64,000 bases of DNA from Niameybacter massiliensis (lineage in GTDB: Bacteria > Bacillota > Clostridia > Lachnospirales > Cellulosilyticaceae). The position numbers and the translations under genes were made by a program. Below are positions 1-64,000 of the stretch, one piece after another (the first letter of the stretch is position 1; each line of letters opens with the position of its first letter). The stretch covers positions 1-64,000 of the forward strand of contig NZ_LN875030.1 in assembly GCF_001282685.1 (NCBI RefSeq). The letters run 5' to 3'. The notes under the pieces were generated by a model. The model worked only from the letters and a program-made list of their open reading frames with translations. It was not told the DNA's origin and made no database searches.

Positions 1-146
1 TCTAAGCGTGAAACAGACCTCAAGATAAGACTTCCCATCCAGAAATGGAGTAAGACCCCTTGTAGACTACGAGGTAGATAGGTTGGAGGTGTAAGCATGG
101 TAACATGTGTAGCTGACCAATACTAACGGTTCGAGGGTTTGACCTA
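1..146 (+). rRNA. 23S rRNA, 3' end (partial)
   Basis: The sequence has the conserved 3'-terminal 23S features: the GACTACGAGG segment near 66-75, GGAGGTGTAAGC near 84-95 and the closing TCGAGGGTTTGACC near 131-144. Only the last ~146 bases lie in the window; the 5' part is upstream. The 3' boundary is approximate. It is followed by 5S rRNA and tRNA-Gly on the same strand, the usual end of a clostridial rrn operon. Confidence 0.95.
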
Positions 147-223
147 AAAAAATAGGTTAATTGATTGCAGTATTTGTTTTTGAGAGTATGAGGTTTTATA
201 CTTAAACTAAATATTCTAAGCAT

Positions 224-341
224 TTTTGGTGACGATGCGCTTTAGGGAAACACCCGTTCCCATACCGAACACGTAGGTTAAGACTAAAGCGGCCGATGGT
301 ACTTGTCTGGAGACGGACCGGGAGAGTAGGTGGTTGCCAAA
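224..341 (+). rRNA. 5S rRNA
   Basis: The ends are complementary (TTTGGTGACG near the start, GGTTGCCAAA at the end). The loop sequence CCGTTCCCATACCGAACACG is diagnostic for 5S rRNA. Length is about 118 nt, as expected. Ends are good to within a few bases. Confidence 0.95.
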
Positions 342-346
342 TTTAT

Positions 347-419
347 GCGCGAGTGGCTCAGTTGGTAGAGCATCTCCTTGCCAAGGAGAGGGTCGCGGGT
401 TCGAGTCCCGTCTCGCGCT
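347..419 (+). tRNA. tRNA-Gly (GCC)
   Basis: Cloverleaf with acceptor arms GCGCGAG/CTCGCGC, D arm GCTC/GAGC, anticodon loop TTGCCAA (anticodon GCC) and T arm GCGGG/CCCGT. The discriminator base is T and CCA is not encoded. It sits 5 nt after 5S rRNA and is the last gene of the rrn operon. Confidence 0.97.
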
Positions 420-425
420 CTGTAG

Positions 426-456
426 AGGCTTTCGATAGTTCGAAAGCCTTTTTTTG
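426..456 (+). terminator. Rho-independent terminator of the rrn operon
   Basis: The stem AGGCTTTCGA/TTCGAAAGCCT is followed by a run of T. It lies 7 nt after tRNA-Gly. Confidence 0.9.
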
Positions 457-549
457 TTGTATAATTTTTGTTATTACCTATTACAATAGATATATAGTTG
501 TATACTGATACTATTAAAATTCATAGCTCATCTGTAAGGAGAAGAAGTA

Positions 550-840
550 ATGGTTGTAGGAATGTGTAAACTTAAATTATATGCCCCATGGGTACATTCA
601 CTAAAAGAAAAGCGTATGATTATTAGAAGCCTCCTAGGCAAGGTAAGGAGTAAGTTTTCTATATCTATAGCTGAAGTAGAAGCTATGGATGTTCATCAAA
701 CAGTAATAATAGGTTTTAGTATTGTAACGAACGAGACAAAGGCTGCTGATGCTATAATAAATCAAGTTATAGGCTATATTGAAGAAAATACTGAGGCAGA
801 CTTATTGGATATTGAAAGAGAAATTATAAGTGACTTTTAA
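550..840 (+). CDS. DUF503 family protein (YlxP-like)
   Basis: A 96-residue protein with the usual length and N-terminal pattern of the DUF503/YlxP family: a hydrophobic first strand (MCKLKLYAP), then the conserved HSLKEKR segment at about residues 16-22 and an RSKFSISIAEVE-type strand. In Bacillus, ylxP lies in the nusA-infB-rbfA cluster; its biochemical role is not established. Here it stands alone between a tRNA/rRNA block and its own terminator, so that context is lost. The start is supported by an AAGGAG site about 9 nt upstream of the ATG. Confidence 0.85.
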   Translation: MVVGMCKLKLYAPWVHSLKEKRMIIRSLLGKVRSKFSISIAEVEAMDVHQTVIIGFSIVTNETKAADAIINQVIGYIEENTEADLLDIEREIISDF

Positions 841-870
841 GAGAATGTAGATTCTACATTCTCTATTTTG
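841..870 (+). terminator. Terminator after the DUF503 gene
   Basis: A 10-bp stem GAGAATGTAG/CTACATTCTC with a 3-nt loop, followed by TATTTTG. It starts directly after the stop codon. Confidence 0.85.
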
Positions 871-894
871 ATTAATAGAATAAATATTTGGTTA

Positions 895-1210
895 AGTGTG
901 AGGGCATGTAGTTAAGCTTATTGTATTCCAACTTCTAGTCCTCAACTTTTAAGACAGGCTAAGTTCATTTCATCAAACTAACGGTCAAAGCTCAGAAAAG
1001 AAGTTCACTTTTCTTCAGACATTTCCCTAAAACCAGTTTGATTCCATTCGCTAAGCCTCTCTAAAAAGTCTGTGGAGGAAGTTTCTATACAACAACTTAC
1101 CTTACAGCCCATCACATCATAGCCCTTTCGGGAGAGAAATAGCAAAGCTACATGCCCCATTTTCTAAACATCCTTCATGTGAAGATGTCTAATCATTTCC
1201 GAGTTTAGAT
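895..1210 (+). ncRNA. Candidate large structured non-coding RNA (possibly raiA-like)
   Basis: This stretch has no open frame but contains nested complementary segments. GGGCATGTAG (902-911) pairs perfectly with CTACATGCCC (1148-1157), closing a ~255-nt domain. Inside it are ATCAAACT/AGTTTGAT near 972/1034 and a hairpin AGAAAAG/CTTTTCT near 994-1015. A second domain follows: TCTAAAC near 1163 pairs with GTTTAGA near 1203, enclosing a hairpin around ATCCTTC/GAAGATG. The rest of the gap to 1382 holds two small hairpins. Size and setting recall the clostridial raiA-type structured RNA, but I cannot confirm the family and no raiA gene is nearby. Strand is inferred from the flanking genes. Confidence 0.5.
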
Positions 1211-1382
1211 TAAAAGTACTATTAATTCTACAAAGCTTATCTTAATTAACCCAGTAGCAAAAGATATTGAGACATGCAACTGTTAGTTGTATTTATCTTA
1301 ATTTCAGATTCAACTGAAGGTTTATTGAATAGGGTATTCTGATTTGGTAAGCTTAAGACAAAGCTAACAGGGAGGAATACAA

Positions 1383-2285
1383 ATGAATATTAATAATGTA
1401 GGGAACTTTATTGCACAGCTTCGTAAGGAAGCTAATATGACACAGTCGGATGTAGCAGATGCACTTCATATTTCACACCAGGCAGTATCTAAATGGGAGA
1501 GGCTAGAATCTTTGCCGGATATTACAATTCTGCCAGAGCTTGCCAAACTATTTGATATTTCTATTGATGAATTATTGAATGGAAAGAAAAAGGCTTTAGA
1601 AGAAAAAGAATCTATTAATTTAGAAGAAGAGACTTTTATTAATGATTTAGCAACTCAAAAAGTTAAAGAGGCAAAAGAAATTTTAAAGACATTAGAAAAT
1701 AAAGCAGAGCTTTTAAAGGAAATAGCGCCTATTACAAAGCCAAAGGTATTAGATGAGATTATGGAAGAAGTAGAGATTGATTTAGATCAAATAGAGGAAT
1801 TTTTGCCGTTTTTAGGAGCTAATGTATTAGATAAAATTATTAATCAGGCGATAGTTTCTGGTAAAGTGGCTCGATTACAATCAGAAATCTATCCATTTCT
1901 AAACAATGAACATAAGAATCAGCTTATAGACCATTATATAAATCAGAAACAGGAATATGACTTAGATGATTTTTATCCTTTCTTAAATGGAGAGCATAGA
2001 GAAAAGCTCATTAATTATTTTTTTGATAGAAATAAAATAGATAATCTAGAAGATTTATATCCTTTCTTATCTAAAGAAGAAAAAGATTTGGTGATCGAAA
2101 GAATATGCCAAAATAGTTTTTATGAATATATAGAAGATATGATGCCTTTTATAAATGGCGAGCAAAAAGATAAAATAGTAGAAAAAGCCTTAAATGATAA
2201 AATTGATAAAAGTATATTGAGTGATTGGGCACCTTTTCTTAATCAAGAGCAACTAACAAGAATTATTTTAAAAAGTAATAAATGA
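1383..2285 (+). CDS. XRE-family transcriptional regulator with C-terminal helical repeats
   Basis: Residues about 7-60 form a Cro/C1-type helix-turn-helix, including TQSDVADALHISHQAVSKWE, the typical recognition segment of clostridial XRE regulators. After an acidic linker, residues about 130-300 hold five or six degenerate repeats of about 25-30 residues built around a PFLNxEHK core (for example YPFLNNEHKNQL, YPFLNGEHREKL, YPFLSKEEKDLV, MPFINGEQKDKI, APFLNQEQLTRI). This looks like a helical-repeat sensor or protein-binding tail; its ligand is unknown. The ATG follows GGGAGG. The gene has no obvious operon partner; the structured RNA at 895-1210 lies upstream on the same strand. Confidence 0.8.
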   Translation: MNINNVGNFIAQLRKEANMTQSDVADALHISHQAVSKWERLESLPDITILPELAKLFDISIDELLNGKKKALEEKESINLEEETFINDLATQKVKEAKEILKTLENKAELLKEIAPITKPKVLDEIMEEVEIDLDQIEEFLPFLGANVLDKIINQAIVSGKVARLQSEIYPFLNNEHKNQLIDHYINQKQEYDLDDFYPFLNGEHREKLINYFFDRNKIDNLEDLYPFLSKEEKDLVIERICQNSFYEYIEDMMPFINGEQKDKIVEKALNDKIDKSILSDWAPFLNQEQLTRIILKSNK

Positions 2286-2389
2286 AAAAGTTGTACACAT
2301 TAGTACCAATAAAATAGAGTGATTTGGGGATAAGTAGAGATAATCATACACATTATGTGAATAACAAATAAATTTGAAGTCATAGAGCT

Positions 2390-2428
2390 AGACAAAAAGG
2401 TGTAGCTAGAATAGAGCTACACCTTTGA
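2390..2428 (-). terminator. Terminator of the minus-strand gene 2440-2709
   Basis: A 12-bp stem AAAGGTGTAGCT/AGCTACACCTTT. Read on the minus strand it is followed by TTTTT, so it serves the gene at 2440-2709. Confidence 0.75.
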
Positions 2429-2439
2429 TATATAATAAT

Positions 2440-2709
2440 TTAAATACGTACTAGAGTATGAGGGTCGGCAATAACTTCCTCTAATTGAGCAAGTTTAGCC
2501 ACATCCCAATAAGCGTCTCTATTAAAAGTACAATATAGGGCTTCTACTACAATAAGAAGCTTTTTCTCTGTATGCACTTCATAAATAAGTTCATCACCAA
2601 TTTTAATTTTGTTTAAGGCACCTTTAATGTTTTTAGTAAAGACTTTGTTGTCATATTCTATTTCAAGACGATCATCTAACAAAAATTTTGCAAAATCCTC
2701 TTTATTCAT
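2440..2709 (-). CDS. Conserved hypothetical protein, 89 aa
   Basis: A small soluble protein with no signal peptide, membrane segment or motif that I recognise. It is rich in Lys, Glu and Asp, with a beta-rich middle (EVHTEKKLLIVVEALY) and an aromatic segment (RDAYWDVAKL). Two ATG codons lie close together. The second (2707-2709) is chosen because AAAGG stands 8 nt before it but only 2 nt before the first at 2713-2715. The gene is monocistronic, facing the XRE gene tail to tail, with its own terminator. Confidence 0.6.
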   Translation of the reverse strand: MNKEDFAKFLLDDRLEIEYDNKVFTKNIKGALNKIKIGDELIYEVHTEKKLLIVVEALYCTFNRDAYWDVAKLAQLEEVIADPHTLVRI

Positions 2710-2912
2710 AAGCATTTCCTTTCTTTAATAGAAATTTTGTAATGGTAAGTGTAAGAGTGTTTTACATTATATTGTATGTTAAAAAGTCGATAAATAATAA
2801 TTAAAATGTTGGGAATACTAGTAGAAAGTTCCGTTATTTGTAGTATACACCTTTTAAATAGGGTGTAAACAAGGTTTAAATAAAATTTCTTAAAAAAAAT
2901 TATAAAAACCTA

Positions 2913-2941
2913 TTTACATACGTCAATCAGTGTGCTAGAAT
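2913..2941 (+). promoter_or_regulatory. Promoter of the tRNA cluster
   Basis: TTTACA (2913-2918), 17-nt spacer, TAGAAT (2936-2941), 20 nt before the first tRNA. A close sigma-A match. Confidence 0.7.
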
Positions 2942-2960
2942 AACGAAGTAGTCAAGAGAC

Positions 2961-3032
2961 GGCCCATTGGTCAAGCGGTTAAGACACCGCCCTTTCACGG
3001 CGGTAACAGGAGTTCGATTCTCCTATGGGTCA
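2961..3032 (+). tRNA. tRNA-Glu (TTC)
   Basis: Acceptor GGCCCAT/ATGGGTC, anticodon loop CTTTCAC (TTC), discriminator A. First gene of a six-tRNA cluster. Confidence 0.96.
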
Positions 3033-3040
3033 TTATATAT

Positions 3041-3115
<75 letters not shown>

Positions 3116-3156
3116 CTATATGTTTCAACTAAATAAAGTTTCAAGCATATGAACTT

Positions 3157-3228
3157 AGGGTTATCGCCAAGCGGTAAGGCACAGGATTTTGATTCCTGCA
3201 TTCGGAGGTTCGAATCCTCCTAGCCCTG
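3157..3228 (+). tRNA. tRNA-Gln (TTG)
   Basis: Acceptor AGGGTTA/TAGCCCT, anticodon loop TTTTGAT (TTG), T arm GGAGG/CCTCC, discriminator G. Confidence 0.95.
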
Positions 3229-3254
3229 TTGTCCAAATGGACAATTCATAACAT

Positions 3255-3327
3255 GGGTCACTAGCTCAGTTGGTAGAGCACTTGACTTTTAATCAAGTGG
3301 TCCGGAGTTCGAGCCTCCGGTGGCTCA
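3255..3327 (+). tRNA. tRNA-Lys (TTT)
   Basis: Acceptor GGGTCAC/GTGGCTC, anticodon loop CTTTTAA (TTT), T arm CGGAG/CTCCG, discriminator A. Confidence 0.96.
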
Positions 3328-3330
3328 TAT

Positions 3331-3411
3331 GCGGGTGTGGCGGAATTGGCAGACGCACTAGACTTAGGATCTAGCGCCATTGGCGTGGGGGTTCGACTCC
3401 CTTCACCCGCA
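3331..3411 (+). tRNA. tRNA-Leu (TAG)
   Basis: Acceptor GCGGGTG/CACCCGC, anticodon loop CTTAGGA (TAG) and a class-II variable arm (CGCCATTGGCGTG). It starts 3 nt after tRNA-Lys. Confidence 0.96.
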
Positions 3412-3443
3412 TCTTTTAAAAAAATAATATTTATAATTTACAC

Positions 3444-3514
3444 GCGGGTGTAGTTCAATGGTAGAACTCCAGCCTTCCAAGCTGGCCACGTGGGTTCGAT
3501 TCCCATCACCCGCT
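3444..3514 (+). tRNA. tRNA-Gly (TCC)
   Basis: Acceptor GCGGGTG/CACCCGC, anticodon loop CTTCCAA (TCC), discriminator T. Last gene of the cluster. Confidence 0.96.
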
Positions 3515-3520
3515 TACACG

Positions 3521-3556
3521 AAAAGCCTTACTCATATGAGTAAGGCTTTTATTTTT
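3521..3556 (+). terminator. Terminator of the tRNA cluster
   Basis: A near-perfect palindromic stem (AAAAGCCTTACTC/GAGTAAGGCTTTT) followed by ATTTTT. Confidence 0.9.
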
Positions 3557-3810
3557 ATGTATATTTGCCAATAGATGCACGTGTAAATGATTTTGGGATG
3601 ATTGTATTAATATAAAGATATAACGGCGCATTAATAAATAGTTTAATTATTTCATAATGAATTATATTGGTATTGATTAATTGTAAATATAGTATGTTTA
3701 AAATCACATGTAATACTATAGAGTCATTATTAGAGTGATATATTAGTGATAGTAAAATATTTAATTGTGTTTCCTATATTGTAACTTGGATGGTATATGA
3801 AAGTTAGTGG

Positions 3811-4300
3811 GTGCCGTTATTTAAAGTATATTAAAAGTAACAATAGAAGGTTACTATGCCTGCAGTTTTAGATAAAGCATCTTTAGTAGGGGATATGTTT
3901 AGGATAAAGTGACTATAGAAGTAAGTATTAGTATAGTTTATTGGTAATAACAAGTTATTAGTTGTAGTTATTTAAAGTATGTCAAAGGTAACAGTAGGAA
4001 ATTACTATGACTGTAATTTTAGGTAAAGTATTTTTAGTAAGATATATGTTTATGATAAAGTGACTATAGAAGTAAGTACTAGTATAGTGTATTGGTAATA
4101 ACAAGTTATTAGGTGTCACTATTTGGAGTATATTGAAGGTAACAATAGCAGAATACTATGTTTGTAGTGTTAGGTATAATATCTTTAGTTGAGATATATG
4201 TCTGTGATAAAGTAATTATAGAAGTGAGTACCGGTATAGCTTGTTAGTTACTATAGAGGTCACTATTTGAGGTAGAGTACTAGCAATAATAAGCCTGTTA
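3811..4300. repeat. Non-coding tandem repeat, ~150-bp unit, three copies plus a partial fourth
   Basis: Units start near 3811, 3961, 4112 and, shorter, 4258. Shared blocks appear in the same order at a spacing of about 150 bp: CTATTTGGAGTAT-like, AAGGTAACAATAG-like, a TACTATG block, GATATATGT-like, GATAAAGTGACTATAGAAGT and GGTAATAACAAGTTATTA. Copies are diverged but alignable with few indels. No frame stays open across a unit. The whole gap from 3557 to 4468 lacks a recognisable gene; 3557-3810 is AT-rich and may hold a more decayed copy (CATTATTAGAGTGATATATTAGT near 3724). Confidence 0.75.
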
Positions 4301-4468
4301 GTCGTCTCTTTTAACTTGAAATATATTTCATTATTATAATAAAACATTTTGTCTTAAAAATCAACAATTTATTATAAAAATATGTTAAATTAAATCTAAT
4401 TATAATGCTATGTGTAAAAAAGGCTACTATATATAAAAAAGTAAGATACAAAGAGAGGGGAAAGTAAG

Positions 4469-5224
4469 ATGACTAAAAATAAGCTACTAGAATTGTTTGA
4501 GAACCATAAAGGAGAGTACTTATCAGGTGAAGCTATTGCACAAAGTTTAGGATTATCTAGAACAGCTATATGGAAGAATATAAACTTACTTAGAGAAGAA
4601 GGATATGATATTGAATCTACTAAGAAAAAGGGGTATATCCTTAATGCTAACTCCGATATATTATCTAAAATGAAATTACAGCAATTTTTAGATAAAAGCT
4701 TTCCTATAGACCATGTAGAAATGCACAAAGTGGTAGATTCTACGAATAAGAGAGCACTTGCTTCATATGTGGCAAAAGAAAAAAATTGGATAGTAGTAGC
4801 AAGTGAGGAACAAGAAAAAGGAGAAGCTAAAGAAGAAGCAAGTTTTTACTCACCTCAAGGAAAAGGGGTTTATATGAGTGTAGCGATTGATTTGAATTCC
4901 CCTATGGATGCAATGGATACTATAATTAAACAAAATAGTGAAGCTGTTAGAGTGGTTATACGAGAAATTACTCAGGTAGACACAGAAATAGGTGAAGATA
5001 ATAACCTTTATTATAACAATAGAAAATTAAGTGGTATTATGACACAAATGTATATAGAAGCAGAGAGTAAGACTATTAAAAGCATGATTGTTGGTATTGG
5101 TATATATGTACACGGAGCAGATGAAAAGGCTATTGCTTTAACTGAAATTACTGGTGAATATTGTAATAGAAGTGAGCTTATTGCACGTGTTTTAAATAAG
5201 TTATATGCCTATTATGGAAGATAA
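4469..5224 (+). CDS. BirA-like transcriptional regulator with degenerate biotin-ligase domain
   Basis: Residues about 1-65 are the winged helix-turn-helix of BirA repressors (LSGEAIAQSLGLSRTAIWKNI). Residues about 75-251 match the ligase fold, keeping VDSTNKRA, FYSPQGKGVYMSVAI, RKLSGIMTQ and the MIVGIGI segment. The ATP/biotin loop GRGRxGRxW of active ligases is replaced by a KGEAKEE stretch, and the KWPND motif by an EDNNLYYNN stretch. At 251 residues it also ends near the point where the C-terminal SH3-like domain of ~320-residue BirA would begin. I infer a DNA-binding paralogue without ligation activity, possibly still sensing a small ligand. AGAGGGG precedes the ATG. Confidence 0.75.
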   Translation: MTKNKLLELFENHKGEYLSGEAIAQSLGLSRTAIWKNINLLREEGYDIESTKKKGYILNANSDILSKMKLQQFLDKSFPIDHVEMHKVVDSTNKRALASYVAKEKNWIVVASEEQEKGEAKEEASFYSPQGKGVYMSVAIDLNSPMDAMDTIIKQNSEAVRVVIREITQVDTEIGEDNNLYYNNRKLSGIMTQMYIEAESKTIKSMIVGIGIYVHGADEKAIALTEITGEYCNRSELIARVLNKLYAYYGR

Positions 5225-5244
5225 GAAATAAAGTAAAAATTAAA

Positions 5245-5302
5245 TAGAATAAGTAAAAGGGATATGATGTATAAAGACATCATATCCCTTTTACTTATTC
5301 TA
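5245..5302. terminator. Bidirectional terminator, 26-bp perfect stem
   Basis: Positions 5245-5270 are fully complementary to 5277-5302, with a 6-nt loop. It lies between convergent genes (BirA-like and flavodiiron protein) and contains an AAAAGGG/CCCTTTT core, so it can end transcription from both sides. Confidence 0.85.
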
Positions 5303-5329
5303 AAGCTTAATAATATTCTAAGTAAGAAT

Positions 5330-6538
5330 TTATAAAATAGCTTGAACGAAATTAACTCCAAAGTCAAAGGCTTCTTTAAGATTACTTTCGCTTGGATTAA
5401 AAGCAATATTTAATGGTTCTACTGGCATAGGGAATTTAAGTTGTGCAAAGCGTGCAGCAATATTTTTAGTAGCTTCACCACTCCAACCATATGAACCAAA
5501 GCAACCAGCTGAAATACCTTTATGAATTACAGGATTTAATGAAGTTAGAAGTTTCCAGATAGGAGGAAGTGTATCGGCTAAAATAGTAGGAGAACCAATT
5601 AATAGGCCTTTAGCCATACTAGCTTCAGCAAGAACTTCATCAAAATCAGCAGTTACAAGATCATAAAGTAAAACATCACAATTAGGATTTGTGCTTAAAA
5701 TACCTTCATGGATTTCTTTTGCAAGTTTTTCTGTATAACCATAAGCAGATACATAAGCTATAACGATACTAGGAGTAGATCTTACAACAGGTTTACTCCA
5801 TTCTTTATAGAAATTAATATATTTAGTCATATTTGTACGGTCTAATATCATACCATGACCAGGGCAGATAAAATCGATTTCTAAGTCTTCAATTTTTGCT
5901 AATGCCTTAAGAACAAAAGGTTTAAATGGGCCCATAATCATATCGTAATAGTATTTGTAAGCTTTAATATAATCGTCTTCTTTTTCTTCTTCAAGTTCAG
6001 CTTTAAATACACGTTCATCACTATAGTGAGCGCCAAAAGAATCACATGTTACAAGTGTACGGTCTTCTTCAATGTAAGAATACATAGAGTCTGGCCAATG
6101 TAGGCAAGGTGCACCAATAAAACGAATAGTTTTATCGCCAAGTGAAAGTGTTTCCCCATCTTTTACAACAAGGCTTTTGAATGGTGCATTAATAATTTCA
6201 CTCATATATTTAATTGCTTGAGTCGTTCCAACAACTGTAGCAAGAGGTGCAAGTTCAAGAAGACGTGCAACACTACCTGCATGATCTGGTTCAGTATGAT
6301 TAACGATAATATAGTCAATTTCAGTAGGGTCAATCACTGTTTTTAGGTTTTCTAAATATTCATCAAAGAATTTGGCTTTTACTGTTTCAAACACAGCAGT
6401 TTTTGCACTTCCTTTAAGAACATAGGCATTATAAGTCGTTCCAAATTCTGTTTCCATTACGATATCGAATACTCTTAGATCTGGATCAAAGGCACCGACC
6501 CAAGATAAAGCTTCAGTCACATTAAGATGTTTAGCCAT
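5330..6538 (-). CDS. fprA: Flavodiiron protein (A-type flavoprotein, FprA)
   Basis: Residues 1-250 form a metallo-beta-lactamase-like domain with the diiron ligands H81, E83, D85 (HTEPDH), H147, D166 and H228 (PGHG). Residues 255-402 form a flavodoxin-like FMN domain beginning IVIAYVSAYGYTE. The 402-residue length is normal for a class-A enzyme without rubredoxin. In clostridia these proteins reduce oxygen to water, or NO, with electrons from rubredoxin or ferredoxin. The gene is divergent from PFOR, and its consensus promoter overlaps a PerR-like box, so peroxide-inducible expression is likely, as known for clostridial fprA. No rubredoxin gene is adjacent. Confidence 0.93.
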   Translation of the reverse strand: MAKHLNVTEALSWVGAFDPDLRVFDIVMETEFGTTYNAYVLKGSAKTAVFETVKAKFFDEYLENLKTVIDPTEIDYIIVNHTEPDHAGSVARLLELAPLATVVGTTQAIKYMSEIINAPFKSLVVKDGETLSLGDKTIRFIGAPCLHWPDSMYSYIEEDRTLVTCDSFGAHYSDERVFKAELEEEKEDDYIKAYKYYYDMIMGPFKPFVLKALAKIEDLEIDFICPGHGMILDRTNMTKYINFYKEWSKPVVRSTPSIVIAYVSAYGYTEKLAKEIHEGILSTNPNCDVLLYDLVTADFDEVLAEASMAKGLLIGSPTILADTLPPIWKLLTSLNPVIHKGISAGCFGSYGWSGEATKNIAARFAQLKFPMPVEPLNIAFNPSESNLKEAFDFGVNFVQAIL

Positions 6539-6568
6539 AACAAGACTCCTTTATAATATATTACTAGA

Positions 6569-6604
6569 TAATAATTATTATAATAGAAAAATTAAAGTTG
6601 TCAA
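6569..6604 (-). promoter_or_regulatory. fprA promoter overlapped by a PerR-like box
   Basis: Read on the minus strand: TTGACA (6599-6604), 16-nt spacer, TATAAT (6577-6582). The -10 lies inside TAATAATTATTATAA (plus strand, 6569-6583), which differs from the PerR consensus TTATAATNATTATAA at one base. Binding there would block RNA polymerase. Confidence 0.7.
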
Positions 6605-6657
6605 ATGTGACAAAGTTACTTTTCAAATGATAAAAACGTGATATAATTAAAGTTAAA

Positions 6658-6672
6658 GGATAATTATTATCC
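6658..6672. promoter_or_regulatory. Second PerR/Fur-like palindrome in the fprA-PFOR intergenic region
   Basis: A perfect 7-1-7 inverted repeat (GGATAAT-T-ATTATCC) carrying the same ATAAT-N-ATTAT core as the box at 6569. It lies just upstream of the presumed PFOR promoter. Confidence 0.5.
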
Positions 6673-6712
6673 ATAATAAACAAATTATTAAAAACTTTCT
6701 AGAATTTTATAC

Positions 6713-6718
6713 TATAAT
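6713..6718 (+). promoter_or_regulatory. Probable -10 element of the PFOR promoter
   Basis: TATAAT 43 nt before the PFOR start codon. No good -35 is seen at 17 nt, so an activator or another architecture is possible. Confidence 0.45.
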
Positions 6719-6760
6719 ACAAAATTAAGAATTTATACACAAATCGAGGAGGGACTACTC

Positions 6761-9700
6761 ATGTCAAAAAAAATGATGACAATCGACGGTAATACTGCTG
6801 CATCATATGTAGCTTATGCATTTACAGACGTAGCAGCAATTTACCCAATCACACCATCTTCAACAATGGCTGAAGTTGTGGATGAATGGGCAGCACAAGG
6901 CAGAAAAAATATCTTTGGCCAAAAAGTAAGTGTAGTAGAAATGCAATCTGAAGCAGGTGCAGCAGGTACATTCCATGGTTCACTTCAAGCAGGTGCACTT
7001 ACAACAACATTTACAGCTTCACAAGGTTTACTTCTTATGATTCCAAATATGTATAAAGTAGCTGGTGAGCTTCTTCCTGGTGTATTCCATGTAAGTGCTC
7101 GTGCTTTAGCAGCTCAAGCTTTATCAATATTTGGTGACCACCAAGACGTTATGGCAGCTCGTCAAACAGGTTGCGTAATGCTTGCATCTGGTTCTGTACA
7201 AGAAGTAGCAGATATTGCTCCAGTTGCGCATCTTGCAGCGATTAAAGGTAGATTACCTTTCGTTCATTTCTTTGATGGATTCAGAACATCACATGAAATA
7301 CAAAAAGTAGAAGTATTAGATTATAGCGATTATGAAAAATTAATCGATCAAGAAGCTTTACAAGAATTCAGAAATAGAGCACTTTCTCCAAACCACCCTG
7401 TAACACGTGGTACAGCTCAAAACCCTGATATCTACTTCCAAACAAGAGAAGCTTCAAATAAATATTACAACAACATTGTTGGCATCGTAGAAGATTACAT
7501 GGCACAAATGTCAGAGTTAACAGGTAGAAAACATAGTTTATTTGATTACTATGGAGCAGCTGATGCTGAAAACGTAGTAATTGCTATGGGATCTGTAACA
7601 GAAGCTCTTGAAGAAACAGTTGATGCTTTAAATGCAAATGGTGGAAGCTTTGGTCTTGTTAAAGTTCACTTATATAGACCATTCTCAACAGAACATTTCT
7701 TAAATGCTGTTCCAACATCAGCTAAAAGAATCTGTGTACTTGATCGTACAAAAGAACCAGGTGCATTAGGCGAGCCTCTTTACTTAGACGTACGTGGTGC
7801 ATTCTATGATAGTGAAAGAACACCAATGATCATTGGTGGACGTTATGGTCTTGGTTCAAAAGATGTAACTCCAACAGATCTTAAAGCAGTATTTGATAAC
7901 TTAACAAGTGAACAACCTAAAAATAGATTTACAGTAGGTATCGTAGATGATGTAACTTACACATCATTAGAAGCAAAAGATACACTTAAAATTGCTTCAA
8001 CAGGTACAATCAGATGTAAATTCTGGGGTCTTGGTTCAGATGGTACTGTAGGTGCTAACAAACAAGCAATCAAAATCATTGGTGAACATACAAATAAATA
8101 TGTTCAAGCATACTTTGATTATGATTCTAAAAAATCTGGTGGTATCACAATGTCTCACTTAAGATTCGGTGATTCACCAATCCGTGCAACATACCTTATT
8201 GATGAAGCTGATTACATAGCTTGCCATAAACAAGCATTCGTACATCAATATAATATCCTTAAAGGCCTTAAAAAAGGTGGAAACTTTGTACTTAATACAG
8301 AGTGGGATTTAGTTGCACTTGAAGAACATTTACCAGCAGCAATGAAACAATACATTGCTGAAAATGAAATTAATTTCTACACAGTAGATGCTACAACTAT
8401 TGCAAAAGAAATTGGTCTTGGATCACGTATCAACATGATCATGCAAGCTGCTTTCTTCAAACTTGCTAATATCATTGATGAAAATCAAGCTGTAGAATAC
8501 CTTAAAGCTTCTATCAACAAAGCTTATGGTAAAAAAGGTGAAAAAGTCCTTTCTATGAACTACCAAGCAGTAGAAAAAGGTATGAATGCTCTTAATAAAG
8601 TTGAAGTACCAGCATCATGGAAAACAGCTAACCAAGCAACAGGTTGTGGATGTGGATCATGTTCATGCGGTGCAAACACAGAAGAAAAACCAGATTTCAT
8701 TAAAAATATCGTTGAGCCAATCAATGCTCAAGAAGGTAACAGCCTTCCAGTAAGTGCATTCAATGATTACGAAGATGGTACATTCCCAGCAGGTACAGCA
8801 GCACACGAAAAACGTGGTATTGCAGTAGATATTCCAAGATGGGATATGGAAAAATGTATTCAATGTAACCAATGTGCATATGTATGTCCACATGCATGTA
8901 TTAGACCAATCCTTGTAAATGCAGATGAAAAAGCAAATGCACCAGAAGGATTTGAAACTAAGAAAGCAGTTGGTAAAGCATTCGATGGTCTTGAATATAG
9001 AATCCAAGTAAGTGCTCTTGACTGTACAGGTTGCGGTAGCTGTGCAGAAGTTTGTCCTGCTAAAGGAAAAGCTTTATTCATGGAACCACTTGGAGAACAA
9101 GTAGAAACACAATCAGCTAACTGGGATTATGCAGTTAAAGAAGTATCTTATAAAGGTGACCTTGTAGAAGGTAAAACAGTTAAAGATAGCCAATTCAAAA
9201 CACCTCTTATGGAATTCTCAGGAGCATGTGCAGGTTGTGGTGAAACACCATACATCAAACTTGTAACACAACTCTTTGGTGACCGTATGATGATTTCTAA
9301 TGCAACAGGTTGTTCATCAATCTGGGGTGGTAGTGCACCATCAACACCATATACAACAAACCACGAAGGTAAAGGACCATCATGGGCTAACTCACTCTTC
9401 GAAGATAATGCTGAATATGGTTACGGTATGTTCCTTGGCGTAAAACAAATGAGAAACAAAATCCAAGCTAACATGGAAGAATTAGTAGCTATGGATATTC
9501 CAGCAGAATACAAAGAAGTATTCACAAACTGGTTAGACAACAAAGAAAATGGAGAAGGTTCAAAAGCAGCAAGTAAAGCTGTAAGTGAACTTCTTGCAAA
9601 TCATACATTAACAGATGAAAAAGCAGTTACTTTAGTGAAAGAAATTGCTGAAAGAGAAGACTACTTAGTAAAACGTTCACAATGGATTCTTGGTGGTGAC

Positions 9701-10324
9701 GGATGGGCTTACGACATCGGTTACGGCGGTCTTGATCACGTTCTTGCATCAGGTGAAAACGTAAATGTACTTGTATTCGATACAGAAATTTACTCAAATA
9801 CAGGTGGTCAATCATCTAAATCAACACCAGTAGCAGCTATTGCAAAATTCGCAGCATCTGGTAAGAGAGCTAAGAAAAAAGACCTTGGTAAAATGATGAT
9901 GGCTTATGGCAACGTATATGTAGCTCAAGTTGCTATGGGATCAGACAAAAACCAAACAATCAAAGCTATTCTTGAAGCAGAAGCATATGAAGGTCCATCT
10001 ATCATCATTGCTTATGCACCATGTATTAGCCACGGTCTTAAAAAAGGTATGGGCTGCTCAATGGAAAATATGGCAGATGCAGTTAAATCTGGATACTGGC
10101 ATTTATACAGACACAACCCATTATTAGAAGAACAAGGTAAAAATCCATTTATCTTAGATTCTAAAGAACCAACAGAAAGCTTCAGAAGCTTCCTTATGGA
10201 TCAAGTACGTTATTCATCTCTTGCAAAACAATTCCCAGAAGATAGTGAAGGGTTATTTGAATTAGCAGAGAAACATGCTAGACAACGTTATGAAGGCTAC
10301 AAAAAATTAGCTGAACAAGAATAA
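6761..10324 (+). CDS. nifJ: Pyruvate:ferredoxin (flavodoxin) oxidoreductase, homodimeric type
   Basis: Catalyses pyruvate + CoA + oxidised ferredoxin to acetyl-CoA + CO2 + reduced ferredoxin. At 1187 residues it is the full single-chain enzyme. Domain I starts at the N-terminus (AYAFTDVAAIYPITPSS, pyruvate-binding region), followed by the transketolase-like and CoA-binding domains. The ferredoxin domain at about 690-780 has motifs CIQCNQCAYVCP and CTGCGSCAEVCP. The C-terminal TPP domain has CAGCGETPY, GDGWAYDIGYGG and NTGGQ. An unusual CxCxxCxC cluster (C629, C631, C634, C636) lies just before the ferredoxin domain. AGGAGG precedes the ATG. The gene is highly enriched in A-ending codons compared with neighbours, as expected for an abundant enzyme. 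Confidence 0.97.
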   Translation: MSKKMMTIDGNTAASYVAYAFTDVAAIYPITPSSTMAEVVDEWAAQGRKNIFGQKVSVVEMQSEAGAAGTFHGSLQAGALTTTFTASQGLLLMIPNMYKVAGELLPGVFHVSARALAAQALSIFGDHQDVMAARQTGCVMLASGSVQEVADIAPVAHLAAIKGRLPFVHFFDGFRTSHEIQKVEVLDYSDYEKLIDQEALQEFRNRALSPNHPVTRGTAQNPDIYFQTREASNKYYNNIVGIVEDYMAQMSELTGRKHSLFDYYGAADAENVVIAMGSVTEALEETVDALNANGGSFGLVKVHLYRPFSTEHFLNAVPTSAKRICVLDRTKEPGALGEPLYLDVRGAFYDSERTPMIIGGRYGLGSKDVTPTDLKAVFDNLTSEQPKNRFTVGIVDDVTYTSLEAKDTLKIASTGTIRCKFWGLGSDGTVGANKQAIKIIGEHTNKYVQAYFDYDSKKSGGITMSHLRFGDSPIRATYLIDEADYIACHKQAFVHQYNILKGLKKGGNFVLNTEWDLVALEEHLPAAMKQYIAENEINFYTVDATTIAKEIGLGSRINMIMQAAFFKLANIIDENQAVEYLKASINKAYGKKGEKVLSMNYQAVEKGMNALNKVEVPASWKTANQATGCGCGSCSCGANTEEKPDFIKNIVEPINAQEGNSLPVSAFNDYEDGTFPAGTAAHEKRGIAVDIPRWDMEKCIQCNQCAYVCPHACIRPILVNADEKANAPEGFETKKAVGKAFDGLEYRIQVSALDCTGCGSCAEVCPAKGKALFMEPLGEQVETQSANWDYAVKEVSYKGDLVEGKTVKDSQFKTPLMEFSGACAGCGETPYIKLVTQLFGDRMMISNATGCSSIWGGSAPSTPYTTNHEGKGPSWANSLFEDNAEYGYGMFLGVKQMRNKIQANMEELVAMDIPAEYKEVFTNWLDNKENGEGSKAASKAVSELLANHTLTDEKAVTLVKEIAEREDYLVKRSQWILGGDGWAYDIGYGGLDHVLASGENVNVLVFDTEIYSNTGGQSSKSTPVAAIAKFAASGKRAKKKDLGKMMMAYGNVYVAQVAMGSDKNQTIKAILEAEAYEGPSIIIAYAPCISHGLKKGMGCSMENMADAVKSGYWHLYRHNPLLEEQGKNPFILDSKEPTESFRSFLMDQVRYSSLAKQFPEDSEGLFELAEKHARQRYEGYKKLAEQE

Positions 10325-10348
10325 TAAATACTCCTCTCATACGATTAA

Positions 10349-10388
10349 AAACAGCTGTCACATATAAGATGTGACAGCTGTTTTTTTG
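10349..10388 (+). terminator. Terminator of PFOR
   Basis: Stem ACAGCTGTCAC/GTGACAGCTGT with 7-nt loop, followed by seven T. Confidence 0.92.
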
Positions 10389-10424
10389 ATAAAAAATATT
10401 TTAATACAATAGATGAAAGACAAT

Positions 10425-10468
10425 AAAAATGCCCTAATTAGATACTTAAATCTAATTAGGGCATTTTT
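10425..10468 (-). terminator. Terminator overlapping the end of the DtxR-family gene
   Basis: An 18-bp stem (AAAAATGCCCTAATTAGA and its complement) with an 8-nt loop. The 3' arm (10451-10468) includes the last codons and stop of the minus-strand regulator ending at 10452. It can act in both directions. Confidence 0.8.
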
Positions 10469-10835
10469 TATAATTTATAACGAAGTCTTCTAGTTTCTCT
10501 ATAGTTTCAGGACTTAATATATGCTCAATTTTACAAGCATCTGCTTCTGCAATTTGAGGGCTTAGACCGAGGACATGAGTCAAGAACTTCTTGATTAGGG
10601 TATGTCTATAAATGATATCTTTTGCTGTTTTACGCCCTAAGTCAGTGAGCCTGATATCTCCATAAGATTGCTGTGTAACCATACCAGCATCTTTTAAGTT
10701 ATTAATAGCCTTATTAACACTTGGTCTAGATACATTAAGTTTTTTTGCTATGTCTATAGAACGGACAACACCATTTTGCTGTTCAAGTTCTAATACAGTT
10801 TCAAGGTAATCTTCACCAGATTGTCCTAGAGTCAT
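10452..10835 (-). CDS. DtxR/MntR-family metal-dependent repressor
   Basis: A 127-residue protein, short for the family and without an SH3 domain, like MntR-type members. Residues 5-65 are a winged helix-turn-helix (SIDIAKKLNVSRPSVNKAI). Residues about 70-115 are the dimerisation and metal-binding domain with the ligands of the DACKIEHILS motif (C, E, H), matching the C-E-H set of DtxR. It is divergent from feoA, which has tandem palindromes at its promoter, so I infer that it is the Fe(II)-responsive repressor of the feo operon. Manganese specificity cannot be excluded. GGAGGG precedes the ATG. Confidence 0.87.
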   Translation of the reverse strand: MTLGQSGEDYLETVLELEQQNGVVRSIDIAKKLNVSRPSVNKAINNLKDAGMVTQQSYGDIRLTDLGRKTAKDIIYRHTLIKKFLTHVLGLSPQIAEADACKIEHILSPETIEKLEDFVINYKKCPN

Positions 10836-10925
10836 GGTTTCCCTCCTCCTTCATAGTATCCCTTTATATATTATAACAAATATTTTAATGAATTAAAAAT
10901 AAAACACTTTAGTTGTGAAAAAATA

Positions 10926-10994
10926 TTGACAGAACATTCAAGTCGATATAAAATAATGTTAGTTAAGGTTAACATTGTTTGCTAATGTTAACAT
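10926..10994 (+). promoter_or_regulatory. feo promoter with two operator-like palindromes
   Basis: TTGACA (10926-10931), 17-nt spacer, TAAAAT (10949-10954). Immediately downstream is a 7-8-7 inverted repeat, AATGTTA/TAACATT (10955-10976), and then a perfect palindrome ATGTTAACAT (10985-10994). The internal GTTAAGGTTAAC resembles DtxR/IdeR-type half sites. The position after the -10 fits repression by the divergent regulator. Confidence 0.65.
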
Positions 10995-11082
10995 ATAATA
11001 TAATGAAAATCAAGTTAGTTGATAAAATAGAGAAAAGATACTTATTAGAAGTATTATGATTGTATAACTTGGGAGGGATAGT

Positions 11083-11310
11083 ATGAGTAATTTAAAGAAA
11101 GTACCTTGTGGTAAAAGTGCTATCGTAAGACAAATAGATGTGCAAGGCACACTTAAAAGACGTATCATGGATATGGGTATTACAAAAGGTGTTGAAGTAA
11201 CAGTTAAAAAAGTAGCACCATTAGGAGATCCTATTGAAATTTCTGTAAGAGGATACTCATTAAGCTTAAGAAAAGAAGATGCGAAGAGCATATTAGTTGA
11301 GTTAGTATAA
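11083..11310 (+). CDS. feoA: FeoA, ferrous iron transport accessory protein
   Basis: A 75-residue SH3-like FeoA domain with the typical GKSAIVRQIDVQG and MDMGITKGVEVTVKKVAPLGDPIEI pattern, ending in SLRKEDAKSILVEL. It is cytoplasmic and supports FeoB-mediated Fe(II) uptake. GGGAGG lies 8 nt before the ATG. First gene of feoA-feoB-small Cys-rich protein; 62 nt separate it from feoB. Confidence 0.95.
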   Translation: MSNLKKVPCGKSAIVRQIDVQGTLKRRIMDMGITKGVEVTVKKVAPLGDPIEISVRGYSLSLRKEDAKSILVELV

Positions 11311-11372
11311 CTCGATTTTTTTTGAGAGATAAGTTAGCCTAGTCTAACAAATAGAAAGGGAGTTAGCGAACT

Positions 11373-13397
11373 ATGGGATATAATATAGCATTAGTAGGAA
11401 ACCCGAATAGTGGGAAGACTACTGCATTTAATGCTCTAACAGGGAGTAAGGCTTATGTTGGGAACTGGCCAGGTGTAACAGTTGAAAAGAAGGAAGGTAG
11501 ATTAAGAGGTACTAAAGAAGAAGCAACACTTGTTGATTTACCAGGTATTTATTCACTTTCACCTTATACTCCAGAAGAGGTAGTAGCAAGAAACTACATT
11601 ATTAAAGAACAACCGGATTTAATTATCAATATTATAGATGCTTCAAATATTGAGCGTAACCTTTACTTAACTCATCAATTAGTTGAATTAGGTAGACCAA
11701 CTATCATTGCCTTAAATATGATGGATATCGTTGAGAAACGTGGAGAAAAAATTGATCTTAAAGCACTAGAAAAACGTTTTGGAGTTAAAGTTGTACCTAT
11801 TTCAGCTGCAAAAAATAAAGGTTTAGAAGAACTTATTAAGCTTGCCTTAGAGGTATGTGTAGCGAAAGTACAAATTAAAACAGAAGCATTACCATTAGAA
11901 AAGTCAGTAGAAGTTGCTATTGAAGAAGTAATAACAATCTTACAGGATCAAAAAATTGATGCACATTATGATACGCGCTGGTTTGCATTAAAGGTACTTG
12001 AGCAAGATAAAGAAGTTGTAGCACAACTTAACTTATCAAGTGCTGATAACCAAGTGATTAAAAACTGTATCGAGCAACTTACAGTAGAATATGAAGATGA
12101 TGTTGAAAGCATCGTTATTAATCAACGTTATGAGTATATTACTAAGTACATTAACGAAATTGTTAAAAACAGAATGAGCCATAAGGTAACACTATCAGAT
12201 AAGATTGATAGAGTTGTTACAAATAGAATTTTAGCTATTCCTATTTTCTTTGGAATCATGTGGTTAGTATACTTCTTATCAATCCAAACAGTGGGTGATA
12301 TGACTATTGGATTTATGGAAGAGTTATTTGGTGGTATTGGTGATCAAGTAGGGATATTCCTTGAAAGTATGAGTGTATCACCATGGATTCATGGATTAGT
12401 GGTAGAAGGAATTATTGGCGGGGTAGGAGCTGTACTTGGATTCGTACCACAGCTTATGATTCTCTTCTTATTAATTGGTATCCTTGAAGATTGTGGCTAT
12501 ATGTCACGTGTTGCCTTTATCATGGATAAGATCTTCAGAAAGTTTGGCTTATCAGGAAAATCATTCATTCCTATGGTTATTGGAACAGGCTGTTCTGTAC
12601 CAGGGATTATGGCATCAAGAACTATTGAAAATGAGCGTGATCGTAAGATGACAATCATGCTTACACCATTTATTCCTTGTGGTGCTAAGCTACCTGTATT
12701 TGCACTTTTAGTAGGAGCATTCTTCCCTGATCATGCATGGGTAGGGCCTTCTATGTACCTTTTAGGTATTTTAATGGTTATCATTTCAGGATTAATCTTG
12801 AAAAATACTTTATTTAAAGGTGAAGCAGCACCTTATATTTTAGAATTACCAGAATATCATGTGCCTAACTTTAAAGGCGTATTTATGCAAATGTGGGATC
12901 GTTCTAAAGCTTTCATTGTAAAAGCTGGTACAGTAATCTTTGTTGCTTCAGGCCTTATTTGGTTCCTACAATCATTCAACTTTAGTCTTCAAATGGTAGA
13001 AACAGATCAAAGTATTTTAGCATCTATTGGTCACTTTATTGCTCCAGTATTTGCACCACTTGGATTTGGTACATGGCAGGCATCTGTTGCTACTGTAACA
13101 GGATTCTTAGCAAAAGAAGCTATTGTTGCCACATTTGGTGTTTTACTTGGAGTAGGTGAAGTTGCAGAGTCAGACCCAACATTAGTTACAAATATGGGTG
13201 CTTTATTTACACCACTTAGTGCTTATGCATTTATGGCATTTACACTACTTGCAGCACCATGCTTCGCAGCTATTGGTGCTATGAAAAGAGAGTTTGGTAA
13301 CTGGAAGTGGACACTTATTGCACTAGGATATCAAACAGGGCTTGCATGGATAGTAGCATTTTTAATTTACCAAGTAGGCGGATTATTTATTAAATAG
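11373..13397 (+). CDS. feoB: FeoB, ferrous iron transporter
   Basis: A 674-residue protein. The N-terminal G domain has G1 GNPNSGKTT (residues 8-16), the switch segment NWPGVTVEKKEG, G3 DLPG, G4 NMMD and G5 SAAKNKG. A GDI-like helical segment follows at about 170-270. The C-terminal part has two Gate motifs (CGYMSRVAFIMD, then GTGCSVPGIMASRT with the conserved Cys) and ITPF/PCGAKLPV, within about 8-11 membrane helices. It takes up Fe(II) across the cytoplasmic membrane. Length and motifs are complete, so it should be functional. Confidence 0.97.
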   Translation: MGYNIALVGNPNSGKTTAFNALTGSKAYVGNWPGVTVEKKEGRLRGTKEEATLVDLPGIYSLSPYTPEEVVARNYIIKEQPDLIINIIDASNIERNLYLTHQLVELGRPTIIALNMMDIVEKRGEKIDLKALEKRFGVKVVPISAAKNKGLEELIKLALEVCVAKVQIKTEALPLEKSVEVAIEEVITILQDQKIDAHYDTRWFALKVLEQDKEVVAQLNLSSADNQVIKNCIEQLTVEYEDDVESIVINQRYEYITKYINEIVKNRMSHKVTLSDKIDRVVTNRILAIPIFFGIMWLVYFLSIQTVGDMTIGFMEELFGGIGDQVGIFLESMSVSPWIHGLVVEGIIGGVGAVLGFVPQLMILFLLIGILEDCGYMSRVAFIMDKIFRKFGLSGKSFIPMVIGTGCSVPGIMASRTIENERDRKMTIMLTPFIPCGAKLPVFALLVGAFFPDHAWVGPSMYLLGILMVIISGLILKNTLFKGEAAPYILELPEYHVPNFKGVFMQMWDRSKAFIVKAGTVIFVASGLIWFLQSFNFSLQMVETDQSILASIGHFIAPVFAPLGFGTWQASVATVTGFLAKEAIVATFGVLLGVGEVAESDPTLVTNMGALFTPLSAYAFMAFTLLAAPCFAAIGAMKREFGNWKWTLIALGYQTGLAWIVAFLIYQVGGLFIK

Positions 13398-13409
13398 AAA
13401 TGGAGTGAG

Positions 13410-13577
13410 ATGAAGATGGCAGATTTTATTATTATAGGAATTATAGTATTACTGATGGCAGGAGCTAGTTATAAGATCTATCGTGATAAAAAGAATAACC
13501 CTTGCGGTTGTGGATGTTCAGGATGTGCACAAAAAAGCTGCCCATCTAAACATCAAGCTAAAGATAAAGATAAATAA
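13410..13577 (+). CDS. FeoB-associated Cys-rich membrane protein
   Basis: A 55-residue protein starting 12 nt after feoB. Residues about 5-20 are a single membrane helix (DFIIIGIIVLLMAG), followed by a basic segment (YKIYRDKKNN) and a Cys-rich tail with five cysteines in CGCGCSGC-like order (C32, C34, C36, C39, C44), then Lys/His/Asp. This is the architecture of the small proteins found after feoB in Firmicutes and thought to assist FeoB. A second ATG at 13416 is a possible start; GGAG lies 4 nt before the first and 10 nt before the second. Confidence 0.85.
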   Translation: MKMADFIIIGIIVLLMAGASYKIYRDKKNNPCGCGCSGCAQKSCPSKHQAKDKDK

Positions 13578-13578
13578 A

Positions 13579-13613
13579 AGAAGGCGGTATAGTGCATGCT
13601 ATACCGCCTTTTA
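13579..13613 (+). terminator. Terminator of the feo operon
   Basis: Stem AAGGCGGTATAG/CTATACCGCCTT with loop TGCATG, then TTTT; 4 nt after the Cys-rich gene. Confidence 0.88.
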
Positions 13614-13629
13614 ATGTACTTAGGGGGAG

Positions 13630-14307
13630 TTATTTTGGTTGGGGTGGGAGTTTAAAGTCAATTTCTTTATAACAGAACCACCAGTCAAAGCAGGTATATT
13701 CTCCTTCACGTTTTTCAGCAGTAGGAATATCAGTTGGAGGAGGAATGATACCTTTATTTCCGATCAATTCGTTGTTTGGCCAATTAGCAGGGAGGGCCAC
13801 CTTATTTGCATCACCTACTTGTAAAGCGACGAGGGCACGAATAATTTCACTAATGTTACGACCAATCTCAAGAGGGTAGTATAAGATAAGTCTAATAGTA
13901 CTAGTAGGATCAATAAAAAATACTGCTCTTACAGTTGAAGTTTTCCTAGTAGGTTGAATCATGCCAAGTTTTGTAGCTGTTGTTCCAAGTGGATCTGCAA
14001 TAATAGGGAATGGAATATTTTGACCTAGATTTTCTTCAATCCATTGTACCCATTTCATATGAGGCTGTACTTGGTCTACAGAAAGACCAAGAAGGTCCGT
14101 ATTAAGTCCTTGGAATGTATCATAATTCTGAGCAAAAGATACAAATTCAGTTGTGCACACAGGCGTAAAGTCACCAGGATGGCTAAAGAGTATAAGCCAT
14201 TTACCTTTGTAGTCATCAGGGAGTTTTTTCACTCCATAAGTTGTTTGAACTGTCATATCAGGGAACTTATCTCCTATTAAAGGAAGATTCCCCATAATTT
14301 CTGCCAA
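13630..14307 (-). CDS. Peroxiredoxin, 1-Cys (Prx6-like) type
   Basis: A 225-residue thioredoxin-fold peroxidase. The peroxidatic cysteine is C51 in FTPVCTTEF, preceded by FSHPGDFTP; a conserved Arg lies in the [12 protein letters not shown] strand. A long C-terminal arm (about 160-225) is typical of Prx6/archaeal-type enzymes and ends with the unusual [12 protein letters not shown] segment, whose cysteines could resolve the active site. It reduces H2O2 or organic peroxides. The start is taken as TTG at 14305-14307, because the strong AGGAGG site lies 8 nt upstream; the first in-frame GTG (14314-14316) overlaps that site and the next ATG is too far. It lies 62 nt downstream of the patatin gene on the same strand. 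Confidence 0.88.
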
Positions 14308-14369
14308 TCCTATCACCTCCTACAAAACTATTTATATTCAAGATAGGAGTTGTATTATGAAAAAAATTA

Positions 14370-15281
14370 TTAATGAAGATAATACCGTTCAATATAGCGA
14401 TAGACTTCACTTAAATCAACCTTGTCTGCAAAGTCTTTAAGGTAAGGTACCTTTTTATAATCATCTAACTCTATAGGTTCTTCAAGAGGAGGATCAAGAC
14501 GATAATAATTTGATTTTAATAGCTCATAGCTATAACGATTTTCTATAGGTGTATTCGTATTCAAAAGGACACTCAAAAAGGGAGCTTTTGATTTGGTAAA
14601 TGGATTAATAGCCCACTGAAGAACACCCCAATTTTTTGTACGACGTACAATACGTTCAGGATAAAATCCTGTACCAATAGAAAGCAAACGAAAATCGGAT
14701 AGATTATATGTTGTTGGAAATACAGAACGTACGCAAATAACAGGAGCAGCAGTAGGAGAATTCATAAATACACCACCATCAATAAAGTTATTCACGGAAG
14801 GAAAGTATGTAGGGGCAGCGCTACTACAGAGTGCTACATCAATGACCTTTTCAGAAATTGTAGGATTATTGACTAAGTTAGTAAAAAACACACCTTCAAA
14901 ACCCTTACATGTATAACCTTTTACATTAAAGGACGGAATAAAAGCATACTTAGGCAGAGAAGCAAGAGAAAGATTTTTGGGGAATACCTCCTCAAGAGTT
15001 TCCTGAAGATGAATATTTCTATACTTAGGAATAAAGAGATTAGGACGTTTTGGGGTAAAGATATACTTTACTTTATCATAGGAGTAAAAGTCATCAATTT
15101 CTTCTACGGATTTTTGATAGGCCAACCCTAGGGCAATAATAGAGCCTGTAGAAGTTCCCGCGAACATATGGGTTTGGTCAAGAAGTGTAGGATACTTTTC
15201 AACAATACGTCTTAAAAGTCGTGTAGAAAGTGCACCACGTATACCACCTCCATCAAAGGCAATGATACGGAAGACAGACAT
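14370..15281 (-). CDS. Patatin-like phospholipase
   Basis: A 303-residue patatin domain: oxyanion motif DGGGIRG (residues 10-16), nucleophile S44 in GTSTG, and the catalytic Asp in FIDGGVF (D168). There is no signal peptide, so it is probably cytoplasmic or acts on the inner membrane face. The family hydrolyses acyl ester bonds of lipids. No nucleotidyltransferase or other CBASS partner is adjacent, so a defence role is not supported. It is divergent from the repeat protein at 15415 across a palindrome-containing region. GGGAGG precedes the ATG. Confidence 0.85.
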   Translation of the reverse strand: MSVFRIIAFDGGGIRGALSTRLLRRIVEKYPTLLDQTHMFAGTSTGSIIALGLAYQKSVEEIDDFYSYDKVKYIFTPKRPNLFIPKYRNIHLQETLEEVFPKNLSLASLPKYAFIPSFNVKGYTCKGFEGVFFTNLVNNPTISEKVIDVALCSSAAPTYFPSVNNFIDGGVFMNSPTAAPVICVRSVFPTTYNLSDFRLLSIGTGFYPERIVRRTKNWGVLQWAINPFTKSKAPFLSVLLNTNTPIENRYSYELLKSNYYRLDPPLEEPIELDDYKKVPYLKDFADKVDLSEVYRYIERYYLH

Positions 15282-15350
15282 ATTAGATCCTCCCTTACAA
15301 TATATATCAAGATTATTTTATGAAAAGAGATACTACACTAGACCAAAAAA

Positions 15351-15391
15351 TATCATACATAAAGTAAATGTATCATAAAATGTTATGATAC
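15351..15391. promoter_or_regulatory. Palindromic operator-like region between patatin and the repeat protein
   Basis: GTATCATAA (15370-15378) and TTATGATAC (15383-15391) form a perfect 9-4-9 inverted repeat. A third TATCATA copy lies at 15351-15357. Three related motifs in 41 bp of a divergent intergenic region suggest a shared regulator. Confidence 0.45.
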
Positions 15392-15414
15392 TAAATGGTT
15401 AGGGAGATCAAAAA

Positions 15415-17124
15415 ATGAAATGTTACTTTTGTAATGTTCTTAGAGGATTCAAATCCAAAGATGCTAGCATAGACTTAGAATGTAGAGTAAGACAGACACC
15501 TAACTTCGTTTTGGTAGATATTGACCAAGACGCTATGCCAGAAATTCTATTTACTTATATGTATGATGATGAAAAGTATATTGCTATTTTGAAGCGCAAA
15601 GATATGAAATGGTACTTTATGGATACTATGCCAGAGAGTGAGCACAAAACTATTGGATTAGGTAATTTAGTAAATACAATAGAGAATAGCTCTATTACTC
15701 CAGCATTAGTAGGAGCGGTAGTAGAGTTAGAGCAATTGTTTGGAGAAGAAAATCAGCCATTTGTTGCGTTTATTAATGACATGGCCTATCACGGCATAGT
15801 TATTCAGCCAACACGAGAGAATTCAAAAACTAGTAAAGATGCTAATAGTACAGTTGATTTGATAAATTTAACTTTAGAACAACTCCAATCTATTACTAAT
15901 CCTCAGTTACCACCAGTAGAAAAAGTAAATACAGAGCAAGCACAGAAAGCTTTACAACAAAATGTAACTACACCTATTACTAGTATTACTGAGACAGATA
16001 ATGTGGTAAATGCAGGAATACAACAAATATTAGATTTGTTTAATCTAACGCCAGAGCAATTACAAGCTATTTTTACTGCACAGTTACCACCGGCAGAAAA
16101 TATTAACACAGAAGAAGCCCAAGATGCCTTAGCGCAAAATGTAATTACGCCTATCACAAGTATTACTGAGACTGATCAAGTTGTAAATGCAGGAATGCAG
16201 CAAATATTAGATTTGCTCAATCTAACACCAGAGCAGTTCCAAGCCATTACTAGTGGTCAATTACAAGCACCAGAAAATATTAATACCCAACAGGCGCAAG
16301 AGGCTTTAGATCAAAATGTAATTACACCTATTACAAGTATTAATGAAACAAATCAGGTTGTAAATGAAGAAGGGCAGTCTCCAATAGCTAATGGAAATAG
16401 TACAGCAGATTATCAAGCGGTACTAGATAAAGAAGTGATCAACTTTACACAAGCAGATGTAACAGGAGATGGTATGCAAGATAGTATTTATCTAGTTGGA
16501 GATAGACAGACAGGAAATAGTACTGACCGTATTCGAAATATGGGACTTAGAGTACAAACAGGTGGAAAAACTTTAAGCGTTGATTTTCCTTATGGTGATG
16601 GATATAGCCCAATTTTATTTGTAGGAGATCTAACAGCCAATGGTATACCTGACGTTCTGGTAAACATCTTTGCAAGTGGATCAGGTGGATTTATCACAAG
16701 TTATATCTATACTTTTGAAAATGAGCAGCCAAGGCTATTATTTGATTCTAAAACATTTAATGAAAATTACACAGGTAAGGTAATATATGAGGATAATTAT
16801 AAGGTTAGGGTTATTACCAATAGACCTAGATGGCAATATACAATAGATATCAGTGATAGAGATAGGGCGTATTTAGCTACTATATATGATAGTAATGGAA
16901 AGTTAAGGCAACCAACAGAAGGTGCATTACTTGGCCTATCTTCATTGAATCCTATTGATTATGATGTAAATGGGGAATTTAATGTTTCTGCAATACAAAG
17001 GGTAATCGGAATAGGTAATATGGATACCTTAGGATTAGTTGAAACTTATTTAAGATGGAGAGGTGCAACAAATAGATTTGAACCATTTATGCAATACTTA
17101 TCTGTATTAGGCAGACCACTTTAA
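15415..17124 (+). CDS. Protein with three 59-residue repeats and an FG-GAP/VCBS-like C-terminal domain
   Basis: A 569-residue protein without signal peptide or membrane segment. Residues 1-150 contain a short calcium-loop-like segment (DIDQDAMPEI). Residues 152-325 are three tandem copies of a 59-residue unit with LTPEQLQAI, a Pro-rich QLPPAENINT segment and a very conserved ITPITSITET block. Residues about 340-569 carry two FG-GAP/VCBS-like loops (DVTGDGMQD and DLTANGIPD), which in such domains bind calcium, and an IYTFEN-type propeller strand. Function unknown; cell-surface or spore-coat association would be typical of similar domain combinations, but no export signal is visible. GGGAG precedes the ATG. 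Confidence 0.75.
   Translation: MKCYFCNVLRGFKSKDASIDLECRVRQTPNFVLVDIDQDAMPEILFTYMYDDEKYIAILKRKDMKWYFMDTMPESEHKTIGLGNLVNTIENSSITPALVGAVVELEQLFGEENQPFVAFINDMAYHGIVIQPTRENSKTSKDANSTVDLINLTLEQLQSITNPQLPPVEKVNTEQAQKALQQNVTTPITSITETDNVVNAGIQQILDLFNLTPEQLQAIFTAQLPPAENINTEEAQDALAQNVITPITSITETDQVVNAGMQQILDLLNLTPEQFQAITSGQLQAPENINTQQAQEALDQNVITPITSINETNQVVNEEGQSPIANGNSTADYQAVLDKEVINFTQADVTGDGMQDSIYLVGDRQTGNSTDRIRNMGLRVQTGGKTLSVDFPYGDGYSPILFVGDLTANGIPDVLVNIFASGSGGFITSYIYTFENEQPRLLFDSKTFNENYTGKVIYEDNYKVRVITNRPRWQYTIDISDRDRAYLATIYDSNGKLRQPTEGALLGLSSLNPIDYDVNGEFNVSAIQRVIGIGNMDTLGLVETYLRWRGATNRFEPFMQYLSVLGRPL
15868..16390 (+). repeat. Intragenic 177-bp tandem repeat, three copies
   Basis: Units begin near 15868, 16045 and 16222, each encoding 59 residues. 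The block encoding ITPITSITET is nearly identical in all three. The last copy diverges at its end. Confidence 0.9.
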
Positions 17125-17140
17125 AAAAATTATAGTAAAT

Positions 17141-17175
17141 AAAAAAGTACTTCTACTGCGGTGAAGTACTTTTTT
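17141..17175. terminator. Bidirectional terminator
   Basis: AAAAAAGTACTTC/GAAGTACTTTTTT stem between convergent genes. Confidence 0.88.
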
Positions 17176-17198
17176 GTTATATTCATTTAGAAAAGAAA

Positions 17199-18059
17199 TC
17201 AAGGTGTGTAGAGTTGTTTAAGAGAAGAGATAGATGCATTAGAGGTAGTAAGTTCTGAAAGATAAATTTCTCCTCTTAGAAGTTTCTTATAGAGTAAATC
17301 TAAGTCACGACTTTTGATAGGTAAGTCTGGATCTGTGAGATAGGTATACTCAAAAGTTGGTACCACTGGTAAGCAGAGTGCTTGATTATCAAAGTTAATG
17401 ATACAAGGGGTAGAGAGTGTATTGTATTCATCAGGGCAGGGAATGAGCGTATAAGGTATGAAAGAAATAAAGAGTGTCTCATTTTCATAAAAACCATCTA
17501 TAATTCTGCCTCCAAAAGTTCCTTCACAATAGCTGTTAGCAGGTTTAATTTGATTGATAAGAACAGAAGTAACAGGTACATCGTCATAAATATCTATGAG
17601 CATAGGCTCAGGTAAATAAGGTAAATCTAAGAGCTCTTGCCCCAAATAAGTACTAATAAAAAGAGATTGATCATAATCTACATCAAATCCAAAGAGAGGA
17701 AAGAAAGGAAGTGCATCGATATATATTCTACCTTCTTGGACAAAGGTATCTAAAGAAATAGGTTGAGTATTGAAATATGAGCAAGTATCTTTAAGAGAAT
17801 AAGTAAATATATTATTTTCGTACTGTACGTTGACAGTATGAGTAAGATCATCAAAAGAGAGGTCCAAATCTAAGCATTCACTAATTGCTCTTAATGGTAC
17901 ATATATTTGATCACGGGTCTCAATAATAGGAGAAGTAATAGAGGTTAATTGATCATTGATAAAAAGTAAGGGTGACTTACTAGGGGTAGCATAAGTAATT
18001 GGTAGTATAAATAACAGAGTAAGTAGGAATGTCGAGAAGCGTAATAAGCACTTTGGCAT
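17199..18059 (-). CDS. Secreted protein with copper-amine-oxidase-N-like stalk domain
   Basis: A 286-residue protein. Residues 1-24 are a Sec signal peptide (MPKCLLRF, then TFLLTLLFILP and a YAT cleavage region). Residues about 30-80 match the Cu-amine-oxidase N-terminal (stalk) domain common in clostridial secreted proteins: an INDQ segment, VPLRAISECLDLDLSFD and a strand ending TVNVQY. A second, weaker copy may lie at 95-135. The remainder is unknown, with four cysteines. The ATG at 18057-18059 is chosen because AAGGAGG stands 7 nt before it; upstream in-frame codons lack a ribosome site. It has the same orientation as the downstream-numbered C26 hydrolase gene. Confidence 0.75.
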   Translation of the reverse strand: MPKCLLRFSTFLLTLLFILPITYATPSKSPLLFINDQLTSITSPIIETRDQIYVPLRAISECLDLDLSFDDLTHTVNVQYENNIFTYSLKDTCSYFNTQPISLDTFVQEGRIYIDALPFFPLFGFDVDYDQSLFISTYLGQELLDLPYLPEPMLIDIYDDVPVTSVLINQIKPANSYCEGTFGGRIIDGFYENETLFISFIPYTLIPCPDEYNTLSTPCIINFDNQALCLPVVPTFEYTYLTDPDLPIKSRDLDLLYKKLLRGEIYLSELTTSNASISSLKQLYTP

Positions 18060-18121
18060 ACATTTTCCTCCTTTTAAATAGTTCCTTATACCTATATATA
18101 TGCTTATACACAAGAAGTAGA

Positions 18122-18844
18122 CTAATTTTGAGACAAGCTAATAAACTTTTTGAAAAGAGGAAGCATAGAGGAAGATGTAGCAAGCATAATTTCAGGATGC
18201 CATTGTACACCGACTCCAAATGGATAGTTTTGTAGTTCAATACCTTCAATAATAGAATCTTTTGACCATGCAGTAGCAATAAGGTCTTGACCTAGTTGAT
18301 GAATAGCTTGATGATGAAAGGAATTAGTGGCAAAAGATGTTCCTATAAGTTGTTGAAGTAAAGTATTTTTGCTTGTTGAAACAGTGTGAGTGAGATTAGT
18401 ACGTGGAGATTGTTGTTGATGTTGTAAAGAAGCGTGAGGGCATTCACTAAGGTCTTGATAGACGTTGCCACCTTTTGCAGCATTAAGAACTTGCATGCCA
18501 CGACAGATACCTAAGATAGGTTTATGATCCTCTAGAGCAAGCTTAGTAAGGGTGAGGTGATGCATATCAACAAGGTAATTGGTTTCACCTAGGTATTTGT
18601 TAGGTTCTTCACCATAGAGAAGGGGGGTAAGATCATCTCCTCCAGCGAGAAGTATACCATCACATAGATTAAGTTGAGCCTGAATATCTGATGGATTAGA
18701 GGTAGGGGGTAACAATATAGGCATACCACCGGCTTTAAAAATAGCTTCTTCATAATCTTGATTATTATTAGTAGAGTAGCGGCCACTATAGGCATTAGAA
18801 CGGAAAAGTAGATTGGTAGTAATACCGATAATAGGTTTTGGCAT
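18122..18844 (-). CDS. Peptidase C26 / gamma-glutamyl-GABA hydrolase family protein
   Basis: A 240-residue class-I glutamine-amidotransferase-like hydrolase. The nucleophile elbow is GICRGMQ, preceded by the LLAGGDD segment; the His-Glu pair is in VQWHPE near the C-terminus. The family, which includes PuuD and folate gamma-glutamyl hydrolase relatives, cleaves gamma-glutamyl amide bonds, but the substrate here is unknown. A putative ribosome site, AAGGAGC, precedes the ATG. The secreted stalk protein gene begins 62 nt after its stop and may be cotranscribed. Confidence 0.87.
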   Translation of the reverse strand: MPKPIIGITTNLLFRSNAYSGRYSTNNNQDYEEAIFKAGGMPILLPPTSNPSDIQAQLNLCDGILLAGGDDLTPLLYGEEPNKYLGETNYLVDMHHLTLTKLALEDHKPILGICRGMQVLNAAKGGNVYQDLSECPHASLQHQQQSPRTNLTHTVSTSKNTLLQQLIGTSFATNSFHHQAIHQLGQDLIATAWSKDSIIEGIELQNYPFGVGVQWHPEIMLATSSSMLPLFKKFISLSQN

Positions 18845-18925
18845 ATTTAAAGCTCCTTCCTAAAAGGGATAAATACTATATACTATGCAAAAGAGAAGGA
18901 TAAATGCCTATTCAAAAATAGACAA

Positions 18926-18963
18926 AGCAAAAAGAGGCACGCCTAACCTGATCGTGCCTCTTT
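18926..18963 (-). terminator. Terminator of adhE
   Basis: Stem AAAGAGGCACG/CGTGCCTCTTT; on the minus strand it is followed by TTTTTG. Confidence 0.85.
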
Positions 18964-18993
18964 GTGACTTTGAGGAAATTTATTTAAAGGAAA

Positions 18994-21606
18994 CTATTTA
19001 CCAAAGTAAGCTTTTTTGTAAAGCTCTTGTAATTCTACAACTTTTGGTAAACGTGGGTTAGCTGTTGTACATTGATCTTCGAATGCTTTGTAAGCAAGAT
19101 CTTCTACTGCTGCCATGTATACTTTTTCTTCGATACCACAATCTTTGATTGTCATTGGAATGTTAAGTTCTTTCATAAGATCACGGATTGCTTTAACTAA
19201 AGATTGTACGCCTTCTTCTGGAGTAGAAGCTTTAAGTCCAAGAGCTTTAGCAATTTCAGCAAATTTTTCTGGAGCAATATATTTTTCATATTTAGGGAAG
19301 ATAGCAAACTTACTTGGTGTTGTTTGACCATTGTATTCAACAACATGAGGAAGTAAGATAGCGTTTGCACGACCATGAGGAATATGGAACTCTGCACCTA
19401 ATTTATGAGCCATTGAGTGGTTGATACCAAGGAATGCATTTGTAAATGCCATACCAGCGATACATGATGCATTATGCATTTTTTCACGAGCTACTGGATC
19501 TTTAGCTCCGAATTTGTATGAGCGTGGTAAGTATTCAAATACTAATTGAATTGCTTTAATTGCAAGTGCATCTGTGTAATCTGATGCAAGGATTGATACA
19601 TAAGCTTCAATCGCATGTGTTAATACGTCAAGACCTGTATCTGCTGTTACAGAAGCTGGAACGCTCATAACGAATTCTGGATCAATGATCGCTACGTCTG
19701 GAGTTAACTCATAATCAGCAAGAGGGTATTTCATATTTTTAGATCTATCAGAGATAACTGCGAATGATGTTACTTCTGAACCTGTACCTGAAGTTGTTGG
19801 GATAGCTACGAATTTAGAGTTTTTACCCATTTTAGGGAACTTGTAAACACGTTTTCTAATATCTAAGAATTTTTGAGCCATACCTTCGAAGTCAGCTTCT
19901 GGGTGTTCGTAGAATAACCACATTGCTTTACCAGCATCCATTGCAGAACCACCACCAAGTGCAATGATTACGTCTGGTTTGAATGAACGCATCATATCAG
20001 CACCTTTTCTTACTGTTGTTAAGTCTGGATCTGGCTCAACATCGCTGAAGATTTCGATAGAAACTTTATTTTGATTTTTGTTTAATTGATATACTAATTT
20101 ATCTACATAACCTAATTGAACCATCATTGGATCAGTTACGATCATTGCACGAGAGATTTCTGGCATTTTAGCAAGGTAAGCAATAGAACCTTGTTCGAAG
20201 TAGATTTTTTCTGGAATTTTGAACCATTGCATATTCACGCGTCTTTTCGCCACCCTTTTTTTGTTGATTAAGTTTGAAGCTGTAACGTTTGATGTAGTAG
20301 AGTTACGTCCGTATGAACCACATCCAAGTGTAAGTGATGGCATATTTGTATTGTAGATATCACCAATTGCACCATGTGTAGAAGGTGAGTTTACAATGAT
20401 ACGACCTGTTTTAAGTCTATCAGAGAAAGCATTAATAGTTGCTTGATCTGTTGAATGGATAACTGATGAGTGACCAAGACCACCAAGTTCAACCATTTGT
20501 GCAGCTTTTTCAATACCATCAGCAGCATCTTTAGCTTTGATTACAGCAAGTACTGGAGAAAGTTTTTCTCTTGAAAGTGGATACTCAGCACCTACACCTT
20601 CGATTTCACAACAAAGAACTTTAGTTTCTTTTGGAATGGTCACACCTGCAAGAGCAGCAATTTCATATGGGTATTTACCTACGATATCTGGGTTAACCAT
20701 TTGTTTTTCAGGATTGATAACAACTGGTTCGATTTTTTTGATTTCTTCTTTAGTTGCAAAGTAGCAACCATGTTTTTTCATGTAAGCAATAGCTTTATCA
20801 TATACAGGAGCTTCAATGATAGCAGCTTGTTCAGATGCACAAATCATACCATTATCGAATGATTTTGAAAGGATAAGGTCTGTAAGAGATCTTTCAAGTA
20901 CAGCTGTTTTATCAATGAAAGCAGGTACGTTACCAGGACCTACACCAAGAGCTGGTTTACCAGCTGAGTATGCTGAACGAACCATTCCAGAACCACCAGT
21001 AGCAAGAATCATTGCAACACCTGGATGATTCATAAGAGCTGAAGTTGCTTCGATTGATGGATATTCAACCCATTGAATACAGTTTTCAGGAGCACCAGCA
21101 GCAATAGCAGCATCTCTTACTGTTTTAGCAGCTTCTACTGAACATTTTTGAGCTGATGGATGGAAACCAAAGATGATTGGGTTTCTTGTTTTCATTGAAA
21201 TAATAGCTTTGAACATTGTTGTAGAAGTTGGGTTTGTAACAGGTGTAACCCCAGCAATAACACCGATTGGTTCTGCTACTTCCATGTAACCTTCATCTTC
21301 ATTATCTTCAATAACACCTACAGTTTTATCATGTTTGATACTGTGATAAATGTATTCTGTTGCGAAAATGTTTTTTGTAACTTTATCTTCGAAAATACCA
21401 CGACCAGTTTCTTCAACTGCCATTCTTGCAAGTTTCATTTGAGCTGCAAGACCAGCAAGTGCCATAGCTTTTGTGATTTCATCTACTTGTTCTTGATTAA
21501 GTTCCATAAATTGTTCAAGGGCAACGTTAGCTTTTTTTACAAGCTCGTCTACCATTACGTTAGCGTCGATAACTGGTGCTTTTTGTTCTTTTTTTTGATC
21601 TGCCAT
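18994..21606 (-). CDS. adhE: Bifunctional acetaldehyde/alcohol dehydrogenase AdhE
   Basis: An 870-residue two-domain enzyme converting acetyl-CoA to acetaldehyde and then ethanol with NADH. Residues about 15-440 are the acylating aldehyde dehydrogenase, with the catalytic Cys in the NGMICASEQ segment and a PTSTTMFK region. Residues about 450-870 are an iron-dependent alcohol dehydrogenase with [12 protein letters not shown] (NAD binding), [12 protein letters not shown], and metal-ligand histidines in the [19 protein letters not shown] region. Length matches full AdhE, whose subunits form spirosomes. AGGAGG precedes the ATG. The ~190-nt leader contains three hairpins, and a Rex-like site flanks the promoter, both suggesting redox control. 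Confidence 0.97.
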
Positions 21607-21663
21607 GATTAAAGCCTCCTTAGGGTATGTGTTTATATTTTAAGAAATAATCTGCTTGAAATA

Positions 21664-21769
21664 GTTTGCCTAATTAGGAATTAGCATATGCTTTTAAATT
21701 AGGCAAACATAGTTATAATTTTAACAATGCGTGTTAAAAAATATAACTTAATCTGGACTTGATTAAGTT
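21664..21769 (-). promoter_or_regulatory. Structured 5' leader of adhE: three consecutive hairpins
   Basis: In transcript order: AACTTAATC/GATTAAGTT (21745-21769, 9 bp, 7-nt loop); TTTTAACA/TGTTAAAA (21719-21739, 8 bp, 5-nt loop); and GTTTGCCTAATT/AATTAGGCAAAC (21664-21708, 12 bp). The loop of the last contains the palindrome AGCATATGCT. None is followed by a U-run, so they are not ordinary terminators. Confidence 0.6.
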
Positions 21770-21801
21770 TTTGATTAAGAAATAATGCTGTTTACACTAG
21801 A

Positions 21802-21854
21802 ATAATAACATGGGTTAGGGTAGGTGTCAATAAAAAGTGTTAAAAAAATAACGA
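21802..21854 (-). promoter_or_regulatory. adhE promoter with upstream Rex-like site
   Basis: Minus strand: TTGACA (21825-21830), 17-nt spacer, TATTAT (21802-21807). Just upstream, 21837-21854 matches 11 of the 14 defined bases of the Rex consensus TTGTTAANNNNTTAACAA. Rex control of adhE by NADH/NAD is established in clostridia; the site itself is inferred. Confidence 0.55.
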
Positions 21855-21971
21855 AAAATTTTTTAGAAGGTATAAATTAATAGTTAGATAAAAAGTAGAA
21901 CTATGTAAATACATGTATGAAAGTTATATAATATAAGGGAATTCAGCAGATCATTTGAAAAGGAGAATCCC

Positions 21972-22538
21972 ATGACAGAAAAAGAAAAAATGTTAAAAGG
22001 TTTAGGCTATGATGCATCAGATAAAGAACTTACAGAAGATCGTACACGTGCAAGACAATTGTGCTATAAATTTAATCATCTCGAACCGGGTAACCATGAA
22101 GAAAGATTAGAGGTTTTACAAGAGCTTCTTCAAACAGAAGAAAATTTATATATGGAGCCTAACTTCTTTTGTGATTATGGATACAACATCAAAGTAGGAA
22201 AGAATTTTTATGCCAACTATAACTGTACTATACTAGATGTAAATACGGTAACTATTGGGGACAATGTTATGTTTGCTCCTAATGTACAAGTCTATACAGC
22301 GACCCATCCAGTGGAGGCAGACTTAAGAGTGAGTGGTATAGAAATGGGTTATCCTATTGTAATAGGAGATAATACTTGGATTGGTGGAGGAAGTATTATT
22401 TGTCCAGGTGTTACTATCGGTAAGAATGTTGTTATAGGAGCAGGGAGTGTAGTAACTAAAAATATTCCAGATGATGTAGTTGCAGTAGGAAATCCTTGCA
22501 AAGTGATAAGAAAGATTGAAAGTCAAACTGGAAAGTAA
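21972..22538 (+). CDS. Maltose/galactoside O-acetyltransferase family protein
   Basis: A 188-residue hexapeptide-repeat acetyltransferase. The N-terminal domain (about 1-60) has MLKGLGYDASDKEL and the R/CY segment typical of the maltose acetyltransferase family. Residues about 70-180 form a left-handed beta-helix with repeats such as VTIGDNVMFAPNV, IVIGDNTWIGGGSIICPGV and VIGAGSVVTKNIP. The catalytic His lies in YTATHPVEA. The enzyme transfers acetyl from acetyl-CoA to a sugar hydroxyl; the acceptor is unknown. AAGGAG precedes the ATG. It stands alone between adhE (divergent) and serS. Confidence 0.9.
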   Translation: MTEKEKMLKGLGYDASDKELTEDRTRARQLCYKFNHLEPGNHEERLEVLQELLQTEENLYMEPNFFCDYGYNIKVGKNFYANYNCTILDVNTVTIGDNVMFAPNVQVYTATHPVEADLRVSGIEMGYPIVIGDNTWIGGGSIICPGVTIGKNVVIGAGSVVTKNIPDDVVAVGNPCKVIRKIESQTGK

Positions 22539-22577
22539 GTAATCCATGGTTCATGCTAAGGGGAAAGGCCTAAAGGC

Positions 22578-22680
22578 AAAAAAATAACCTAGACTTCGGG
22601 GGAGGAAATCTAGGTTGAGGGGGGATTTAGCGATGTACCTCACACTTGGTACAATGGTAGTATGGACCAAATAAAAAAGT
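22578..22680 (-). ncRNA. Candidate small RNA with C-rich loops and a terminator (minus strand)
   Basis: On the minus strand AACCTAGA/TCTAGGTT (22609-22616 with 22586-22593) forms an 8-bp stem followed by ATTTTTTT, a Rho-independent terminator with no minus-strand protein gene upstream. Its loop contains CCTCCCCC, and the segment just before the stem contains CCCCCC, i.e. two C-rich anti-Shine-Dalgarno-like stretches like those of Firmicute trans-acting sRNAs. The 5' end is not defined; a weak TTTATA-18-TATATA promoter lies upstream (about 22682-22713). On the plus strand the region lacks a U-run. The length is an estimate. Confidence 0.35.
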
Positions 22681-22723
22681 TATATACACATTATTTAAAA
22701 AAAATATAAACAATATTCAGGTC

Positions 22724-22752
22724 TTGCATTTTGAATATGAATGGCATATAAT
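22724..22752 (+). promoter_or_regulatory. Promoter of the serS T-box transcript
   Basis: TTGCAT (22724-22729), 17-nt spacer, TATAAT (22747-22752). Confidence 0.75.
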
Positions 22753-22792
22753 GAAACAAATATGAAAACTTTCATTATATAGGTAAAATAAC

Positions 22793-23022
22793 GTTGATGA
22801 GAGAAAAGCTTAAGATTTTGTTTTTAAGAGAGCTAGTGGATGGTGTGAACTAGTAAACAGACTTTAGTGTTCCGCTCTTTGAGTTGCTGGTGATGAGCCA
22901 GAAGGGAGTTGCCCTTTATAGCAATAAGAGGTCAGTTTATTTACTGATGAATGAAGGTGGCACCACGAGTATGCAATCGTCCTTTTATCTTTTTACGAGA
23001 TAAAAGGGCGTTTTTTATTTTA
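22793..23022 (+). promoter_or_regulatory. T-box riboswitch, serine specific (UCC specifier)
   Basis: The element begins with GTTGATGAGAGAAAAG, typical of T-box leaders. Stem I is closed by AAGAG/CTCTT, and the specifier loop before the 3' strand contains TCC (22871-22873), a serine codon. The T-box core AAGGTGGCACCACG lies at 22954-22967. The terminator stem CCTTTTATCT/AGATAAAAGG ends in a T-run near 23011. It senses uncharged tRNA-Ser and controls serS directly downstream. Confidence 0.93.
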
Positions 23023-23053
23023 TTATTATTTTTATATTTACGAGGTGAAAGAT

Positions 23054-24328
23054 ATGTTAGATATTAAAAGACTACGTAGCGATTTTGAAGGCGTAAAAGC
23101 AGCATTAGCTAAGAGAAGTGGTAACTATGACTTAGAAGGATTCTTAGAATTAGATACTAAAAGACGTGAACTTCTTGCAGAAGTAGAAGTACTTAAAAAC
23201 AAACAAAATGTTGTATCAAAACAAGTCCCAGTTATGAAAAAAGAAGGTAAAGATGTTACAGCTGTACTTGCTGAAATGAAAGAGCTATCAGATGAAATCA
23301 AAGGTATTGATCAAAAAGTTAAAGAAGTAGATGATACACTCCAAAACATTCTTCTTACACTTCCAAACTTACCAAACCCACAAGTTCCAGAAGGTGCTAG
23401 TGATGAAGATAACATCGAACTTAGAAGAGTTGGGGATGTTAGAGAATTTGATTTCGAAATTAAACCACACTGGGATCTTGGTGAAGGTTTAGATATTCTT
23501 GATTTTGAAAAAGGAGCAAAAGTAACAGGTGCTCGTTTTACATTCTATAAAGGTTTAGGTGCTAGACTTGAACGTGCAATCATGAACTTCATGCTTGATA
23601 TGCATGTAGACAAACATGGTTATACAGAAGTATTCCCACCATTCATGGTTAACCGTGCAAGTATGACAGGTACAGGTCAGCTTCCAAAATTTGAAGAAGA
23701 TGCTTTCAAAGTACAAGGTACAGATTACTTCTTAGTACCAACAGCTGAAGTACCAGTAACAAATATGTACAGAGATCAAATCTTAGATGGTAAAGACCTT
23801 ACAATCAAACACTGTGCTTACACAGCATGCTTTAGAGCAGAGGCTGGTTCAGCAGGTCGTGATACAAGAGGGATCATCCGTCAACACCAATTCAATAAAG
23901 TAGAAATGGTTAAATTCGCTAGACCAGAAAACTCATATGAAGAACTTGAAACACTTACAAATGATGCTGAAGGTATCTTACAAGCATTAGGTCTTCCATA
24001 CCGTGTTGTTAGACTTTGTACAGGAGACTTAGGATTCAGTTCAGCAATGACATATGATATTGAAGTTTGGATGCCAAGCTACGGTCGTTATGTAGAAATC
24101 TCAAGCTGTTCTAACTTCGAAGACTTCCAAGCTAGACGTGCAAACATCAAGTTTAAAGATAATATTAAAGATAAAGCACAATTCATCCACACATTAAATG
24201 GTAGTGGTCTTGCAGTAGGTCGTACAACAGCTGCAATCTTAGAAAACTTCCAACAAGAAGATGGGTCAGTTATTATCCCAGAAGCACTTCGTCCATACAT
24301 GGGTGGTGCTGAGCGTATTACAAAATAG
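23054..24328 (+). CDS. serS: Seryl-tRNA synthetase
   Basis: A 424-residue class-II synthetase. Residues about 1-110 are the coiled-coil tRNA-binding arm ([18 protein letters not shown]). The catalytic core has motif 1 around [13 protein letters not shown], motif 2 [14 protein letters not shown] and motif 3 [16 protein letters not shown]. It charges tRNA-Ser. The ATG at 23054 is preferred over the in-frame GTG at 23045 because AGGTGA forms its ribosome site. Regulated by the upstream UCC T-box. Confidence 0.97.
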
Positions 24329-24337
24329 ATTTTAAAG

Positions 24338-24370
24338 AAAGAGCTGTCATAAGACAGCTCTTTTTTTATT
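24338..24370 (+). terminator. Terminator of serS
   Basis: Stem AAGAGCTGTC/GACAGCTCTT with a short loop, followed by TTTTTTT. Confidence 0.92.
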
Positions 24371-24546
24371 TATTTAAAGTTACGGAAAATCCCCCAGATA
24401 AGATAGAGAATGAGTGATGTAAGGAGAAAGCCTAGATAAGTTAAACGGAGCTTATTAAAGTTTCTTAGGTTGAATGGTATCATATAGAGAATGAGCCCAA
24501 GAAGAAAAGTAATATAGATTAGTGTAACAGGAAGCCAATGGGACAT
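24370..24546 (-). CDS. Small membrane protein, 58 aa
   Basis: A 58-residue hydrophobic protein starting MSHWLPVTLIY and ending GIFRNFK. It has two predicted membrane segments (about residues 5-22 and 38-52) separated by a basic loop (NLRNFNKLR). Its ATG lies one base after the stop of the DUF2752 gene (TAATATG), which indicates translational coupling, and AAAGGA lies 8-9 nt upstream. The family is not recognised. The location and coupling suggest it works with the DUF2752 protein. Confidence 0.6.
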   Translation of the reverse strand: MSHWLPVTLIYITFLLGLILYMIPFNLRNFNKLRLTYLGFLLTSLILYLIWGIFRNFK

Positions 24547-24547
24547 A

Positions 24548-24886
24548 TTAGGATTCCTTTCTATTCAATAAGTTAATGAAGAAAAGTAAAAGAGAACTTT
24601 GATTCCTGCTAAAGAAGTGGTTAGCTATGATGGTATAACTATCTTGTAGGACAAGGAAAGCCATAATAGGATAAACACTTAGAGTTAAGACAGAGTTGTA
24701 GCTATAGGCTTGTTGAAACTGAAAGGTAATAAAATGTATAAAGGAGCGTGTTCCACCACACATAGGGCATAAGAGATTGTAATGAGTATACCAGTAGCAG
24801 ATACTTTCGTTTGCTAGAGAAGTATGTGATGCGATAAAGCCAAGTGGAATGATAAGAAGGTAGCAGAATAAACGTAGCAGATGCAA
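24548..24886 (-). CDS. DUF2752 family membrane protein
   Basis: A 112-residue protein with the DUF2752 signature CPMCGGTRSF (about residues 40-49) and about three membrane helices. The function of the family is unknown. The start is TTG at 24884-24886, with GGAG 7 nt upstream; no ATG fits better. It is translationally coupled to the 58-residue membrane protein. A second, divergent DUF2752 protein is encoded at 25425-25781 on the other strand. Confidence 0.82.
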   Translation of the reverse strand: MHLLRLFCYLLIIPLGFIASHTSLANESICYWYTHYNLLCPMCGGTRSFIHFITFQFQQAYSYNSVLTLSVYPIMAFLVLQDSYTIIANHFFSRNQSSLLLFFINLLNRKES

Positions 24887-25013
24887 ATTAACACTCCTTT
24901 CTTAATAATTTAGTTAATAATAATTAATAATGTTTAATGATTGATTAGTCTAAAAATAATTGCAACTTATCTTTAACTATAATACAATAAAATCATGTAA
25001 AGGGGGAGATAAA

Positions 25014-25409
25014 ATGGATGAATACAATCACACGAACCAAGATGGTAAAGACCCTAACCAAGTTAACTATACACCTGTAGCACCTGAGCATACTAATAAT
25101 TATCAACAACCTAGACCGCCTATAAATGGACCTTATAATGGATATCAAGCAGTAACACCTAATAATGAAGGCATAGGCTTTGGAATTGCCAGTTTAGTAC
25201 TAGGGATTGTAAGTCTTATTAGCTGTTGCATTATTCCTTTCATTGGAGTTATTCCCTCTATTGCAGCGATTATTTTTGGGGTTTTAGGATTAAAGTATCC
25301 ATCAAGTAAAGGCATGTCTATTGCAGGTATTGTCCTAGGTGGAATCGGAATTGCACTTTGTGGAGGGCTATTCCTTATTGTGATGTTGGGAATAGTAGTA
25401 GGACTATAA
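25014..25409 (+). CDS. DUF4190 domain membrane protein
   Basis: A 131-residue protein. Residues 1-52 are hydrophilic and rich in Asn, Gln, Pro and Tyr. Residues about 55-130 contain two to three membrane helices with GFGIASLVLGIVSLI and GMSIAGIVLGGIGI, the DUF4190 pattern. The ATG at 25014 follows GGGGGAG; an upstream in-frame ATG at 24960 has no ribosome site. First gene of a three-gene run (25014-26195) with gaps of 12-15 nt. Confidence 0.8.
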   Translation: MDEYNHTNQDGKDPNQVNYTPVAPEHTNNYQQPRPPINGPYNGYQAVTPNNEGIGFGIASLVLGIVSLISCCIIPFIGVIPSIAAIIFGVLGLKYPSSKGMSIAGIVLGGIGIALCGGLFLIVMLGIVVGL

Positions 25410-25424
25410 GAAAGAGATAAAGTA

Positions 25425-25781
25425 ATGAAAAAGATAACGAAATATAAGCTTATGTTAGCTAGTGCATTTCTAATATTAGGACCATTAATGTTAAAGGGAG
25501 TAGGGATACTTAGTAATAACCAAACTACTTGTATATTTGATACATTAGGCAGCAAATGTTTAGGGTGTAATATTAGAGCAGCATTATTCCAACTGAGCAG
25601 AGGGAATATGTTAGAGGCATTTAGACTAAATCCATTAGTGTATGTATGGATTATAATAGCTCTAAGCATTGTACTAAGTGAGCTTTATATGGTGATCAGA
25701 AAAATTATAAATAGACAATATGATAAAGAAAGTTTGTTAGATTGGATTATTAAGAAAATGTTTAAAGGTATAACCTTTTAA
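25425..25781 (+). CDS. DUF2752 family membrane protein (second copy)
   Basis: A 118-residue protein with three membrane helices and the motif CLGCNIRAALFQL, a variant of the DUF2752 CPxCGxTRA signature in which the proline and second glycine are changed. The second half contains ALSIVLSELYMVIRK. Function unknown. It lies 15 nt after the DUF4190 gene and 12 nt before the TM2-domain gene, so the three are probably one operon. Confidence 0.78.
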   Translation: MKKITKYKLMLASAFLILGPLMLKGVGILSNNQTTCIFDTLGSKCLGCNIRAALFQLSRGNMLEAFRLNPLVYVWIIIALSIVLSELYMVIRKIINRQYDKESLLDWIIKKMFKGITF

Positions 25782-25793
25782 GGAGGAATAAGT

Positions 25794-26195
25794 ATGAATT
25801 GTCCAAACTGTGGAGCAGAAGTAAGAGATGTTGATCGTTTTTGTGGAAGATGTGGTGCTGAAATTAGAAAAGAGGCAGGCGAAGCAAGCTATCAACAAAC
25901 AAATTATCAAGAAGGTAGTCAGCAACAAGGAACGTATCAACAAACAAACTACCAACAACCTTATCAACCACTTGATACACGTAAATCTAGACTTGTTGCA
26001 GGGATTTTACAACTTGTTTTAGGATGGGGTGGCGTAGGCCGTTTCTATTTAGGTTATAATTCAATTGCTATTGCGCAAATATTAGTAACTATATTTACAT
26101 GTGGTATTGGCGCTATTTGGCCATTTGTAGATTCTATTTTAATTTTAGCTGGGCAAGTGCAAACAGATGCAGATGGTGTACCACTTAAAGATTGA
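25794..26195 (+). CDS. Zinc-ribbon and TM2 domain protein
   Basis: A 133-residue protein. Residues 1-25 form a zinc ribbon (CPNCGAEVRDVDRFCGRCG; four Cys). Residues about 30-65 are a Gln/Tyr/Asn-rich linker with YQQTNYQ-like repeats. Residues about 68-130 are a TM2 domain with two helices (SRLVAGILQLVLGWGGVGRFYLGY, then a second helix ending in WPFVDSILILAG). Function unknown. AAGGAGG precedes the ATG. Confidence 0.87.
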   Translation: MNCPNCGAEVRDVDRFCGRCGAEIRKEAGEASYQQTNYQEGSQQQGTYQQTNYQQPYQPLDTRKSRLVAGILQLVLGWGGVGRFYLGYNSIAIAQILVTIFTCGIGAIWPFVDSILILAGQVQTDADGVPLKD

Positions 26196-26202
26196 TAAAG
26201 AT

Positions 26203-26236
26203 AAAAGGGATGTAGCCTATAGGCTACATCCCTTTT
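26203..26236. terminator. Bidirectional terminator
   Basis: A 15-bp stem AAAAGGGATGTAGCC/GGCTACATCCCTTTT between convergent genes. The same AAAAGGGATGTAG core recurs in the terminator at 32042. Confidence 0.88.
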
Positions 26237-27503
26237 AATTTGTAATTAACGTATCAGTTAAAATAGAATCTCCGATTAACTGAGTGAGATAAATACACTC
26301 TTCTATGGTAAGAGGTGTTTGACTTTGATCTTTTTGTATAAACTTTACACCTTGCTCTATATGAGGCCATTCAAGGTCTAAAGAATTAGCTATTTGCTTG
26401 AAGAGACGAATACTCTCACTACGTGTAATGGGTTGGTTAAATTTAAATGGTCCAGTACTATTAGTAGGCATATATTCAGTTACAACAGATTTTAAAGCAT
26501 AAGGAAGCATGTTCTCAATCATGGTAAGAAATTCATTAGCAGAGGCTTTATCCATATAGCTTTTAGCAGAAGGTTTAATCCACTTATTTGATAGAGCATG
26601 TTGAACATAAGGTGCAGACCAGTCAGAATAGGAAACATTTTTAACACCTACATTATGATTGGCATCACTTACAAATTCAAAGTTTTCTGCGCCATATTCA
26701 AAGAGGGTATTAATATCTTCAAAGTAAGTTGGATACCCAGACTTCATAACAACAGCAATAAGCTCTAAGTCGCCATATTGTGCCTTGGCAACAAGTGTAC
26801 GTCCTGCAGGGGTATGATAACCTGTCTTAGCAGCCAGTACATTCTCATTAAAATAAGGAGACCCTTCTTTAAAGAATTGGGCTGTATGAGAAAGAGGAAG
26901 TGTTTTACCTGAATTAATAATATTAAAATTATATTTAGGTGTTCCGGCAATTTCACATAATACTGGATCCTCAAAAGCAGCAGCAGTAATTAAGGATAAG
27001 TCATAAGGTGTTGTATAGTGATTTGGGTCATGATAGCCATGTGGATTTACAAAGTTAGAGTTATTAGCACCTAGACTTTTAGCTTTTTCATTCATTTTAG
27101 CTGCAAAAGCATCAATACTACCTGCATCATAGACTGCCATATCATAAGAAATGAAGTTATCAGAACCCATCATAATACCATGGATACCATCTACATAAGA
27201 GTATGTATCACCAATATTAAGACCTATATGGCTACTATCAGAAGGTACATTAGCTACACTATCTGTGGATTTTGTGATTGTTCCATCTTCTTTTAAATCT
27301 TCTACAAGTAATAAAGAAGTAAGAACTTTAGTTGTGCTTGCTGGATAAAAAGGAGAGTTGATATTTTTCTTATATAAAACTGTTCGTGTATGTGGTTCGA
27401 TTAGAATAGCACCTTCAGCATTTACAGCAGGAGAAGGTGAAGCGTAAGTTAAAGGTGTACACACTAAGGTACATAATAAAAGAAATAAGCTACTTTTTTT
27501 CAT
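26235..27503 (-). CDS. D-alanyl-D-alanine carboxypeptidase (peptidase S11)
   Basis: A 422-residue secreted penicillin-binding protein. Residues 1-21 are a signal peptide. The catalytic motifs are S56-TTK, S114-DN and K226-TG, in the usual spacing. It trims the terminal D-Ala of peptidoglycan stem peptides outside the membrane. Residues about 280-420 are an extra C-terminal region with SLH-like wording (KWIKPSAKSYMDKASANEF and TRSESIRLFKQ), which may anchor it to the wall; the usual membrane-anchor helix of PBP5 is not seen. Monocistronic. Confidence 0.9.
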   Translation of the reverse strand: MKKSSLFLLLCTLVCTPLTYASPSPAVNAEGAILIEPHTRTVLYKKNINSPFYPASTTKVLTSLLLVEDLKEDGTITKSTDSVANVPSDSSHIGLNIGDTYSYVDGIHGIMMGSDNFISYDMAVYDAGSIDAFAAKMNEKAKSLGANNSNFVNPHGYHDPNHYTTPYDLSLITAAAFEDPVLCEIAGTPKYNFNIINSGKTLPLSHTAQFFKEGSPYFNENVLAAKTGYHTPAGRTLVAKAQYGDLELIAVVMKSGYPTYFEDINTLFEYGAENFEFVSDANHNVGVKNVSYSDWSAPYVQHALSNKWIKPSAKSYMDKASANEFLTMIENMLPYALKSVVTEYMPTNSTGPFKFNQPITRSESIRLFKQIANSLDLEWPHIEQGVKFIQKDQSQTPLTIEECIYLTQLIGDSILTDTLITN

Positions 27504-27840
27504 TGAATCAGGTCCTTGCTTTTTTAGTTATAATATAGCAATATTTATTGCCAAAAGCTAGTTTTATTTATACCTATAGAATGAATATTTTATTTATATA
27601 AGTCTCATAATTTATTAATAACAATTTTACATTAGGTTAAAAAAATAGAGTTATAATAGAAATAGGTAAGGCGTTCGTTCATGAAAAGATTGGTAGAAAA
27701 TATAAAAGGCAGTTAAAAAACCAGTAATTAAAAAGGTTATTAGTACCATAAAAAATATTATCCTAAAAATGAATATAATATTTAAAATGGACCATACTTT
27801 AAAGGAATAGTTTAGTAAGGGAATTGAAAGGAGATTTATT
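27504..27840. other. Intergenic region without recognised gene
   Basis: AT-rich, between the divergent carboxypeptidase and TetR genes. TATAAT at 27652-27657 could be a -10, but no -35 is well placed. I see no operator palindrome. Confidence 0.5.
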
Positions 27841-28479
27841 ATGTACGAATCATTAGAAAATTTTCCATTAAGGAAGATAAATTTTGTTAAAACAAGAACT
27901 ACTATTTTAAAGGCGGTAAGCCACTTACTTAAAGAGAAGGACTTCTCTTCTATCACTGTAGATGAAATTTGTAGCCGTGCTCAAATTTCAAGAGGAACTT
28001 TCTTTAATTACTTCTCAACCAAGGATCATGTATTCCATTATTTCTTAAGAATCTTTACAATCCGTATTGCATTACGTATCAAACAGTGGCCAGATGATTT
28101 AAGTTTTGAAGAAAAGATCAGAGAAATTTACAAATGGTTTAATGAAGAGACTCAATATAGTCGTTTTGTAGATAGTTATATTAACTTCTTACTTACTGTA
28201 GGTGAAGAAAATAATGAAATGAAGCTTATTGATGCAGAGTTTGTATATTTCTTCAACGGTATTGAAGAGGAGGAATATGCTTACTACAATAACTTAACTT
28301 TAAATACTTTATTCCAAGATATTTGTAAGAAAGCACAAGAAGCAAAAGAAATTAGCTTAAGTGACCAACCTAAAGAACTTGCAAACTTATTTGCAGGCGT
28401 ACTTGTATCAAGTTATATTACAGATCAAATGAATGGTGACGTTGACCATTTAGCAGTATTTAGTAAAATTTGGAAGTAA
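27841..28479 (+). CDS. TetR/AcrR-family transcriptional regulator
   Basis: A 212-residue protein. Residues about 14-65 are the TetR helix-turn-helix (ILKAVSHLLKEKDFSSITVDEIC, then SRGTFFNYFSTKD). The all-helical remainder is the ligand/dimerisation domain. No transporter or enzyme is directly adjacent on this strand, so its target is unknown; the ABC transporter operon at 28543-30958 is convergent with it. GAAAGGAG precedes the ATG. Confidence 0.9.
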   Translation: MYESLENFPLRKINFVKTRTTILKAVSHLLKEKDFSSITVDEICSRAQISRGTFFNYFSTKDHVFHYFLRIFTIRIALRIKQWPDDLSFEEKIREIYKWFNEETQYSRFVDSYINFLLTVGEENNEMKLIDAEFVYFFNGIEEEEYAYYNNLTLNTLFQDICKKAQEAKEISLSDQPKELANLFAGVLVSSYITDQMNGDVDHLAVFSKIWK

Positions 28480-28507
28480 AGATGAAAAAAGAACAAAGAA
28501 AAAAGAA

Positions 28508-28553
28508 AATAGGACTAAGTAACTAGGGTGAGTTACTTAGTCCTATTTTTTTA
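28508..28553. terminator. Bidirectional terminator
   Basis: A 17-bp stem AATAGGACTAAGTAACT and its complement, then TTTTTT. The 3' arm contains the stop codon of the minus-strand permease gene. Confidence 0.88.
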
Positions 28554-29295
28554 GCCATGGGCAGCATTTAGTTTCTAAGAGGTCAACTAATTTGAATAAG
28601 ATAAGGCCAAGTAAACTTAGTCCAATAATACCTGCAAACATTTTAGGATATTCAACCATGGACCAAGCATTCATAATGAGATAGCCGATACCATAGGATG
28701 TAGCAAAGTTTTCAGCGAAAAAGAGGGTAGAAATACAGATACCAAGGCTGATGCGAATAGCTGAAAAAAGCTTAGGGAGCATGGCTGGTACAACTAAATG
28801 TTTATAAAGCTGAATAGGTGTTAGGCCAAGTGTTTTCATAGATTGAAAGAGCTCAAGTGGAATTTCTTTAATCCCGTCTCTAACAGCAATAAGTACTTGA
28901 AAAATAATGATAGATACCATAAGTGTTACCTTTGAAGCATCTCCGATCCCCATGAAAATCATAAACAGAGGTAAGAAAGCTACTTTAGGTAGGGGATATA
29001 AAATATAAGTAATAGGGGAAAGAAGTTTATCTAAGGTTGGATATAGCCCACAAGCCATTCCTAAGGAAATGCCTAGAAGTAAGGAAATAGAAAGGGCTAA
29101 AGCAATTCGATAGATACTTACTAAAATATGCTTATATAAAATAGTAGGAAAAAGTGTTATAAAGCTAGTAATAGCCTTAAAAGGAGTAGGCAAAACATTA
29201 GACTGTAGAGCCAAACTTAGAAGCTGCCACATAAAAATAACACTTAAGATACCATATAAGGTAGGGAATTTGGTGATTTTCTTCAGTAGGTTCAT
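28543..29295 (-). CDS. ABC transporter permease, NitT/TauT type
   Basis: A 250-residue permease with about six membrane helices and the EAA loop of the BPD-transporter family (ELFQSMKTLGLTPIQLYKHLVVPAMLP). It belongs to the SsuC/TauC/ThiX-like group. The start at 29293-29295 (MNLLKK) overlaps the stop of the ATPase gene as ATGA, and AAAGGAGG lies 10 nt upstream. It is the last gene of the substrate-binding protein, ATPase, permease operon. Substrate unknown. Confidence 0.9.
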   Translation of the reverse strand: MNLLKKITKFPTLYGILSVIFMWQLLSLALQSNVLPTPFKAITSFITLFPTILYKHILVSIYRIALALSISLLLGISLGMACGLYPTLDKLLSPITYILYPLPKVAFLPLFMIFMGIGDASKVTLMVSIIIFQVLIAVRDGIKEIPLELFQSMKTLGLTPIQLYKHLVVPAMLPKLFSAIRISLGICISTLFFAENFATSYGIGYLIMNAWSMVEYPKMFAGIIGLSLLGLILFKLVDLLETKCCPWLKK

Positions 29296-30026
29296 AAAGC
29301 CTGGTCCTCCTTTAGAAGCTTGCGAATTTCTAGGCACTGTTTATAAAAGTCTAGATGTTCTTTGGCATCATTACACCCGAAAAGTGGATTAGATAGAGTA
29401 TGAGAGATATGCCCATTATTCATAATGACGATGGTCTGCCCTAGAAAAACAGCTTCTTCAATACTATGGGTCACAAATACAAGTGTCATAGGGTTTTGAT
29501 GATAGATGTCTAGAATAAGATGTTGGAGCTTTTCTTTAGTAATTTCATCAAGGGCAGAAGTTGCTTCATCAAGAAGCAGCACATCTGGATTAGTAATCAG
29601 TGTCCTAGCAATAGCTACCCGTTGCTTTTGTCCACCACTAAGCTGATGAGGATATTTAGAGGAATATTCCTTAAGTCCTAAAGTATCTAGTAGAGGAAGG
29701 ATTTTGTCTTGTAGTTGTACCTTAGAAAGTTTGCTATTAATAAGAGCAAGTGCTACGTTATCATAAACAGTCTTCCAAGGAAGTAGACCTAAGTTTTGTA
29801 GAATGACACTTGTTTGAGCTCTAGGAGCTATTAAAGGTTGTTGTGCAACTTGTATTGTACCCTCAGTAGGTGTTAGAAGCCCGGCTAATAAATGGAGCAA
29901 GGTTGTCTTGCCACAGCCAGAGGGGCCAATAAGGGCACAAGTGCTACCAGCTTGAATAGAAAGGCTAAGAGGGCCTAAAACCCTCTTAGCCTCATAACTA
30001 AAAGTTACATTAGAAAGTTCGATCAT
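29292..30026 (-). CDS. ABC transporter ATP-binding protein, NitT/TauT type
   Basis: A 244-residue ATPase: Walker A GPSGCGKTT, Q-loop LQNLG, signature LSGGQKQR, Walker B VLLLDEAT, H-loop VFVTHS. Closest in layout to SsuB/TauB-type proteins. The ATG at 30024-30026 shares one base with the stop of the substrate-binding protein gene (TAATG); longer in-frame versions would run into that gene. Energises uptake with the permease at 28543. Confidence 0.93.
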   Translation of the reverse strand: MIELSNVTFSYEAKRVLGPLSLSIQAGSTCALIGPSGCGKTTLLHLLAGLLTPTEGTIQVAQQPLIAPRAQTSVILQNLGLLPWKTVYDNVALALINSKLSKVQLQDKILPLLDTLGLKEYSSKYPHQLSGGQKQRVAIARTLITNPDVLLLDEATSALDEITKEKLQHLILDIYHQNPMTLVFVTHSIEEAVFLGQTIVIMNNGHISHTLSNPLFGCNDAKEHLDFYKQCLEIRKLLKEDQAL

Positions 30027-30958
30027 TATTGTACGAACTTTCCTTCTACTAACATATCTGGTGTAACAGTAATATCTTGTTTTAGGTTTTCTTGAACCCA
30101 ATCAATGATTTTTTGCATATAATCAGTAGCTGGTAGATGTGCTGATGTATAAGTTGGTAGAATCATTGTATCTCTGATGGCTGGATTAAGTTCTAAGCTT
30201 GTGATTAATATATCACGTGCTTCATCAGGATTTGTAGTAAGATCCGTTACACCTTTGTTGAAGCCTTCATGGAAAAGTTTGATGGCTTCTTCTTTGTCTT
30301 CTAAAGCTTGAGAGGTAAATGCCATAACATTTGGACAAATACCATCCTCTGGTGTATAGATACGTTTTTCAAGTGTGCCATCAGCTGTAGCATTTGTTGC
30401 CATTGGTTCAGGGAAAAGACCCATATCTACTTTTCCAGATTTAATCATCTCAAGACGTGCAGGAATATCGTTAATAAATATTTTTTCTATATTGTAGTCT
30501 TTTGAAAGCCACTCATCAATTAAGAAGTTAGAAACAGAAACTTCCATCATAGCTACTTTGATATCAGGCGTCTCTTTATAACCTTCACGTACAAGAACAG
30601 GGAATACCCCATCTGTTAATGTAGTTGCTTTAAGATCAAAACCACCATCTACGTTTGTAGCTACAGCAATAAGATCAGTAAGTGCCCCATCAATTGTATG
30701 TGTTTGAAGGGCTGTTTGACGTTCTTGCGCATTGTTAAAACGAATGATTTCAAGGTCTAAACCAAGTTCATCAAAGTAGCCTTTTTCTTCTGCTAAATAA
30801 ATGGGTGCAGTATCAACAGCTGGCATAACACCAACTTTAAGCGTATGTGTTACTTGTTCAGTTGAAGTACTTGGTACTTCTTCTTTTGGAGTAGAACTAC
30901 ATCCGACAAATAGTGTAGATATACATATACATAGAGCTAAAATTTTATTTAATTTCAT
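30026..30958 (-). CDS. ABC transporter substrate-binding lipoprotein, NMT1/THI5-like
   Basis: A 310-residue lipoprotein: signal peptide with lipobox LFVGC (lipidated Cys at residue 20). The mature part begins TLKVGVMPAVDTAPIYLAEEKGYF, a typical start for SsuA/ThiY/NMT1-like periplasmic-binding proteins. Such proteins bind sulfonates, nitrate, thiamine precursors, or other small ligands; I cannot choose among them. First gene of the operon. It is divergent from a UbiA/MenA-family prenyltransferase with 166 bp between the start codons. Confidence 0.9.
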   Translation of the reverse strand: MKLNKILALCICISTLFVGCSSTPKEEVPSTSTEQVTHTLKVGVMPAVDTAPIYLAEEKGYFDELGLDLEIIRFNNAQERQTALQTHTIDGALTDLIAVATNVDGGFDLKATTLTDGVFPVLVREGYKETPDIKVAMMEVSVSNFLIDEWLSKDYNIEKIFINDIPARLEMIKSGKVDMGLFPEPMATNATADGTLEKRIYTPEDGICPNVMAFTSQALEDKEEAIKLFHEGFNKGVTDLTTNPDEARDILITSLELNPAIRDTMILPTYTSAHLPATDYMQKIIDWVQENLKQDITVTPDMLVEGKFVQ

Positions 30959-31124
30959 GAAAGATCCTCCTAAGTATAAAATTAGACAAGCAGTATTGTA
31001 CTACAAATTTCCAGATATGACCATGTATTTATTTGGATAAAATGAGAAAAGTAAAGCAGGTTGTATATTTATGGGAACTATGACATAATGAATAGTTGAG
31101 TAAAAACATATAAAGGTGAAGAAT

Positions 31125-32033
31125 ATGAAAAGAGACAGACAATATTTTATACAACTGATTAAGGATTTGTGGATTGCATCAAGGCCTTTCTCACTAACTT
31201 TAGCAGTTGCATCGACAACAATAGGCATTTTAGTCGCTTACAGGCAAGGACTTATTCAAGCTAATTTTATAGATATTAGCAAAATTTTAATGATTACAGT
31301 AGCAGGGATATTAGCACAATTAGGAGCCAACTTTATTAATGATTATTTTGAAGGATCCTTTAGATATCATAGACCTGCAGGCAGAAAGATTGTATTTTTA
31401 GGAGTAGAGCGTACTTATTTTGATGTACTTGTTTTCCTATGCGGCATGGCTTCTTTTGTAGGAGCAGCAGGGCTTGGGCTATTACTTGTACTAATGAGTA
31501 GCTGGAAGTTACTTATAATAGGTTTTATAGGCATTATAGGTTCTTATGCTTATACAGGAGAACCATTTGTATATAAGCGTAGAGGATTAGGCGTACCGTT
31601 ATCATTCTTATTAATGGGACCTTTAATGGTATATGGTGCTTACTTCCCATTTAGTATGAGCTTTTCATGGGAACCTATACTTATTGCTATTCCACCAAGT
31701 TTCTTTATACCAGCATTAATGCTAAGTAATGAAATGAGAGACTTTACAAGAGATAGTGGATTAAGCTTAGGAACATTGAGTGTACGTATAGGCAGTGAGA
31801 AGAGTAGAAAACTTTATGCAAGCTTAGTTTTTGGAGCTTATATTTTAACAGTTCTCTATGTGGTATTAGGGCTTTATTCATGGGCTGCATTAGTAGTACT
31901 CTTTACATTGCCAATTGCTCTAAAGGCCTATAAAGCAGTCAGTACATTTAAAGGACTAGGTATACCTTATACAAATAATGTTCACTGGACGTTTAACTTA
32001 ATTATTATCTTATCCTTACTAGTATCGAAATAA
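31125..32033 (+). CDS. UbiA/MenA-family prenyltransferase
   Basis: A 302-residue integral membrane protein with about eight or nine helices. The first aspartate-rich motif is NFINDYFEG (the usual NDxxD has Glu at the last position) and the second is NEMRDFTRDS followed by GTLSVRIG, which matches MenA-type prenyltransferases. The family joins a polyprenyl diphosphate to an aromatic acceptor; whether the host makes menaquinone cannot be seen, as no other men or mqn genes are in the window. The ATG at 31125 is preferred to the GTG at 31116 because AAAGGTGA forms its ribosome site. Confidence 0.85.
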   Translation: MKRDRQYFIQLIKDLWIASRPFSLTLAVASTTIGILVAYRQGLIQANFIDISKILMITVAGILAQLGANFINDYFEGSFRYHRPAGRKIVFLGVERTYFDVLVFLCGMASFVGAAGLGLLLVLMSSWKLLIIGFIGIIGSYAYTGEPFVYKRRGLGVPLSFLLMGPLMVYGAYFPFSMSFSWEPILIAIPPSFFIPALMLSNEMRDFTRDSGLSLGTLSVRIGSEKSRKLYASLVFGAYILTVLYVVLGLYSWAALVVLFTLPIALKAYKAVSTFKGLGIPYTNNVHWTFNLIIILSLLVSK

Positions 32034-32041
32034 GTAAGGAT

Positions 32042-32117
32042 AAAAGGGATGTAGTAAAATAACTTTTTAATACAAGTCTTTGTATTGATTAGAAGTTTTG
32101 CTACATCCTTTTTGTTA
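32042..32117 (+). terminator. Terminator after the prenyltransferase gene
   Basis: AAAAGGGATGTAG and CTACATCCTTTTT are complementary with one bulge, with a ~45-nt internal hairpin region and a T-run. Confidence 0.7.
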
Positions 32118-32232
32118 TTCATAGCAAGCCACTTATCGTAGTATTTATACCGCATATCTATTTTAGATTTCTTTTATTGTAACAATCCTTATAATAGAAG
32201 TATCAGTTAACTGAATTTTAGAGGAGGGCACA

Positions 32233-32673
32233 ATGGATATAGAGATAAAAATTGACCCGAATTATAAGAAGCCTAAAATAATAATCCATACAAATGAGAT
32301 GACACCAGAGTTAGTAGATTTAATGAAAAAACTATCTAATGATACAACTAAATTAATTACTGGATATAAGGAGGAGGCAATTTTTCTTATAGAACCAGAA
32401 GAAATCTATTGCTTTTTTACACAAGCACAAAATGTATTTGCTTCTACTAAAGATGGAATTTATAGAGTGAAAAGCCGATTGTATGAAATAGAGGAGCAAG
32501 ACTTACATGCTGCCTTTGTAAGGATATCTCAATCTGAAATTATTAATTTTAAGTATGTAGAGAGTTTGGATATGGAACTAAACGGGACTATTCGATTAAA
32601 AATGAAAAATGGAGAAATACATTTCGTATCAAGGCGATTTGTAAGTAAAATTAGAGCATATTTAAAATTGTGA
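32233..32673 (+). CDS. LytTR DNA-binding domain regulator
   Basis: A 146-residue protein without receiver domain. Residues about 50-145 form a LytTR domain: EEIYCFFTQAQNVFASTKDGIYRVKSRL-type beta strands (quoted in part), an FVRISQSEIINF segment and a C-terminal FVSRRFVSKIRAYL. Proteins of this short type are encoded next to DUF3021 membrane proteins, as here (11-nt gap), and are thought to be controlled by them. GAGGAGGG precedes the ATG. Confidence 0.9.
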   Translation: MDIEIKIDPNYKKPKIIIHTNEMTPELVDLMKKLSNDTTKLITGYKEEAIFLIEPEEIYCFFTQAQNVFASTKDGIYRVKSRLYEIEEQDLHAAFVRISQSEIINFKYVESLDMELNGTIRLKMKNGEIHFVSRRFVSKIRAYLKL

Positions 32674-32684
32674 GGTGAAGAATA

Positions 32685-33137
32685 ATGCAAATTAAGCAGG
32701 TTATATTGAGAGGATTAATAGGTGTACCTATTGGCATTGCTATCTCGATAACAATAGTATTACTTATTTCATTAGGGCATGAAAGATTACTACTTGTACC
32801 ACCACAAATGCTAGAACGGTTTAATGGATGTGAGCTTACAGCTTTTACAAACCAGTATATATTAAGCTGTATTATAGGTTTTACTTTTGCAGCAGCTTCT
32901 TGTATTTTTGAAGTGGAGAGGTGGAGTATGGCAATGCAAACTTTCTTGCACTTCCTTATAATAAGTATTGTATTTTTACCAGTATCTATGATGGCCGGAT
33001 GGATGGGGACCACATTTAAAGATATTTGCATCTACTTGAGTATATTTATAGTAATCTATGTAGGTATATGGGCGATGTCATATTTACAATGGAAGAAGAG
33101 AATTAAACAACTTAATGCTAAATTAAAAGAGTATTAA
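32685..33137 (+). CDS. DUF3021 family membrane protein
   Basis: A 150-residue protein with four membrane helices (about 12-32, 48-70, 78-98, 108-130) and a basic C-terminal tail. This is the size and topology of DUF3021 proteins, which form a conserved pair with short LytTR regulators and are thought to sequester them at the membrane. AGGTGAAG precedes the ATG. Confidence 0.87.
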   Translation: MQIKQVILRGLIGVPIGIAISITIVLLISLGHERLLLVPPQMLERFNGCELTAFTNQYILSCIIGFTFAAASCIFEVERWSMAMQTFLHFLIISIVFLPVSMMAGWMGTTFKDICIYLSIFIVIYVGIWAMSYLQWKKRIKQLNAKLKEY

Positions 33138-33192
33138 AGAAGCTATACCCATTGAAACTAGTATATAGATATGTTAAACTATTCTAAGATAA

Positions 33193-33266
33193 GCACGCGT
33201 AGTTCAGCTGGATAGAGCGTCTGACTTCGGATCAGAATGTCGTGGGTTCGAATCCTACCGCGTGTG
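33193..33266 (+). tRNA. tRNA-Arg (TCG)
   Basis: Acceptor GCACGCG/CGCGTGT, anticodon loop CTTCGGA (TCG), T arm GTGGG/CCTAC, discriminator G. A TTGAAA -35-like element near 33153 lies upstream. Confidence 0.95.
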
Positions 33267-33272
33267 TTGTTA

Positions 33273-33325
33273 AAAAGAGACAGCCTATGAGTATTAATTA
33301 ATACTCATAGGCTGTCTCTTTTGCT
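33273..33325 (+). terminator. Terminator of tRNA-Arg
   Basis: A perfect long palindrome (arms begin AAAAGAGACAGCC and end GGCTGTCTCTTTT; 23-bp stem) just after the tRNA. Confidence 0.88.
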
Positions 33326-33646
33326 TTGTGCATGTGTAATAAAAATAAAATCTAATAGAATATATTGAGTATATCTAAAAAGAGATTCTAGGCTTTAGCT
33401 TTTATAGAAATTATAAAGTTAGTGCTTTTTTTGTATGGGACTATTTCGGCAGAGGGTAAAAAATACAAAAAATAGATATTTAAAGAGGCGTTTATAAACT
33501 AAATACATAAAAGATTTTAGATATATCATAAAAAAATAATAAAAATTCATGTATAAATGAATATAAAGATGGAAAATGTGTATTTATTATACAAAAATTT
33601 GGGGTTATCATAAATGTGAAGTATAAATTAAAAAGGAGAGATTAAT
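33326..33646. other. Intergenic region without recognised gene
   Basis: Very AT-rich upstream region of the polysaccharide lyase. I see no catabolite-repression site or clear operator; the only notable item is the GGAGAG ribosome site before the lyase ATG. Confidence 0.5.
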
Positions 33647-36496
33647 ATGAGCAAAAAAAGAATATGTTTGTTAATGGCAACAGTCGTAACAGTCCATACT
33701 ACTAGTAGTATAATACCAATGATGAATACATATGCAAAAGAAGCAGAGGAAAGTAAGCCTTATCTGAAAGAATCATTATATAGAGGGGTAAATGTTACAA
33801 CAAGTAGTAATATACAAATTACAACTCCATCTTCTATTAAGATTCTTAGAAATCAAGAGATGCAGTTGCAAGTGCCACCAAACTTGATAGACCCTATTAC
33901 ATGGGCATCGAGTAATGATAATATAGCTAGTGTAAATGGGGATGGAAAAGTATTAGCTCATGAAAAGGGGTTTAGCACTATTACAGCAAAAGATAACTAT
34001 AATAATGAAGTTACATGGAAAGTAGATGTCATGTATATAGATACTATTCCAGAAGTAGATAATGCTGTATATGCAAAAATGAGAAAGAAATGGTTAGAGA
34101 CCCTTATAGGAAAAGAAAATGATACAAATAGTAAGAATATCAATAGAGTTATTAGTAGAATAGAAGGTTTTGTGGACACACATTGGAGTGGACTCAAAAA
34201 AGATGGTGGTATATTATGGGATACTAAAAATGTGGAAAATTATAAAAAAGATCCAGCACATATCAGAACAATGTATCTTAATTTAGAATGGCTTGCAAAA
34301 GGCTATTCAATGCCAGAAAGTAAATACTATAAAAATGAAGAACTATTAGAGGATATTAAGTATGCGTTAGAATGGCTACATGAAAATGCATATTCTATTA
34401 AACAGCAATATGGAAACTGGTGGCAATGGGAAATTGGGATACCAAAGGCATTAAATAATATTTGTATCATGTTGTTTGATGAGTTAGGACAAGAAACTAT
34501 TAACAAATATACAGATGTTATCTATTTCTATCAGCCAGATCCATTTCATTCAGGAGCAAGTGGTGCATCAGCAAATGAATACAGAGAATCTGAAGCTGCT
34601 AATAGAGTCGATGTATCTATGATATCACTTGTAATGGGAGTACTTAGAAACGATTATGAACAATTAGTTATGACAAGGGATGCAATTAGTAGTTTATTAA
34701 AGTATGAACAAAGAGAAAGTAGTGGGAGATATGTAGATGGATTCTATACAGATGGTTCATTTGTGCAACATGGAAATGTGCCTTATGTAGGAACTTATGG
34801 TAACGTATTTTTAACAGGTGCATCTACAGTGGTTCAAGCATTAGAAGGCAGTGAATGGGAAGTGCCTAAAGAAAAATTAGAAGTACTTACTTCGTTTGCT
34901 TTAGATTCGTTTGCACCATTTATTTATAAAGGTGCTGCACTTGATATGGTAAGAGGGCGTGCTATAGCTAGAAATAATGAAACAGATAGAAATTCTGGAC
35001 ATAATATTATAGGATCATTTCTGCTGCTTTCAGAAATCGTAGATGAACAACTTGCTAATGAATTAAAAACATATGCTAAATCTTGGATACTAGAAGATAC
35101 TTCTACGAATTTTACAGCAAATACAAATAACATTAAATTGATTAATCTAGCAGAGTCTGTTTTAAATGATACAAGTATAGCGGTAGCACCTTTTGAGGAA
35201 ATACATAAGCATTTTGGATTAATGGACCGTACTGTACATAGAGGAAGAGATTATTTACTAGGATTAAGTATGTTCTCAAGTAGAATCAGTAACTATGAGT
35301 ATATGAATGGAGAAAATCTAAGAGGATGGCATATTTCAGATGGTATGACTTATCTTTACAATAGTGATTTAGCTCAGTATAGTGATGATTATTGGAATAC
35401 AGTAAATCCTTATAGGCTTCCAGGGACAACTGTGGACACTGTCAAGTTAGATATTAATAACCCAGGAGATAATGCAAGTATTGGCCAAAAATTATTCTCT
35501 AAAGAAAACTGGGTAGGAGGAAGTCAAATTGGAGCATATGGTGTATCAGGTATGCAATTAAATGGAGATTTAGTGACTGATAGGGGATCAGAATCTCCTA
35601 TGGCAAAATATAAATCTCTACAAGCTAAAAAATCTTATTTTATGTTCGATGATGAGATTGTAATGTTAGGTAGTGACATCAATAGTACAGAAGGCAGAGA
35701 AATTGAAACAATCATAGAGAATAGAAAAATTAAAGATGATGCAACGAATAGAGTGACCATAAATGGAAAAGAAGCAGTTCATACATTAGGGCAAGAAGAA
35801 ACTATAAAGGCGAGTTGGGCATATTTAGAAGGCAATGTACAAGGTGCAGATATAGGATATTACTTCCCTTCACAAGCAGAAATTAATGTGAAAAAAGTTG
35901 CTAATACTGGGAAATGGGCAGATGTAAAAAAGAAAAGTTCAGAAGAGTTAGTAACAAAAAATTATGTAGAAATGTGGTTATCACATGGGGCCAATCCAAT
36001 TGGTAAAACTTATGAATATGTTTTACTCCCAGGCAAATCACAACAAGAAGTTGCAAAGTATGCTACTAATCCAAATATTGAAATCGTATCTAATACACCA
36101 CAAGTACAGGCTGTAGAGGAAAAAGAACTAGGTATCTTAGCGGCTAACTTCTGGGAGGATGAAGTAGCAACTGTAGATAATCTAACAGTTAATAAAAAAG
36201 TTTCTATTATGAAAAAACAAAAAAAGAATACGTTAGAAGTAGCTGTTTCTGATCCAACCATGAAAAACACTGGAAAAATTGAAGTTGAAATTGGTCAGAA
36301 AGCGTATAATGTTATAACAAAATCAGAAGGGATAGAAATAATAAGCTTAAGTCCAACTATTAAATTTACAGTAGATGTAAATAAGGCAGAAGGAAAAAGT
36401 TTTAATATTAAGTTCAATACTAAAGCTCCAGTTATAGATAACAGTGAAGATGATAATACAAATACTAGGAGCACTTCTAGTAATTCTTCTAAGTAA
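33647..36496 (+). CDS. Secreted polysaccharide lyase family 8 (hyaluronate/chondroitin/xanthan lyase type)
   Basis: A 949-residue secreted enzyme with signal peptide (about 1-30, ending TYAKEA). Residues about 60-130 are a bacterial Ig-like domain (ASSNDNIASVNGDGKV). The alpha/alpha-toroid domain at about 145-480 has the aromatic patch GNWWQWEIGIP and the catalytic residues N319 (AANRVD), H375 (FVQHGN) and Y384 (GTYGNV), with RGRAIAR after them. Beta-sandwich domains follow to about 900. PL8 enzymes cleave uronic-acid polysaccharides by beta-elimination; which substrate is used cannot be told. The Ser/Asn-rich tail ends at a stop, after which an SLH-like domain continues out of frame (see 36497-36871), so the wall anchor appears to be lost. 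Confidence 0.92.
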   Translation: MSKKRICLLMATVVTVHTTSSIIPMMNTYAKEAEESKPYLKESLYRGVNVTTSSNIQITTPSSIKILRNQEMQLQVPPNLIDPITWASSNDNIASVNGDGKVLAHEKGFSTITAKDNYNNEVTWKVDVMYIDTIPEVDNAVYAKMRKKWLETLIGKENDTNSKNINRVISRIEGFVDTHWSGLKKDGGILWDTKNVENYKKDPAHIRTMYLNLEWLAKGYSMPESKYYKNEELLEDIKYALEWLHENAYSIKQQYGNWWQWEIGIPKALNNICIMLFDELGQETINKYTDVIYFYQPDPFHSGASGASANEYRESEAANRVDVSMISLVMGVLRNDYEQLVMTRDAISSLLKYEQRESSGRYVDGFYTDGSFVQHGNVPYVGTYGNVFLTGASTVVQALEGSEWEVPKEKLEVLTSFALDSFAPFIYKGAALDMVRGRAIARNNETDRNSGHNIIGSFLLLSEIVDEQLANELKTYAKSWILEDTSTNFTANTNNIKLINLAESVLNDTSIAVAPFEEIHKHFGLMDRTVHRGRDYLLGLSMFSSRISNYEYMNGENLRGWHISDGMTYLYNSDLAQYSDDYWNTVNPYRLPGTTVDTVKLDINNPGDNASIGQKLFSKENWVGGSQIGAYGVSGMQLNGDLVTDRGSESPMAKYKSLQAKKSYFMFDDEIVMLGSDINSTEGREIETIIENRKIKDDATNRVTINGKEAVHTLGQEETIKASWAYLEGNVQGADIGYYFPSQAEINVKKVANTGKWADVKKKSSEELVTKNYVEMWLSHGANPIGKTYEYVLLPGKSQQEVAKYATNPNIEIVSNTPQVQAVEEKELGILAANFWEDEVATVDNLTVNKKVSIMKKQKKNTLEVAVSDPTMKNTGKIEVEIGQKAYNVITKSEGIEIISLSPTIKFTVDVNKAEGKSFNIKFNTKAPVIDNSEDDNTNTRSTSSNSSK

Positions 36497-36871
36497 AGAA
36501 GAAAATGTAGATAAAAGACCTTTATTACAACCTTCAAGAGAGCAAGTAGGAGTAGTACATACGGCAAAAGGGTATATACAAAAGGATAAGCACAATCAGG
36601 TTGAACCTAACCAACCAGTAACTAGAGAAGAGGTAGTACAAGTCATTTATAGCCTTATAGAAAATTCTAATAATGGTTTTATAGGAGTACGATATTTAAA
36701 GACTTAACTAATGAAAAGGCTACTGTTGTGAATAATGTAGTGTTAGAGGATGCTAAAGAATTAAAAACAGATATTAAGTCAACACATTGTGTATTTGCAG
36801 ATTTAATGGAAGCTAGTGTAGAACATAAGTATGTTCTAACAGAAAAAGGATTAGTAAAATGGGTGAAATAG
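36497..36871 (+). pseudogene. Frame-disrupted SLH-like C-terminal domain of the PL8 lyase
   Basis: Downstream of the lyase stop, the +1 frame reads through an SLH-like segment (AKGYIQKDKHNQVEPNQPVTREEVVQVIY, quoted here in part: AKGYIQ, then PVTREEVVQVIYSL) to a stop at 36705-36707. From about 36692 the original lyase frame resumes with another SLH-like part (FKDLTNEKA, FADLMEASVEHKY) to a stop at 36871. Two compensating frame changes would restore a lyase with C-terminal SLH repeats of the kind used for surface anchoring. It is called a decayed domain; programmed frameshifting or sequencing error are alternatives. Confidence 0.65.
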
Positions 36872-36970
36872 AAAATTACTAATAAAATTTGGAATGATTA
36901 CAGTAATGAAGAAGAATTACTGAAAAGGGACTAGTAGGATAAAATTTATATATTTTCGAAGTGAGTATGA

Positions 36971-37064
36971 TATAATAAATCTATTCAGTATAAAACTAAA
37001 CGGCCTAATAAGACTACATGAGAAGCAAAAGTATTCAATGATGTAGCTTATTAGGCCTATTTTT
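36971..37064 (+). promoter_or_regulatory. Leader with terminator-like hairpin upstream of the DUF2809 gene
   Basis: A possible -10 TATAAT at 36971-36976 is followed by GGCCTAATAAG/CTTATTAGGCC (37002-37012 with 37047-37057), an inner CTACAT/ATGTAG pair, then TATTTTTAT. The hairpin ends only about 20 nt before the GTG at 37083, so it is either the terminator of the decayed lyase tail or an attenuator. Confidence 0.5.
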
Positions 37065-37082
37065 ATAGAGGAGGAATAAAAG

Positions 37083-37472
37083 GTGAAGAAGATGAATAGA
37101 AATAGGATTTGGTATGGAGGATTGGTAATTATTACGATAGTACTAGGGATTTTATCCAGAAGAATATCAGGACTTCCAGAATTTATAGCGATGTATTCAG
37201 GGGATACATTATGGGCACTGATGGTCTTTTTAGGGATTGCTTTTGTATTTAAAAATGTATCTATTAAATATGTAATGTTGATGGCATTTGTTGTTGCATT
37301 TGGAATAGAATTGAGTCAACTCTATCATGCCCCATGGATTGATGCTATAAGAGCGACAACTCTAGGTGGTCTTGTACTAGGATATGGATTTTTATGGAGT
37401 GATTTAGTTTGTTATAGTGTAGGAATCTTAATAGGGGGCATTATAGAGTTATTAATGAATGAAAAAAGCTAA
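37083..37472 (+). CDS. DUF2809 family membrane protein
   Basis: A 129-residue protein with four membrane helices. The sequence matches the DUF2809 pattern: ILSRRISGLPEFIAMYSGDTLWA at the first loop, VVAFGIELSQLYHAPWIDAIRAT in the middle (quoted in part). Function unknown. The GTG at 37083 is preferred as start because GAGGAGGA lies 7 nt before it; the ATG at 37092 is too far from that site. Confidence 0.82.
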   Translation: MKKMNRNRIWYGGLVIITIVLGILSRRISGLPEFIAMYSGDTLWALMVFLGIAFVFKNVSIKYVMLMAFVVAFGIELSQLYHAPWIDAIRATTLGGLVLGYGFLWSDLVCYSVGILIGGIIELLMNEKS

Positions 37473-37741
37473 AGCGCATAAAATAATTTTTGTTATTTTT
37501 ATATTTCCTTTATAAATTTTAAAGAAAGTGTGAAACTAATTACTATAAAAATGAGTCATAAAAATGAGGAAAAATTTTCTATTAAAAATTATTAGTGGTT
37601 TCCCCTCTTTTAAAAAGAATATGCTATACTAGATTAGATGACAAAGTATGGCTAATAAAGTAAAAATCTTACTTAAGATGCCGAAAAATAGCATATAGAC
37701 ACAAATAAATTAGCAGAAGTATAGAGGAAGGATCTAAGTCA
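37473..37741 (+). other. Intergenic leader region with a possible long-range stem
   Basis: TATGCTAT (about 37620-37627) can pair with ATAGCATA (37688-37695), enclosing about 60 nt with a small AAGTA/TACTT hairpin. A TATACT -10-like element lies at 37625-37630. No riboswitch class is recognised and no gene is seen. Confidence 0.35.
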
Positions 37742-38044
37742 ATGAGTACATATCGTTATTCCAAAACAAAGTCAAGAGGAGTGCAAGTCAAGAAGGTAGC
37801 AATTGGACTTTTCTTAGTAAGTTTAGTGGCATGTGGTGGTGTAGGTATTAATGCCTATTTGAAAGATAAAAAGATAGATGAGACTACAGCACGTATTGAA
37901 GAAGTAACAGCACAAAAAGAAGCATTAAATGCACAAGTTAATGAATTACAAGAGCAAACAAATGAGTTAGAAGCTCAAGTAAAAAAAGTAGAAGAAGGTT
38001 TATGGCGCTTTGAGCCTATTATAATTCCGGATAGTATGAAATAA
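37742..38044 (+). CDS. Small membrane-anchored coiled-coil protein
   Basis: A 100-residue protein: basic N-terminus (1-18), one membrane helix (about 20-40, AIGLFLVSLVACGGVGI), then a coiled coil (about 44-85, heptads such as EALNAQVNELQEQTNELEAQ) facing outside. Function unknown. It lies 31 nt before a membrane-anchored polysaccharide deacetylase that also begins with a helix plus coiled coil, so the two probably form an operon and perhaps a complex. GGAAGG precedes the ATG. Confidence 0.7.
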   Translation: MSTYRYSKTKSRGVQVKKVAIGLFLVSLVACGGVGINAYLKDKKIDETTARIEEVTAQKEALNAQVNELQEQTNELEAQVKKVEEGLWRFEPIIIPDSMK

Positions 38045-38075
38045 TAATAGAAGCAGAAGGATTGGGTGATTGAAA

Positions 38076-38999
38076 ATGGCGAAAAGAAATAATCAAATAG
38101 GTATAACTATTTTACTTATAGCATTATCTTTAGGGTTATTTGCAGGAACTGGGTTCCTTGCGAGTAAGAGTAGTGGAGGAAAAGAAGCTCTTACAAAAGC
38201 ACAAGAAGAACTTACTACAGTAGAAGCAAGTAAAGCTAATTTAGAATTACAAGTACAAGAACTAGCAACAAAAAATGAACAACTTCTTAAACAAATTGAA
38301 GAACTTAATATTCAAATTCAAGAATTAGAAAAACAAGGTGTAGATGTTTCAGTAATTACTGAAGAGCAAGAAGATAGAAAAGTAGCATATTTAACATTTG
38401 ATGATGGTCCAAGTGCGAATACAGCTAAAATTTTAGACTTCTTAAAAGTAAATCAAATTCGTGCCACATTCTTTGTACTTGAAAAAGATGGCTATGATGA
38501 TCTTTATAAACGTATAGTAGATGAGGGACATTCTATTGCTATTCACTCTAGTACACATGACTATGCAGAAATCTATCAAAATGTAGATAACTTTATGGCA
38601 GATGTACAAAGTCTATCTAACCATATTAAAGATCTTACAGGTGTAGAAACTAAAGTACTTCGTTTCCCAGGTGGGTCTAATAATACTGTAAGCCATCGTT
38701 ATGGTGGAAATGATATTATGGATAAGATTATTCCTGCAGTAACACAAGCAGGATATGTATACTATGATTGGAATGTAGATTCTCAAGATGCTGCAAAAGG
38801 TCTTCAAGATACTCAAGTTATTGTAAATTCTGTTTTAAACCAAGCAAAATACAATGACAATGCAGTAATCTTAATGCATGATGCAGCTGCAAAGACAACA
38901 ACAGTAGAAGCACTACCTCAAATAGTAGAAGGATTAAAACAACAAGGTTTTGTATTTGAAGCACTTTCTACAGAATCAGAACCAGTTAAATTTAAATAA
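38076..38999 (+). CDS. Membrane-anchored polysaccharide deacetylase (CE4)
   Basis: A 307-residue protein. Residues about 8-28 are a signal anchor, 35-88 a coiled coil, and 100-300 a NodB deacetylase domain with D109-D110 (TFDDGPS), the zinc-binding H-x3-H motif (HSSTHD), RFPGGS, and ILMHDA. Family members remove N-acetyl groups from peptidoglycan or chitin-like polymers outside the cell. The ATG at 38076 is preferred to the TTG at 38070, since GGGTGA lies 6-7 nt upstream. Confidence 0.9.
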   Translation: MAKRNNQIGITILLIALSLGLFAGTGFLASKSSGGKEALTKAQEELTTVEASKANLELQVQELATKNEQLLKQIEELNIQIQELEKQGVDVSVITEEQEDRKVAYLTFDDGPSANTAKILDFLKVNQIRATFFVLEKDGYDDLYKRIVDEGHSIAIHSSTHDYAEIYQNVDNFMADVQSLSNHIKDLTGVETKVLRFPGGSNNTVSHRYGGNDIMDKIIPAVTQAGYVYYDWNVDSQDAAKGLQDTQVIVNSVLNQAKYNDNAVILMHDAAAKTTTVEALPQIVEGLKQQGFVFEALSTESEPVKFK

Positions 39000-39002
39000 A
39001 AA

Positions 39003-39036
39003 GAAAACCGCCCTTGACGTAAAGGGCGGTTTTTTT
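39003..39036 (+). terminator. Terminator of the deacetylase operon
   Basis: Stem AACCGCCCTT/AAGGGCGGTT with 6-nt loop and a following T-run. Confidence 0.92.
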
Positions 39037-39125
39037 GATTCCGATTTATCTTTTGTAATATAAGTGTATAAAGTGATTAGGCGTAAATTATAATATATTT
39101 ATGTAAAGTTTGCAAGAAGGAATAC

Positions 39126-40001
39126 TTAATTATTTGGGACTCTTTGTTTAGCAATAAAGAAGAGAGCAATAACATTTGCACCACAATGAGAGCCAATAAC
39201 GGAACCAATAGGATTAATCATAGTGGCTTCCACATTGTATTTTTCTTGTAGAAGCTTGGCAACAAAGTGTGCGTCCTCTTCACAATCAGATTGGGAAATC
39301 ATAACAGGTTGAGCCGTATCTTCTACTAGACTACCAAAAAGGTCAACTAGAGCATGTAGGGCTTTTTTTCTACCTCTAGTTTTTTGATAAGGAATAAGTT
39401 TGCCTTCATCATTTACATAGAGTACAGGCTTGATTTGAAGTAAAGATCCTACAAAAGCAGAAGCGTGGCTTACACGTCCTCCACGCTCAAGGTGGTATAA
39501 ATCATCTACAGTAAAGAGATGGCAAAGATAAGGTGCTGTTGCACGGATATAATCTGCGACCTCCTTAATATCTTTACCTTGCTTACGTAGAGTACATGCA
39601 TGGTAAACAAGTAATCCTACACCACTAGATGCAGCTAATGTATCAATGATTGTAATAGGTGCATCAGGATATTCCTCTTGCACTTCTTTAAGGGCTATGC
39701 AGGCACTGTTATATGTACCGCTAAGACCAGAAGAGAAGGCGAGGTAAAGTACAGGTATATTTTCCTTAGCCCATATAGTAAATTGCTCCTTAAAGGTAAA
39801 GATATTTACTTGAGAAGTAGTAGGCATTGCACCACTACGTAAAGAGTCATAGAAACTTTTATGGGAATAGCTTTTACCGAAATCATCTTTGATTTCATGC
39901 CCATTTAGAGTGAAAGTTAAAGGGAAAAGATATAAGTTTTCAGATTCAAGATAAGAAAGAGATAAATCAGCTCCTGAATCTACAGCAATAAGAAAATTCA
40001 T
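39126..40001 (-). CDS. DegV family fatty-acid-binding protein
   Basis: A 291-residue protein of the DegV (FakB-like) family. It starts with FLIAVDSGADLS and has the LYLAFSSGLSGTYNSA fatty-acid-binding segment, VDDLYHLERGGRVS and the C-terminal GSVIGSHCGANVIALFF. FakB proteins present fatty acids to the kinase FakA for phospholipid synthesis; no fakA is in the window. The ATG at 39999-40001 follows AAGGAGTG; an upstream in-frame ATG precedes that site and is rejected. Confidence 0.9.
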   Translation of the reverse strand: MNFLIAVDSGADLSLSYLESENLYLFPLTFTLNGHEIKDDFGKSYSHKSFYDSLRSGAMPTTSQVNIFTFKEQFTIWAKENIPVLYLAFSSGLSGTYNSACIALKEVQEEYPDAPITIIDTLAASSGVGLLVYHACTLRKQGKDIKEVADYIRATAPYLCHLFTVDDLYHLERGGRVSHASAFVGSLLQIKPVLYVNDEGKLIPYQKTRGRKKALHALVDLFGSLVEDTAQPVMISQSDCEEDAHFVAKLLQEKYNVEATMINPIGSVIGSHCGANVIALFFIAKQRVPNN

Positions 40002-40152
40002 ATAGTCACTCCTTATCATAAATATTTTAAATATTATAACATATTATTTTGTAAAAACCAATGCAAGGCCATTATTGATGCAAAATGTATAAAATTTAAA
40101 AATTCATATACACTAAGGATTAAGTTAATGAATGAAAAGAGGGAATAGCATA

Positions 40153-40350
40153 ATGGAACAATTTCAATGCCAAAGTTGCGGATATGACATGACAGGTATA
40201 GAGCGATATGCATCTACTTTAAATTCAACATTTTATCCAGGTGTTGATACAACATTTATGGATGTAGCAGGACTTTACAATAGTCAAATTAATAATTCAG
40301 TGCGCTGTCCTAATTGTGGACAAGTAGGTCAGTGGATTAAACATTATTAA
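40153..40350 (+). CDS. Small zinc-ribbon protein, 65 aa
   Basis: Two CxxC pairs, CQSCGYD near the N-terminus and CPNCGQ near the C-terminus, suggest one zinc ribbon with a long insert (about 45 residues). No wider family is recognised. The ATG at 40153 follows GAGGG by 9 nt; an in-frame ATG at 40132 lies before this site. Followed at once by its terminator. Confidence 0.65.
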   Translation: MEQFQCQSCGYDMTGIERYASTLNSTFYPGVDTTFMDVAGLYNSQINNSVRCPNCGQVGQWIKHY

Positions 40351-40377
40351 AAGAGGTGTCTTAGACACCTCTTTTTC
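40349..40377 (+). terminator. Terminator of the zinc-ribbon gene
   Basis: Stem AAAGAGGTGTC/GACACCTCTTT with T-run; it begins at the stop codon. Confidence 0.88.
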
Positions 40378-40500
40378 TTATATAATCATAATGAGTATGA
40401 AATATAAAAAAATTTCATACAATGTAAAGAAGCATCTACTTGCAAGGTCTTTACTTACTCATGTATAATGTAAGATAAAATAATGGAGAGGAGGACGACT

Positions 40501-41400
40501 ATGGAATCTCCACTAAATGCAGTTGGGTTTTCAAAATCCTCAAATAAGTATGATACAGAAGATATTATTGAAGGTATTTTAAACAATCCATCTAAACAAA
40601 TGGCAATTGAACTTACACCAGAGGTCATCTTTGCAGAATACTTACAGGAGCTAGCAGAAAATACATATCTTATTGTCAGAGTAACAGTAAAAAAAGATAA
40701 TGATAGTGACAAAGACCCAGAAATTACAGTTTATAACTGTGATGCATTCGTTGAAGCAGAAAATAATATGCAAATTGAAGAGCTTTCTATTGAACGAGGC
40801 GATGAATACGATGAAGAAGATACTGATTACTATGTAATATTTGAAGAAAAAGAAAGTTCAATGGAAATTATTTTTATTTTGCAAAATACAGTACAGTATT
40901 TAGAAGGTGTACGACAAGGAAAGACCATCAAAGAAGTTAACGTAGTTGGAATAGCTTCTGAAGGCACAATTATTTTACCTATTGAAAAAGATGAAGAAGA
41001 AGAACGTGTTGAAAAAGAAGAACGAGAAAAACTACGTAGTATCCTTCAAAAGATGAAAGAAGGAGATGAAGAAGCAAGATCATTATTAGAAAAGGAAGAA
41101 AAAGAACTAGACCTTTTACTGAAAGAGCGTCTTAGAGAAGAAGACTTTTTAACTGTAATGAGTGGGTACTTTATGCCGGCTACAGTAGAAGATTCTGTAT
41201 ATGCTATTCTAGGTGAGATTTTAGCTATTAAAGAGCGAAAAAATAAGATCACTAATGAAGAAATGTATGTCCTCACCTTAGACGTTAATGATTTAATACT
41301 AGAAGTTGTTATTCATAAGGATGAATTAATAGGCATGCCAAGTGTAGGTATGCGCTTTATGGGAACTTGCTGGATACAAGGTCAAGTCATAATGGAATAA
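40501..41400 (+). CDS. DUF3881 family protein
   Basis: A 299-residue soluble protein. The N-terminal NAVGFSK segment and the later VSGYFMPATVEDS-like and MRFMGTCWIQG segments fit DUF3881, a family I know mainly from Lachnospirales. Residues about 160-215 are a highly charged Glu/Lys-rich helix, probably a coiled coil. Function unknown. GAGAGGAGGA lies 7 nt before the ATG at 40501; an upstream in-frame ATG at 40483 overlaps that site. Confidence 0.72.
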   Translation: MESPLNAVGFSKSSNKYDTEDIIEGILNNPSKQMAIELTPEVIFAEYLQELAENTYLIVRVTVKKDNDSDKDPEITVYNCDAFVEAENNMQIEELSIERGDEYDEEDTDYYVIFEEKESSMEIIFILQNTVQYLEGVRQGKTIKEVNVVGIASEGTIILPIEKDEEEERVEKEEREKLRSILQKMKEGDEEARSLLEKEEKELDLLLKERLREEDFLTVMSGYFMPATVEDSVYAILGEILAIKERKNKITNEEMYVLTLDVNDLILEVVIHKDELIGMPSVGMRFMGTCWIQGQVIME

Positions 41401-41426
41401 AAGTGCAAGACAACTTGCACTTTTTA
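41401..41426 (+). terminator. Terminator of the DUF3881 gene
   Basis: AAGTGCAAG/CTTGCACTT stem, then TTT; directly after the stop codon. Confidence 0.88.
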
Positions 41427-41484
41427 TTCTGTTGATTAAAAATAATCCTTATAAAAATCATAGTATTAAGTATAGCTATGATAC

Positions 41485-41513
41485 TTGACGAATAACTATT
41501 AAAGGCGTAATAT
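41485..41513 (+). promoter_or_regulatory. Promoter of tRNA-Arg (CCT)
   Basis: TTGACG (41485-41490), 17-nt spacer, TAATAT (41508-41513). Confidence 0.7.
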
Positions 41514-41532
41514 AAAATAGTCAAATAGTTCT

Positions 41533-41606
41533 GTTTCCGTAGCTCAGTAGGATAGAGCGACCGCCTCCTAAGCGGTAGGCCGCTGGTTCGATTCCAGTCG
41601 GGAACG
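41533..41606 (+). tRNA. tRNA-Arg (CCT)
   Basis: Acceptor GTTTCCG/CGGGAAC, anticodon loop CTCCTAA (CCT), T arm GCTGG/CCAGT, discriminator G. Confidence 0.95.
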
Positions 41607-41607
41607 T

Positions 41608-41642
41608 AAAAGGTGTTACGATTACTCGTAGCACCTTTTTTG
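41608..41642 (+). terminator. Terminator of tRNA-Arg (CCT)
   Basis: AAAAGGTG...CACCTTTTTT stem with inner TACG/CGTA pairing, immediately after the tRNA. Confidence 0.85.
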
Positions 41643-41731
41643 TATTATATTTTCTTATACAAAGAGGCTATAATTTAATAAGGAAAAAGAGTATGATAAA
41701 GAAATACAATAGGGATTGAAGGAGTGAAACA

Positions 41732-42730
41732 ATGAAAGTAACTATTCGAGATGTGGCAAAAGAAGCAGGAGTAGCGCCATCAACTGTATCAAGAGTACTT
41801 TCTAATAGTGAACGTATTAGCGAGGAGACAAAGGCTAAGGTTCGTGAAGCTATTAAGAAGTTAAACTTTAAGCCTAATGCGATAGCAAGGAGTTTGGCAA
41901 ATAACAAGACCCAAACATTAGGGATTATGTTACCTAATGAAATAGAGAATTCTTTTTCAAATCCGTTTTTTATACAAGTAATGCAAGGAATTAGTTTATA
42001 TGCAAGCCAATATCATTACTATGTAATGTATGCTTTTGCAAAAGATAAAAAGGATGAGCTCAAGTATGTAAAGGAACTTACAGACAATAGAAGGGTAGAT
42101 GGAATCGTTATCTTAAAAGCTGAAGTACAAGATAAAACAATAGCTTACTTACAAGAAATGAAATTTCCTTTTGTTGTAATAGGTCATCCTGAAAAATTAG
42201 ATGAAACGTTATGGGTAGATAATGATAATATAGATGCTACATATCGTGTAACAGAAGAACTCATTAAATGTGGACACAGGACCATTGGATTTGTGGGGGC
42301 TAATACAGAGTGGGCTGTATCTAAAGACCGCTATGAAGGGTATAAAAGAGCATTACAGGCTTATGGTATAGATTTAAATAAAAGATATATTTATCACGGG
42401 AAAGAATTTAATGAATTAACAGGCGAAGAAGCTGCTAAGAGATTAGTGGAATTAGATGAGCTAACAGCTATCATTACAACGGATGACCTTATTGCAGTAG
42501 GTATAAAACACTATTTTGATGAGGTAGGTATAGACTCAAAAGAGCTTATTGGCTTTAATAATACAGCAATAGGTGCCTATCAAAATCCTCCACTTTCATC
42601 TGTAGATATTAATGCAGAAAAGTTAGGATGGTATGCAGGTAAGCTAATTATTGGGCAATTAGAAGAAAAGCGACAAGAGCAAACACATTATATAGTAGAA
42701 ACAGAATTTATTAAAAGAAAATCAAAATAA
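41732..42730 (+). CDS. LacI-family regulator (MalR-like)
   Basis: A 332-residue repressor. Residues 3-50 are the LacI helix-turn-helix (TIRDVAKEAGVAPSTVSRVL) and hinge helix (NAIARSLANNK). The remainder is a periplasmic-binding-protein fold with IGFVGAN, ITTDDLIAVGI and SSVDINAEKLGWYA. It precedes an alpha-glucosidase and PTS operon whose promoter is flanked by two LacI-type operators, so it most likely represses that operon until a maltose-like inducer binds. AAGGAGTG precedes the ATG. Confidence 0.93.
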   Translation: MKVTIRDVAKEAGVAPSTVSRVLSNSERISEETKAKVREAIKKLNFKPNAIARSLANNKTQTLGIMLPNEIENSFSNPFFIQVMQGISLYASQYHYYVMYAFAKDKKDELKYVKELTDNRRVDGIVILKAEVQDKTIAYLQEMKFPFVVIGHPEKLDETLWVDNDNIDATYRVTEELIKCGHRTIGFVGANTEWAVSKDRYEGYKRALQAYGIDLNKRYIYHGKEFNELTGEEAAKRLVELDELTAIITTDDLIAVGIKHYFDEVGIDSKELIGFNNTAIGAYQNPPLSSVDINAEKLGWYAGKLIIGQLEEKRQEQTHYIVETEFIKRKSK

Positions 42731-42737
42731 TATTATG

Positions 42738-42876
42738 AAACCGGTTGCGCAAAACGTATAAAAAAGCTATAATATGGGTACAGTATATTTTTTGTACAAA
42801 GTAATCGGTTATTTCAATGAAAATATGGTCATAATAGCCATATATTTTTTAAATAATAATGCAAGCGGTTGCACAA
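42738..42876 (+). promoter_or_regulatory. malL promoter with two LacI-type operators
   Basis: TTGCGC (42745-42750), 17-nt spacer, TATAAT (42768-42773). Operator 1 (AAACCGGTTGCGCAAA, 42738-42753) covers the -35. Operator 2 contains the perfect palindromic halves GCAAGC/GGTTGC-type (TGCAAGCGGTTGCACAA, 42860-42876) and ends just before the ribosome site of malL. Their ~122-bp spacing could allow looping. Confidence 0.7.
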
Positions 42877-42888
42877 CAAGGAGACGAC

Positions 42889-44535
42889 ATGAACTGGAAA
42901 AAAGAAGCTATAGGTTATCAAATTTATCCTCGTAGTTTTATGGATTCTAATGGGGATGGTATAGGTGATCTTCAAGGAATTATTTCAAAATTAGATTACA
43001 TTAAGGATTTAGGTATAGATGTCATTTGGATTTGCCCAATGTATAAATCTCCAAATGATGACAATGGTTATGATATTAGCGACTATGAAGATATTTTAGA
43101 GGACTTCGGTACAATGGAAGACTTTGATGCTTTACTTGCTGAAGTTCATAAAAGAGGTATGAAGCTTATTATAGATTTAGTAATCAATCATACTTCAGAT
43201 GAACATGAATGGTTCTTAGAATCTAGGTCATCAAAAAATAGTAACAAAAGAGATTGGTATATCTGGAGACCAGGAAAAGAGGGTGAAGAACCAAATAACT
43301 GGGAAAGTATTTTTAGTGGTTCAGCATGGGAATATGATGAAGCTACAGATGAATATTTCTTACATTTATTTAGTAAGCGTCAGCCAGATTTAAATTGGGA
43401 AAACAAAGAAGTAAGAGAAGCCTTATATCAAATGATCAATTGGTGGTTAGATAAAGGTATTGATGGTTTTAGAGTAGATGCTATTAGTCATATCAAAAAA
43501 GAAGAAGGTCTTACAGATTTAGATAATCCAGAAGGACTTAAATATGTATCTTCCTTTAGTAAGCATATGAATATGGAAGGTATTCATGATTACTTGAAAG
43601 AGCTTAAGGAGCGTACATTTGCACATTATGACATTATGACTGTTGGAGAGGCTAATGGGGTAAGTGCGGATGAAGGTTATTTATGGGTAGATGAAGAACA
43701 AGGTAAATTTGATATGATTTTTCAATTTGAGCATCTTGAATTGTGGGATACAAATGGTGAAGAACCTTTAGATGTTCTAACTTTTAAGAAGACACTTTCT
43801 AAATGGCAAGATGCACTTCATGAAAAAGGTTGGAATGCATTATTTATTGAAAATCATGATATTCCAAGAGCAGTATCAAAATGGGGTAATGACAAAGAGT
43901 ATTGGGCTGAAAGCGCGAAGGCTCTAGGGCTTATGTATTTCATGCAACAAGGTACACCTTTTATTTACCAAGGACAAGAAATTGGTATGACAAATGTACG
44001 TTATACTCATATTGATGAATACAATGATGTATCTTCAATGAATAAATATAATGAAATGATTGCAATGGGTAAAAGTGAAGAAGAAGCCCTCAAATATATG
44101 TGGAATTGCTCAAGAGATAATGCAAGAACACCTATGCAATGGAATGATGAGTACAATGCAGGGTTTACAACGGGTACACCTTGGATAGATATGAATCCGA
44201 ATTATCATGAGATTAATGTAGCATATCAATTAGAAGATCCAAATTCTATTTTGAATTTCTACAAGGCGATGATTAGATTAAGAAAGTCACATACTTCATT
44301 AGTATATGGTAAATATAACTTAATACTTGAAGAAAATCCAAAAATCTATGCCTATACACGTACAGATAGAGAGGGTCAATATTTAATCTTATGTAATTTG
44401 ACAGATCAAGAAGCACTTTATCAACTAGATCAAGAATTAGCATATAAGGAATTACTTTTATGCAACTATCTAGATGATGAGATAAATGAAGGGGTTCTTA
44501 AACCTTATGAAGCAAGATTATACAAAATAAGCTGA
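42889..44535 (+). CDS. malL: GH13 alpha-glucosidase (maltase / oligo-1,6-glucosidase type)
   Basis: A 548-residue cytoplasmic glycoside hydrolase. The (beta/alpha)8 barrel has the calcium-loop DSNGDGIGDLQGI, region I DLVINH, nucleophile D197 in GFRVDAISH, acid/base E254 in TVGEAN and the third acid D324 in ENHDIPRA. The residue after the nucleophile is Ala, where alpha-1,6-preferring enzymes typically have Val, so an alpha-1,4 (maltase) preference is more likely. It would hydrolyse phosphorylated or free disaccharides brought in by the PTS transporter 32 nt downstream. The ATG at 42889 follows AAGGAG; the in-frame ATG at 42859 lies inside an operator and lacks a ribosome site. Confidence 0.93.
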   Translation: MNWKKEAIGYQIYPRSFMDSNGDGIGDLQGIISKLDYIKDLGIDVIWICPMYKSPNDDNGYDISDYEDILEDFGTMEDFDALLAEVHKRGMKLIIDLVINHTSDEHEWFLESRSSKNSNKRDWYIWRPGKEGEEPNNWESIFSGSAWEYDEATDEYFLHLFSKRQPDLNWENKEVREALYQMINWWLDKGIDGFRVDAISHIKKEEGLTDLDNPEGLKYVSSFSKHMNMEGIHDYLKELKERTFAHYDIMTVGEANGVSADEGYLWVDEEQGKFDMIFQFEHLELWDTNGEEPLDVLTFKKTLSKWQDALHEKGWNALFIENHDIPRAVSKWGNDKEYWAESAKALGLMYFMQQGTPFIYQGQEIGMTNVRYTHIDEYNDVSSMNKYNEMIAMGKSEEEALKYMWNCSRDNARTPMQWNDEYNAGFTTGTPWIDMNPNYHEINVAYQLEDPNSILNFYKAMIRLRKSHTSLVYGKYNLILEENPKIYAYTRTDREGQYLILCNLTDQEALYQLDQELAYKELLLCNYLDDEINEGVLKPYEARLYKIS

Positions 44536-44567
44536 GACAATATTAAAAGGTGAAGAGAGGTAGCGAG

Positions 44568-46232
44568 ATGAAGGACAAAAAAATATTTTCATTCGATTTC
44601 TGGCAAAAATTTGGTAAGGCCTTATTAGTAGTTATTGCAGTAATGCCAGCAGCGGGGTTAATGGTTTCATTTGGTAAACTTATTGGGATGAATTTTGATG
44701 CTCAAGTATTCCAGACTGTAGCTAGAGTTATGGAAGACATTGGTTGGGCTATTATTGGGAACTTACACATTTTATTTGCAGTAGCAATCGGGGGATCTTG
44801 GGCAAATGACCGTGCAGGTGGAGCATTTGCAGCATTATTAACATTTATTTTAACAAATAGAATTACAGGTGCAATCTTTGGTGTAAGTGCAGGGATGCTT
44901 AGCGATAGTAGTGCAGCAGTAACAAGCTTATTTGGTCAACAACTTACAGTACCAGATTACTTTACATCTATTTTAGGTGCACCAGCATTAAATATGGGTG
45001 TATTTATCGGTATTATTTCAGGTTTCTTAGGTGCATACTTATATAATAAATATTATAACTTTGATAAATTACCTCAAGCATTAGCATTCTTCAATGGTAA
45101 GCGTTTTGTGCCTTTCATGGTTATTGTAGGTTCAACAGTAATGGCTATTTTCCTTTCAATTGTATGGCCATTCATTCAAGGTAGTTTAAATAGCTTTGGG
45201 CAATGGTTAGCTGCATCAAAGGATACAGCTCCAGTATTAGCTCCATTTGTATATGGAACATTAGAAAGACTTCTTTTACCATTTGGATTACATCATATGT
45301 TAACAGTACCAGTTAACTATACAGAGCTTGGTGGTTTATACACAATGTTAACAGGTCCAGCTGCAGGACAAGTCGTAGCAGGGCAAGATCCACTTTGGTT
45401 AGCTTGGATTACAGACCTTAATAACTTAAAAGCTGCTGGAGATATGGCAGCATACAATGAATTATTAACAACAATAACACCAGCTCGTTTTAAAGTAGGA
45501 CAAGTTATTCTTTCAAGTGCATCATTATTAGGTATTTCTTATGCGATGTACAAAAATGTAGATCCAGATAAAAGATCTAAATACAAAACTATTTTCTTAT
45601 CTGCAATTTTAGCTGTATTCTTAACAGGGGTAACAGAACCAATTGAATTTATGTTCATGTTTGTTTCACCAATTCTTTATGTAGTCTATGCAGTGTTAAC
45701 AGGTCTTGCATTTGCGTTAGCAGATATTATCAACCTTAGAGTACATGCATTTGGATTTATTGAATTCCTTACTCGTGCACCAATGATGGTCAATGCAGGA
45801 ATTGGTATGGATATTGTAAACTTTATTATTACAAGTGTTGTATTTTTCTTCCTTAACTTTGGAGCATTCAGCTTCTTAATCAAGAAATTCAACATTGCAA
45901 CACCAGGACGTAAAGGTAACTATATTGACGATGAGGCTGAAGATATAAAGGCAGGAGATGGAGCAAAATTAGCAAAAGCATCAGGATCAAAAGATATGCA
46001 AGCTATAAGAGCTATTGAGCTTTTAGGTGGTGAAGAAAATATCGTAGATGTAGATGCATGTATGACTAGATTACGTGTTACAGTTAAAGATTCTAGTTTA
46101 GTAGGAGATGTAACAGCATGGAAACAAAATGGTGCTATTGGTCTTGTGCACAAAAATAATGGTGTGCAAGCAATCTATGGTCCACAAGTAGATGTGCTTA
46201 AGTGTACGATACAAGATATCTTAGGGAGATAA
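44568..46232 (+). CDS. PTS transporter, IICB component (glucose/maltose/glucosamine family)
   Basis: A 554-residue protein. Residues 1-~445 are the membrane IIC domain with about ten helices, including the LPFGLHHMLTVPVNYTELGG-like segment (quoted in part: GLHHML) and the GVTEPIEFMFMF motif. Residues about 470-554 are IIB with the phosphorylated Cys in VDACMTRLRV. It lacks IIA, so it depends on a IIA supplied by another gene. With the LacI regulator and GH13 enzyme, an alpha-glucoside such as maltose is the likely substrate. GAGAGG lies 7 nt before the ATG at 44568. Confidence 0.93.
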   Translation: MKDKKIFSFDFWQKFGKALLVVIAVMPAAGLMVSFGKLIGMNFDAQVFQTVARVMEDIGWAIIGNLHILFAVAIGGSWANDRAGGAFAALLTFILTNRITGAIFGVSAGMLSDSSAAVTSLFGQQLTVPDYFTSILGAPALNMGVFIGIISGFLGAYLYNKYYNFDKLPQALAFFNGKRFVPFMVIVGSTVMAIFLSIVWPFIQGSLNSFGQWLAASKDTAPVLAPFVYGTLERLLLPFGLHHMLTVPVNYTELGGLYTMLTGPAAGQVVAGQDPLWLAWITDLNNLKAAGDMAAYNELLTTITPARFKVGQVILSSASLLGISYAMYKNVDPDKRSKYKTIFLSAILAVFLTGVTEPIEFMFMFVSPILYVVYAVLTGLAFALADIINLRVHAFGFIEFLTRAPMMVNAGIGMDIVNFIITSVVFFFLNFGAFSFLIKKFNIATPGRKGNYIDDEAEDIKAGDGAKLAKASGSKDMQAIRAIELLGGEENIVDVDACMTRLRVTVKDSSLVGDVTAWKQNGAIGLVHKNNGVQAIYGPQVDVLKCTIQDILGR

Positions 46233-46237
46233 GAGGT

Positions 46238-47029
46238 ATGAAGTTACTAACGCTTAACTGTCATTCTTGGCAAGAGGAAGAGCAAGCATATAAATTAAAA
46301 TGTTTAGCAAAGCAAATTAAAGAGGAGGGCTATGATGTAATAGCCCTTCAAGAAGTAAGCCAACATCAAAATGGCAAAATTGTAAGAGATAATCTTAAAG
46401 AAGGTAACTATCTTTACGCATTATTAGATGAGCTAAAGCAAATAGGCGTAACAGATTATGATTATGCATGGGCATTCTCTCATATTGGCTATGAGGTGTA
46501 TGAAGAAGGACTTGGTATCTTGACTAAACATCCTATTTATGAGAAAGAGGAATTTTTCATTACCAATGGTACAGATACTAACTACTGGAAGACTAGAAGG
46601 ATTATTAAAGTAACGATCCAGTATAATGAAGAATTGATTGATTTTTATTCTTGCCATTTAGGTTGGTGGAATGATGAAGAAGAATCATTTAAATTCCAAG
46701 TAGATAGATTAGATGAAGAGATTAAAAATGGGCGTCTTGCATTCCTAATGGGCGATTTTAATAATAATGCCAATACAAGGAGTGAAGGATATGACTACAT
46801 GCTTTCAAAAGGTTGGCAAGATACGTATACACTAGCACGGAACAAAGACTCAGGTGTAACAGTATTGGGTAAAATAGATGGTTGGGAAGAAAATAAACAA
46901 CAACTTAGAATAGATTTGGTATGGTCTAGTCAGCCTGTTGAGGTCATTTCTTCACAAGTATGCTTTAATGGTGAGAATCAACCTATTGTATCAGACCACT
47001 TCGGCGTAGAAGTGAAGATACAAAAGTAG
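46238..47029 (+). CDS. Endonuclease/exonuclease/phosphatase (EEP) family protein
   Basis: A 263-residue EEP-fold protein with the full set of motifs: LNCHSW at the start, ALQEVSQH (metal-binding Glu), SCHLGWW, LMGDFNNN, DLVWSS and SDHFGVEV (catalytic His). Members cleave phosphoester bonds; in Firmicutes a gene of this type often lies in maltose/PTS operons, where a sugar-phosphate substrate is possible. It starts 5 nt after the PTS gene and should be cotranscribed. The ATG at 46238 follows AAGAGG. Confidence 0.87.
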   Translation: MKLLTLNCHSWQEEEQAYKLKCLAKQIKEEGYDVIALQEVSQHQNGKIVRDNLKEGNYLYALLDELKQIGVTDYDYAWAFSHIGYEVYEEGLGILTKHPIYEKEEFFITNGTDTNYWKTRRIIKVTIQYNEELIDFYSCHLGWWNDEEESFKFQVDRLDEEIKNGRLAFLMGDFNNNANTRSEGYDYMLSKGWQDTYTLARNKDSGVTVLGKIDGWEENKQQLRIDLVWSSQPVEVISSQVCFNGENQPIVSDHFGVEVKIQK

Positions 47030-47106
47030 AATATAGTAAGCATTTAAGTTGCACTAGTGAATAAAAATCTTTATTTTAACCCATAATCACACTAAGAGGT
47101 GAGAAA

Positions 47107-47685
47107 ATGAAAACATGGATTAAAATAAGTTTATTTGCTAGTGCTCTTTTATTATATTTTTGGTTTATATTACGTTCTTCTAATATTATTAGCGCCTTAA
47201 CTAAAATACTTATTGTAGCTTTACTTTTACTTGGAATGGAGAGTGTACGTAGAGATAGAGAAAAGACATTTTTAATGTGTTCAGATATTAATCAGATTAA
47301 GAAAATGGAACAAGATGAATTCGTAGCGTATACTGCTAATCTTTATAAGAGATTAGGGTATTTTATTGATTTGTTGAAATCTAAAGATGAATTAGGGTGC
47401 GATATCATTGCGAGGAAAAAGCAGGATATAATTTGCATTAAGTGTGTAAGTGGTGCAGAGGAGATTGGAATTTTACCACTTCAACAAGTATATGGAAGTA
47501 TGAATCTCTATAAAGCTAACAAGTGTATGCTGATTACAACAGGTACGTATAATGAAAAGGCAAAGCAATTTGCAAAGGCTAATCATGTAAACCTGATTGA
47601 TCAACAAGAACTATTAAAAAAGATTATGAAAGTAACAAATGAAAAAGAAACAACAAAAGTATCTTCTAGTACACAAGAAGTATAG
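47107..47685 (+). CDS. Membrane-anchored Mrr-like (restriction-endonuclease-fold) protein, active site degenerate
   Basis: A 192-residue protein. Residues 1-48 contain two membrane helices. Residues about 66-175 align with the Mrr_cat nuclease domain: FVAYTANLYKRLGYFID, GCDIIARK, then the strand that normally reads VQCK, the LQQVYGSMNLYKANKCMLITTG segment and the final AKQFAKANHVNLIDQQEL. The Asp in GCDIIA is present, but the usual Q-x-K is replaced by K-C-V (IKCV), so the metal-dependent nuclease centre seems lost. It may bind DNA at the membrane. No methyltransferase is adjacent. AGGTGAG precedes the ATG. Confidence 0.75.
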   Translation: MKTWIKISLFASALLLYFWFILRSSNIISALTKILIVALLLLGMESVRRDREKTFLMCSDINQIKKMEQDEFVAYTANLYKRLGYFIDLLKSKDELGCDIIARKKQDIICIKCVSGAEEIGILPLQQVYGSMNLYKANKCMLITTGTYNEKAKQFAKANHVNLIDQQELLKKIMKVTNEKETTKVSSSTQEV

Positions 47686-47730
47686 TAATCATATTGTAAT
47701 AATAAATAATGGAAAAATTATTAATAAGTG

Positions 47731-47778
47731 CCCCTGTTTGTGTTAGTATATTGTTAAACTATAAGACATAAACAGGGG
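47731..47778 (+). promoter_or_regulatory. Promoter spanned by a CCCCTGTTT/AAACAGGGG inverted repeat
   Basis: Perfect 9-bp arms at 47731-47739 and 47770-47778 bracket a promoter (TTGTGT 47738-47743, 16-nt spacer, TATAAG 47760-47765). The right arm also contains the AGGGGG ribosome site of the gene at 47787. As the left arm lies upstream of the predicted transcript, a DNA operator is more likely than an RNA hairpin. Confidence 0.5.
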
Positions 47779-47786
47779 GTAATTTA

Positions 47787-48221
47787 ATGCAATTAGAAAC
47801 AAAACAAAATGTTGAGAATGTAGTAAAGAAGTCAACGCTTTCAATAGGTTCTATTATATTAGGGATTTGCCTTATTAGTATTCCTATTATTGTTACTTTA
47901 TTTATTGCAATACCATCATTAGGACAAACACTTCTTCAAGAGAAGAGTGAGATCATGAAAGGTATGATTATTGGTATTACAATTTTACCAGTCTTTCTTT
48001 TTGTTGCAATAAAGGGTGGCAAGCTTTGGTACAAACAATGGTGGAGCTGGGTAGCGGTAGGCGTTACTTGCATTGCACTTGTATCTATTACATTCATTGG
48101 AAGTTTTGGTGGATCAAATCAAAGTATGGATAATGGGATGAATATGGAAGATGGCATGAATATGGGTGGCGACATGGGCATGTCAGATGATATGAATAAT
48201 GAAGCTATTATTATGGAATAA
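47787..48221 (+). CDS. Membrane protein with Met-rich C-terminal tail
   Basis: A 144-residue protein with three membrane helices (about 18-45, 58-78, 86-108). The last 35 residues are rich in Met, Asp, Asn and Gly, with repeated DGMNM-like units and no lysine; Met clusters of this kind can bind copper or silver. No family is recognised. It has its own promoter with an inverted repeat and a terminator shared with the opposite gene. Metal function is inference only. Confidence 0.65.
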   Translation: MQLETKQNVENVVKKSTLSIGSIILGICLISIPIIVTLFIAIPSLGQTLLQEKSEIMKGMIIGITILPVFLFVAIKGGKLWYKQWWSWVAVGVTCIALVSITFIGSFGGSNQSMDNGMNMEDGMNMGGDMGMSDDMNNEAIIME

Positions 48222-48253
48222 AAAAAGAGGTGAATATATTCACCTCTTTTTTA
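48220..48253. terminator. Bidirectional terminator
   Basis: AAAAAAGAGGTGAATA/TATTCACCTCTTTTTT stem between convergent genes. Confidence 0.9.
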
Positions 48254-49051
48254 TTTAGTTTTAAGTTTAAATACTTTAGTATCAATGACATTATCTGGTT
48301 CGGTAGGACGGGCTTTTTTAAATTCAATGACATATGTATCAACAGCATTTGCACGTATAATCCAAGTATGTTCTCCGCCTTCACCAGGTAAGTTTGTTCC
48401 ACTAGGCGTAAAATAATCTTCTAGGATAGTAATACCTTCAGGGAAGGTTACTTGCCATTTATAGCCAGTAGAAGGATTTTCCTCGAGTTTAATGGTAAGC
48501 TTTTGACCAACGTTATAGGTATTAGTGCCTTCAAAAAGAGGAAGAACACGATCTTCAGTGGATGTAGATGGTGTTTCCTTATCTGGTGGTAGGGGTGTTT
48601 CTACCGGTTCTTCTGGCGTTGTAGGTTCTGGTGTAGATGGTACAAGCTCAATACTATTTTGCACATGAGTAGGTTTGATATTAAAAGCAAGTTCAAAGAA
48701 CTCTTGAGGTGCATAAAGTATATTTTCTATAAGTTTTATAGGTTTTGGAAGTTGATGCGTTATATTATTTAATATGTAATTCGATTTTCCTGCAGTTATA
48801 GATATTTTGTTTTGATCATTTTCTAGTAAGACAGATTTTGTAGAAGCATCCCAAGTAAGGGTATAGCCTAGTGAATTATTGATTAGTCTAATAGGAAAAT
48901 AAGTTGTATTATCACTGGCAATAACTTTAGTATCTACTTGTCCATCTAAGAGGATTGTTACAAACTCTTTAGGCGTATCATTAGCATAGACATAAGAACT
49001 GCAACTTACTAGAGCAATGAGGACTAAATGAGTTAATTTTAATTTTGGCAT
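48251..49051 (-). CDS. Secreted chagasin-like (I42) inhibitor with stalk domain
   Basis: A 266-residue secreted protein: signal peptide (about 1-23, ending YVYAND), a Cu-amine-oxidase-N-like stalk domain at about 28-105 (YFPIRLINNSLGYTLTW), a Pro/Glu/Thr linker (about 130-165), then a chagasin-type domain. The latter has the inhibitory-loop motifs ENPSTGYKW and GEGGEHTW and the later FKKARPTE, which correspond to the three loops of I42 cysteine-protease inhibitors. I infer an extracellular inhibitor of papain-like proteases, tethered or displayed by the stalk domain. ATG at 49049-49051 follows AAGGAG by 8 nt. Confidence 0.82.
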   Translation of the reverse strand: MPKLKLTHLVLIALVSCSSYVYANDTPKEFVTILLDGQVDTKVIASDNTTYFPIRLINNSLGYTLTWDASTKSVLLENDQNKISITAGKSNYILNNITHQLPKPIKLIENILYAPQEFFELAFNIKPTHVQNSIELVPSTPEPTTPEEPVETPLPPDKETPSTSTEDRVLPLFEGTNTYNVGQKLTIKLEENPSTGYKWQVTFPEGITILEDYFTPSGTNLPGEGGEHTWIIRANAVDTYVIEFKKARPTEPDNVIDTKVFKLKTK

Positions 49052-49125
49052 GATACACACTCCTTCAAATATTAACTTCTTTTATAGTATAACACTTGAA
49101 GGAATGTAATCATAGATATCTCATA

Positions 49126-50553
49126 TTAATGTTTATTTGCAGATTGTTTAGTTTGAACTTTTGTTCTAAAGATTAAGGTACGAAGGGCAGACCAGTTAAA
49201 TGGAATAAGTGGATAAAGGTATGGTTCGCCAGTAAAAGTCTTTGTTGTTAGAAGAAGAATAATATCTAATACAACAGCAATAGCAAATCCCCATATACCA
49301 AATAATCCAGCTCCAAGGAGCATAATCATACGCATCATTTTTATACCATAGCTCAGTTCAATGCTAGGTTGAGTAAAGCTAGAAAGTGCTACAATTGCCA
49401 TATAGAAAATAGTATGAGGTACAACCCAACCTGTTTTAACAGCATATTCACCTAAAATAAGACCACCGATAACAGATAATGAAGTACCTAATGAGCTAGG
49501 TGTATTAAGTGAAGCTATTTTAAGCCCATCTACAGCGACCTCTAGAGCTAAGAACTGAATAAAGAGTGCTACATTTAGTGGATCATCTGGCAGTAAGAAG
49601 GAGAGCGATGATGGAATCATAGATTCATAACGTACAATAAGGACATATACAGGCGTCAAAAATAGATTCACAAGGAAAATAATATGACGTACAAAGCGTA
49701 GATAATTACCAGTAATAACAGGAACATAGTAGTCATCTGCATCTTGCAGGAAGTCGAAGATACCTGTAGGGACAATGATAGCGGTTGGTGAGTTATCTAC
49801 TAAGATAACAATTTTTCCCTCAGTTACTTGTGCAGCGGCCACATCAGGGCGCTCGGTGTAACGTGCTTTAGGAAAAGGATTGAACCATTTTTCTTCATTA
49901 ATACTTTCAATAAGTGTTTGATCACCCATTGTGAGTGCGTTAACGTGCAATTGATTAAGTGTATCTTTAACTTTTTTTAGGAGCTTTTTATCTACTTTAT
50001 TACTAAGATAGCCAATAGCTACATCTGTATTAGAGACCTGACCAATATTCATCATTTCAAAAATAAGATGTGGATCTCTAATACGACGTCTAATAAGTGC
50101 AGTATTAAATACGATTGTTTCAACAAAGCCATCTCGAGCACCGCGAATAGTCTTTTCTTTTTCAGGTTCATTAATGCCACGAGTAGGATAAGTACGTAAG
50201 TCAATGATTGCAGCAGAACTGGAGTTGTCAAAGAGTAAGATAGTTTGTCCAGCAAGGAGAGCCTTAACCATTTCATCTATGTCTGTTTCAGTAGAGACTT
50301 CTATAGAACTAATACCTAAGCGAATGAGCTCTTCTGCTGAATGCACTTTGTCTAGTTCTTCTTTTGGTAGGGCATAGATATCACGACGTATATATTCTAA
50401 GTTTGTATCTTTAGCAAAACCATCTAGAAAGTAAAGATAAAAGGTACGACCATGAATATAAAGGACCTTCTCTAAAAGGTCAAAAGATTTACCAACAGGT
50501 AAAATTTTGTGGAGCGCATGTAAATTTTCTTGTAAATTCGAAGTTAGTTTCAT
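49126..50553 (-). CDS. GerA-family spore germination protein (SpoVAF-like)
   Basis: A 475-residue protein. Residues about 1-285 are the soluble GerA N-terminal domain (EMMNIGQVSNTDVAIGYL, and NSPTAIIVPTGIFDF), and residues about 285-450 hold four to six membrane helices with VALFIQFLALEVAVDGLKI and LSVIGGLILGEYAVKTGW. The N-terminus (LPVGKSFDLLEKVLYIHGRTFYLYFLDG, in part) and the lack of GerB/GerC partners are more like SpoVAF than like a nutrient-receptor A subunit. It indicates an endospore former. Monocistronic; GGGTGG precedes the ATG. Confidence 0.85.
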   Translation of the reverse strand: MKLTSNLQENLHALHKILPVGKSFDLLEKVLYIHGRTFYLYFLDGFAKDTNLEYIRRDIYALPKEELDKVHSAEELIRLGISSIEVSTETDIDEMVKALLAGQTILLFDNSSSAAIIDLRTYPTRGINEPEKEKTIRGARDGFVETIVFNTALIRRRIRDPHLIFEMMNIGQVSNTDVAIGYLSNKVDKKLLKKVKDTLNQLHVNALTMGDQTLIESINEEKWFNPFPKARYTERPDVAAAQVTEGKIVILVDNSPTAIIVPTGIFDFLQDADDYYVPVITGNYLRFVRHIIFLVNLFLTPVYVLIVRYESMIPSSLSFLLPDDPLNVALFIQFLALEVAVDGLKIASLNTPSSLGTSLSVIGGLILGEYAVKTGWVVPHTIFYMAIVALSSFTQPSIELSYGIKMMRMIMLLGAGLFGIWGFAIAVVLDIILLLTTKTFTGEPYLYPLIPFNWSALRTLIFRTKVQTKQSANKH

Positions 50554-50663
50554 TGTTTAACCACCCAGTTTTTAGAAATAATGTAGTTAGCATATGCAGG
50601 ACTATACAAAATATACATTTTTATCTACAATAGAGGCAAAGAAATGGTGAGGTAGGTAATGAA

Positions 50664-51122
50664 ATGGAAGAACATATTCAATATATGCAGATAGCATTAG
50701 AAGAGGCAAATAAAGCTTATGTGCTTGATGAAACGCCAATAGGTGCAGTTATTGTACATAATGGTGAAGTTATTGCTAGAGCTTGCAATAGAAGAAATAC
50801 AGATAAAAATAGCCTGGCACATGCAGAAATACTGGCCATTGATGAAGCTTGTAAATATATAGGGGATTGGCGTTTAGAGGAGTGTACTATTTATATTACA
50901 TTAGAGCCTTGTCCAATGTGTGCAGGAGCTATTGTACAAGCACGTATCCCCAAAGTGGTATATGGAGCAAGTAGCCCTAAAGCTGGTTTTGGAGGCTCTG
51001 TACTTAATATTTTACAATTAGAAGAGCTGAATCACCGATGCGAAGTTATACGTGACGTATGTACGGAAGAGAGTGCAGCAATTTTAAAAGAATACTTCAA
51101 AAAAATGCGTCAAAAAAAGTAA
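50664..51122 (+). CDS. tadA: tRNA-specific adenosine deaminase TadA
   Basis: A 152-residue deaminase converting A34 to inosine in tRNA-Arg(ACG). The zinc site is H53-A-E55 with catalytic Glu, and C83/C86 in EPCPMCAGAI. Length and motifs are standard. GGTGAGGTAG precedes the ATG. In this window it precedes the SRP RNA and dnaX-ybaB-recR, a common clostridial order. Confidence 0.95.
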   Translation: MEEHIQYMQIALEEANKAYVLDETPIGAVIVHNGEVIARACNRRNTDKNSLAHAEILAIDEACKYIGDWRLEECTIYITLEPCPMCAGAIVQARIPKVVYGASSPKAGFGGSVLNILQLEELNHRCEVIRDVCTEESAAILKEYFKKMRQKK

Positions 51123-51190
51123 TTGGAGAGTTGTTTAATCAATGATATAATATAGGGGTAGTCCGAAAAAAAGAAATGGGGGAAACTTCA

Positions 51191-51631
51191 ATGAACGTTA
51201 CAGCAAAACATAAAAAGGCGAGAATCTTCAGAGATTTTCTTATCGAAACAGATGGCGTAAATATGTTTAAGGAAGAAGAAAAGGAACATGCTATACTCTT
51301 TAGAAGTATGTACCCAGTGAGAGAAGACGATAAAAAACAATTCATGTTTATTATAGATGATTCAATCTATGTGACTATGCAATCTCTTATTGTAGCTGAA
51401 GTGCCAGAAGAAAAAAGAGAAGAAATGCTAAAAGTAATTAATCAAATCCACTTTGAGTATCCAACAGTAAAATATGTGCTTACTCCAACAGGACAAATTA
51501 TGACTTCTGCTATTTTCCATGCACATGAAGCAAACTTTGATGCAGGAACAGCTGTTAAATGTACAATTGAATTATTTAAAGTTATTGCAAAAGATCACTA
51601 TGCACGCTTTTTACAAGTTTTAGGAGAATAA
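51191..51631 (+). CDS. Conserved hypothetical protein, possibly YbjN/secretion-chaperone-like fold
   Basis: A 146-residue acidic soluble protein with no signal. The pattern of beta strands (AILFRSMYPV, QFMFIIDDSIYVTMQSLIV, TVKYVLTPTGQIMTSAIFH) between helices recalls YbjN/type-III-chaperone-like folds, but the family is not established. It lies between tadA and the SRP RNA gene. The ATG at 51191 is used, with GGGGGA about 10 nt upstream. Confidence 0.65.
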   Translation: MNVTAKHKKARIFRDFLIETDGVNMFKEEEKEHAILFRSMYPVREDDKKQFMFIIDDSIYVTMQSLIVAEVPEEKREEMLKVINQIHFEYPTVKYVLTPTGQIMTSAIFHAHEANFDAGTAVKCTIELFKVIAKDHYARFLQVLGE

Positions 51632-51637
51632 CAGGCA

Positions 51638-51666
51638 TTGACAGAGTGCCATAAAGTCGTTATACT
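51638..51666 (+). promoter_or_regulatory. Promoter of the SRP RNA gene
   Basis: Perfect -35 TTGACA (51638-51643), 17-nt spacer, TATACT (51661-51666). Confidence 0.85.
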
Positions 51667-51699
51667 ATTTACATGACATTTTCATATGTCAACCATTTT

Positions 51700-51964
51700 C
51701 CGTGCTAGCCGGGGAAGTAGCGGTGCCCTGTACCTGCAACCCGCTGTAGCAGGGGTGATGCTCTAGCCGAGGCAGTATCTTGTAGGGTCTGCCCTTAGCA
51801 AGTGATGTTGATGATTAGGTCTTACGCAATAGGCACTCTTGAATCGTGTCAGGTCCGGAAGGAAGCAGCACTAAGGGAGCACGCTCTATGTGCCGTGAGA
51901 GTGCCTAGTCGGAGTTAACTACTAGGGTCACGCTTATGGGCTAATGTCGAAGCTGAGTGCACGG
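51700..51964 (+). ncRNA. ffs: SRP RNA, large Bacillus-type (scRNA)
   Basis: The ends pair (CCGTGC at 51700-51705 with GCACGG at 51959-51964). The conserved domain IV hairpin GTCAGGTCCGGAAGGAAGCA is centred near 51857, with the GGAA tetraloop and internal loop. The 5' part contains the Alu-like domain (GCTAGCCGGGG, CTAGCCGAGGCAG). About 265 nt, the size of large Firmicute SRP RNA. The mature 5' end may begin earlier, as the promoter predicts a start near 51673. Confidence 0.93.
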
Positions 51965-51996
51965 ATTTAAAAAGCATATAATAACGTATATAAATA

Positions 51997-52030
51997 GGCT
52001 CCTGAAGGATATAATCTTTCAGGAGCCACT
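51997..52030. terminator. Terminator between SRP RNA and the chagasin-like gene
   Basis: A 10-bp stem GGCTCCTGAA/TTCAGGAGCC with loop. T-runs are short on both strands (weak). Confidence 0.65.
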
Positions 52031-52044
52031 TTGTGTATAATATA

Positions 52045-52329
52045 CTATTGAACAATAATTCTATAGGCCCTTGTTTCTACGATAGGGTTACCACAACAAA
52101 GCTGGCGATAGTAGCAATAGATGGTGAATTCACCAGGAACAAGAGGTTGTATAACCCATTTTCTAATTAATGTATAGCCATTGGGGTTATAACTACCTTT
52201 TATAGTTTGGAAGCCACGAGGGAGATCAAGTTCCCATTTTCTGTTATTAGGAGGCTCCTCTAGTTGGATTTCGATTAAATCATTTACAAATACGTAGTTA
52301 ATCATTGAAGGAGATATGATATAGGACAT
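52045..52329 (-). CDS. Chagasin-like protein without signal peptide
   Basis: A 94-residue protein aligning with the C-terminal domain of the secreted protein at 48251-49051: EIQLEEPPNNRKWELDLP corresponds to the loop-1 region, then RGFQTIKGSYNPNG, KWVIQPLVPGEFTIYCYY and a last strand AYRIIVQ. The NPxTGY inhibitory motif is reduced to EPPNNRKW, and no signal peptide is present. The fold is probably that of I42 inhibitors, but the target may differ. GAGGTG lies 5-6 nt before the ATG. Confidence 0.65.
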   Translation of the reverse strand: MSYIISPSMINYVFVNDLIEIQLEEPPNNRKWELDLPRGFQTIKGSYNPNGYTLIRKWVIQPLVPGEFTIYCYYRQLCCGNPIVETRAYRIIVQ

Positions 52330-52439
52330 TATTTCACCTCATTTAAAAAATTAAGACATAAAGAATTTGTTCTATATCAGTATATACATTGAGGTAAGAA
52401 GAGGGGACAAAATAAATCAAAAGATAAGGAGTGTTTTAG

Positions 52440-52799
52440 ATGAGTAATTTATTCGTACAATATCCAAAATGTACTACATGTAAAAAAGCATTAAACTGTT
52501 TAAAAGATACAGGAGTAGAATTTCAAGATAGACATATCGTTGAAGAGGTACCAACAAAAGAAGAGCTGAAAGCATGGATTGAAAAAAGTGGACTAGAAGT
52601 TAAAAATTTTTTCAATACATCAGGCAAACTTTATAAAGAAATGAATTTAAAAGATAAAGTAGGAAGTTTTTCTATAGATGAAGCATTAGAACTTTTAAGC
52701 TCTAATGGCATGCTTATTAAACGTCCTATCTTAGTAACAGATGATAAAGTCCTTGTAGGATTTAAACAAGAAGCTTACGAAGAGACACTTAGAAAATAG
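52440..52799 (+). CDS. ArsC/Spx-family thioredoxin-fold protein
   Basis: A 119-residue protein with the ArsC/Spx fold: N-terminal CTTCKKALNCL with a CxxC pair (C12, C15 by count), the helix-rich middle, and IKRPILVTDDKVLVGFKQ near the C-terminus. Similar proteins (YffB, MgsR, Spx) are either arsenate/glutathione-linked reductases or RNA-polymerase-binding regulators; the RPILV segment is shared by all. The gene stands just before dnaX. AAGGAG precedes the ATG. Confidence 0.87.
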   Translation: MSNLFVQYPKCTTCKKALNCLKDTGVEFQDRHIVEEVPTKEELKAWIEKSGLEVKNFFNTSGKLYKEMNLKDKVGSFSIDEALELLSSNGMLIKRPILVTDDKVLVGFKQEAYEETLRK

Positions 52800-52854
52800 A
52801 TTTTGTGGTATAATATAGAAAGAAAATCATACCAAAATGAGAAAGGAATAGGCT

Positions 52855-54462
52855 ATGAGTTATTTAGCACTATATAGAAAGTATAGACCTAGAACATTTG
52901 ATGAAGTTGTGGGACAAGAACATATTGTAAGGACATTACAAAACCAAATAAAAACAGGTCGTATTTCTCATGCCTATCTTTTTACAGGAAGTAGAGGAAC
53001 AGGGAAGACGACTATTGCTAAAATCTTTGCAAGAGCAGTTAACTGTACTAATCCTAATAATGGTTCAGCTTGTATGGCATGTGAAGCATGTAAACAAATT
53101 GAAGATGGTGCAAGTATTAACATTATAGAGCTAGATGCTGCATCTCATAACGGGGTAGATAATATCCGTGAGATCAATGAAGAGGTTAAGTATAGCCCTG
53201 CAGTGGGAAAGTATAAAGTATACATCATAGATGAGGTACATATGCTTTCTACAGGTGCATTCAATGCTTTATTAAAGACGCTGGAAGAACCACCTGCTCA
53301 TGTCATCTTTATTTTAGCAACAACGGATCCTCAAAAGATTCCTGTAACCATATTATCTAGATGTCAACGTTTTGACTTTAAGCGTATTCCAGCTACTTCT
53401 ATCCAAGAAACCTTACATGAATACATGGAAGAAGAAAAGATAGATATTGAAGATGAAGCATTAAGTTATATTGCACGTCTAGCAGATGGTGGTATGAGGG
53501 ATGCCTTAAGTATATTAGAACAGTGTATTTCTTTCTACTTTGATGAGCATATTACTGTAGATAAGGTGCTTTATTTAGTAGGAGCAGTAGATACACATTA
53601 CTTATTTGATATGATTGATGCATTTAGCACATATGATAGTAAGAGGGCTCTTCAGGTAGTTCAAGAGGTTAATACGCAAGGACGCAGCATTAGACAGTTT
53701 GCACTTGACCTTCTAGGACATGCGCGCAATTTATTGGTTGTAAAGACTACACAGGGTGATACGAGTGTGTTAGACTATAGCAAGGAGTATATTGCACGAC
53801 TTAATGAACAGGCAAGTGGAATAGATGTTCATGCATTGATGCAATATATCAAAGTGTTTTCAGAGTTAGATTCAGAGATGAAAATAGCTTCGAATCAACG
53901 TATTTTATTAGAAGTTACAGTACTTAGGTTAAGTGAAGCTGTAGTAGATGAATCCTCTAATGGACTAGAAGAGAAGCTCTTAGCACTTCAGGCAAAACTT
54001 GAAAAACTAGAAGCGCGTGAACCAGTTCAAGTTGTTCATCAAGCAGCACCTAAAGAACCAGAAAAGGAAATTGTGCCAACGAGACTTCCAGAAGCTGTAC
54101 CAGAAGATATTAAGGCACTTGTAGGGAAGTGGGATGGTATCAAAGAGAAGCTAGGAACAGCAGCTAAGCTTGTGTTCAAATCAACTTCTCCAGGACTTAT
54201 AGAGGGAGATACTTTCTATATTGTACATGGTGTAAATATGGAGCCTAGTATTAATTCACATATAGAAGAAGTACGTAAACTTATTAACCAAACGATGCAA
54301 AAAGAAGTTAAGGTTGTACCGATTGATGTGAAACACTATGAATCTAAAGTTAAAGAAACACATGGAACTAAAATGCCACAAAACGATGTAACACAATCGA
54401 TTAGTGGTACACTTAGAGATATTTATTCAAAAATAAATTATAAAATAGAAACTATAAATTAG
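52855..54462 (+). CDS. dnaX: DNA polymerase III gamma/tau subunit
   Basis: A 535-residue clamp-loader ATPase: Walker A GSRGTGKTT, zinc-binding cysteines in the NCTNPNNGSACMACEACKQ segment, DEVHMLS (Walker B), sensor I ATTDPQKIP and SRCQRFDF arginine-finger region. The C-terminal part (about 365-535) is the tau-like extension with a Pro/Glu-rich linker. It loads the sliding clamp at the replisome. AAAGGA precedes the ATG. The gene order dnaX-ybaB-recR is conserved in bacteria. Confidence 0.96.
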   Translation: MSYLALYRKYRPRTFDEVVGQEHIVRTLQNQIKTGRISHAYLFTGSRGTGKTTIAKIFARAVNCTNPNNGSACMACEACKQIEDGASINIIELDAASHNGVDNIREINEEVKYSPAVGKYKVYIIDEVHMLSTGAFNALLKTLEEPPAHVIFILATTDPQKIPVTILSRCQRFDFKRIPATSIQETLHEYMEEEKIDIEDEALSYIARLADGGMRDALSILEQCISFYFDEHITVDKVLYLVGAVDTHYLFDMIDAFSTYDSKRALQVVQEVNTQGRSIRQFALDLLGHARNLLVVKTTQGDTSVLDYSKEYIARLNEQASGIDVHALMQYIKVFSELDSEMKIASNQRILLEVTVLRLSEAVVDESSNGLEEKLLALQAKLEKLEAREPVQVVHQAAPKEPEKEIVPTRLPEAVPEDIKALVGKWDGIKEKLGTAAKLVFKSTSPGLIEGDTFYIVHGVNMEPSINSHIEEVRKLINQTMQKEVKVVPIDVKHYESKVKETHGTKMPQNDVTQSISGTLRDIYSKINYKIETIN

Positions 54463-54474
54463 GAGGATTACACA

Positions 54475-54813
54475 ATGGCAAGACAAGGATTTGGTGGCGG
54501 AATGCCTAATATGCAACAACTTATGAAACAAGCACAAAAAATGCAAAAACAAATGGAAGAAGCACAAGCTAAAATTGGTGAAATGGAAGTAACTGCTACA
54601 GTTGGTGGTGGAATGGTAGAAGTTGTTGCTACTGGTAACAAAGAAGTTAAATCTATTACAATCAAACCAGAAGTGGTAGATGCAGATGATATTGAAACAT
54701 TAGAAGACTTAGTACTTGCAGCTGTTAATGAAGCAATTCGCCAAGCTGAAGAACTTAGTCAAAAAGAAATGGGCAAATTAACAGGTGGTATGCCAACAGG
54801 AGGCTTATTCTAG
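54475..54813 (+). CDS. ybaB: YbaB/EbfC family nucleoid-associated protein
   Basis: A 112-residue DNA-binding protein: Gly/Met-rich start ([18 protein letters not shown]), the [16 protein letters not shown] strand and the [10 protein letters not shown] helix of the YbaB family. It lies 12 nt after dnaX and overlaps recR by one base. AGGAGG precedes the ATG. Confidence 0.95.
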
Positions 54814-55415
54814 TGAATGGCTACTATGGCAACAAAATGATATCTCTTATAGAAGAGTTATCAAGGCTACCAGGTATAGGAGCAAAGTCAGCTCAAAGAC
54901 TAGCTTTTCATATCATTAGTCTGCCAAAAGATAAGGTACAACAATTAGCAAACACAATTATTGATGCAAGAGAACACATTAGTTATTGTGAGCGCTGTTG
55001 TACAATCACAGATGATAAGTTATGCCCAATCTGTAAAGATGATGCGCGTAATCAACATCAAATTATGGTTGTTGAAGACTCAAGAGATATGGCTGCTTAT
55101 GAGCGTACAAAAGAGTTCAAAGGCCTTTATCACATTCTTCATGGAGCGATTTCTCCTATGATGGGAGTAGGGCCAAGTGATATTAAAATTAAAGAATTAC
55201 TTGAGCGTATACAAAAAGAGCAAATTGAAGAAGTAATTATTGCTACTAACCCTAATATTGAGGGAGAAGCAACAGCTATGTATGTGAGTAAGCTTCTTAA
55301 ACCGCTGGGTATCAAGACAACACGTATTGCACATGGTGTACCAGTAGGTGGAGACTTAGAGTATGTAGATGAAGTTACTTTATCACGTGCTTTACAAGGA
55401 AGACGCGAAATATAG
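54813..55415 (+). CDS. recR: Recombination protein RecR
   Basis: A 200-residue protein acting with RecFO in gap repair. It contains the helix-hairpin-helix [14 protein letters not shown], a four-Cys zinc finger (CERC...CPIC at about 56-73), a Toprim domain ([13 protein letters not shown]) and a C-terminal Walker-B-like segment. The start is GTG at 54813, whose first base is the last base of the ybaB stop (TAGTG); GGAGG lies 9 nt upstream, so translation is coupled. Confidence 0.95.
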
Positions 55416-55422
55416 AAAACAT

Positions 55423-55468
55423 CAGGAGTTATCATAAAGCAATTGTTTTGTGGTAACTCCTATTTTTA
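55423..55468 (+). terminator. Terminator of dnaX-ybaB-recR
   Basis: AGGAGTTA...TAACTCCT stem with internal mismatch, followed by ATTTTTATT. Confidence 0.8.
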
Positions 55469-55486
55469 TTACTTAAGGAGGCTAGA

Positions 55487-56605
55487 ATGAAAGGAAGAGA
55501 ATTCTTCTTACAGGGGCTAGCTGTATTGTTTTGTGGACAAAACGTGTTTTGTGGACAAAACGTGTTAGGTGGACAAGTGTCTATTGAGCAAGTTATATTA
55601 TTGTTGTCCATACATCTTATTATTTATTTGTCTAGCCAAGTTGTACATACTGTAGCAGTTAAAAAGATTTTATTAAGTGTAGATATGGCCTATTTAAGTG
55701 TATTAGTCATAGGACAATATCCGATTTTCATGATTCTATTAATTTTAGTATTATTAGCCTATTGGTGTGATATAAGCAATCCTATGGAGAAGGTAATTCT
55801 ATTAGTTGGAATTTTAGGTATAGGATTCATTAATATACAACATATACTGGTTAATTGGTTTATATATAGTGTACTAACTATATCTGAGATCTGTCATTAC
55901 TGGGATAGGAGTAAGCTAGAGGCATTTAATAAGCAAAGAACCATACTTATGGGACAGATAAGTTCTTTAGGGCATGCAGTAGAAGCTAGTAAGCAAGAAA
56001 AGAAACAAACAGCTTATATTACAAAGGTATCTGAACGTAATCAGCTAGCACAGAAGTTGCATGATAAAATAGGGCATCTCTTAGCAGGAAATGTTATGCA
56101 GCTAGAAGCGATTAAGTTAATTATAATTAAAGACCAAGCCAAAGGCTTAGAGCTTATGACACGAGTCATAGAAAGTTTAAGAGGAGGAATGGAAGAAGTA
56201 CGTTATACTCTTAAAGAATTAAAACCAGCGGCAAGTGAAAGCGGATTAAGTCAGGTTAAAGGGATACTAGAAGGATTTAGAGAAAAATCTGGCATAGTAA
56301 GTGAACTTATTTATAAAGGGGATTTAGAAAGAATTAGCTTAGATATATGGTTTGTTATACAAGAAAACTTAAAAGAAACTTTAACTAATTTTATGAAATA
56401 CTCTAATGGGGATCAATTTGAAGTGAAGATTGAAGTATTACATCAATTGATTAAAGTAAGTTTTAAGGATAATGGCTTTATAAAGGGGCCTATCAAATCA
56501 GGTTTAGGGTTAATAGGAATAGAAGAACGAACGCTAGGCGTTGGTGGTAAGCTTATTTTGAATATAGATAATGGATTTGAAACGATTATGTTGATAAAGA
56601 GGTAA
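55487..56605 (+). CDS. Sensor histidine kinase, NarL/DesK (HisKA_3) type
   Basis: A 372-residue kinase. Residues about 1-150 hold membrane helices; the first ~25 residues include a duplicated FCGQNV segment encoded by an 18-bp DNA repeat. The H-box ERNQLAQKLHDKIGHLLAG gives the phosphorylated His at about 196. The C-terminal ATPase has IQENLKETLTNFMKYS (N-box) and DNGFIKGPIKSGLGLIGIEER (G-box, quoted in part). It is followed 4 nt later by its response regulator. This order, with the ABC genes downstream, matches yfiJK-LMN of Bacillus. AAGGAGG precedes the ATG. Confidence 0.92.
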   Translation: MKGREFFLQGLAVLFCGQNVFCGQNVLGGQVSIEQVILLLSIHLIIYLSSQVVHTVAVKKILLSVDMAYLSVLVIGQYPIFMILLILVLLAYWCDISNPMEKVILLVGILGIGFINIQHILVNWFIYSVLTISEICHYWDRSKLEAFNKQRTILMGQISSLGHAVEASKQEKKQTAYITKVSERNQLAQKLHDKIGHLLAGNVMQLEAIKLIIIKDQAKGLELMTRVIESLRGGMEEVRYTLKELKPAASESGLSQVKGILEGFREKSGIVSELIYKGDLERISLDIWFVIQENLKETLTNFMKYSNGDQFEVKIEVLHQLIKVSFKDNGFIKGPIKSGLGLIGIEERTLGVGGKLILNIDNGFETIMLIKR

Positions 56606-56609
56606 GAAA

Positions 56610-57230
56610 ATGATTAAAGTATTGCTTGTAGATGATGATATACTCATTCGAGAAAGCCTAAAGCTTATTTTATCTACTTTTGAGGATCTAGATGTTATTG
56701 GGACTTGTGAGAGTGGAAAAGGATGCTTAGATTTTTTGAAACACAATGAAGCGGACTTGGTTTTGCTTGATTTGCGTATGCCTATTATGGATGGGATAGA
56801 AGTATTAAAGCAAAAAAGTCAGGAGGAGAAAAAAGAGCGTTATTTAGTTCTTACTACATTTGATGAAGATGATCTTATAAAGAGTGCCTTATATTATGGG
56901 GCAGATGGATATATTCTTAAAAATAGTACGCCAGATCATATTGTACATGCTATTAGAACAGTAGCCAGTGGGAATAGTGTATTCCACCCAGATGTACTGA
57001 AGAGTATAGGGAATGTAGAAACAAATCATAAGGTGGACTGGAATACTTATGGATTGTCTCAAAGAGAGATGGAGATTGTAGAAGAGGTTGCAGAAGGACT
57101 TTCAAATAAAGAAATAGCAAGTAAATTATACATATCTGAAGGAACAGTTAAAAATTATATGACATCTATTTTAACTAAGATGGACCTTAAACATCGCACA
57201 CAAATTGCGATAGCGTATTTAAAAAAATGA
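56610..57230 (+). CDS. Response regulator, NarL/FixJ type
   Basis: A 206-residue regulator. The receiver domain has acidic residues D8-D10, phosphorylated D54 in LLDLRMP, T in LTTFDED and K in YILKNST. The C-terminal LuxR-type helix-turn-helix is LSQREMEIVEEVAEGLSNKEIA followed by SEGTVKNYMTSIL. It probably controls the ABC operon that begins about 100 nt downstream, by analogy with YfiK/LiaR systems. Confidence 0.93.
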   Translation: MIKVLLVDDDILIRESLKLILSTFEDLDVIGTCESGKGCLDFLKHNEADLVLLDLRMPIMDGIEVLKQKSQEEKKERYLVLTTFDEDDLIKSALYYGADGYILKNSTPDHIVHAIRTVASGNSVFHPDVLKSIGNVETNHKVDWNTYGLSQREMEIVEEVAEGLSNKEIASKLYISEGTVKNYMTSILTKMDLKHRTQIAIAYLKK

Positions 57231-57247
57231 TATGACTAAAGTCATAG

Positions 57248-57290
57248 TAAGATGTTACTTTTAGTACTGAAAAGTAACATCTTATTTTAT
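57248..57290 (+). terminator. Terminator between the two-component and ABC genes
   Basis: A 15-bp stem TAAGATGTTACTTTT/AAAAGTAACATCTTA followed by TTTTATT. It separates the regulator genes from the ABC operon, which then needs its own promoter (TATAAA near 57303). Confidence 0.85.
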
Positions 57291-57331
57291 TACAATAGGA
57301 ATATAAAATAGAGAAGTTTGGGAGGGAAAAC

Positions 57332-58267
57332 ATGAAAATAGTAGAAGTTAAAGGATTATACAAAAACTTTAAAGAACTTATCGCTCTTAAAAATATAAAT
57401 CTTTCAGTAGATGAAGGTGAAATCTTTGGATTGTTAGGGCCCAATGGAGCGGGTAAGACAACGCTTATTAATATTTTAAGTATGGTCAAGAAAAAAGACT
57501 TGGGTGAAGTAAAAATAATGAGTAAAGATATAGAGGAAGACTCCGTAGAGATTAAAAAGAAATTAGGTGTAGTACCTCAAGAAATTGCAATCTTCGAGGA
57601 GCTAAGTGCTTATGAAAATGTAAGCTTCTTTGGAAGTCTTTATGGATTTAAAGGAAAAGAGCTAAAAGATAAGGTTAATCAAGCATTAAAGTTTGTAGGT
57701 TTAGAAGATCGAATGAAGGATAAATCAAAACATTTTTCCGGAGGCATGAAAAGAAGGCTAAATATAGCGTGTGGCATTGTGCATGAACCTAAGCTTGTTA
57801 TCATGGATGAGCCGACAGTAGGGATAGACCCACAGTCTAGAAATTATATATTAGAGTCTATTAAGGCTTTGAAGGCAAAGGGGACGACTATTATCTATAC
57901 AACCCATTATATGGAGGAGGCAGAAAGCATCTGTGATAGAATCGCCATTATAGACAGAGGCGATATTATTGCATTAGGTACAAAAGAGATGTTAGCTAAT
58001 TTGATTGAGGAATGTTCAACACTACAAGTTACAGTGAGAGAAATTTCAAAGGTTGAAGAAGCGAAGCTTCTTGTAGTAAAGGGAGTAGAACGTGTTCAGT
58101 TTGAAGGTAATGTTTTAACCATTTATTCAAGGAGAGAAGTGACCAACTTAGATCAAATTATAGCGGTATTGATACAAGGTGGAGCAGAGCTTACGGATAT
58201 CCATATGAAAGAACTAAATTTAGAAGATGTGTTCTTAAACTTAACGGGGAGAGCGCTTAGAGATTAG
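57332..58267 (+). CDS. ABC transporter ATP-binding protein (exporter type)
   Basis: A 311-residue ATPase: Walker A GPNGAGKTT, Q-loop VPQEIA, signature FSGGMKRRLNIA, Walker B KLVIMDEP, H-loop YTTHYM. The C-terminal ~80 residues are the DUF4162-like extension of ABC-2 ATPases. Operon with two ABC-2 permeases. GGGAGGG precedes the ATG. Likely substrates are antibiotics, peptides or lipids. Confidence 0.93.
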   Translation: MKIVEVKGLYKNFKELIALKNINLSVDEGEIFGLLGPNGAGKTTLINILSMVKKKDLGEVKIMSKDIEEDSVEIKKKLGVVPQEIAIFEELSAYENVSFFGSLYGFKGKELKDKVNQALKFVGLEDRMKDKSKHFSGGMKRRLNIACGIVHEPKLVIMDEPTVGIDPQSRNYILESIKALKAKGTTIIYTTHYMEEAESICDRIAIIDRGDIIALGTKEMLANLIEECSTLQVTVREISKVEEAKLLVVKGVERVQFEGNVLTIYSRREVTNLDQIIAVLIQGGAELTDIHMKELNLEDVFLNLTGRALRD

Positions 58268-58277
58268 GAGGGATTAG

Positions 58278-59318
58278 ATGACAATATGGCTAAACATTTT
58301 AAGACGGAAGCTAAAAGATTACAAGACACTTTTACTTATGAGTATCTTTCCTATTATGCTTACAATAATCTTTGTAAAGATGTTTACAGTAACGAATAAT
58401 GTTGATGGGGCTATTACTTTAAGTGTTCATGTACAGCAACAAGAGGGGGTATTAACGAGAGCTGTATCTAGTTTCATGGAGCAACTTTCTCATGAAGAAT
58501 CCATACAGTTAGAGCTTGTACAAGAGGAAGAAGCAGCTTTGGTTATTCAGATTGATGAAACCATGCAGGTGATAAGCGTAGTTAATCAATCAGGAGACAT
58601 GATAGAGGAAAGTACACTTATCAGCATACTAGAGCAATTTGCAAGTAGATATGGATTACAAGTAAAGATGCAAGTATTACAAGAAGAAGCCATAGTAATA
58701 GAAGAAACGATTATACAAGGCAAAGGAACTAGTGATTTTTTAACGCCATTAGTAGTGACCATGTTAGTATTTGGGATTATGTTAGGAGGGAGCTTTGGTA
58801 TCAATCAAATATTTTATATGAAGCAAGCTGTAGGATGGCGTGCTTTAACAGCTCCTATATCATCCTATAAGTTATTTATAATGGAGTATACGACAAGTTC
58901 CTTTATTATCTGGATCATGGGAATAGTAACAGCGGCATGCTATCAAGTTATTTTTAATGTGCACTTTTTCAAAGTACCTACCATTACAATTTTAATATTA
59001 CTCATTGCAAGCTTATTAACAACGCTTCTAGGGATGACGATAGGGTTGTATGTAAGAGAGAAAGACATGGGAGAAAATATCCTTTCTATTATTATTACAT
59101 TTTCAGCTATACTTAGTGGCAAACTAATGCCTATGTTTGAGTTAGGTAAAATCACAAATTTATCTCCTATTAAGCCTTTAGTAGAACAATTAGAAGATAT
59201 TATACAAACAGGTCAGCTAATGAATAGGGGTTCTTTTATAGGGTATATAGTAATTATTTTTGTAATTCTATTAGGAATTGTTGTATTGAAGCTTAGAAGG
59301 GGGGAGGAGAGTTTATGA
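58278..59318 (+). CDS. ABC-2 type permease
   Basis: A 346-residue permease: one membrane helix at about 18-36, a long extracellular domain (about 40-150), then five or six helices with PIKPLVEQLEDIIQTG near the C-terminus. YfiM/YhgE-like ABC-2 permease architecture. Its stop overlaps the start of the next permease by 4 nt (ATGA). Confidence 0.9.
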   Translation: MTIWLNILRRKLKDYKTLLLMSIFPIMLTIIFVKMFTVTNNVDGAITLSVHVQQQEGVLTRAVSSFMEQLSHEESIQLELVQEEEAALVIQIDETMQVISVVNQSGDMIEESTLISILEQFASRYGLQVKMQVLQEEAIVIEETIIQGKGTSDFLTPLVVTMLVFGIMLGGSFGINQIFYMKQAVGWRALTAPISSYKLFIMEYTTSSFIIWIMGIVTAACYQVIFNVHFFKVPTITILILLIASLLTTLLGMTIGLYVREKDMGENILSIIITFSAILSGKLMPMFELGKITNLSPIKPLVEQLEDIIQTGQLMNRGSFIGYIVIIFVILLGIVVLKLRRGEESL

Positions 59319-60445
59319 ATCAAATCTTAAAAATAGCAAAGCATAATATAAGAATGTTTTTTCTAAGGCCTTGGGGAATATTGATTTTATTTGTACCTAT
59401 ACTCCTATCAGTGTTTACACAGTTTCTATTTAATGATGGTCAGGTGATGGCAATAGGAGCGATAGGGATTTATGTAGAAGATACAAGTGATGTGACACAG
59501 TTGATAGAAGAAAAGCTTATAGCAGCTCAAGTCAATATTACTCATTACAAGGATAAGGGAAAATTAGAGGACGCAGTTAGATTAAACAACATAGACTTAG
59601 GCATAATAATGGCGTATGATAATAGTTATGAAGCTCTGAAAAAGGACTCTATGCCTTATGAGTTTGTACGATTAGAAGAAGATCAAGTAAGTGGTAAGAT
59701 AGAAACTTTAAAGGAAGTTTTTACGACTCAAGTGAACTATTTTAATCAATTAATTAAAGCATCTCAAAGTGAAGATGGCTTTTATCGCTTATATGAGGAA
59801 GTCAAACAAAGTGAACCTAAGATTCATGTTTTAAATGATATAAAGACAATGATGACCATGAAGATTAGCTTTAGTTTCTTTGTAATGATGTTTCTTATTA
59901 CTGTAGGGATTAGCCTTAGTCCTATGATGCGAGAAAGAGAATACTATGTGTATGAACGTATAGTTGTAGCACCACTGAAGAAGTATCAGTATATCTTAGG
60001 GCATGTAGTAGGAGCTTTTATCATTGTATTTACCCAGATTATTATTCAGTTTTGCGGGATGAAATGGATAAAGGTAGATTTTAATCTAGATGGGTTTAAG
60101 TTTCTTATTATCGGAGTAGTGCTTTGTATTGTAGGAATTTCGATAAGCTTATTAATCCTTGCTATTAGTAAAAAAAGTATGACTTATTATTTAATTATGG
60201 GGATAGGTCTTACACCACTTTGTATGTTGAGTAATCTTTTTTTACCTATAGAATTATTGCCTACATGGATTCAAAATATATCTTATCTTTCACCTATTAG
60301 ATGGATTGTAAAAGGCTATGAAGATATGGTTTATAATCGACCAATACAAGATATGTTAAGTGGATTAGGCATTGCAGTACTTATTGCAACAGTGCTCATT
60401 TTAGTGAGTTTAATATTGACATCAAGTTATCAAGAACAAGAATAG
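59315..60445 (+). CDS. ABC-2 type permease (second subunit)
   Basis: A 376-residue permease of the same layout as the preceding gene: helix at about 18-40, extracellular loop to ~190, then six helices, with the ABC-2 segment [17 protein letters not shown] near the C-terminus. Coupled to the upstream gene by the ATGA overlap. The two probably form a heterodimer with the ATPase at 57332, as in YfiLMN. Confidence 0.92.
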
Positions 60446-60462
60446 AAGAAAAGAGGACGACC

Positions 60463-60738
60463 ATGGAATGTAGAGAAAAATGTGGAGCATGTTGTATTGC
60501 TCCTTCTATTTCATCACCTATACCAGGTATGCCAAAAGGTAAGCCTGCAAATGTTAGATGTATTCAATTAGATGAGGAGAATAGATGTAAGATATTTGGA
60601 AGTCCAGATCGACCTAAAGTATGTGGTGGGTTAGAGCCAAGTGAAGAAATGTGCAAGACTTGTAATAAGGAAGCTTTAGAGTATTTACAAGAATTAGAGA
60701 GGTTAACAAGTCCAGATACATCAAGTAAGGAGGAGTAA
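60463..60738 (+). CDS. YkgJ-family cysteine cluster protein
   Basis: A 91-residue protein with the YkgJ signature: C3-x3-C7-x2-C10-C11 ([12 protein letters not shown]), then [21 protein letters not shown] and MCKTC. The cluster binds zinc or an iron-sulfur centre; the function is unknown. It lies 17 nt after the ABC permease and 2 nt before the MutS-like gene, so it may be cotranscribed with either. Confidence 0.88.
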
Positions 60739-60740
60739 AT

Positions 60741-62534
60741 GTGAGTGCACCGTTCAAAGAATTAGAAGCAAAGTACCATAAGATGTGGCAAGAAGAGAAA
60801 AAAAGGTACAATCAAATAGCTAATTTAAGGTTAGTCGTATTAATTTTAGCAGGGTATATGACTTATTTAGTCATCAAAAGTCCTAAGCAACTATTATGGA
60901 TAATAGGAGCTGGGGCTTCTTTTGCTATCTTTTTTTATTTACTTTATAAACATCAGAAGATAAAAGATCAAATGGATTACTATGAAAGTATGGAGAATGT
61001 TAATAAGAAGTATAGTATGAGAATGACCAAGGAGTGGCATGGATTTAGGGATAGAGGCGATGAGTTTGAAATAGATAGCCATCCCTATGCTTTAGATTTA
61101 GATATAGTAGGACCACAGTCATTATTTCAAAAGATTAATACAACCCATACTTGGCATGGAAGAAAGCTACTTGCTGAATCTTTACTAGAAAATCATTTTA
61201 CAGAAGAAATTATAGGAGAAAGGCAAAAGGCTATCAAAGAGTTATTAAATGACTTAGATTTCTGCCAAAAAGTTGAGGGGATTACAAGTAGACGTAAAAA
61301 AGGAATTGAAGAGCCTAAAAAACTACTTGAATATGCTACAGATACAGAGAACTTTATAGAAGAAAGATGGCTTAAAGCACTTATAAAAGGATTGCCTTAT
61401 CCACTAATAGTATTAGTTGTTTTAAGCTTTATCACACCTTATTCTTGGATTAAGACATTAACAACAGTGTTGATTATTGCAACATATGGATTAGTTGTAT
61501 TTTATATGCCACGTATCTCAAAGGTGAAAGAAATCCTTATGAGTATGCTTTATGATTTGCAAGAGTATGTAGGTATTCTAGATGTAATCAAAGATAAAGA
61601 ATTTAATAGTTCCTATTTAAAAGAGCAAACAGAATGTTTATTTAAAGATGAACAGAACGCTTTAAATTGCTTAAAAGAATTAGAGCACATTAGTAACTTA
61701 GCACATATTACCTATCAGCCTATTGTAGCTATTTTATTAAATGGCTTAATGGTATGGGATTTGCAAGTTATATTGAAAGCAGAGAACTGGCGTAAGAAAT
61801 ATGGAGCAAGTATAGAAAGTTATCTAAAAGCAATTGGAGAGGTGGAAAGCCTTATTAGTTTAAGTGTTATTGGGCACATTGAATCAGATGTACATTTTCC
61901 TCTTGTATCTATGGAGGGACAGTATATTGAAGCTGAAGTATTAGGTCATCCACTTATTGAACAGCAGGTAAGAGTATGTAATGATGTACAGCTAAGAGAT
62001 GAAATATTTGTAATCACAGGATCCAATATGTCAGGTAAGACAACCTTTATGAGGACATTAGGTATAAGCTTGATCCTTGCTTATAGCGGTGCACCAGTAG
62101 TAGCTAAAAACTTAAAGTGTAGTAAGATGAATCTTGCAACATCAATGCGTATTCGAGATGATCTAAGCCATGGAATCTCTACCTTCTATGCAGAGCTTAC
62201 ACGTATAAAAGAGATTATAGAGGCAGGAAAAGATAAAGGTAAGCAATGCTTCCTTATAGATGAGATCTTTAGAGGAACCAATTCAGGAGATAGGATTATA
62301 GGTTCTATAAGTGTTGTAAAGGCACTTAGCAAATATGGAAGTATTGGTGCAATTACAACCCATGATATGGAGCTTTGTAAGTTAGGCGAAGAAAAAGGGG
62401 TAAGTAATTATCACTTTGAAGAGCAGTATGGAGAAGATACTATTAAATTTGATTATAAGCTTAGAAAAGGTCACTCTACGACTACAAACGCTAAGTATCT
62501 CATGAAGATGGTTGGTATAGAGGTTATTGAATAA
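60741..62534 (+). CDS. Membrane-anchored MutS-like ATPase
   Basis: A 597-residue protein. Residues about 28-75 contain two membrane helices, and about 210-255 two more. The middle part resembles the MutS core and clamp helices. The ATPase domain (about 400-597) has Walker A GSNMSGKTTFMRT, RIRDDLSHGISTFYAEL, Walker B CFLIDEIFRGTNSGDR and TTHDMEL. The mismatch-recognition domain is absent, so this is a MutS-related protein of unknown role, not canonical MutS. The start is GTG at 60741 with AAGGAGG upstream. Confidence 0.87.
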   Translation: MSAPFKELEAKYHKMWQEEKKRYNQIANLRLVVLILAGYMTYLVIKSPKQLLWIIGAGASFAIFFYLLYKHQKIKDQMDYYESMENVNKKYSMRMTKEWHGFRDRGDEFEIDSHPYALDLDIVGPQSLFQKINTTHTWHGRKLLAESLLENHFTEEIIGERQKAIKELLNDLDFCQKVEGITSRRKKGIEEPKKLLEYATDTENFIEERWLKALIKGLPYPLIVLVVLSFITPYSWIKTLTTVLIIATYGLVVFYMPRISKVKEILMSMLYDLQEYVGILDVIKDKEFNSSYLKEQTECLFKDEQNALNCLKELEHISNLAHITYQPIVAILLNGLMVWDLQVILKAENWRKKYGASIESYLKAIGEVESLISLSVIGHIESDVHFPLVSMEGQYIEAEVLGHPLIEQQVRVCNDVQLRDEIFVITGSNMSGKTTFMRTLGISLILAYSGAPVVAKNLKCSKMNLATSMRIRDDLSHGISTFYAELTRIKEIIEAGKDKGKQCFLIDEIFRGTNSGDRIIGSISVVKALSKYGSIGAITTHDMELCKLGEEKGVSNYHFEEQYGEDTIKFDYKLRKGHSTTTNAKYLMKMVGIEVIE

Positions 62535-62547
62535 AATAAACAGTTTT

Positions 62548-62612
62548 AAAGATAGCATCTCTAGAGGTTAGACAAAGTATATCTAGCTTTGGAGGTGCTA
62601 TCTTTATTTAAT
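62548..62612 (+). terminator. Terminator of the MutS-like gene
   Basis: AAAGATAGCA (62548-62557 region) pairs with TGCTATCTTT (62597-62606 region), with inner CTCTAG-type pairing, then ATTTA. Confidence 0.7.
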
Positions 62613-62715
62613 ATAAGAAAGTTCTTAAGAAATCTTAAACTTTATCCGGTATGGACATTAAGAAGTTCGGGGTAATATAGATTTATAAGATAAAGTTAAA
62701 AAGGAGCTAGGGAAG

Positions 62716-63531
62716 ATGAGCGATGAAAGAGATAAATTAAATCAGTTATCAGATATTATAGATGTAGAGTTCTTACCAGTATTAGAGGATGAAGATTTTA
62801 AACGTGAAAAAACCGGTGGAATGGAGCAAGGTGAAACAGCTGCTGTTGCTGTTCAAAAGATTTCAAGAAACGTGCAAGAGATAGAAACGTCTCAAGTGGA
62901 GGAGAAACCAAAACAGCAAGAAGAAGTGAAAATGCATAATGAATCAGCATATAACACTTATACAGAAGATAAGGTTCACACAGAACCAAAGGCCAATACT
63001 TATAGTGAACCAAAGGTAAATGTAAATCATAATAATCAAGGTGAAGATCAAGCGGCATATCAAAAATATACAAATACAAATGAGCAATCATATAAACAAC
63101 AAGATACAGCAGGACCTAGACAAGATACATCTTACGCATCATATAATTCTGCTAAAAAAGAAGAATTTAAAAAGAAGAAGAAGAAAGTAGGAAGTTCATT
63201 ATTAAATGGTATTCTATTAGCATGTGCTATTTTATTTGGTTTGCCTATAGCGGTGACATTTGGAGGAGCAGCAATCTTTGTACTAGGAATGGGTATTTTC
63301 TTTAGTGTCTTAGCATTAGGAGTGGGGGTACTTGGGTTAGGAATGGCAGGCTTTACAGCAACAGCAGGAATGGCATCAATGGGTATGCTATGTTTATTTG
63401 GTAGCTTGATTGCTATTGGTGTTGGTGGATTAGGATGCTGTATTATTGCTCTAATCTTTATTGGAATTAAAAATGTAATTGTAGGGTCAAAACAACGTAG
63501 ACAGCTTAGAAAAGAAAGAGAGGAGGCATAA
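62716..63531 (+). CDS. Membrane protein with long hydrophilic N-terminus, DUF4097 operon
   Basis: A 271-residue protein. Residues 1-155 are hydrophilic and low-complexity, rich in Glu, Gln, Asn and Tyr, with a KKEEFKKKKKK basic stretch before the first helix. Residues about 158-255 are three or four Gly/Ala/Leu-rich membrane helices, followed by a basic end. The membrane part resembles the DUF1700/HAAS-type proteins that usually precede DUF4097 genes, but I cannot confirm the family. GGAGCTAGGG precedes the ATG, and the DUF4097 gene starts 3 nt after the stop. Confidence 0.65.
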   Translation: MSDERDKLNQLSDIIDVEFLPVLEDEDFKREKTGGMEQGETAAVAVQKISRNVQEIETSQVEEKPKQQEEVKMHNESAYNTYTEDKVHTEPKANTYSEPKVNVNHNNQGEDQAAYQKYTNTNEQSYKQQDTAGPRQDTSYASYNSAKKEEFKKKKKKVGSSLLNGILLACAILFGLPIAVTFGGAAIFVLGMGIFFSVLALGVGVLGLGMAGFTATAGMASMGMLCLFGSLIAIGVGGLGCCIIALIFIGIKNVIVGSKQRRQLRKEREEA

Positions 63532-63534
63532 TCC

Positions 63535-64000
63535 ATGAAAGCCTTAAAATTTTTTGTAGCAGGATGTTTAGTATTAATAGGGATAGGTGTAGTAGGCACA
63601 GGTGTTACACTTGGTGAAATGTACAAAACCAATCAAACAGTATATGAAGTAAATGAAAGACAAGAGCTTAAAGCTACAGCACTTAAGAATCTATATATCA
63701 ATTCAGATGTACCAGTCCGTATCGTACCAACAGATGGTCAAGCTTATGTAACATTTGAAGCAACAGGCAATGGGGTTATGTTTCCAGAGCCAAAGTTTAA
63801 ATTAGATGTAACAAGTGAAGGAGATACTTCACGCATCAACTTAAAAGAGATTCAAAACACAGAGATTTTTATATTTACAAATAATGTAAGAGAAGAACTC
63901 GTTGTGTATATTCCACAGCAAGATATGGACACTTTAAATGTATCAACAAACTCAACAAATTATGGTAGATATCCTTTCTCATTAAGTTCAACGGCTAATA
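63535..64000 (+). CDS. DUF4097 family protein (partial, 3' end outside window)
   Basis: The first 155 residues are visible: a membrane anchor (about 5-26), then beta-rich sequence of the DUF4097 (adhesin-like beta-helix) type, LKNLYINSDVPVRIVPTDG and EELVVYIPQQDMDTLNVST. Proteins of this kind are exported and often controlled by envelope-stress two-component systems (LiaRS, PspC-linked). GAGGAGG precedes the ATG. The frame is open to the end of the window. Confidence 0.83.
   Translation, partial: MKALKFFVAGCLVLIGIGVVGTGVTLGEMYKTNQTVYEVNERQELKATALKNLYINSDVPVRIVPTDGQAYVTFEATGNGVMFPEPKFKLDVTSEGDTSRINLKEIQNTEIFIFTNNVREELVVYIPQQDMDTLNVSTNSTNYGRYPFSLSSTAN

Follow-up and report, generated by a model that had tools for sequence, protein, structure and literature searches.

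The question raised by this locus is what kind of sequence fills the spacer between a DUF503-type gene and an XRE-type regulator gene near the start of the window, i.e. the whole 64,000-nt stretch of Niameybacter massiliensis DNA analysed here. The preliminary description considered the spacer a large structured non-coding RNA, closed by a perfect 10-bp stem, reminiscent of clostridial raiA RNA and placed beside an unusual neighbour, the XRE gene.

Fold of the spacer and its copies in the genome

The spacer (864–1382) is more structured than chance, as had been proposed: positions 895–1215 fold to −80.3 kcal/mol compared with −58.1 ± 4.1 kcal/mol for shuffled sequences (z −5.4), and 841–1382 has a z of −5.75. 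The letters of the proposed second stem domain are also present, TCTAAAC at 1163–1169 and GTTTAGA at 1203–1209. Concerning the 10-bp closing stem, both arms exist (GGGCATGTAG and its complement CTACATGCCC, Table 1), but 21% of dinucleotide-shuffled spacers contain one or more perfect 10-bp inverted pairs (mean 0.35), the minimum-energy and consensus folds pair 900–911 with approximately 1100–1120 and not with 1148–1157, and the stem is broken in other copies of the element described below, where it reads CTACATGACCC, CTACATGATCC and similar. The perfect pair is copy-specific and by itself weak evidence.

Searching the genome that contains the window (4.57 Mb, 11 contigs) yielded at least 23 copies of the element and two stubs, with 83–93% identity to the window query; an intact copy used as query adds about five diverged or rearranged relatives. 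The spacer is thus not a one-off: it belongs to a dispersed non-coding element present at about 25–30 loci in this genome, these numbers being lower bounds. Seventeen copies are complete (618–956 nt). Two pairs of copies at different loci show 99.3% and 98.2% identity from end to end and have therefore spread recently. No shared or conserved reading frame and no coding capacity are found among the copies, in agreement with the earlier observation that the spacer has no open frame. The order seen in the window is real and reflects one rod (a long imperfect hairpin) of this repetitive element, with the conserved motif on the opposite strand.

No other full match was found by BLAST in 392 genomes of the order, and the window element has no match in phage collections. 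An exact 19-mer of the left rod is absent from GTDB contigs and IMG/VR, collections from which this or a very near genome is possibly left out. In Rfam 15, which had been named as a check, the window element has no family at the gathering threshold and, up to E 10, no matches other than those expected by chance. For the intact copies and the tip loci of other species, the only families above gathering are tRNA, rRNA, T-box and Flavo-1, none of them within the element. Elsewhere in the window Rfam places a T-box leader at 22785–22987 (+, 106 bits) and the large SRP RNA at 51700–51964 of the window, and a sub-threshold similarity to caiA RNA (22 bits compared with the 55.5 required) at 1315–1385 (+), which runs into the XRE start codon and is probably due to chance.

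Three further loci of this genome have particular arrangements. L120 (G000:C10:142000-151000) contains at ~3870–4630 a diverged copy whose left-rod end is found in two tandem versions, with compensatory changes at the rod base (GGGTGTGCTGG/CCCAGCATCCC). L124 (G000:C11:2962500-2970500) contains at ~3744–4189 a rearranged copy, the core module of which is inverted relative to the right rod. At L033/L117 (G000:C11 near 3.221 Mb) five clustered tRNA genes, beside an element copy, are tandemly duplicated with a period of ~482 bp.

Anatomy of the element and its insertion sites

Complete copies start with AATAAATATTTGGTTAAGTGTGAGGG and end with CCCTCACTTAAACAAATATTTATT or a variant thereof, and the intact element is bounded by terminal inverted repeats (TIRs) of ~26 bp (AATAAATATTT...GTGAGGG). 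The left module is constant and is followed by a middle part that varies in length, a short conserved core and a right module of type A or B, the stems of A and B being unrelated. Intact copies fold into two rods and a stem joining the ends. The two rods are inverted, with the left motif on the minus strand and the right motif on the plus strand.

The features of the window copy are presented in Table 1. The terminator-like hairpin lies outside the element and marks its upstream border. The right rod and the right TIR are both lacking and only the left end is kept; the window copy is a 3′-truncated relic, the left half of one copy. Having lost its right half, it is presumably no longer able to move, and is probably inert. 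The XRE-type regulator that follows (1383–2285, +, 300 aa) apparently has ~25-residue repeats with YPFLN/S-type motifs in its C-terminal part.

Table 1. Features of the spacer and its upstream border, in positions of the window
Feature	Position	Strand	Basis
Terminator-like hairpin of the upstream DUF503-type gene (550–840)	841–863	+	GAGAATGTAGA..TCTACATTCTC, read directly and from the fold
Left TIR, AATAAATATTTGGTTAAGTGTGAGGG	879–904	+	Pattern match here and in 17 other copies; matching right ends in intact copies
Left rod, long imperfect hairpin (231 nt)	892–1122	−	23-copy alignment, consensus fold, model match
5′ arm of the 10-bp stem	902–911 (3′ arm 1148–1157)	+	Copy-specific pairing
Rod part matched by covariance model R3	943–1066	−	59.5 bits, E 3e-10 (rough, as are all E-values of the R3 search)
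Tip, TGTCTGA-(AGAAAAG..CTTTTCT hairpin)-GAGCT	989–1021	−	
Internal-loop motif GGTTTTAG, 5′ side	1027–1034	−	Partner AACGG at 980–984, CCGTT on minus
Internal-loop motif CTTAGCGAA, 5′ side	1047–1055	−	Partner at 959–967, TGAACTTAG on minus
Remnant of the variable middle module	1123–1279	+	Homology to intact copies stops at ~1279

The flanks differ in every copy and the neighbouring genes are unrelated. Based on genes called by a simple ORF rule, the 17 complete copies are flanked by 34 gene ends, of which 25 are 3′ ends and nine are 5′ ends. The gene setting of the copies in this genome (n = 25) is convergent in ten, tandem in eight and six, and divergent in one; in other species the corresponding numbers are 27, 16 and 17, and five. 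The copies are therefore found mostly just 3′ of stop codons and between convergent genes, and divergent spacers are avoided. Neither strand is preferred, in this genome or in other species. Five of the complete copies run into a stop codon, whose TAA is part of the AATAAATATTT end, and several copies adjoin a pre-existing terminator (in the window, the hairpin upstream of the element). Two copies have candidate target-site duplications of 5–6 bp (TTATAA, ACTAA), but across the copies no duplication beyond chance is seen (observed sum 25 vs 23.5 in shuffled pairs, p 0.41).

Conserved rods within and beyond the order

An intact copy searched against the order gave two short matches in one genome (G016). 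These are the tips of long hairpins, and the letters of their stems are unrelated. A genome of the same genus (G002) contains several elements which are pairs of inverted rods, and the left rod of the window, read on the minus strand, has the same series of conserved loops when aligned to these: CTTAGYGAA/TGAACTTAG, GGTTTTAG/CGTT and TGTYTGA-hairpin-GAGTT, with helices of free sequence between them. The hairpin inside the tip is exchangeable (RCGNAGY, CCAGCGG, CTGAAAG, GGGAACC, GCATAGC or the long AGAAAAG..CTTTTCT of the window). The conserved tip TGTYTGARCGNAGYRAGTT is carried by the right rods of intact type-A copies; the window copy has the extended tip hairpin instead and no match to it within two mismatches. 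Model R1, with its short tip, misses the window rod because of this extension; its weak window matches at 24.3 and 10.3 kb look like terminators.

Covariance model R3 was derived solely from 11 rods of G002 and G016, i.e. without any sequence of this genome. Its sole match in the window is part of the left rod (Table 1). In the other copies of this genome it has 44 matches, left rods and right rods of both types lying on opposite strands. Covariation, another check that had been named, is weak within this genome alone (two-sided changes in four of 68 pairs) but strong between genera: when 23 rods from the three genomes are aligned, 97.1% of the cells are paired and 17 of the 23 pairs have two-sided changes. 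Two-sided cells number 152 compared with 48 in shuffles and at most 36 when the alignment is slid. Because the aligned rods are related to each other, the shuffle count cannot be read as a probability; more weight falls on the slid control and on the independent model.

Across the order, R3 reaches 11 of the 392 genomes. They belong to three genera of the same family (as many as nine scored matches each, among the matches listed) and, with weak matches, to three other families; in one genome of the latter (G193) the rods are again found as (−,+) pairs ~250 bp apart. The tip GCTGTYTGARCGNAGYRAGTTC is more widespread: it is present in at least 115 stretches of GTDB genomes from Clostridia, Bacteroidales, Flavobacteria, Variovorax and others, the named hosts including Variovorax, Flavobacterium, Prevotella, Parabacteroides, Lachnospiraceae, Desulfosarcina and Thermoclostridium. 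At 124 distinct sites, which were not picked for pairing, the stem adjoining the tip is paired at 4.46 of five positions compared with 1.98 with shuffled partners, and 85 different 5-bp stems are found. The closing pair of the RCGNAGY loop is G–C in 117 cases, A–T in six and G–T in one. A cross-phylum alignment of 77 tip rows, picked for at least three paired bases beside the tip, is 92.6% paired, with 305 two-sided cells compared with 95. One Lachnospiraceae genome contains 135 tips, compared with five for a reversed-pattern control, and among the matches listed all 14 pairs less than 500 bp apart are (−,+). In plasmid collections, a Variovorax plasmid contains an unannotated match to a Variovorax double-rod locus.

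Concerning genes which might mobilise the element, no gene-bearing relative with the same ends was found: end matches within three mismatches are non-coding copies or apparently due to chance. A candidate autonomous version in G012 and G193, with rods 1.8 kb and 4 kb apart, was rejected, as these are separate copies around ordinary genes. The only Y1_Tnp (PF01797) gene in this genome (G000:C10:578116-579009; L292 3117-4010) encodes 297 aa and lies between a peptidase-like and a ctp-protease-like gene. In the 8 kb around it there is no match to the tip or the element, and no RAYT flanked by repeats is found in this genome. A long Y1 protein (~300 aa) is also present in the relatives G002, G006, G008, G019 and G022, and Y1 genes are present as well in relatives where R3 finds no rods. 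In the open-access literature the tip letters have only apparently unrelated chance matches to primers. The rod family has nothing matching it in Rfam or in the open-access literature searched.

Nature of the element and comparison with known systems

The element is multi-copy, non-coding and bounded by TIRs, with two inverted rods that have conserved loops, a tip and compensatory helices; the same tip, often in the paired inverted layout, is found in other families and phyla. We lean towards regarding the spacer as a 3′-truncated, probably inert copy of a non-autonomous, REPIN-like, putatively mobile palindromic DNA element. An enzyme supplied in trans would recognise both rods as folded (single-stranded or extruded) DNA, reading one rod per element end, in the manner proposed for RAYTs, which would bind the two inverted REPs of a REPIN, and the element would thereby spread; surviving insertions would then lie mostly at gene 3′ ends, presumably because promoters are spared. 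With the inverted layout, one transcript presents only one rod in the right sense, and DNA is therefore favoured. A mobile DNA element of non-autonomous type agrees with the inverted layout, the absence of a strand preference, the TIRs, the recent near-identical copies and the fact that nothing is encoded. The RCGNAGY loop closed by G–C equals d(GCGNAGC), known as an extraordinarily stable DNA mini-hairpin, a description that occurs in the literature alongside GCGAAGC; this equivalence is suggestive of a function at the DNA level, though not proof of it. Against a mobile DNA element stand the lack of a reproducible target-site duplication, the lack of a relative that carries a gene and has the same ends, or of rods enclosing a gene, and the single Y1 transposase gene of this genome, which is not flanked by rods. 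Also, conserved internal loops between covarying helices are typical of functional RNA. The chief rival is that the rods, folded on either transcript, act as RNA at gene 3′ ends, in termination, protection of mRNA ends or protein binding via the loops, and that this function keeps the copies. The excess of 3′ ends around the complete copies (25 vs nine), similar elsewhere, and the strong fold and helix covariation around conserved loops speak for such a role; we nevertheless consider it unlikely, as a strand preference and an Rfam family are absent, several copies adjoin a terminator already present, the rods of an element lie on opposite strands and copies decay by truncation, as in the window.

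An ordinary MITE, moved via its terminal repeats by a DDE transposase and carrying the rods as passenger structure, would explain the ~26-bp TIRs, the non-coding multi-copy nature and the internal deletions. It would leave aside that neither a target-site duplication nor an autonomous partner with the same ends is found, and that what other species share is the rods and not the DNA letters of the ends; we regard it as quite improbable. As for a single large structured plus-strand RNA of the raiA type, the window resembles it in being a large folded clostridial intergenic region, with the z of −5.4 given above, yet we would give this almost no credence. Unlike raiA RNA, the element is a dispersed repeat with copies beside unrelated genes, has its motif on the other strand and has no Rfam match, and the 10-bp stem is copy-specific and frequent in shuffles; in the form in which it was stated, the idea is refuted. 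There is also no adjoining raiA gene, the next gene being the XRE regulator, which is not an unusual neighbour but merely adjoins one insertion, since each copy lies beside different genes. What stands of the preliminary description is that the spacer is structured beyond chance, and this structure is conserved; the single-copy RNA on the plus strand, with the 10-bp stem closing it, does not stand. What looks like a ‘novel structured RNA’ in a single spacer can thus prove to be half of a mobile palindrome.

Among known repeats, the family behind the window relic is REPIN-like in layout, but its rods are long and ornate and its tip is conserved across phyla. Like REPINs and REP doublets, it combines two inverted palindromic units into one dispersed, intergenic, non-coding unit (PMC3116915, PMC3733652, PMC8266576), and it shares with REPINs the compensatory changes in the hairpins and the many copies per genome. 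The two inverted palindromic units are present in the intact copies and in other species, not in the window copy. For REPINs and RAYTs the proposed mode is likewise an enzyme acting in trans that reads folded DNA ends (PMC3116915, PMC8266576). REP units are 20–40 bp long, one of their ends bears a GTAG or CGTC tag and their loops are of 2–20 nt (PMC3733652); the rods are far longer (231 nt in the window), have three conserved internal-loop motifs and are most strongly conserved at the tip, and no GTAG/CGTC tag is seen at their base. A RAYT gene flanked by repeats, as in REPINs, is not found in this genome.

The element resembles MITEs in being short and non-coding, with TIRs, many copies and internal-deletion variants. 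The family as a whole combines TIRs, lack of coding capacity and multiple copies, whereas the window copy has the left end only. Unlike in MITEs, no target-site duplication is shown and no autonomous partner is found, and what is conserved between species lies in the internal rod and not at the ends. BOX and other composite or palindromic repeats (ERIC/IRU, bcr, RUP) are modular, intergenic and strongly folding, and by description the rod element is like them; to our knowledge, they are each confined to one genus or family. The rod tip crosses phyla, and this sets the element apart from them, by description and not by sequence.

Small dispersed repeats in general are, as far as we know, usually restricted to a genus or family. 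A tip with free stems, found from Lachnospirales to Flavobacteria and Variovorax and commonly in inverted pairs, points to a common recognising factor. We tentatively suggest, at somewhat less than even confidence, an undescribed class that crosses phyla, with two inverted rods, the tip TGTYTGA-hairpin-GAGTT, a factor that moves or maintains the elements by reading the folded DNA (or RNA) and, in some genomes, more than 130 copies. The rod family can be searched for directly with the covariance models, the coordinates and the loop motifs, and the contrast between the 135-copy genome and relatives with none permits a search for a co-occurring protein.

Two loci of other species have particular arrangements of rods. 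In Flavobacterium sp. 14A (L235, 2303–5700) eleven rods with the conserved tip are spaced at 213 bp or a multiple thereof, all on one strand, i.e. as an expanded tandem array instead of inverted pairs. In Variovorax sp. dw_308 (L190, 1790–1840) a palindromic repeat, CCCTCTCCC..GGGTGAGGG, lies between two inverted rods; this 45-nt unit also matches DNA beside argF on an E. coli K-12 F′ plasmid.
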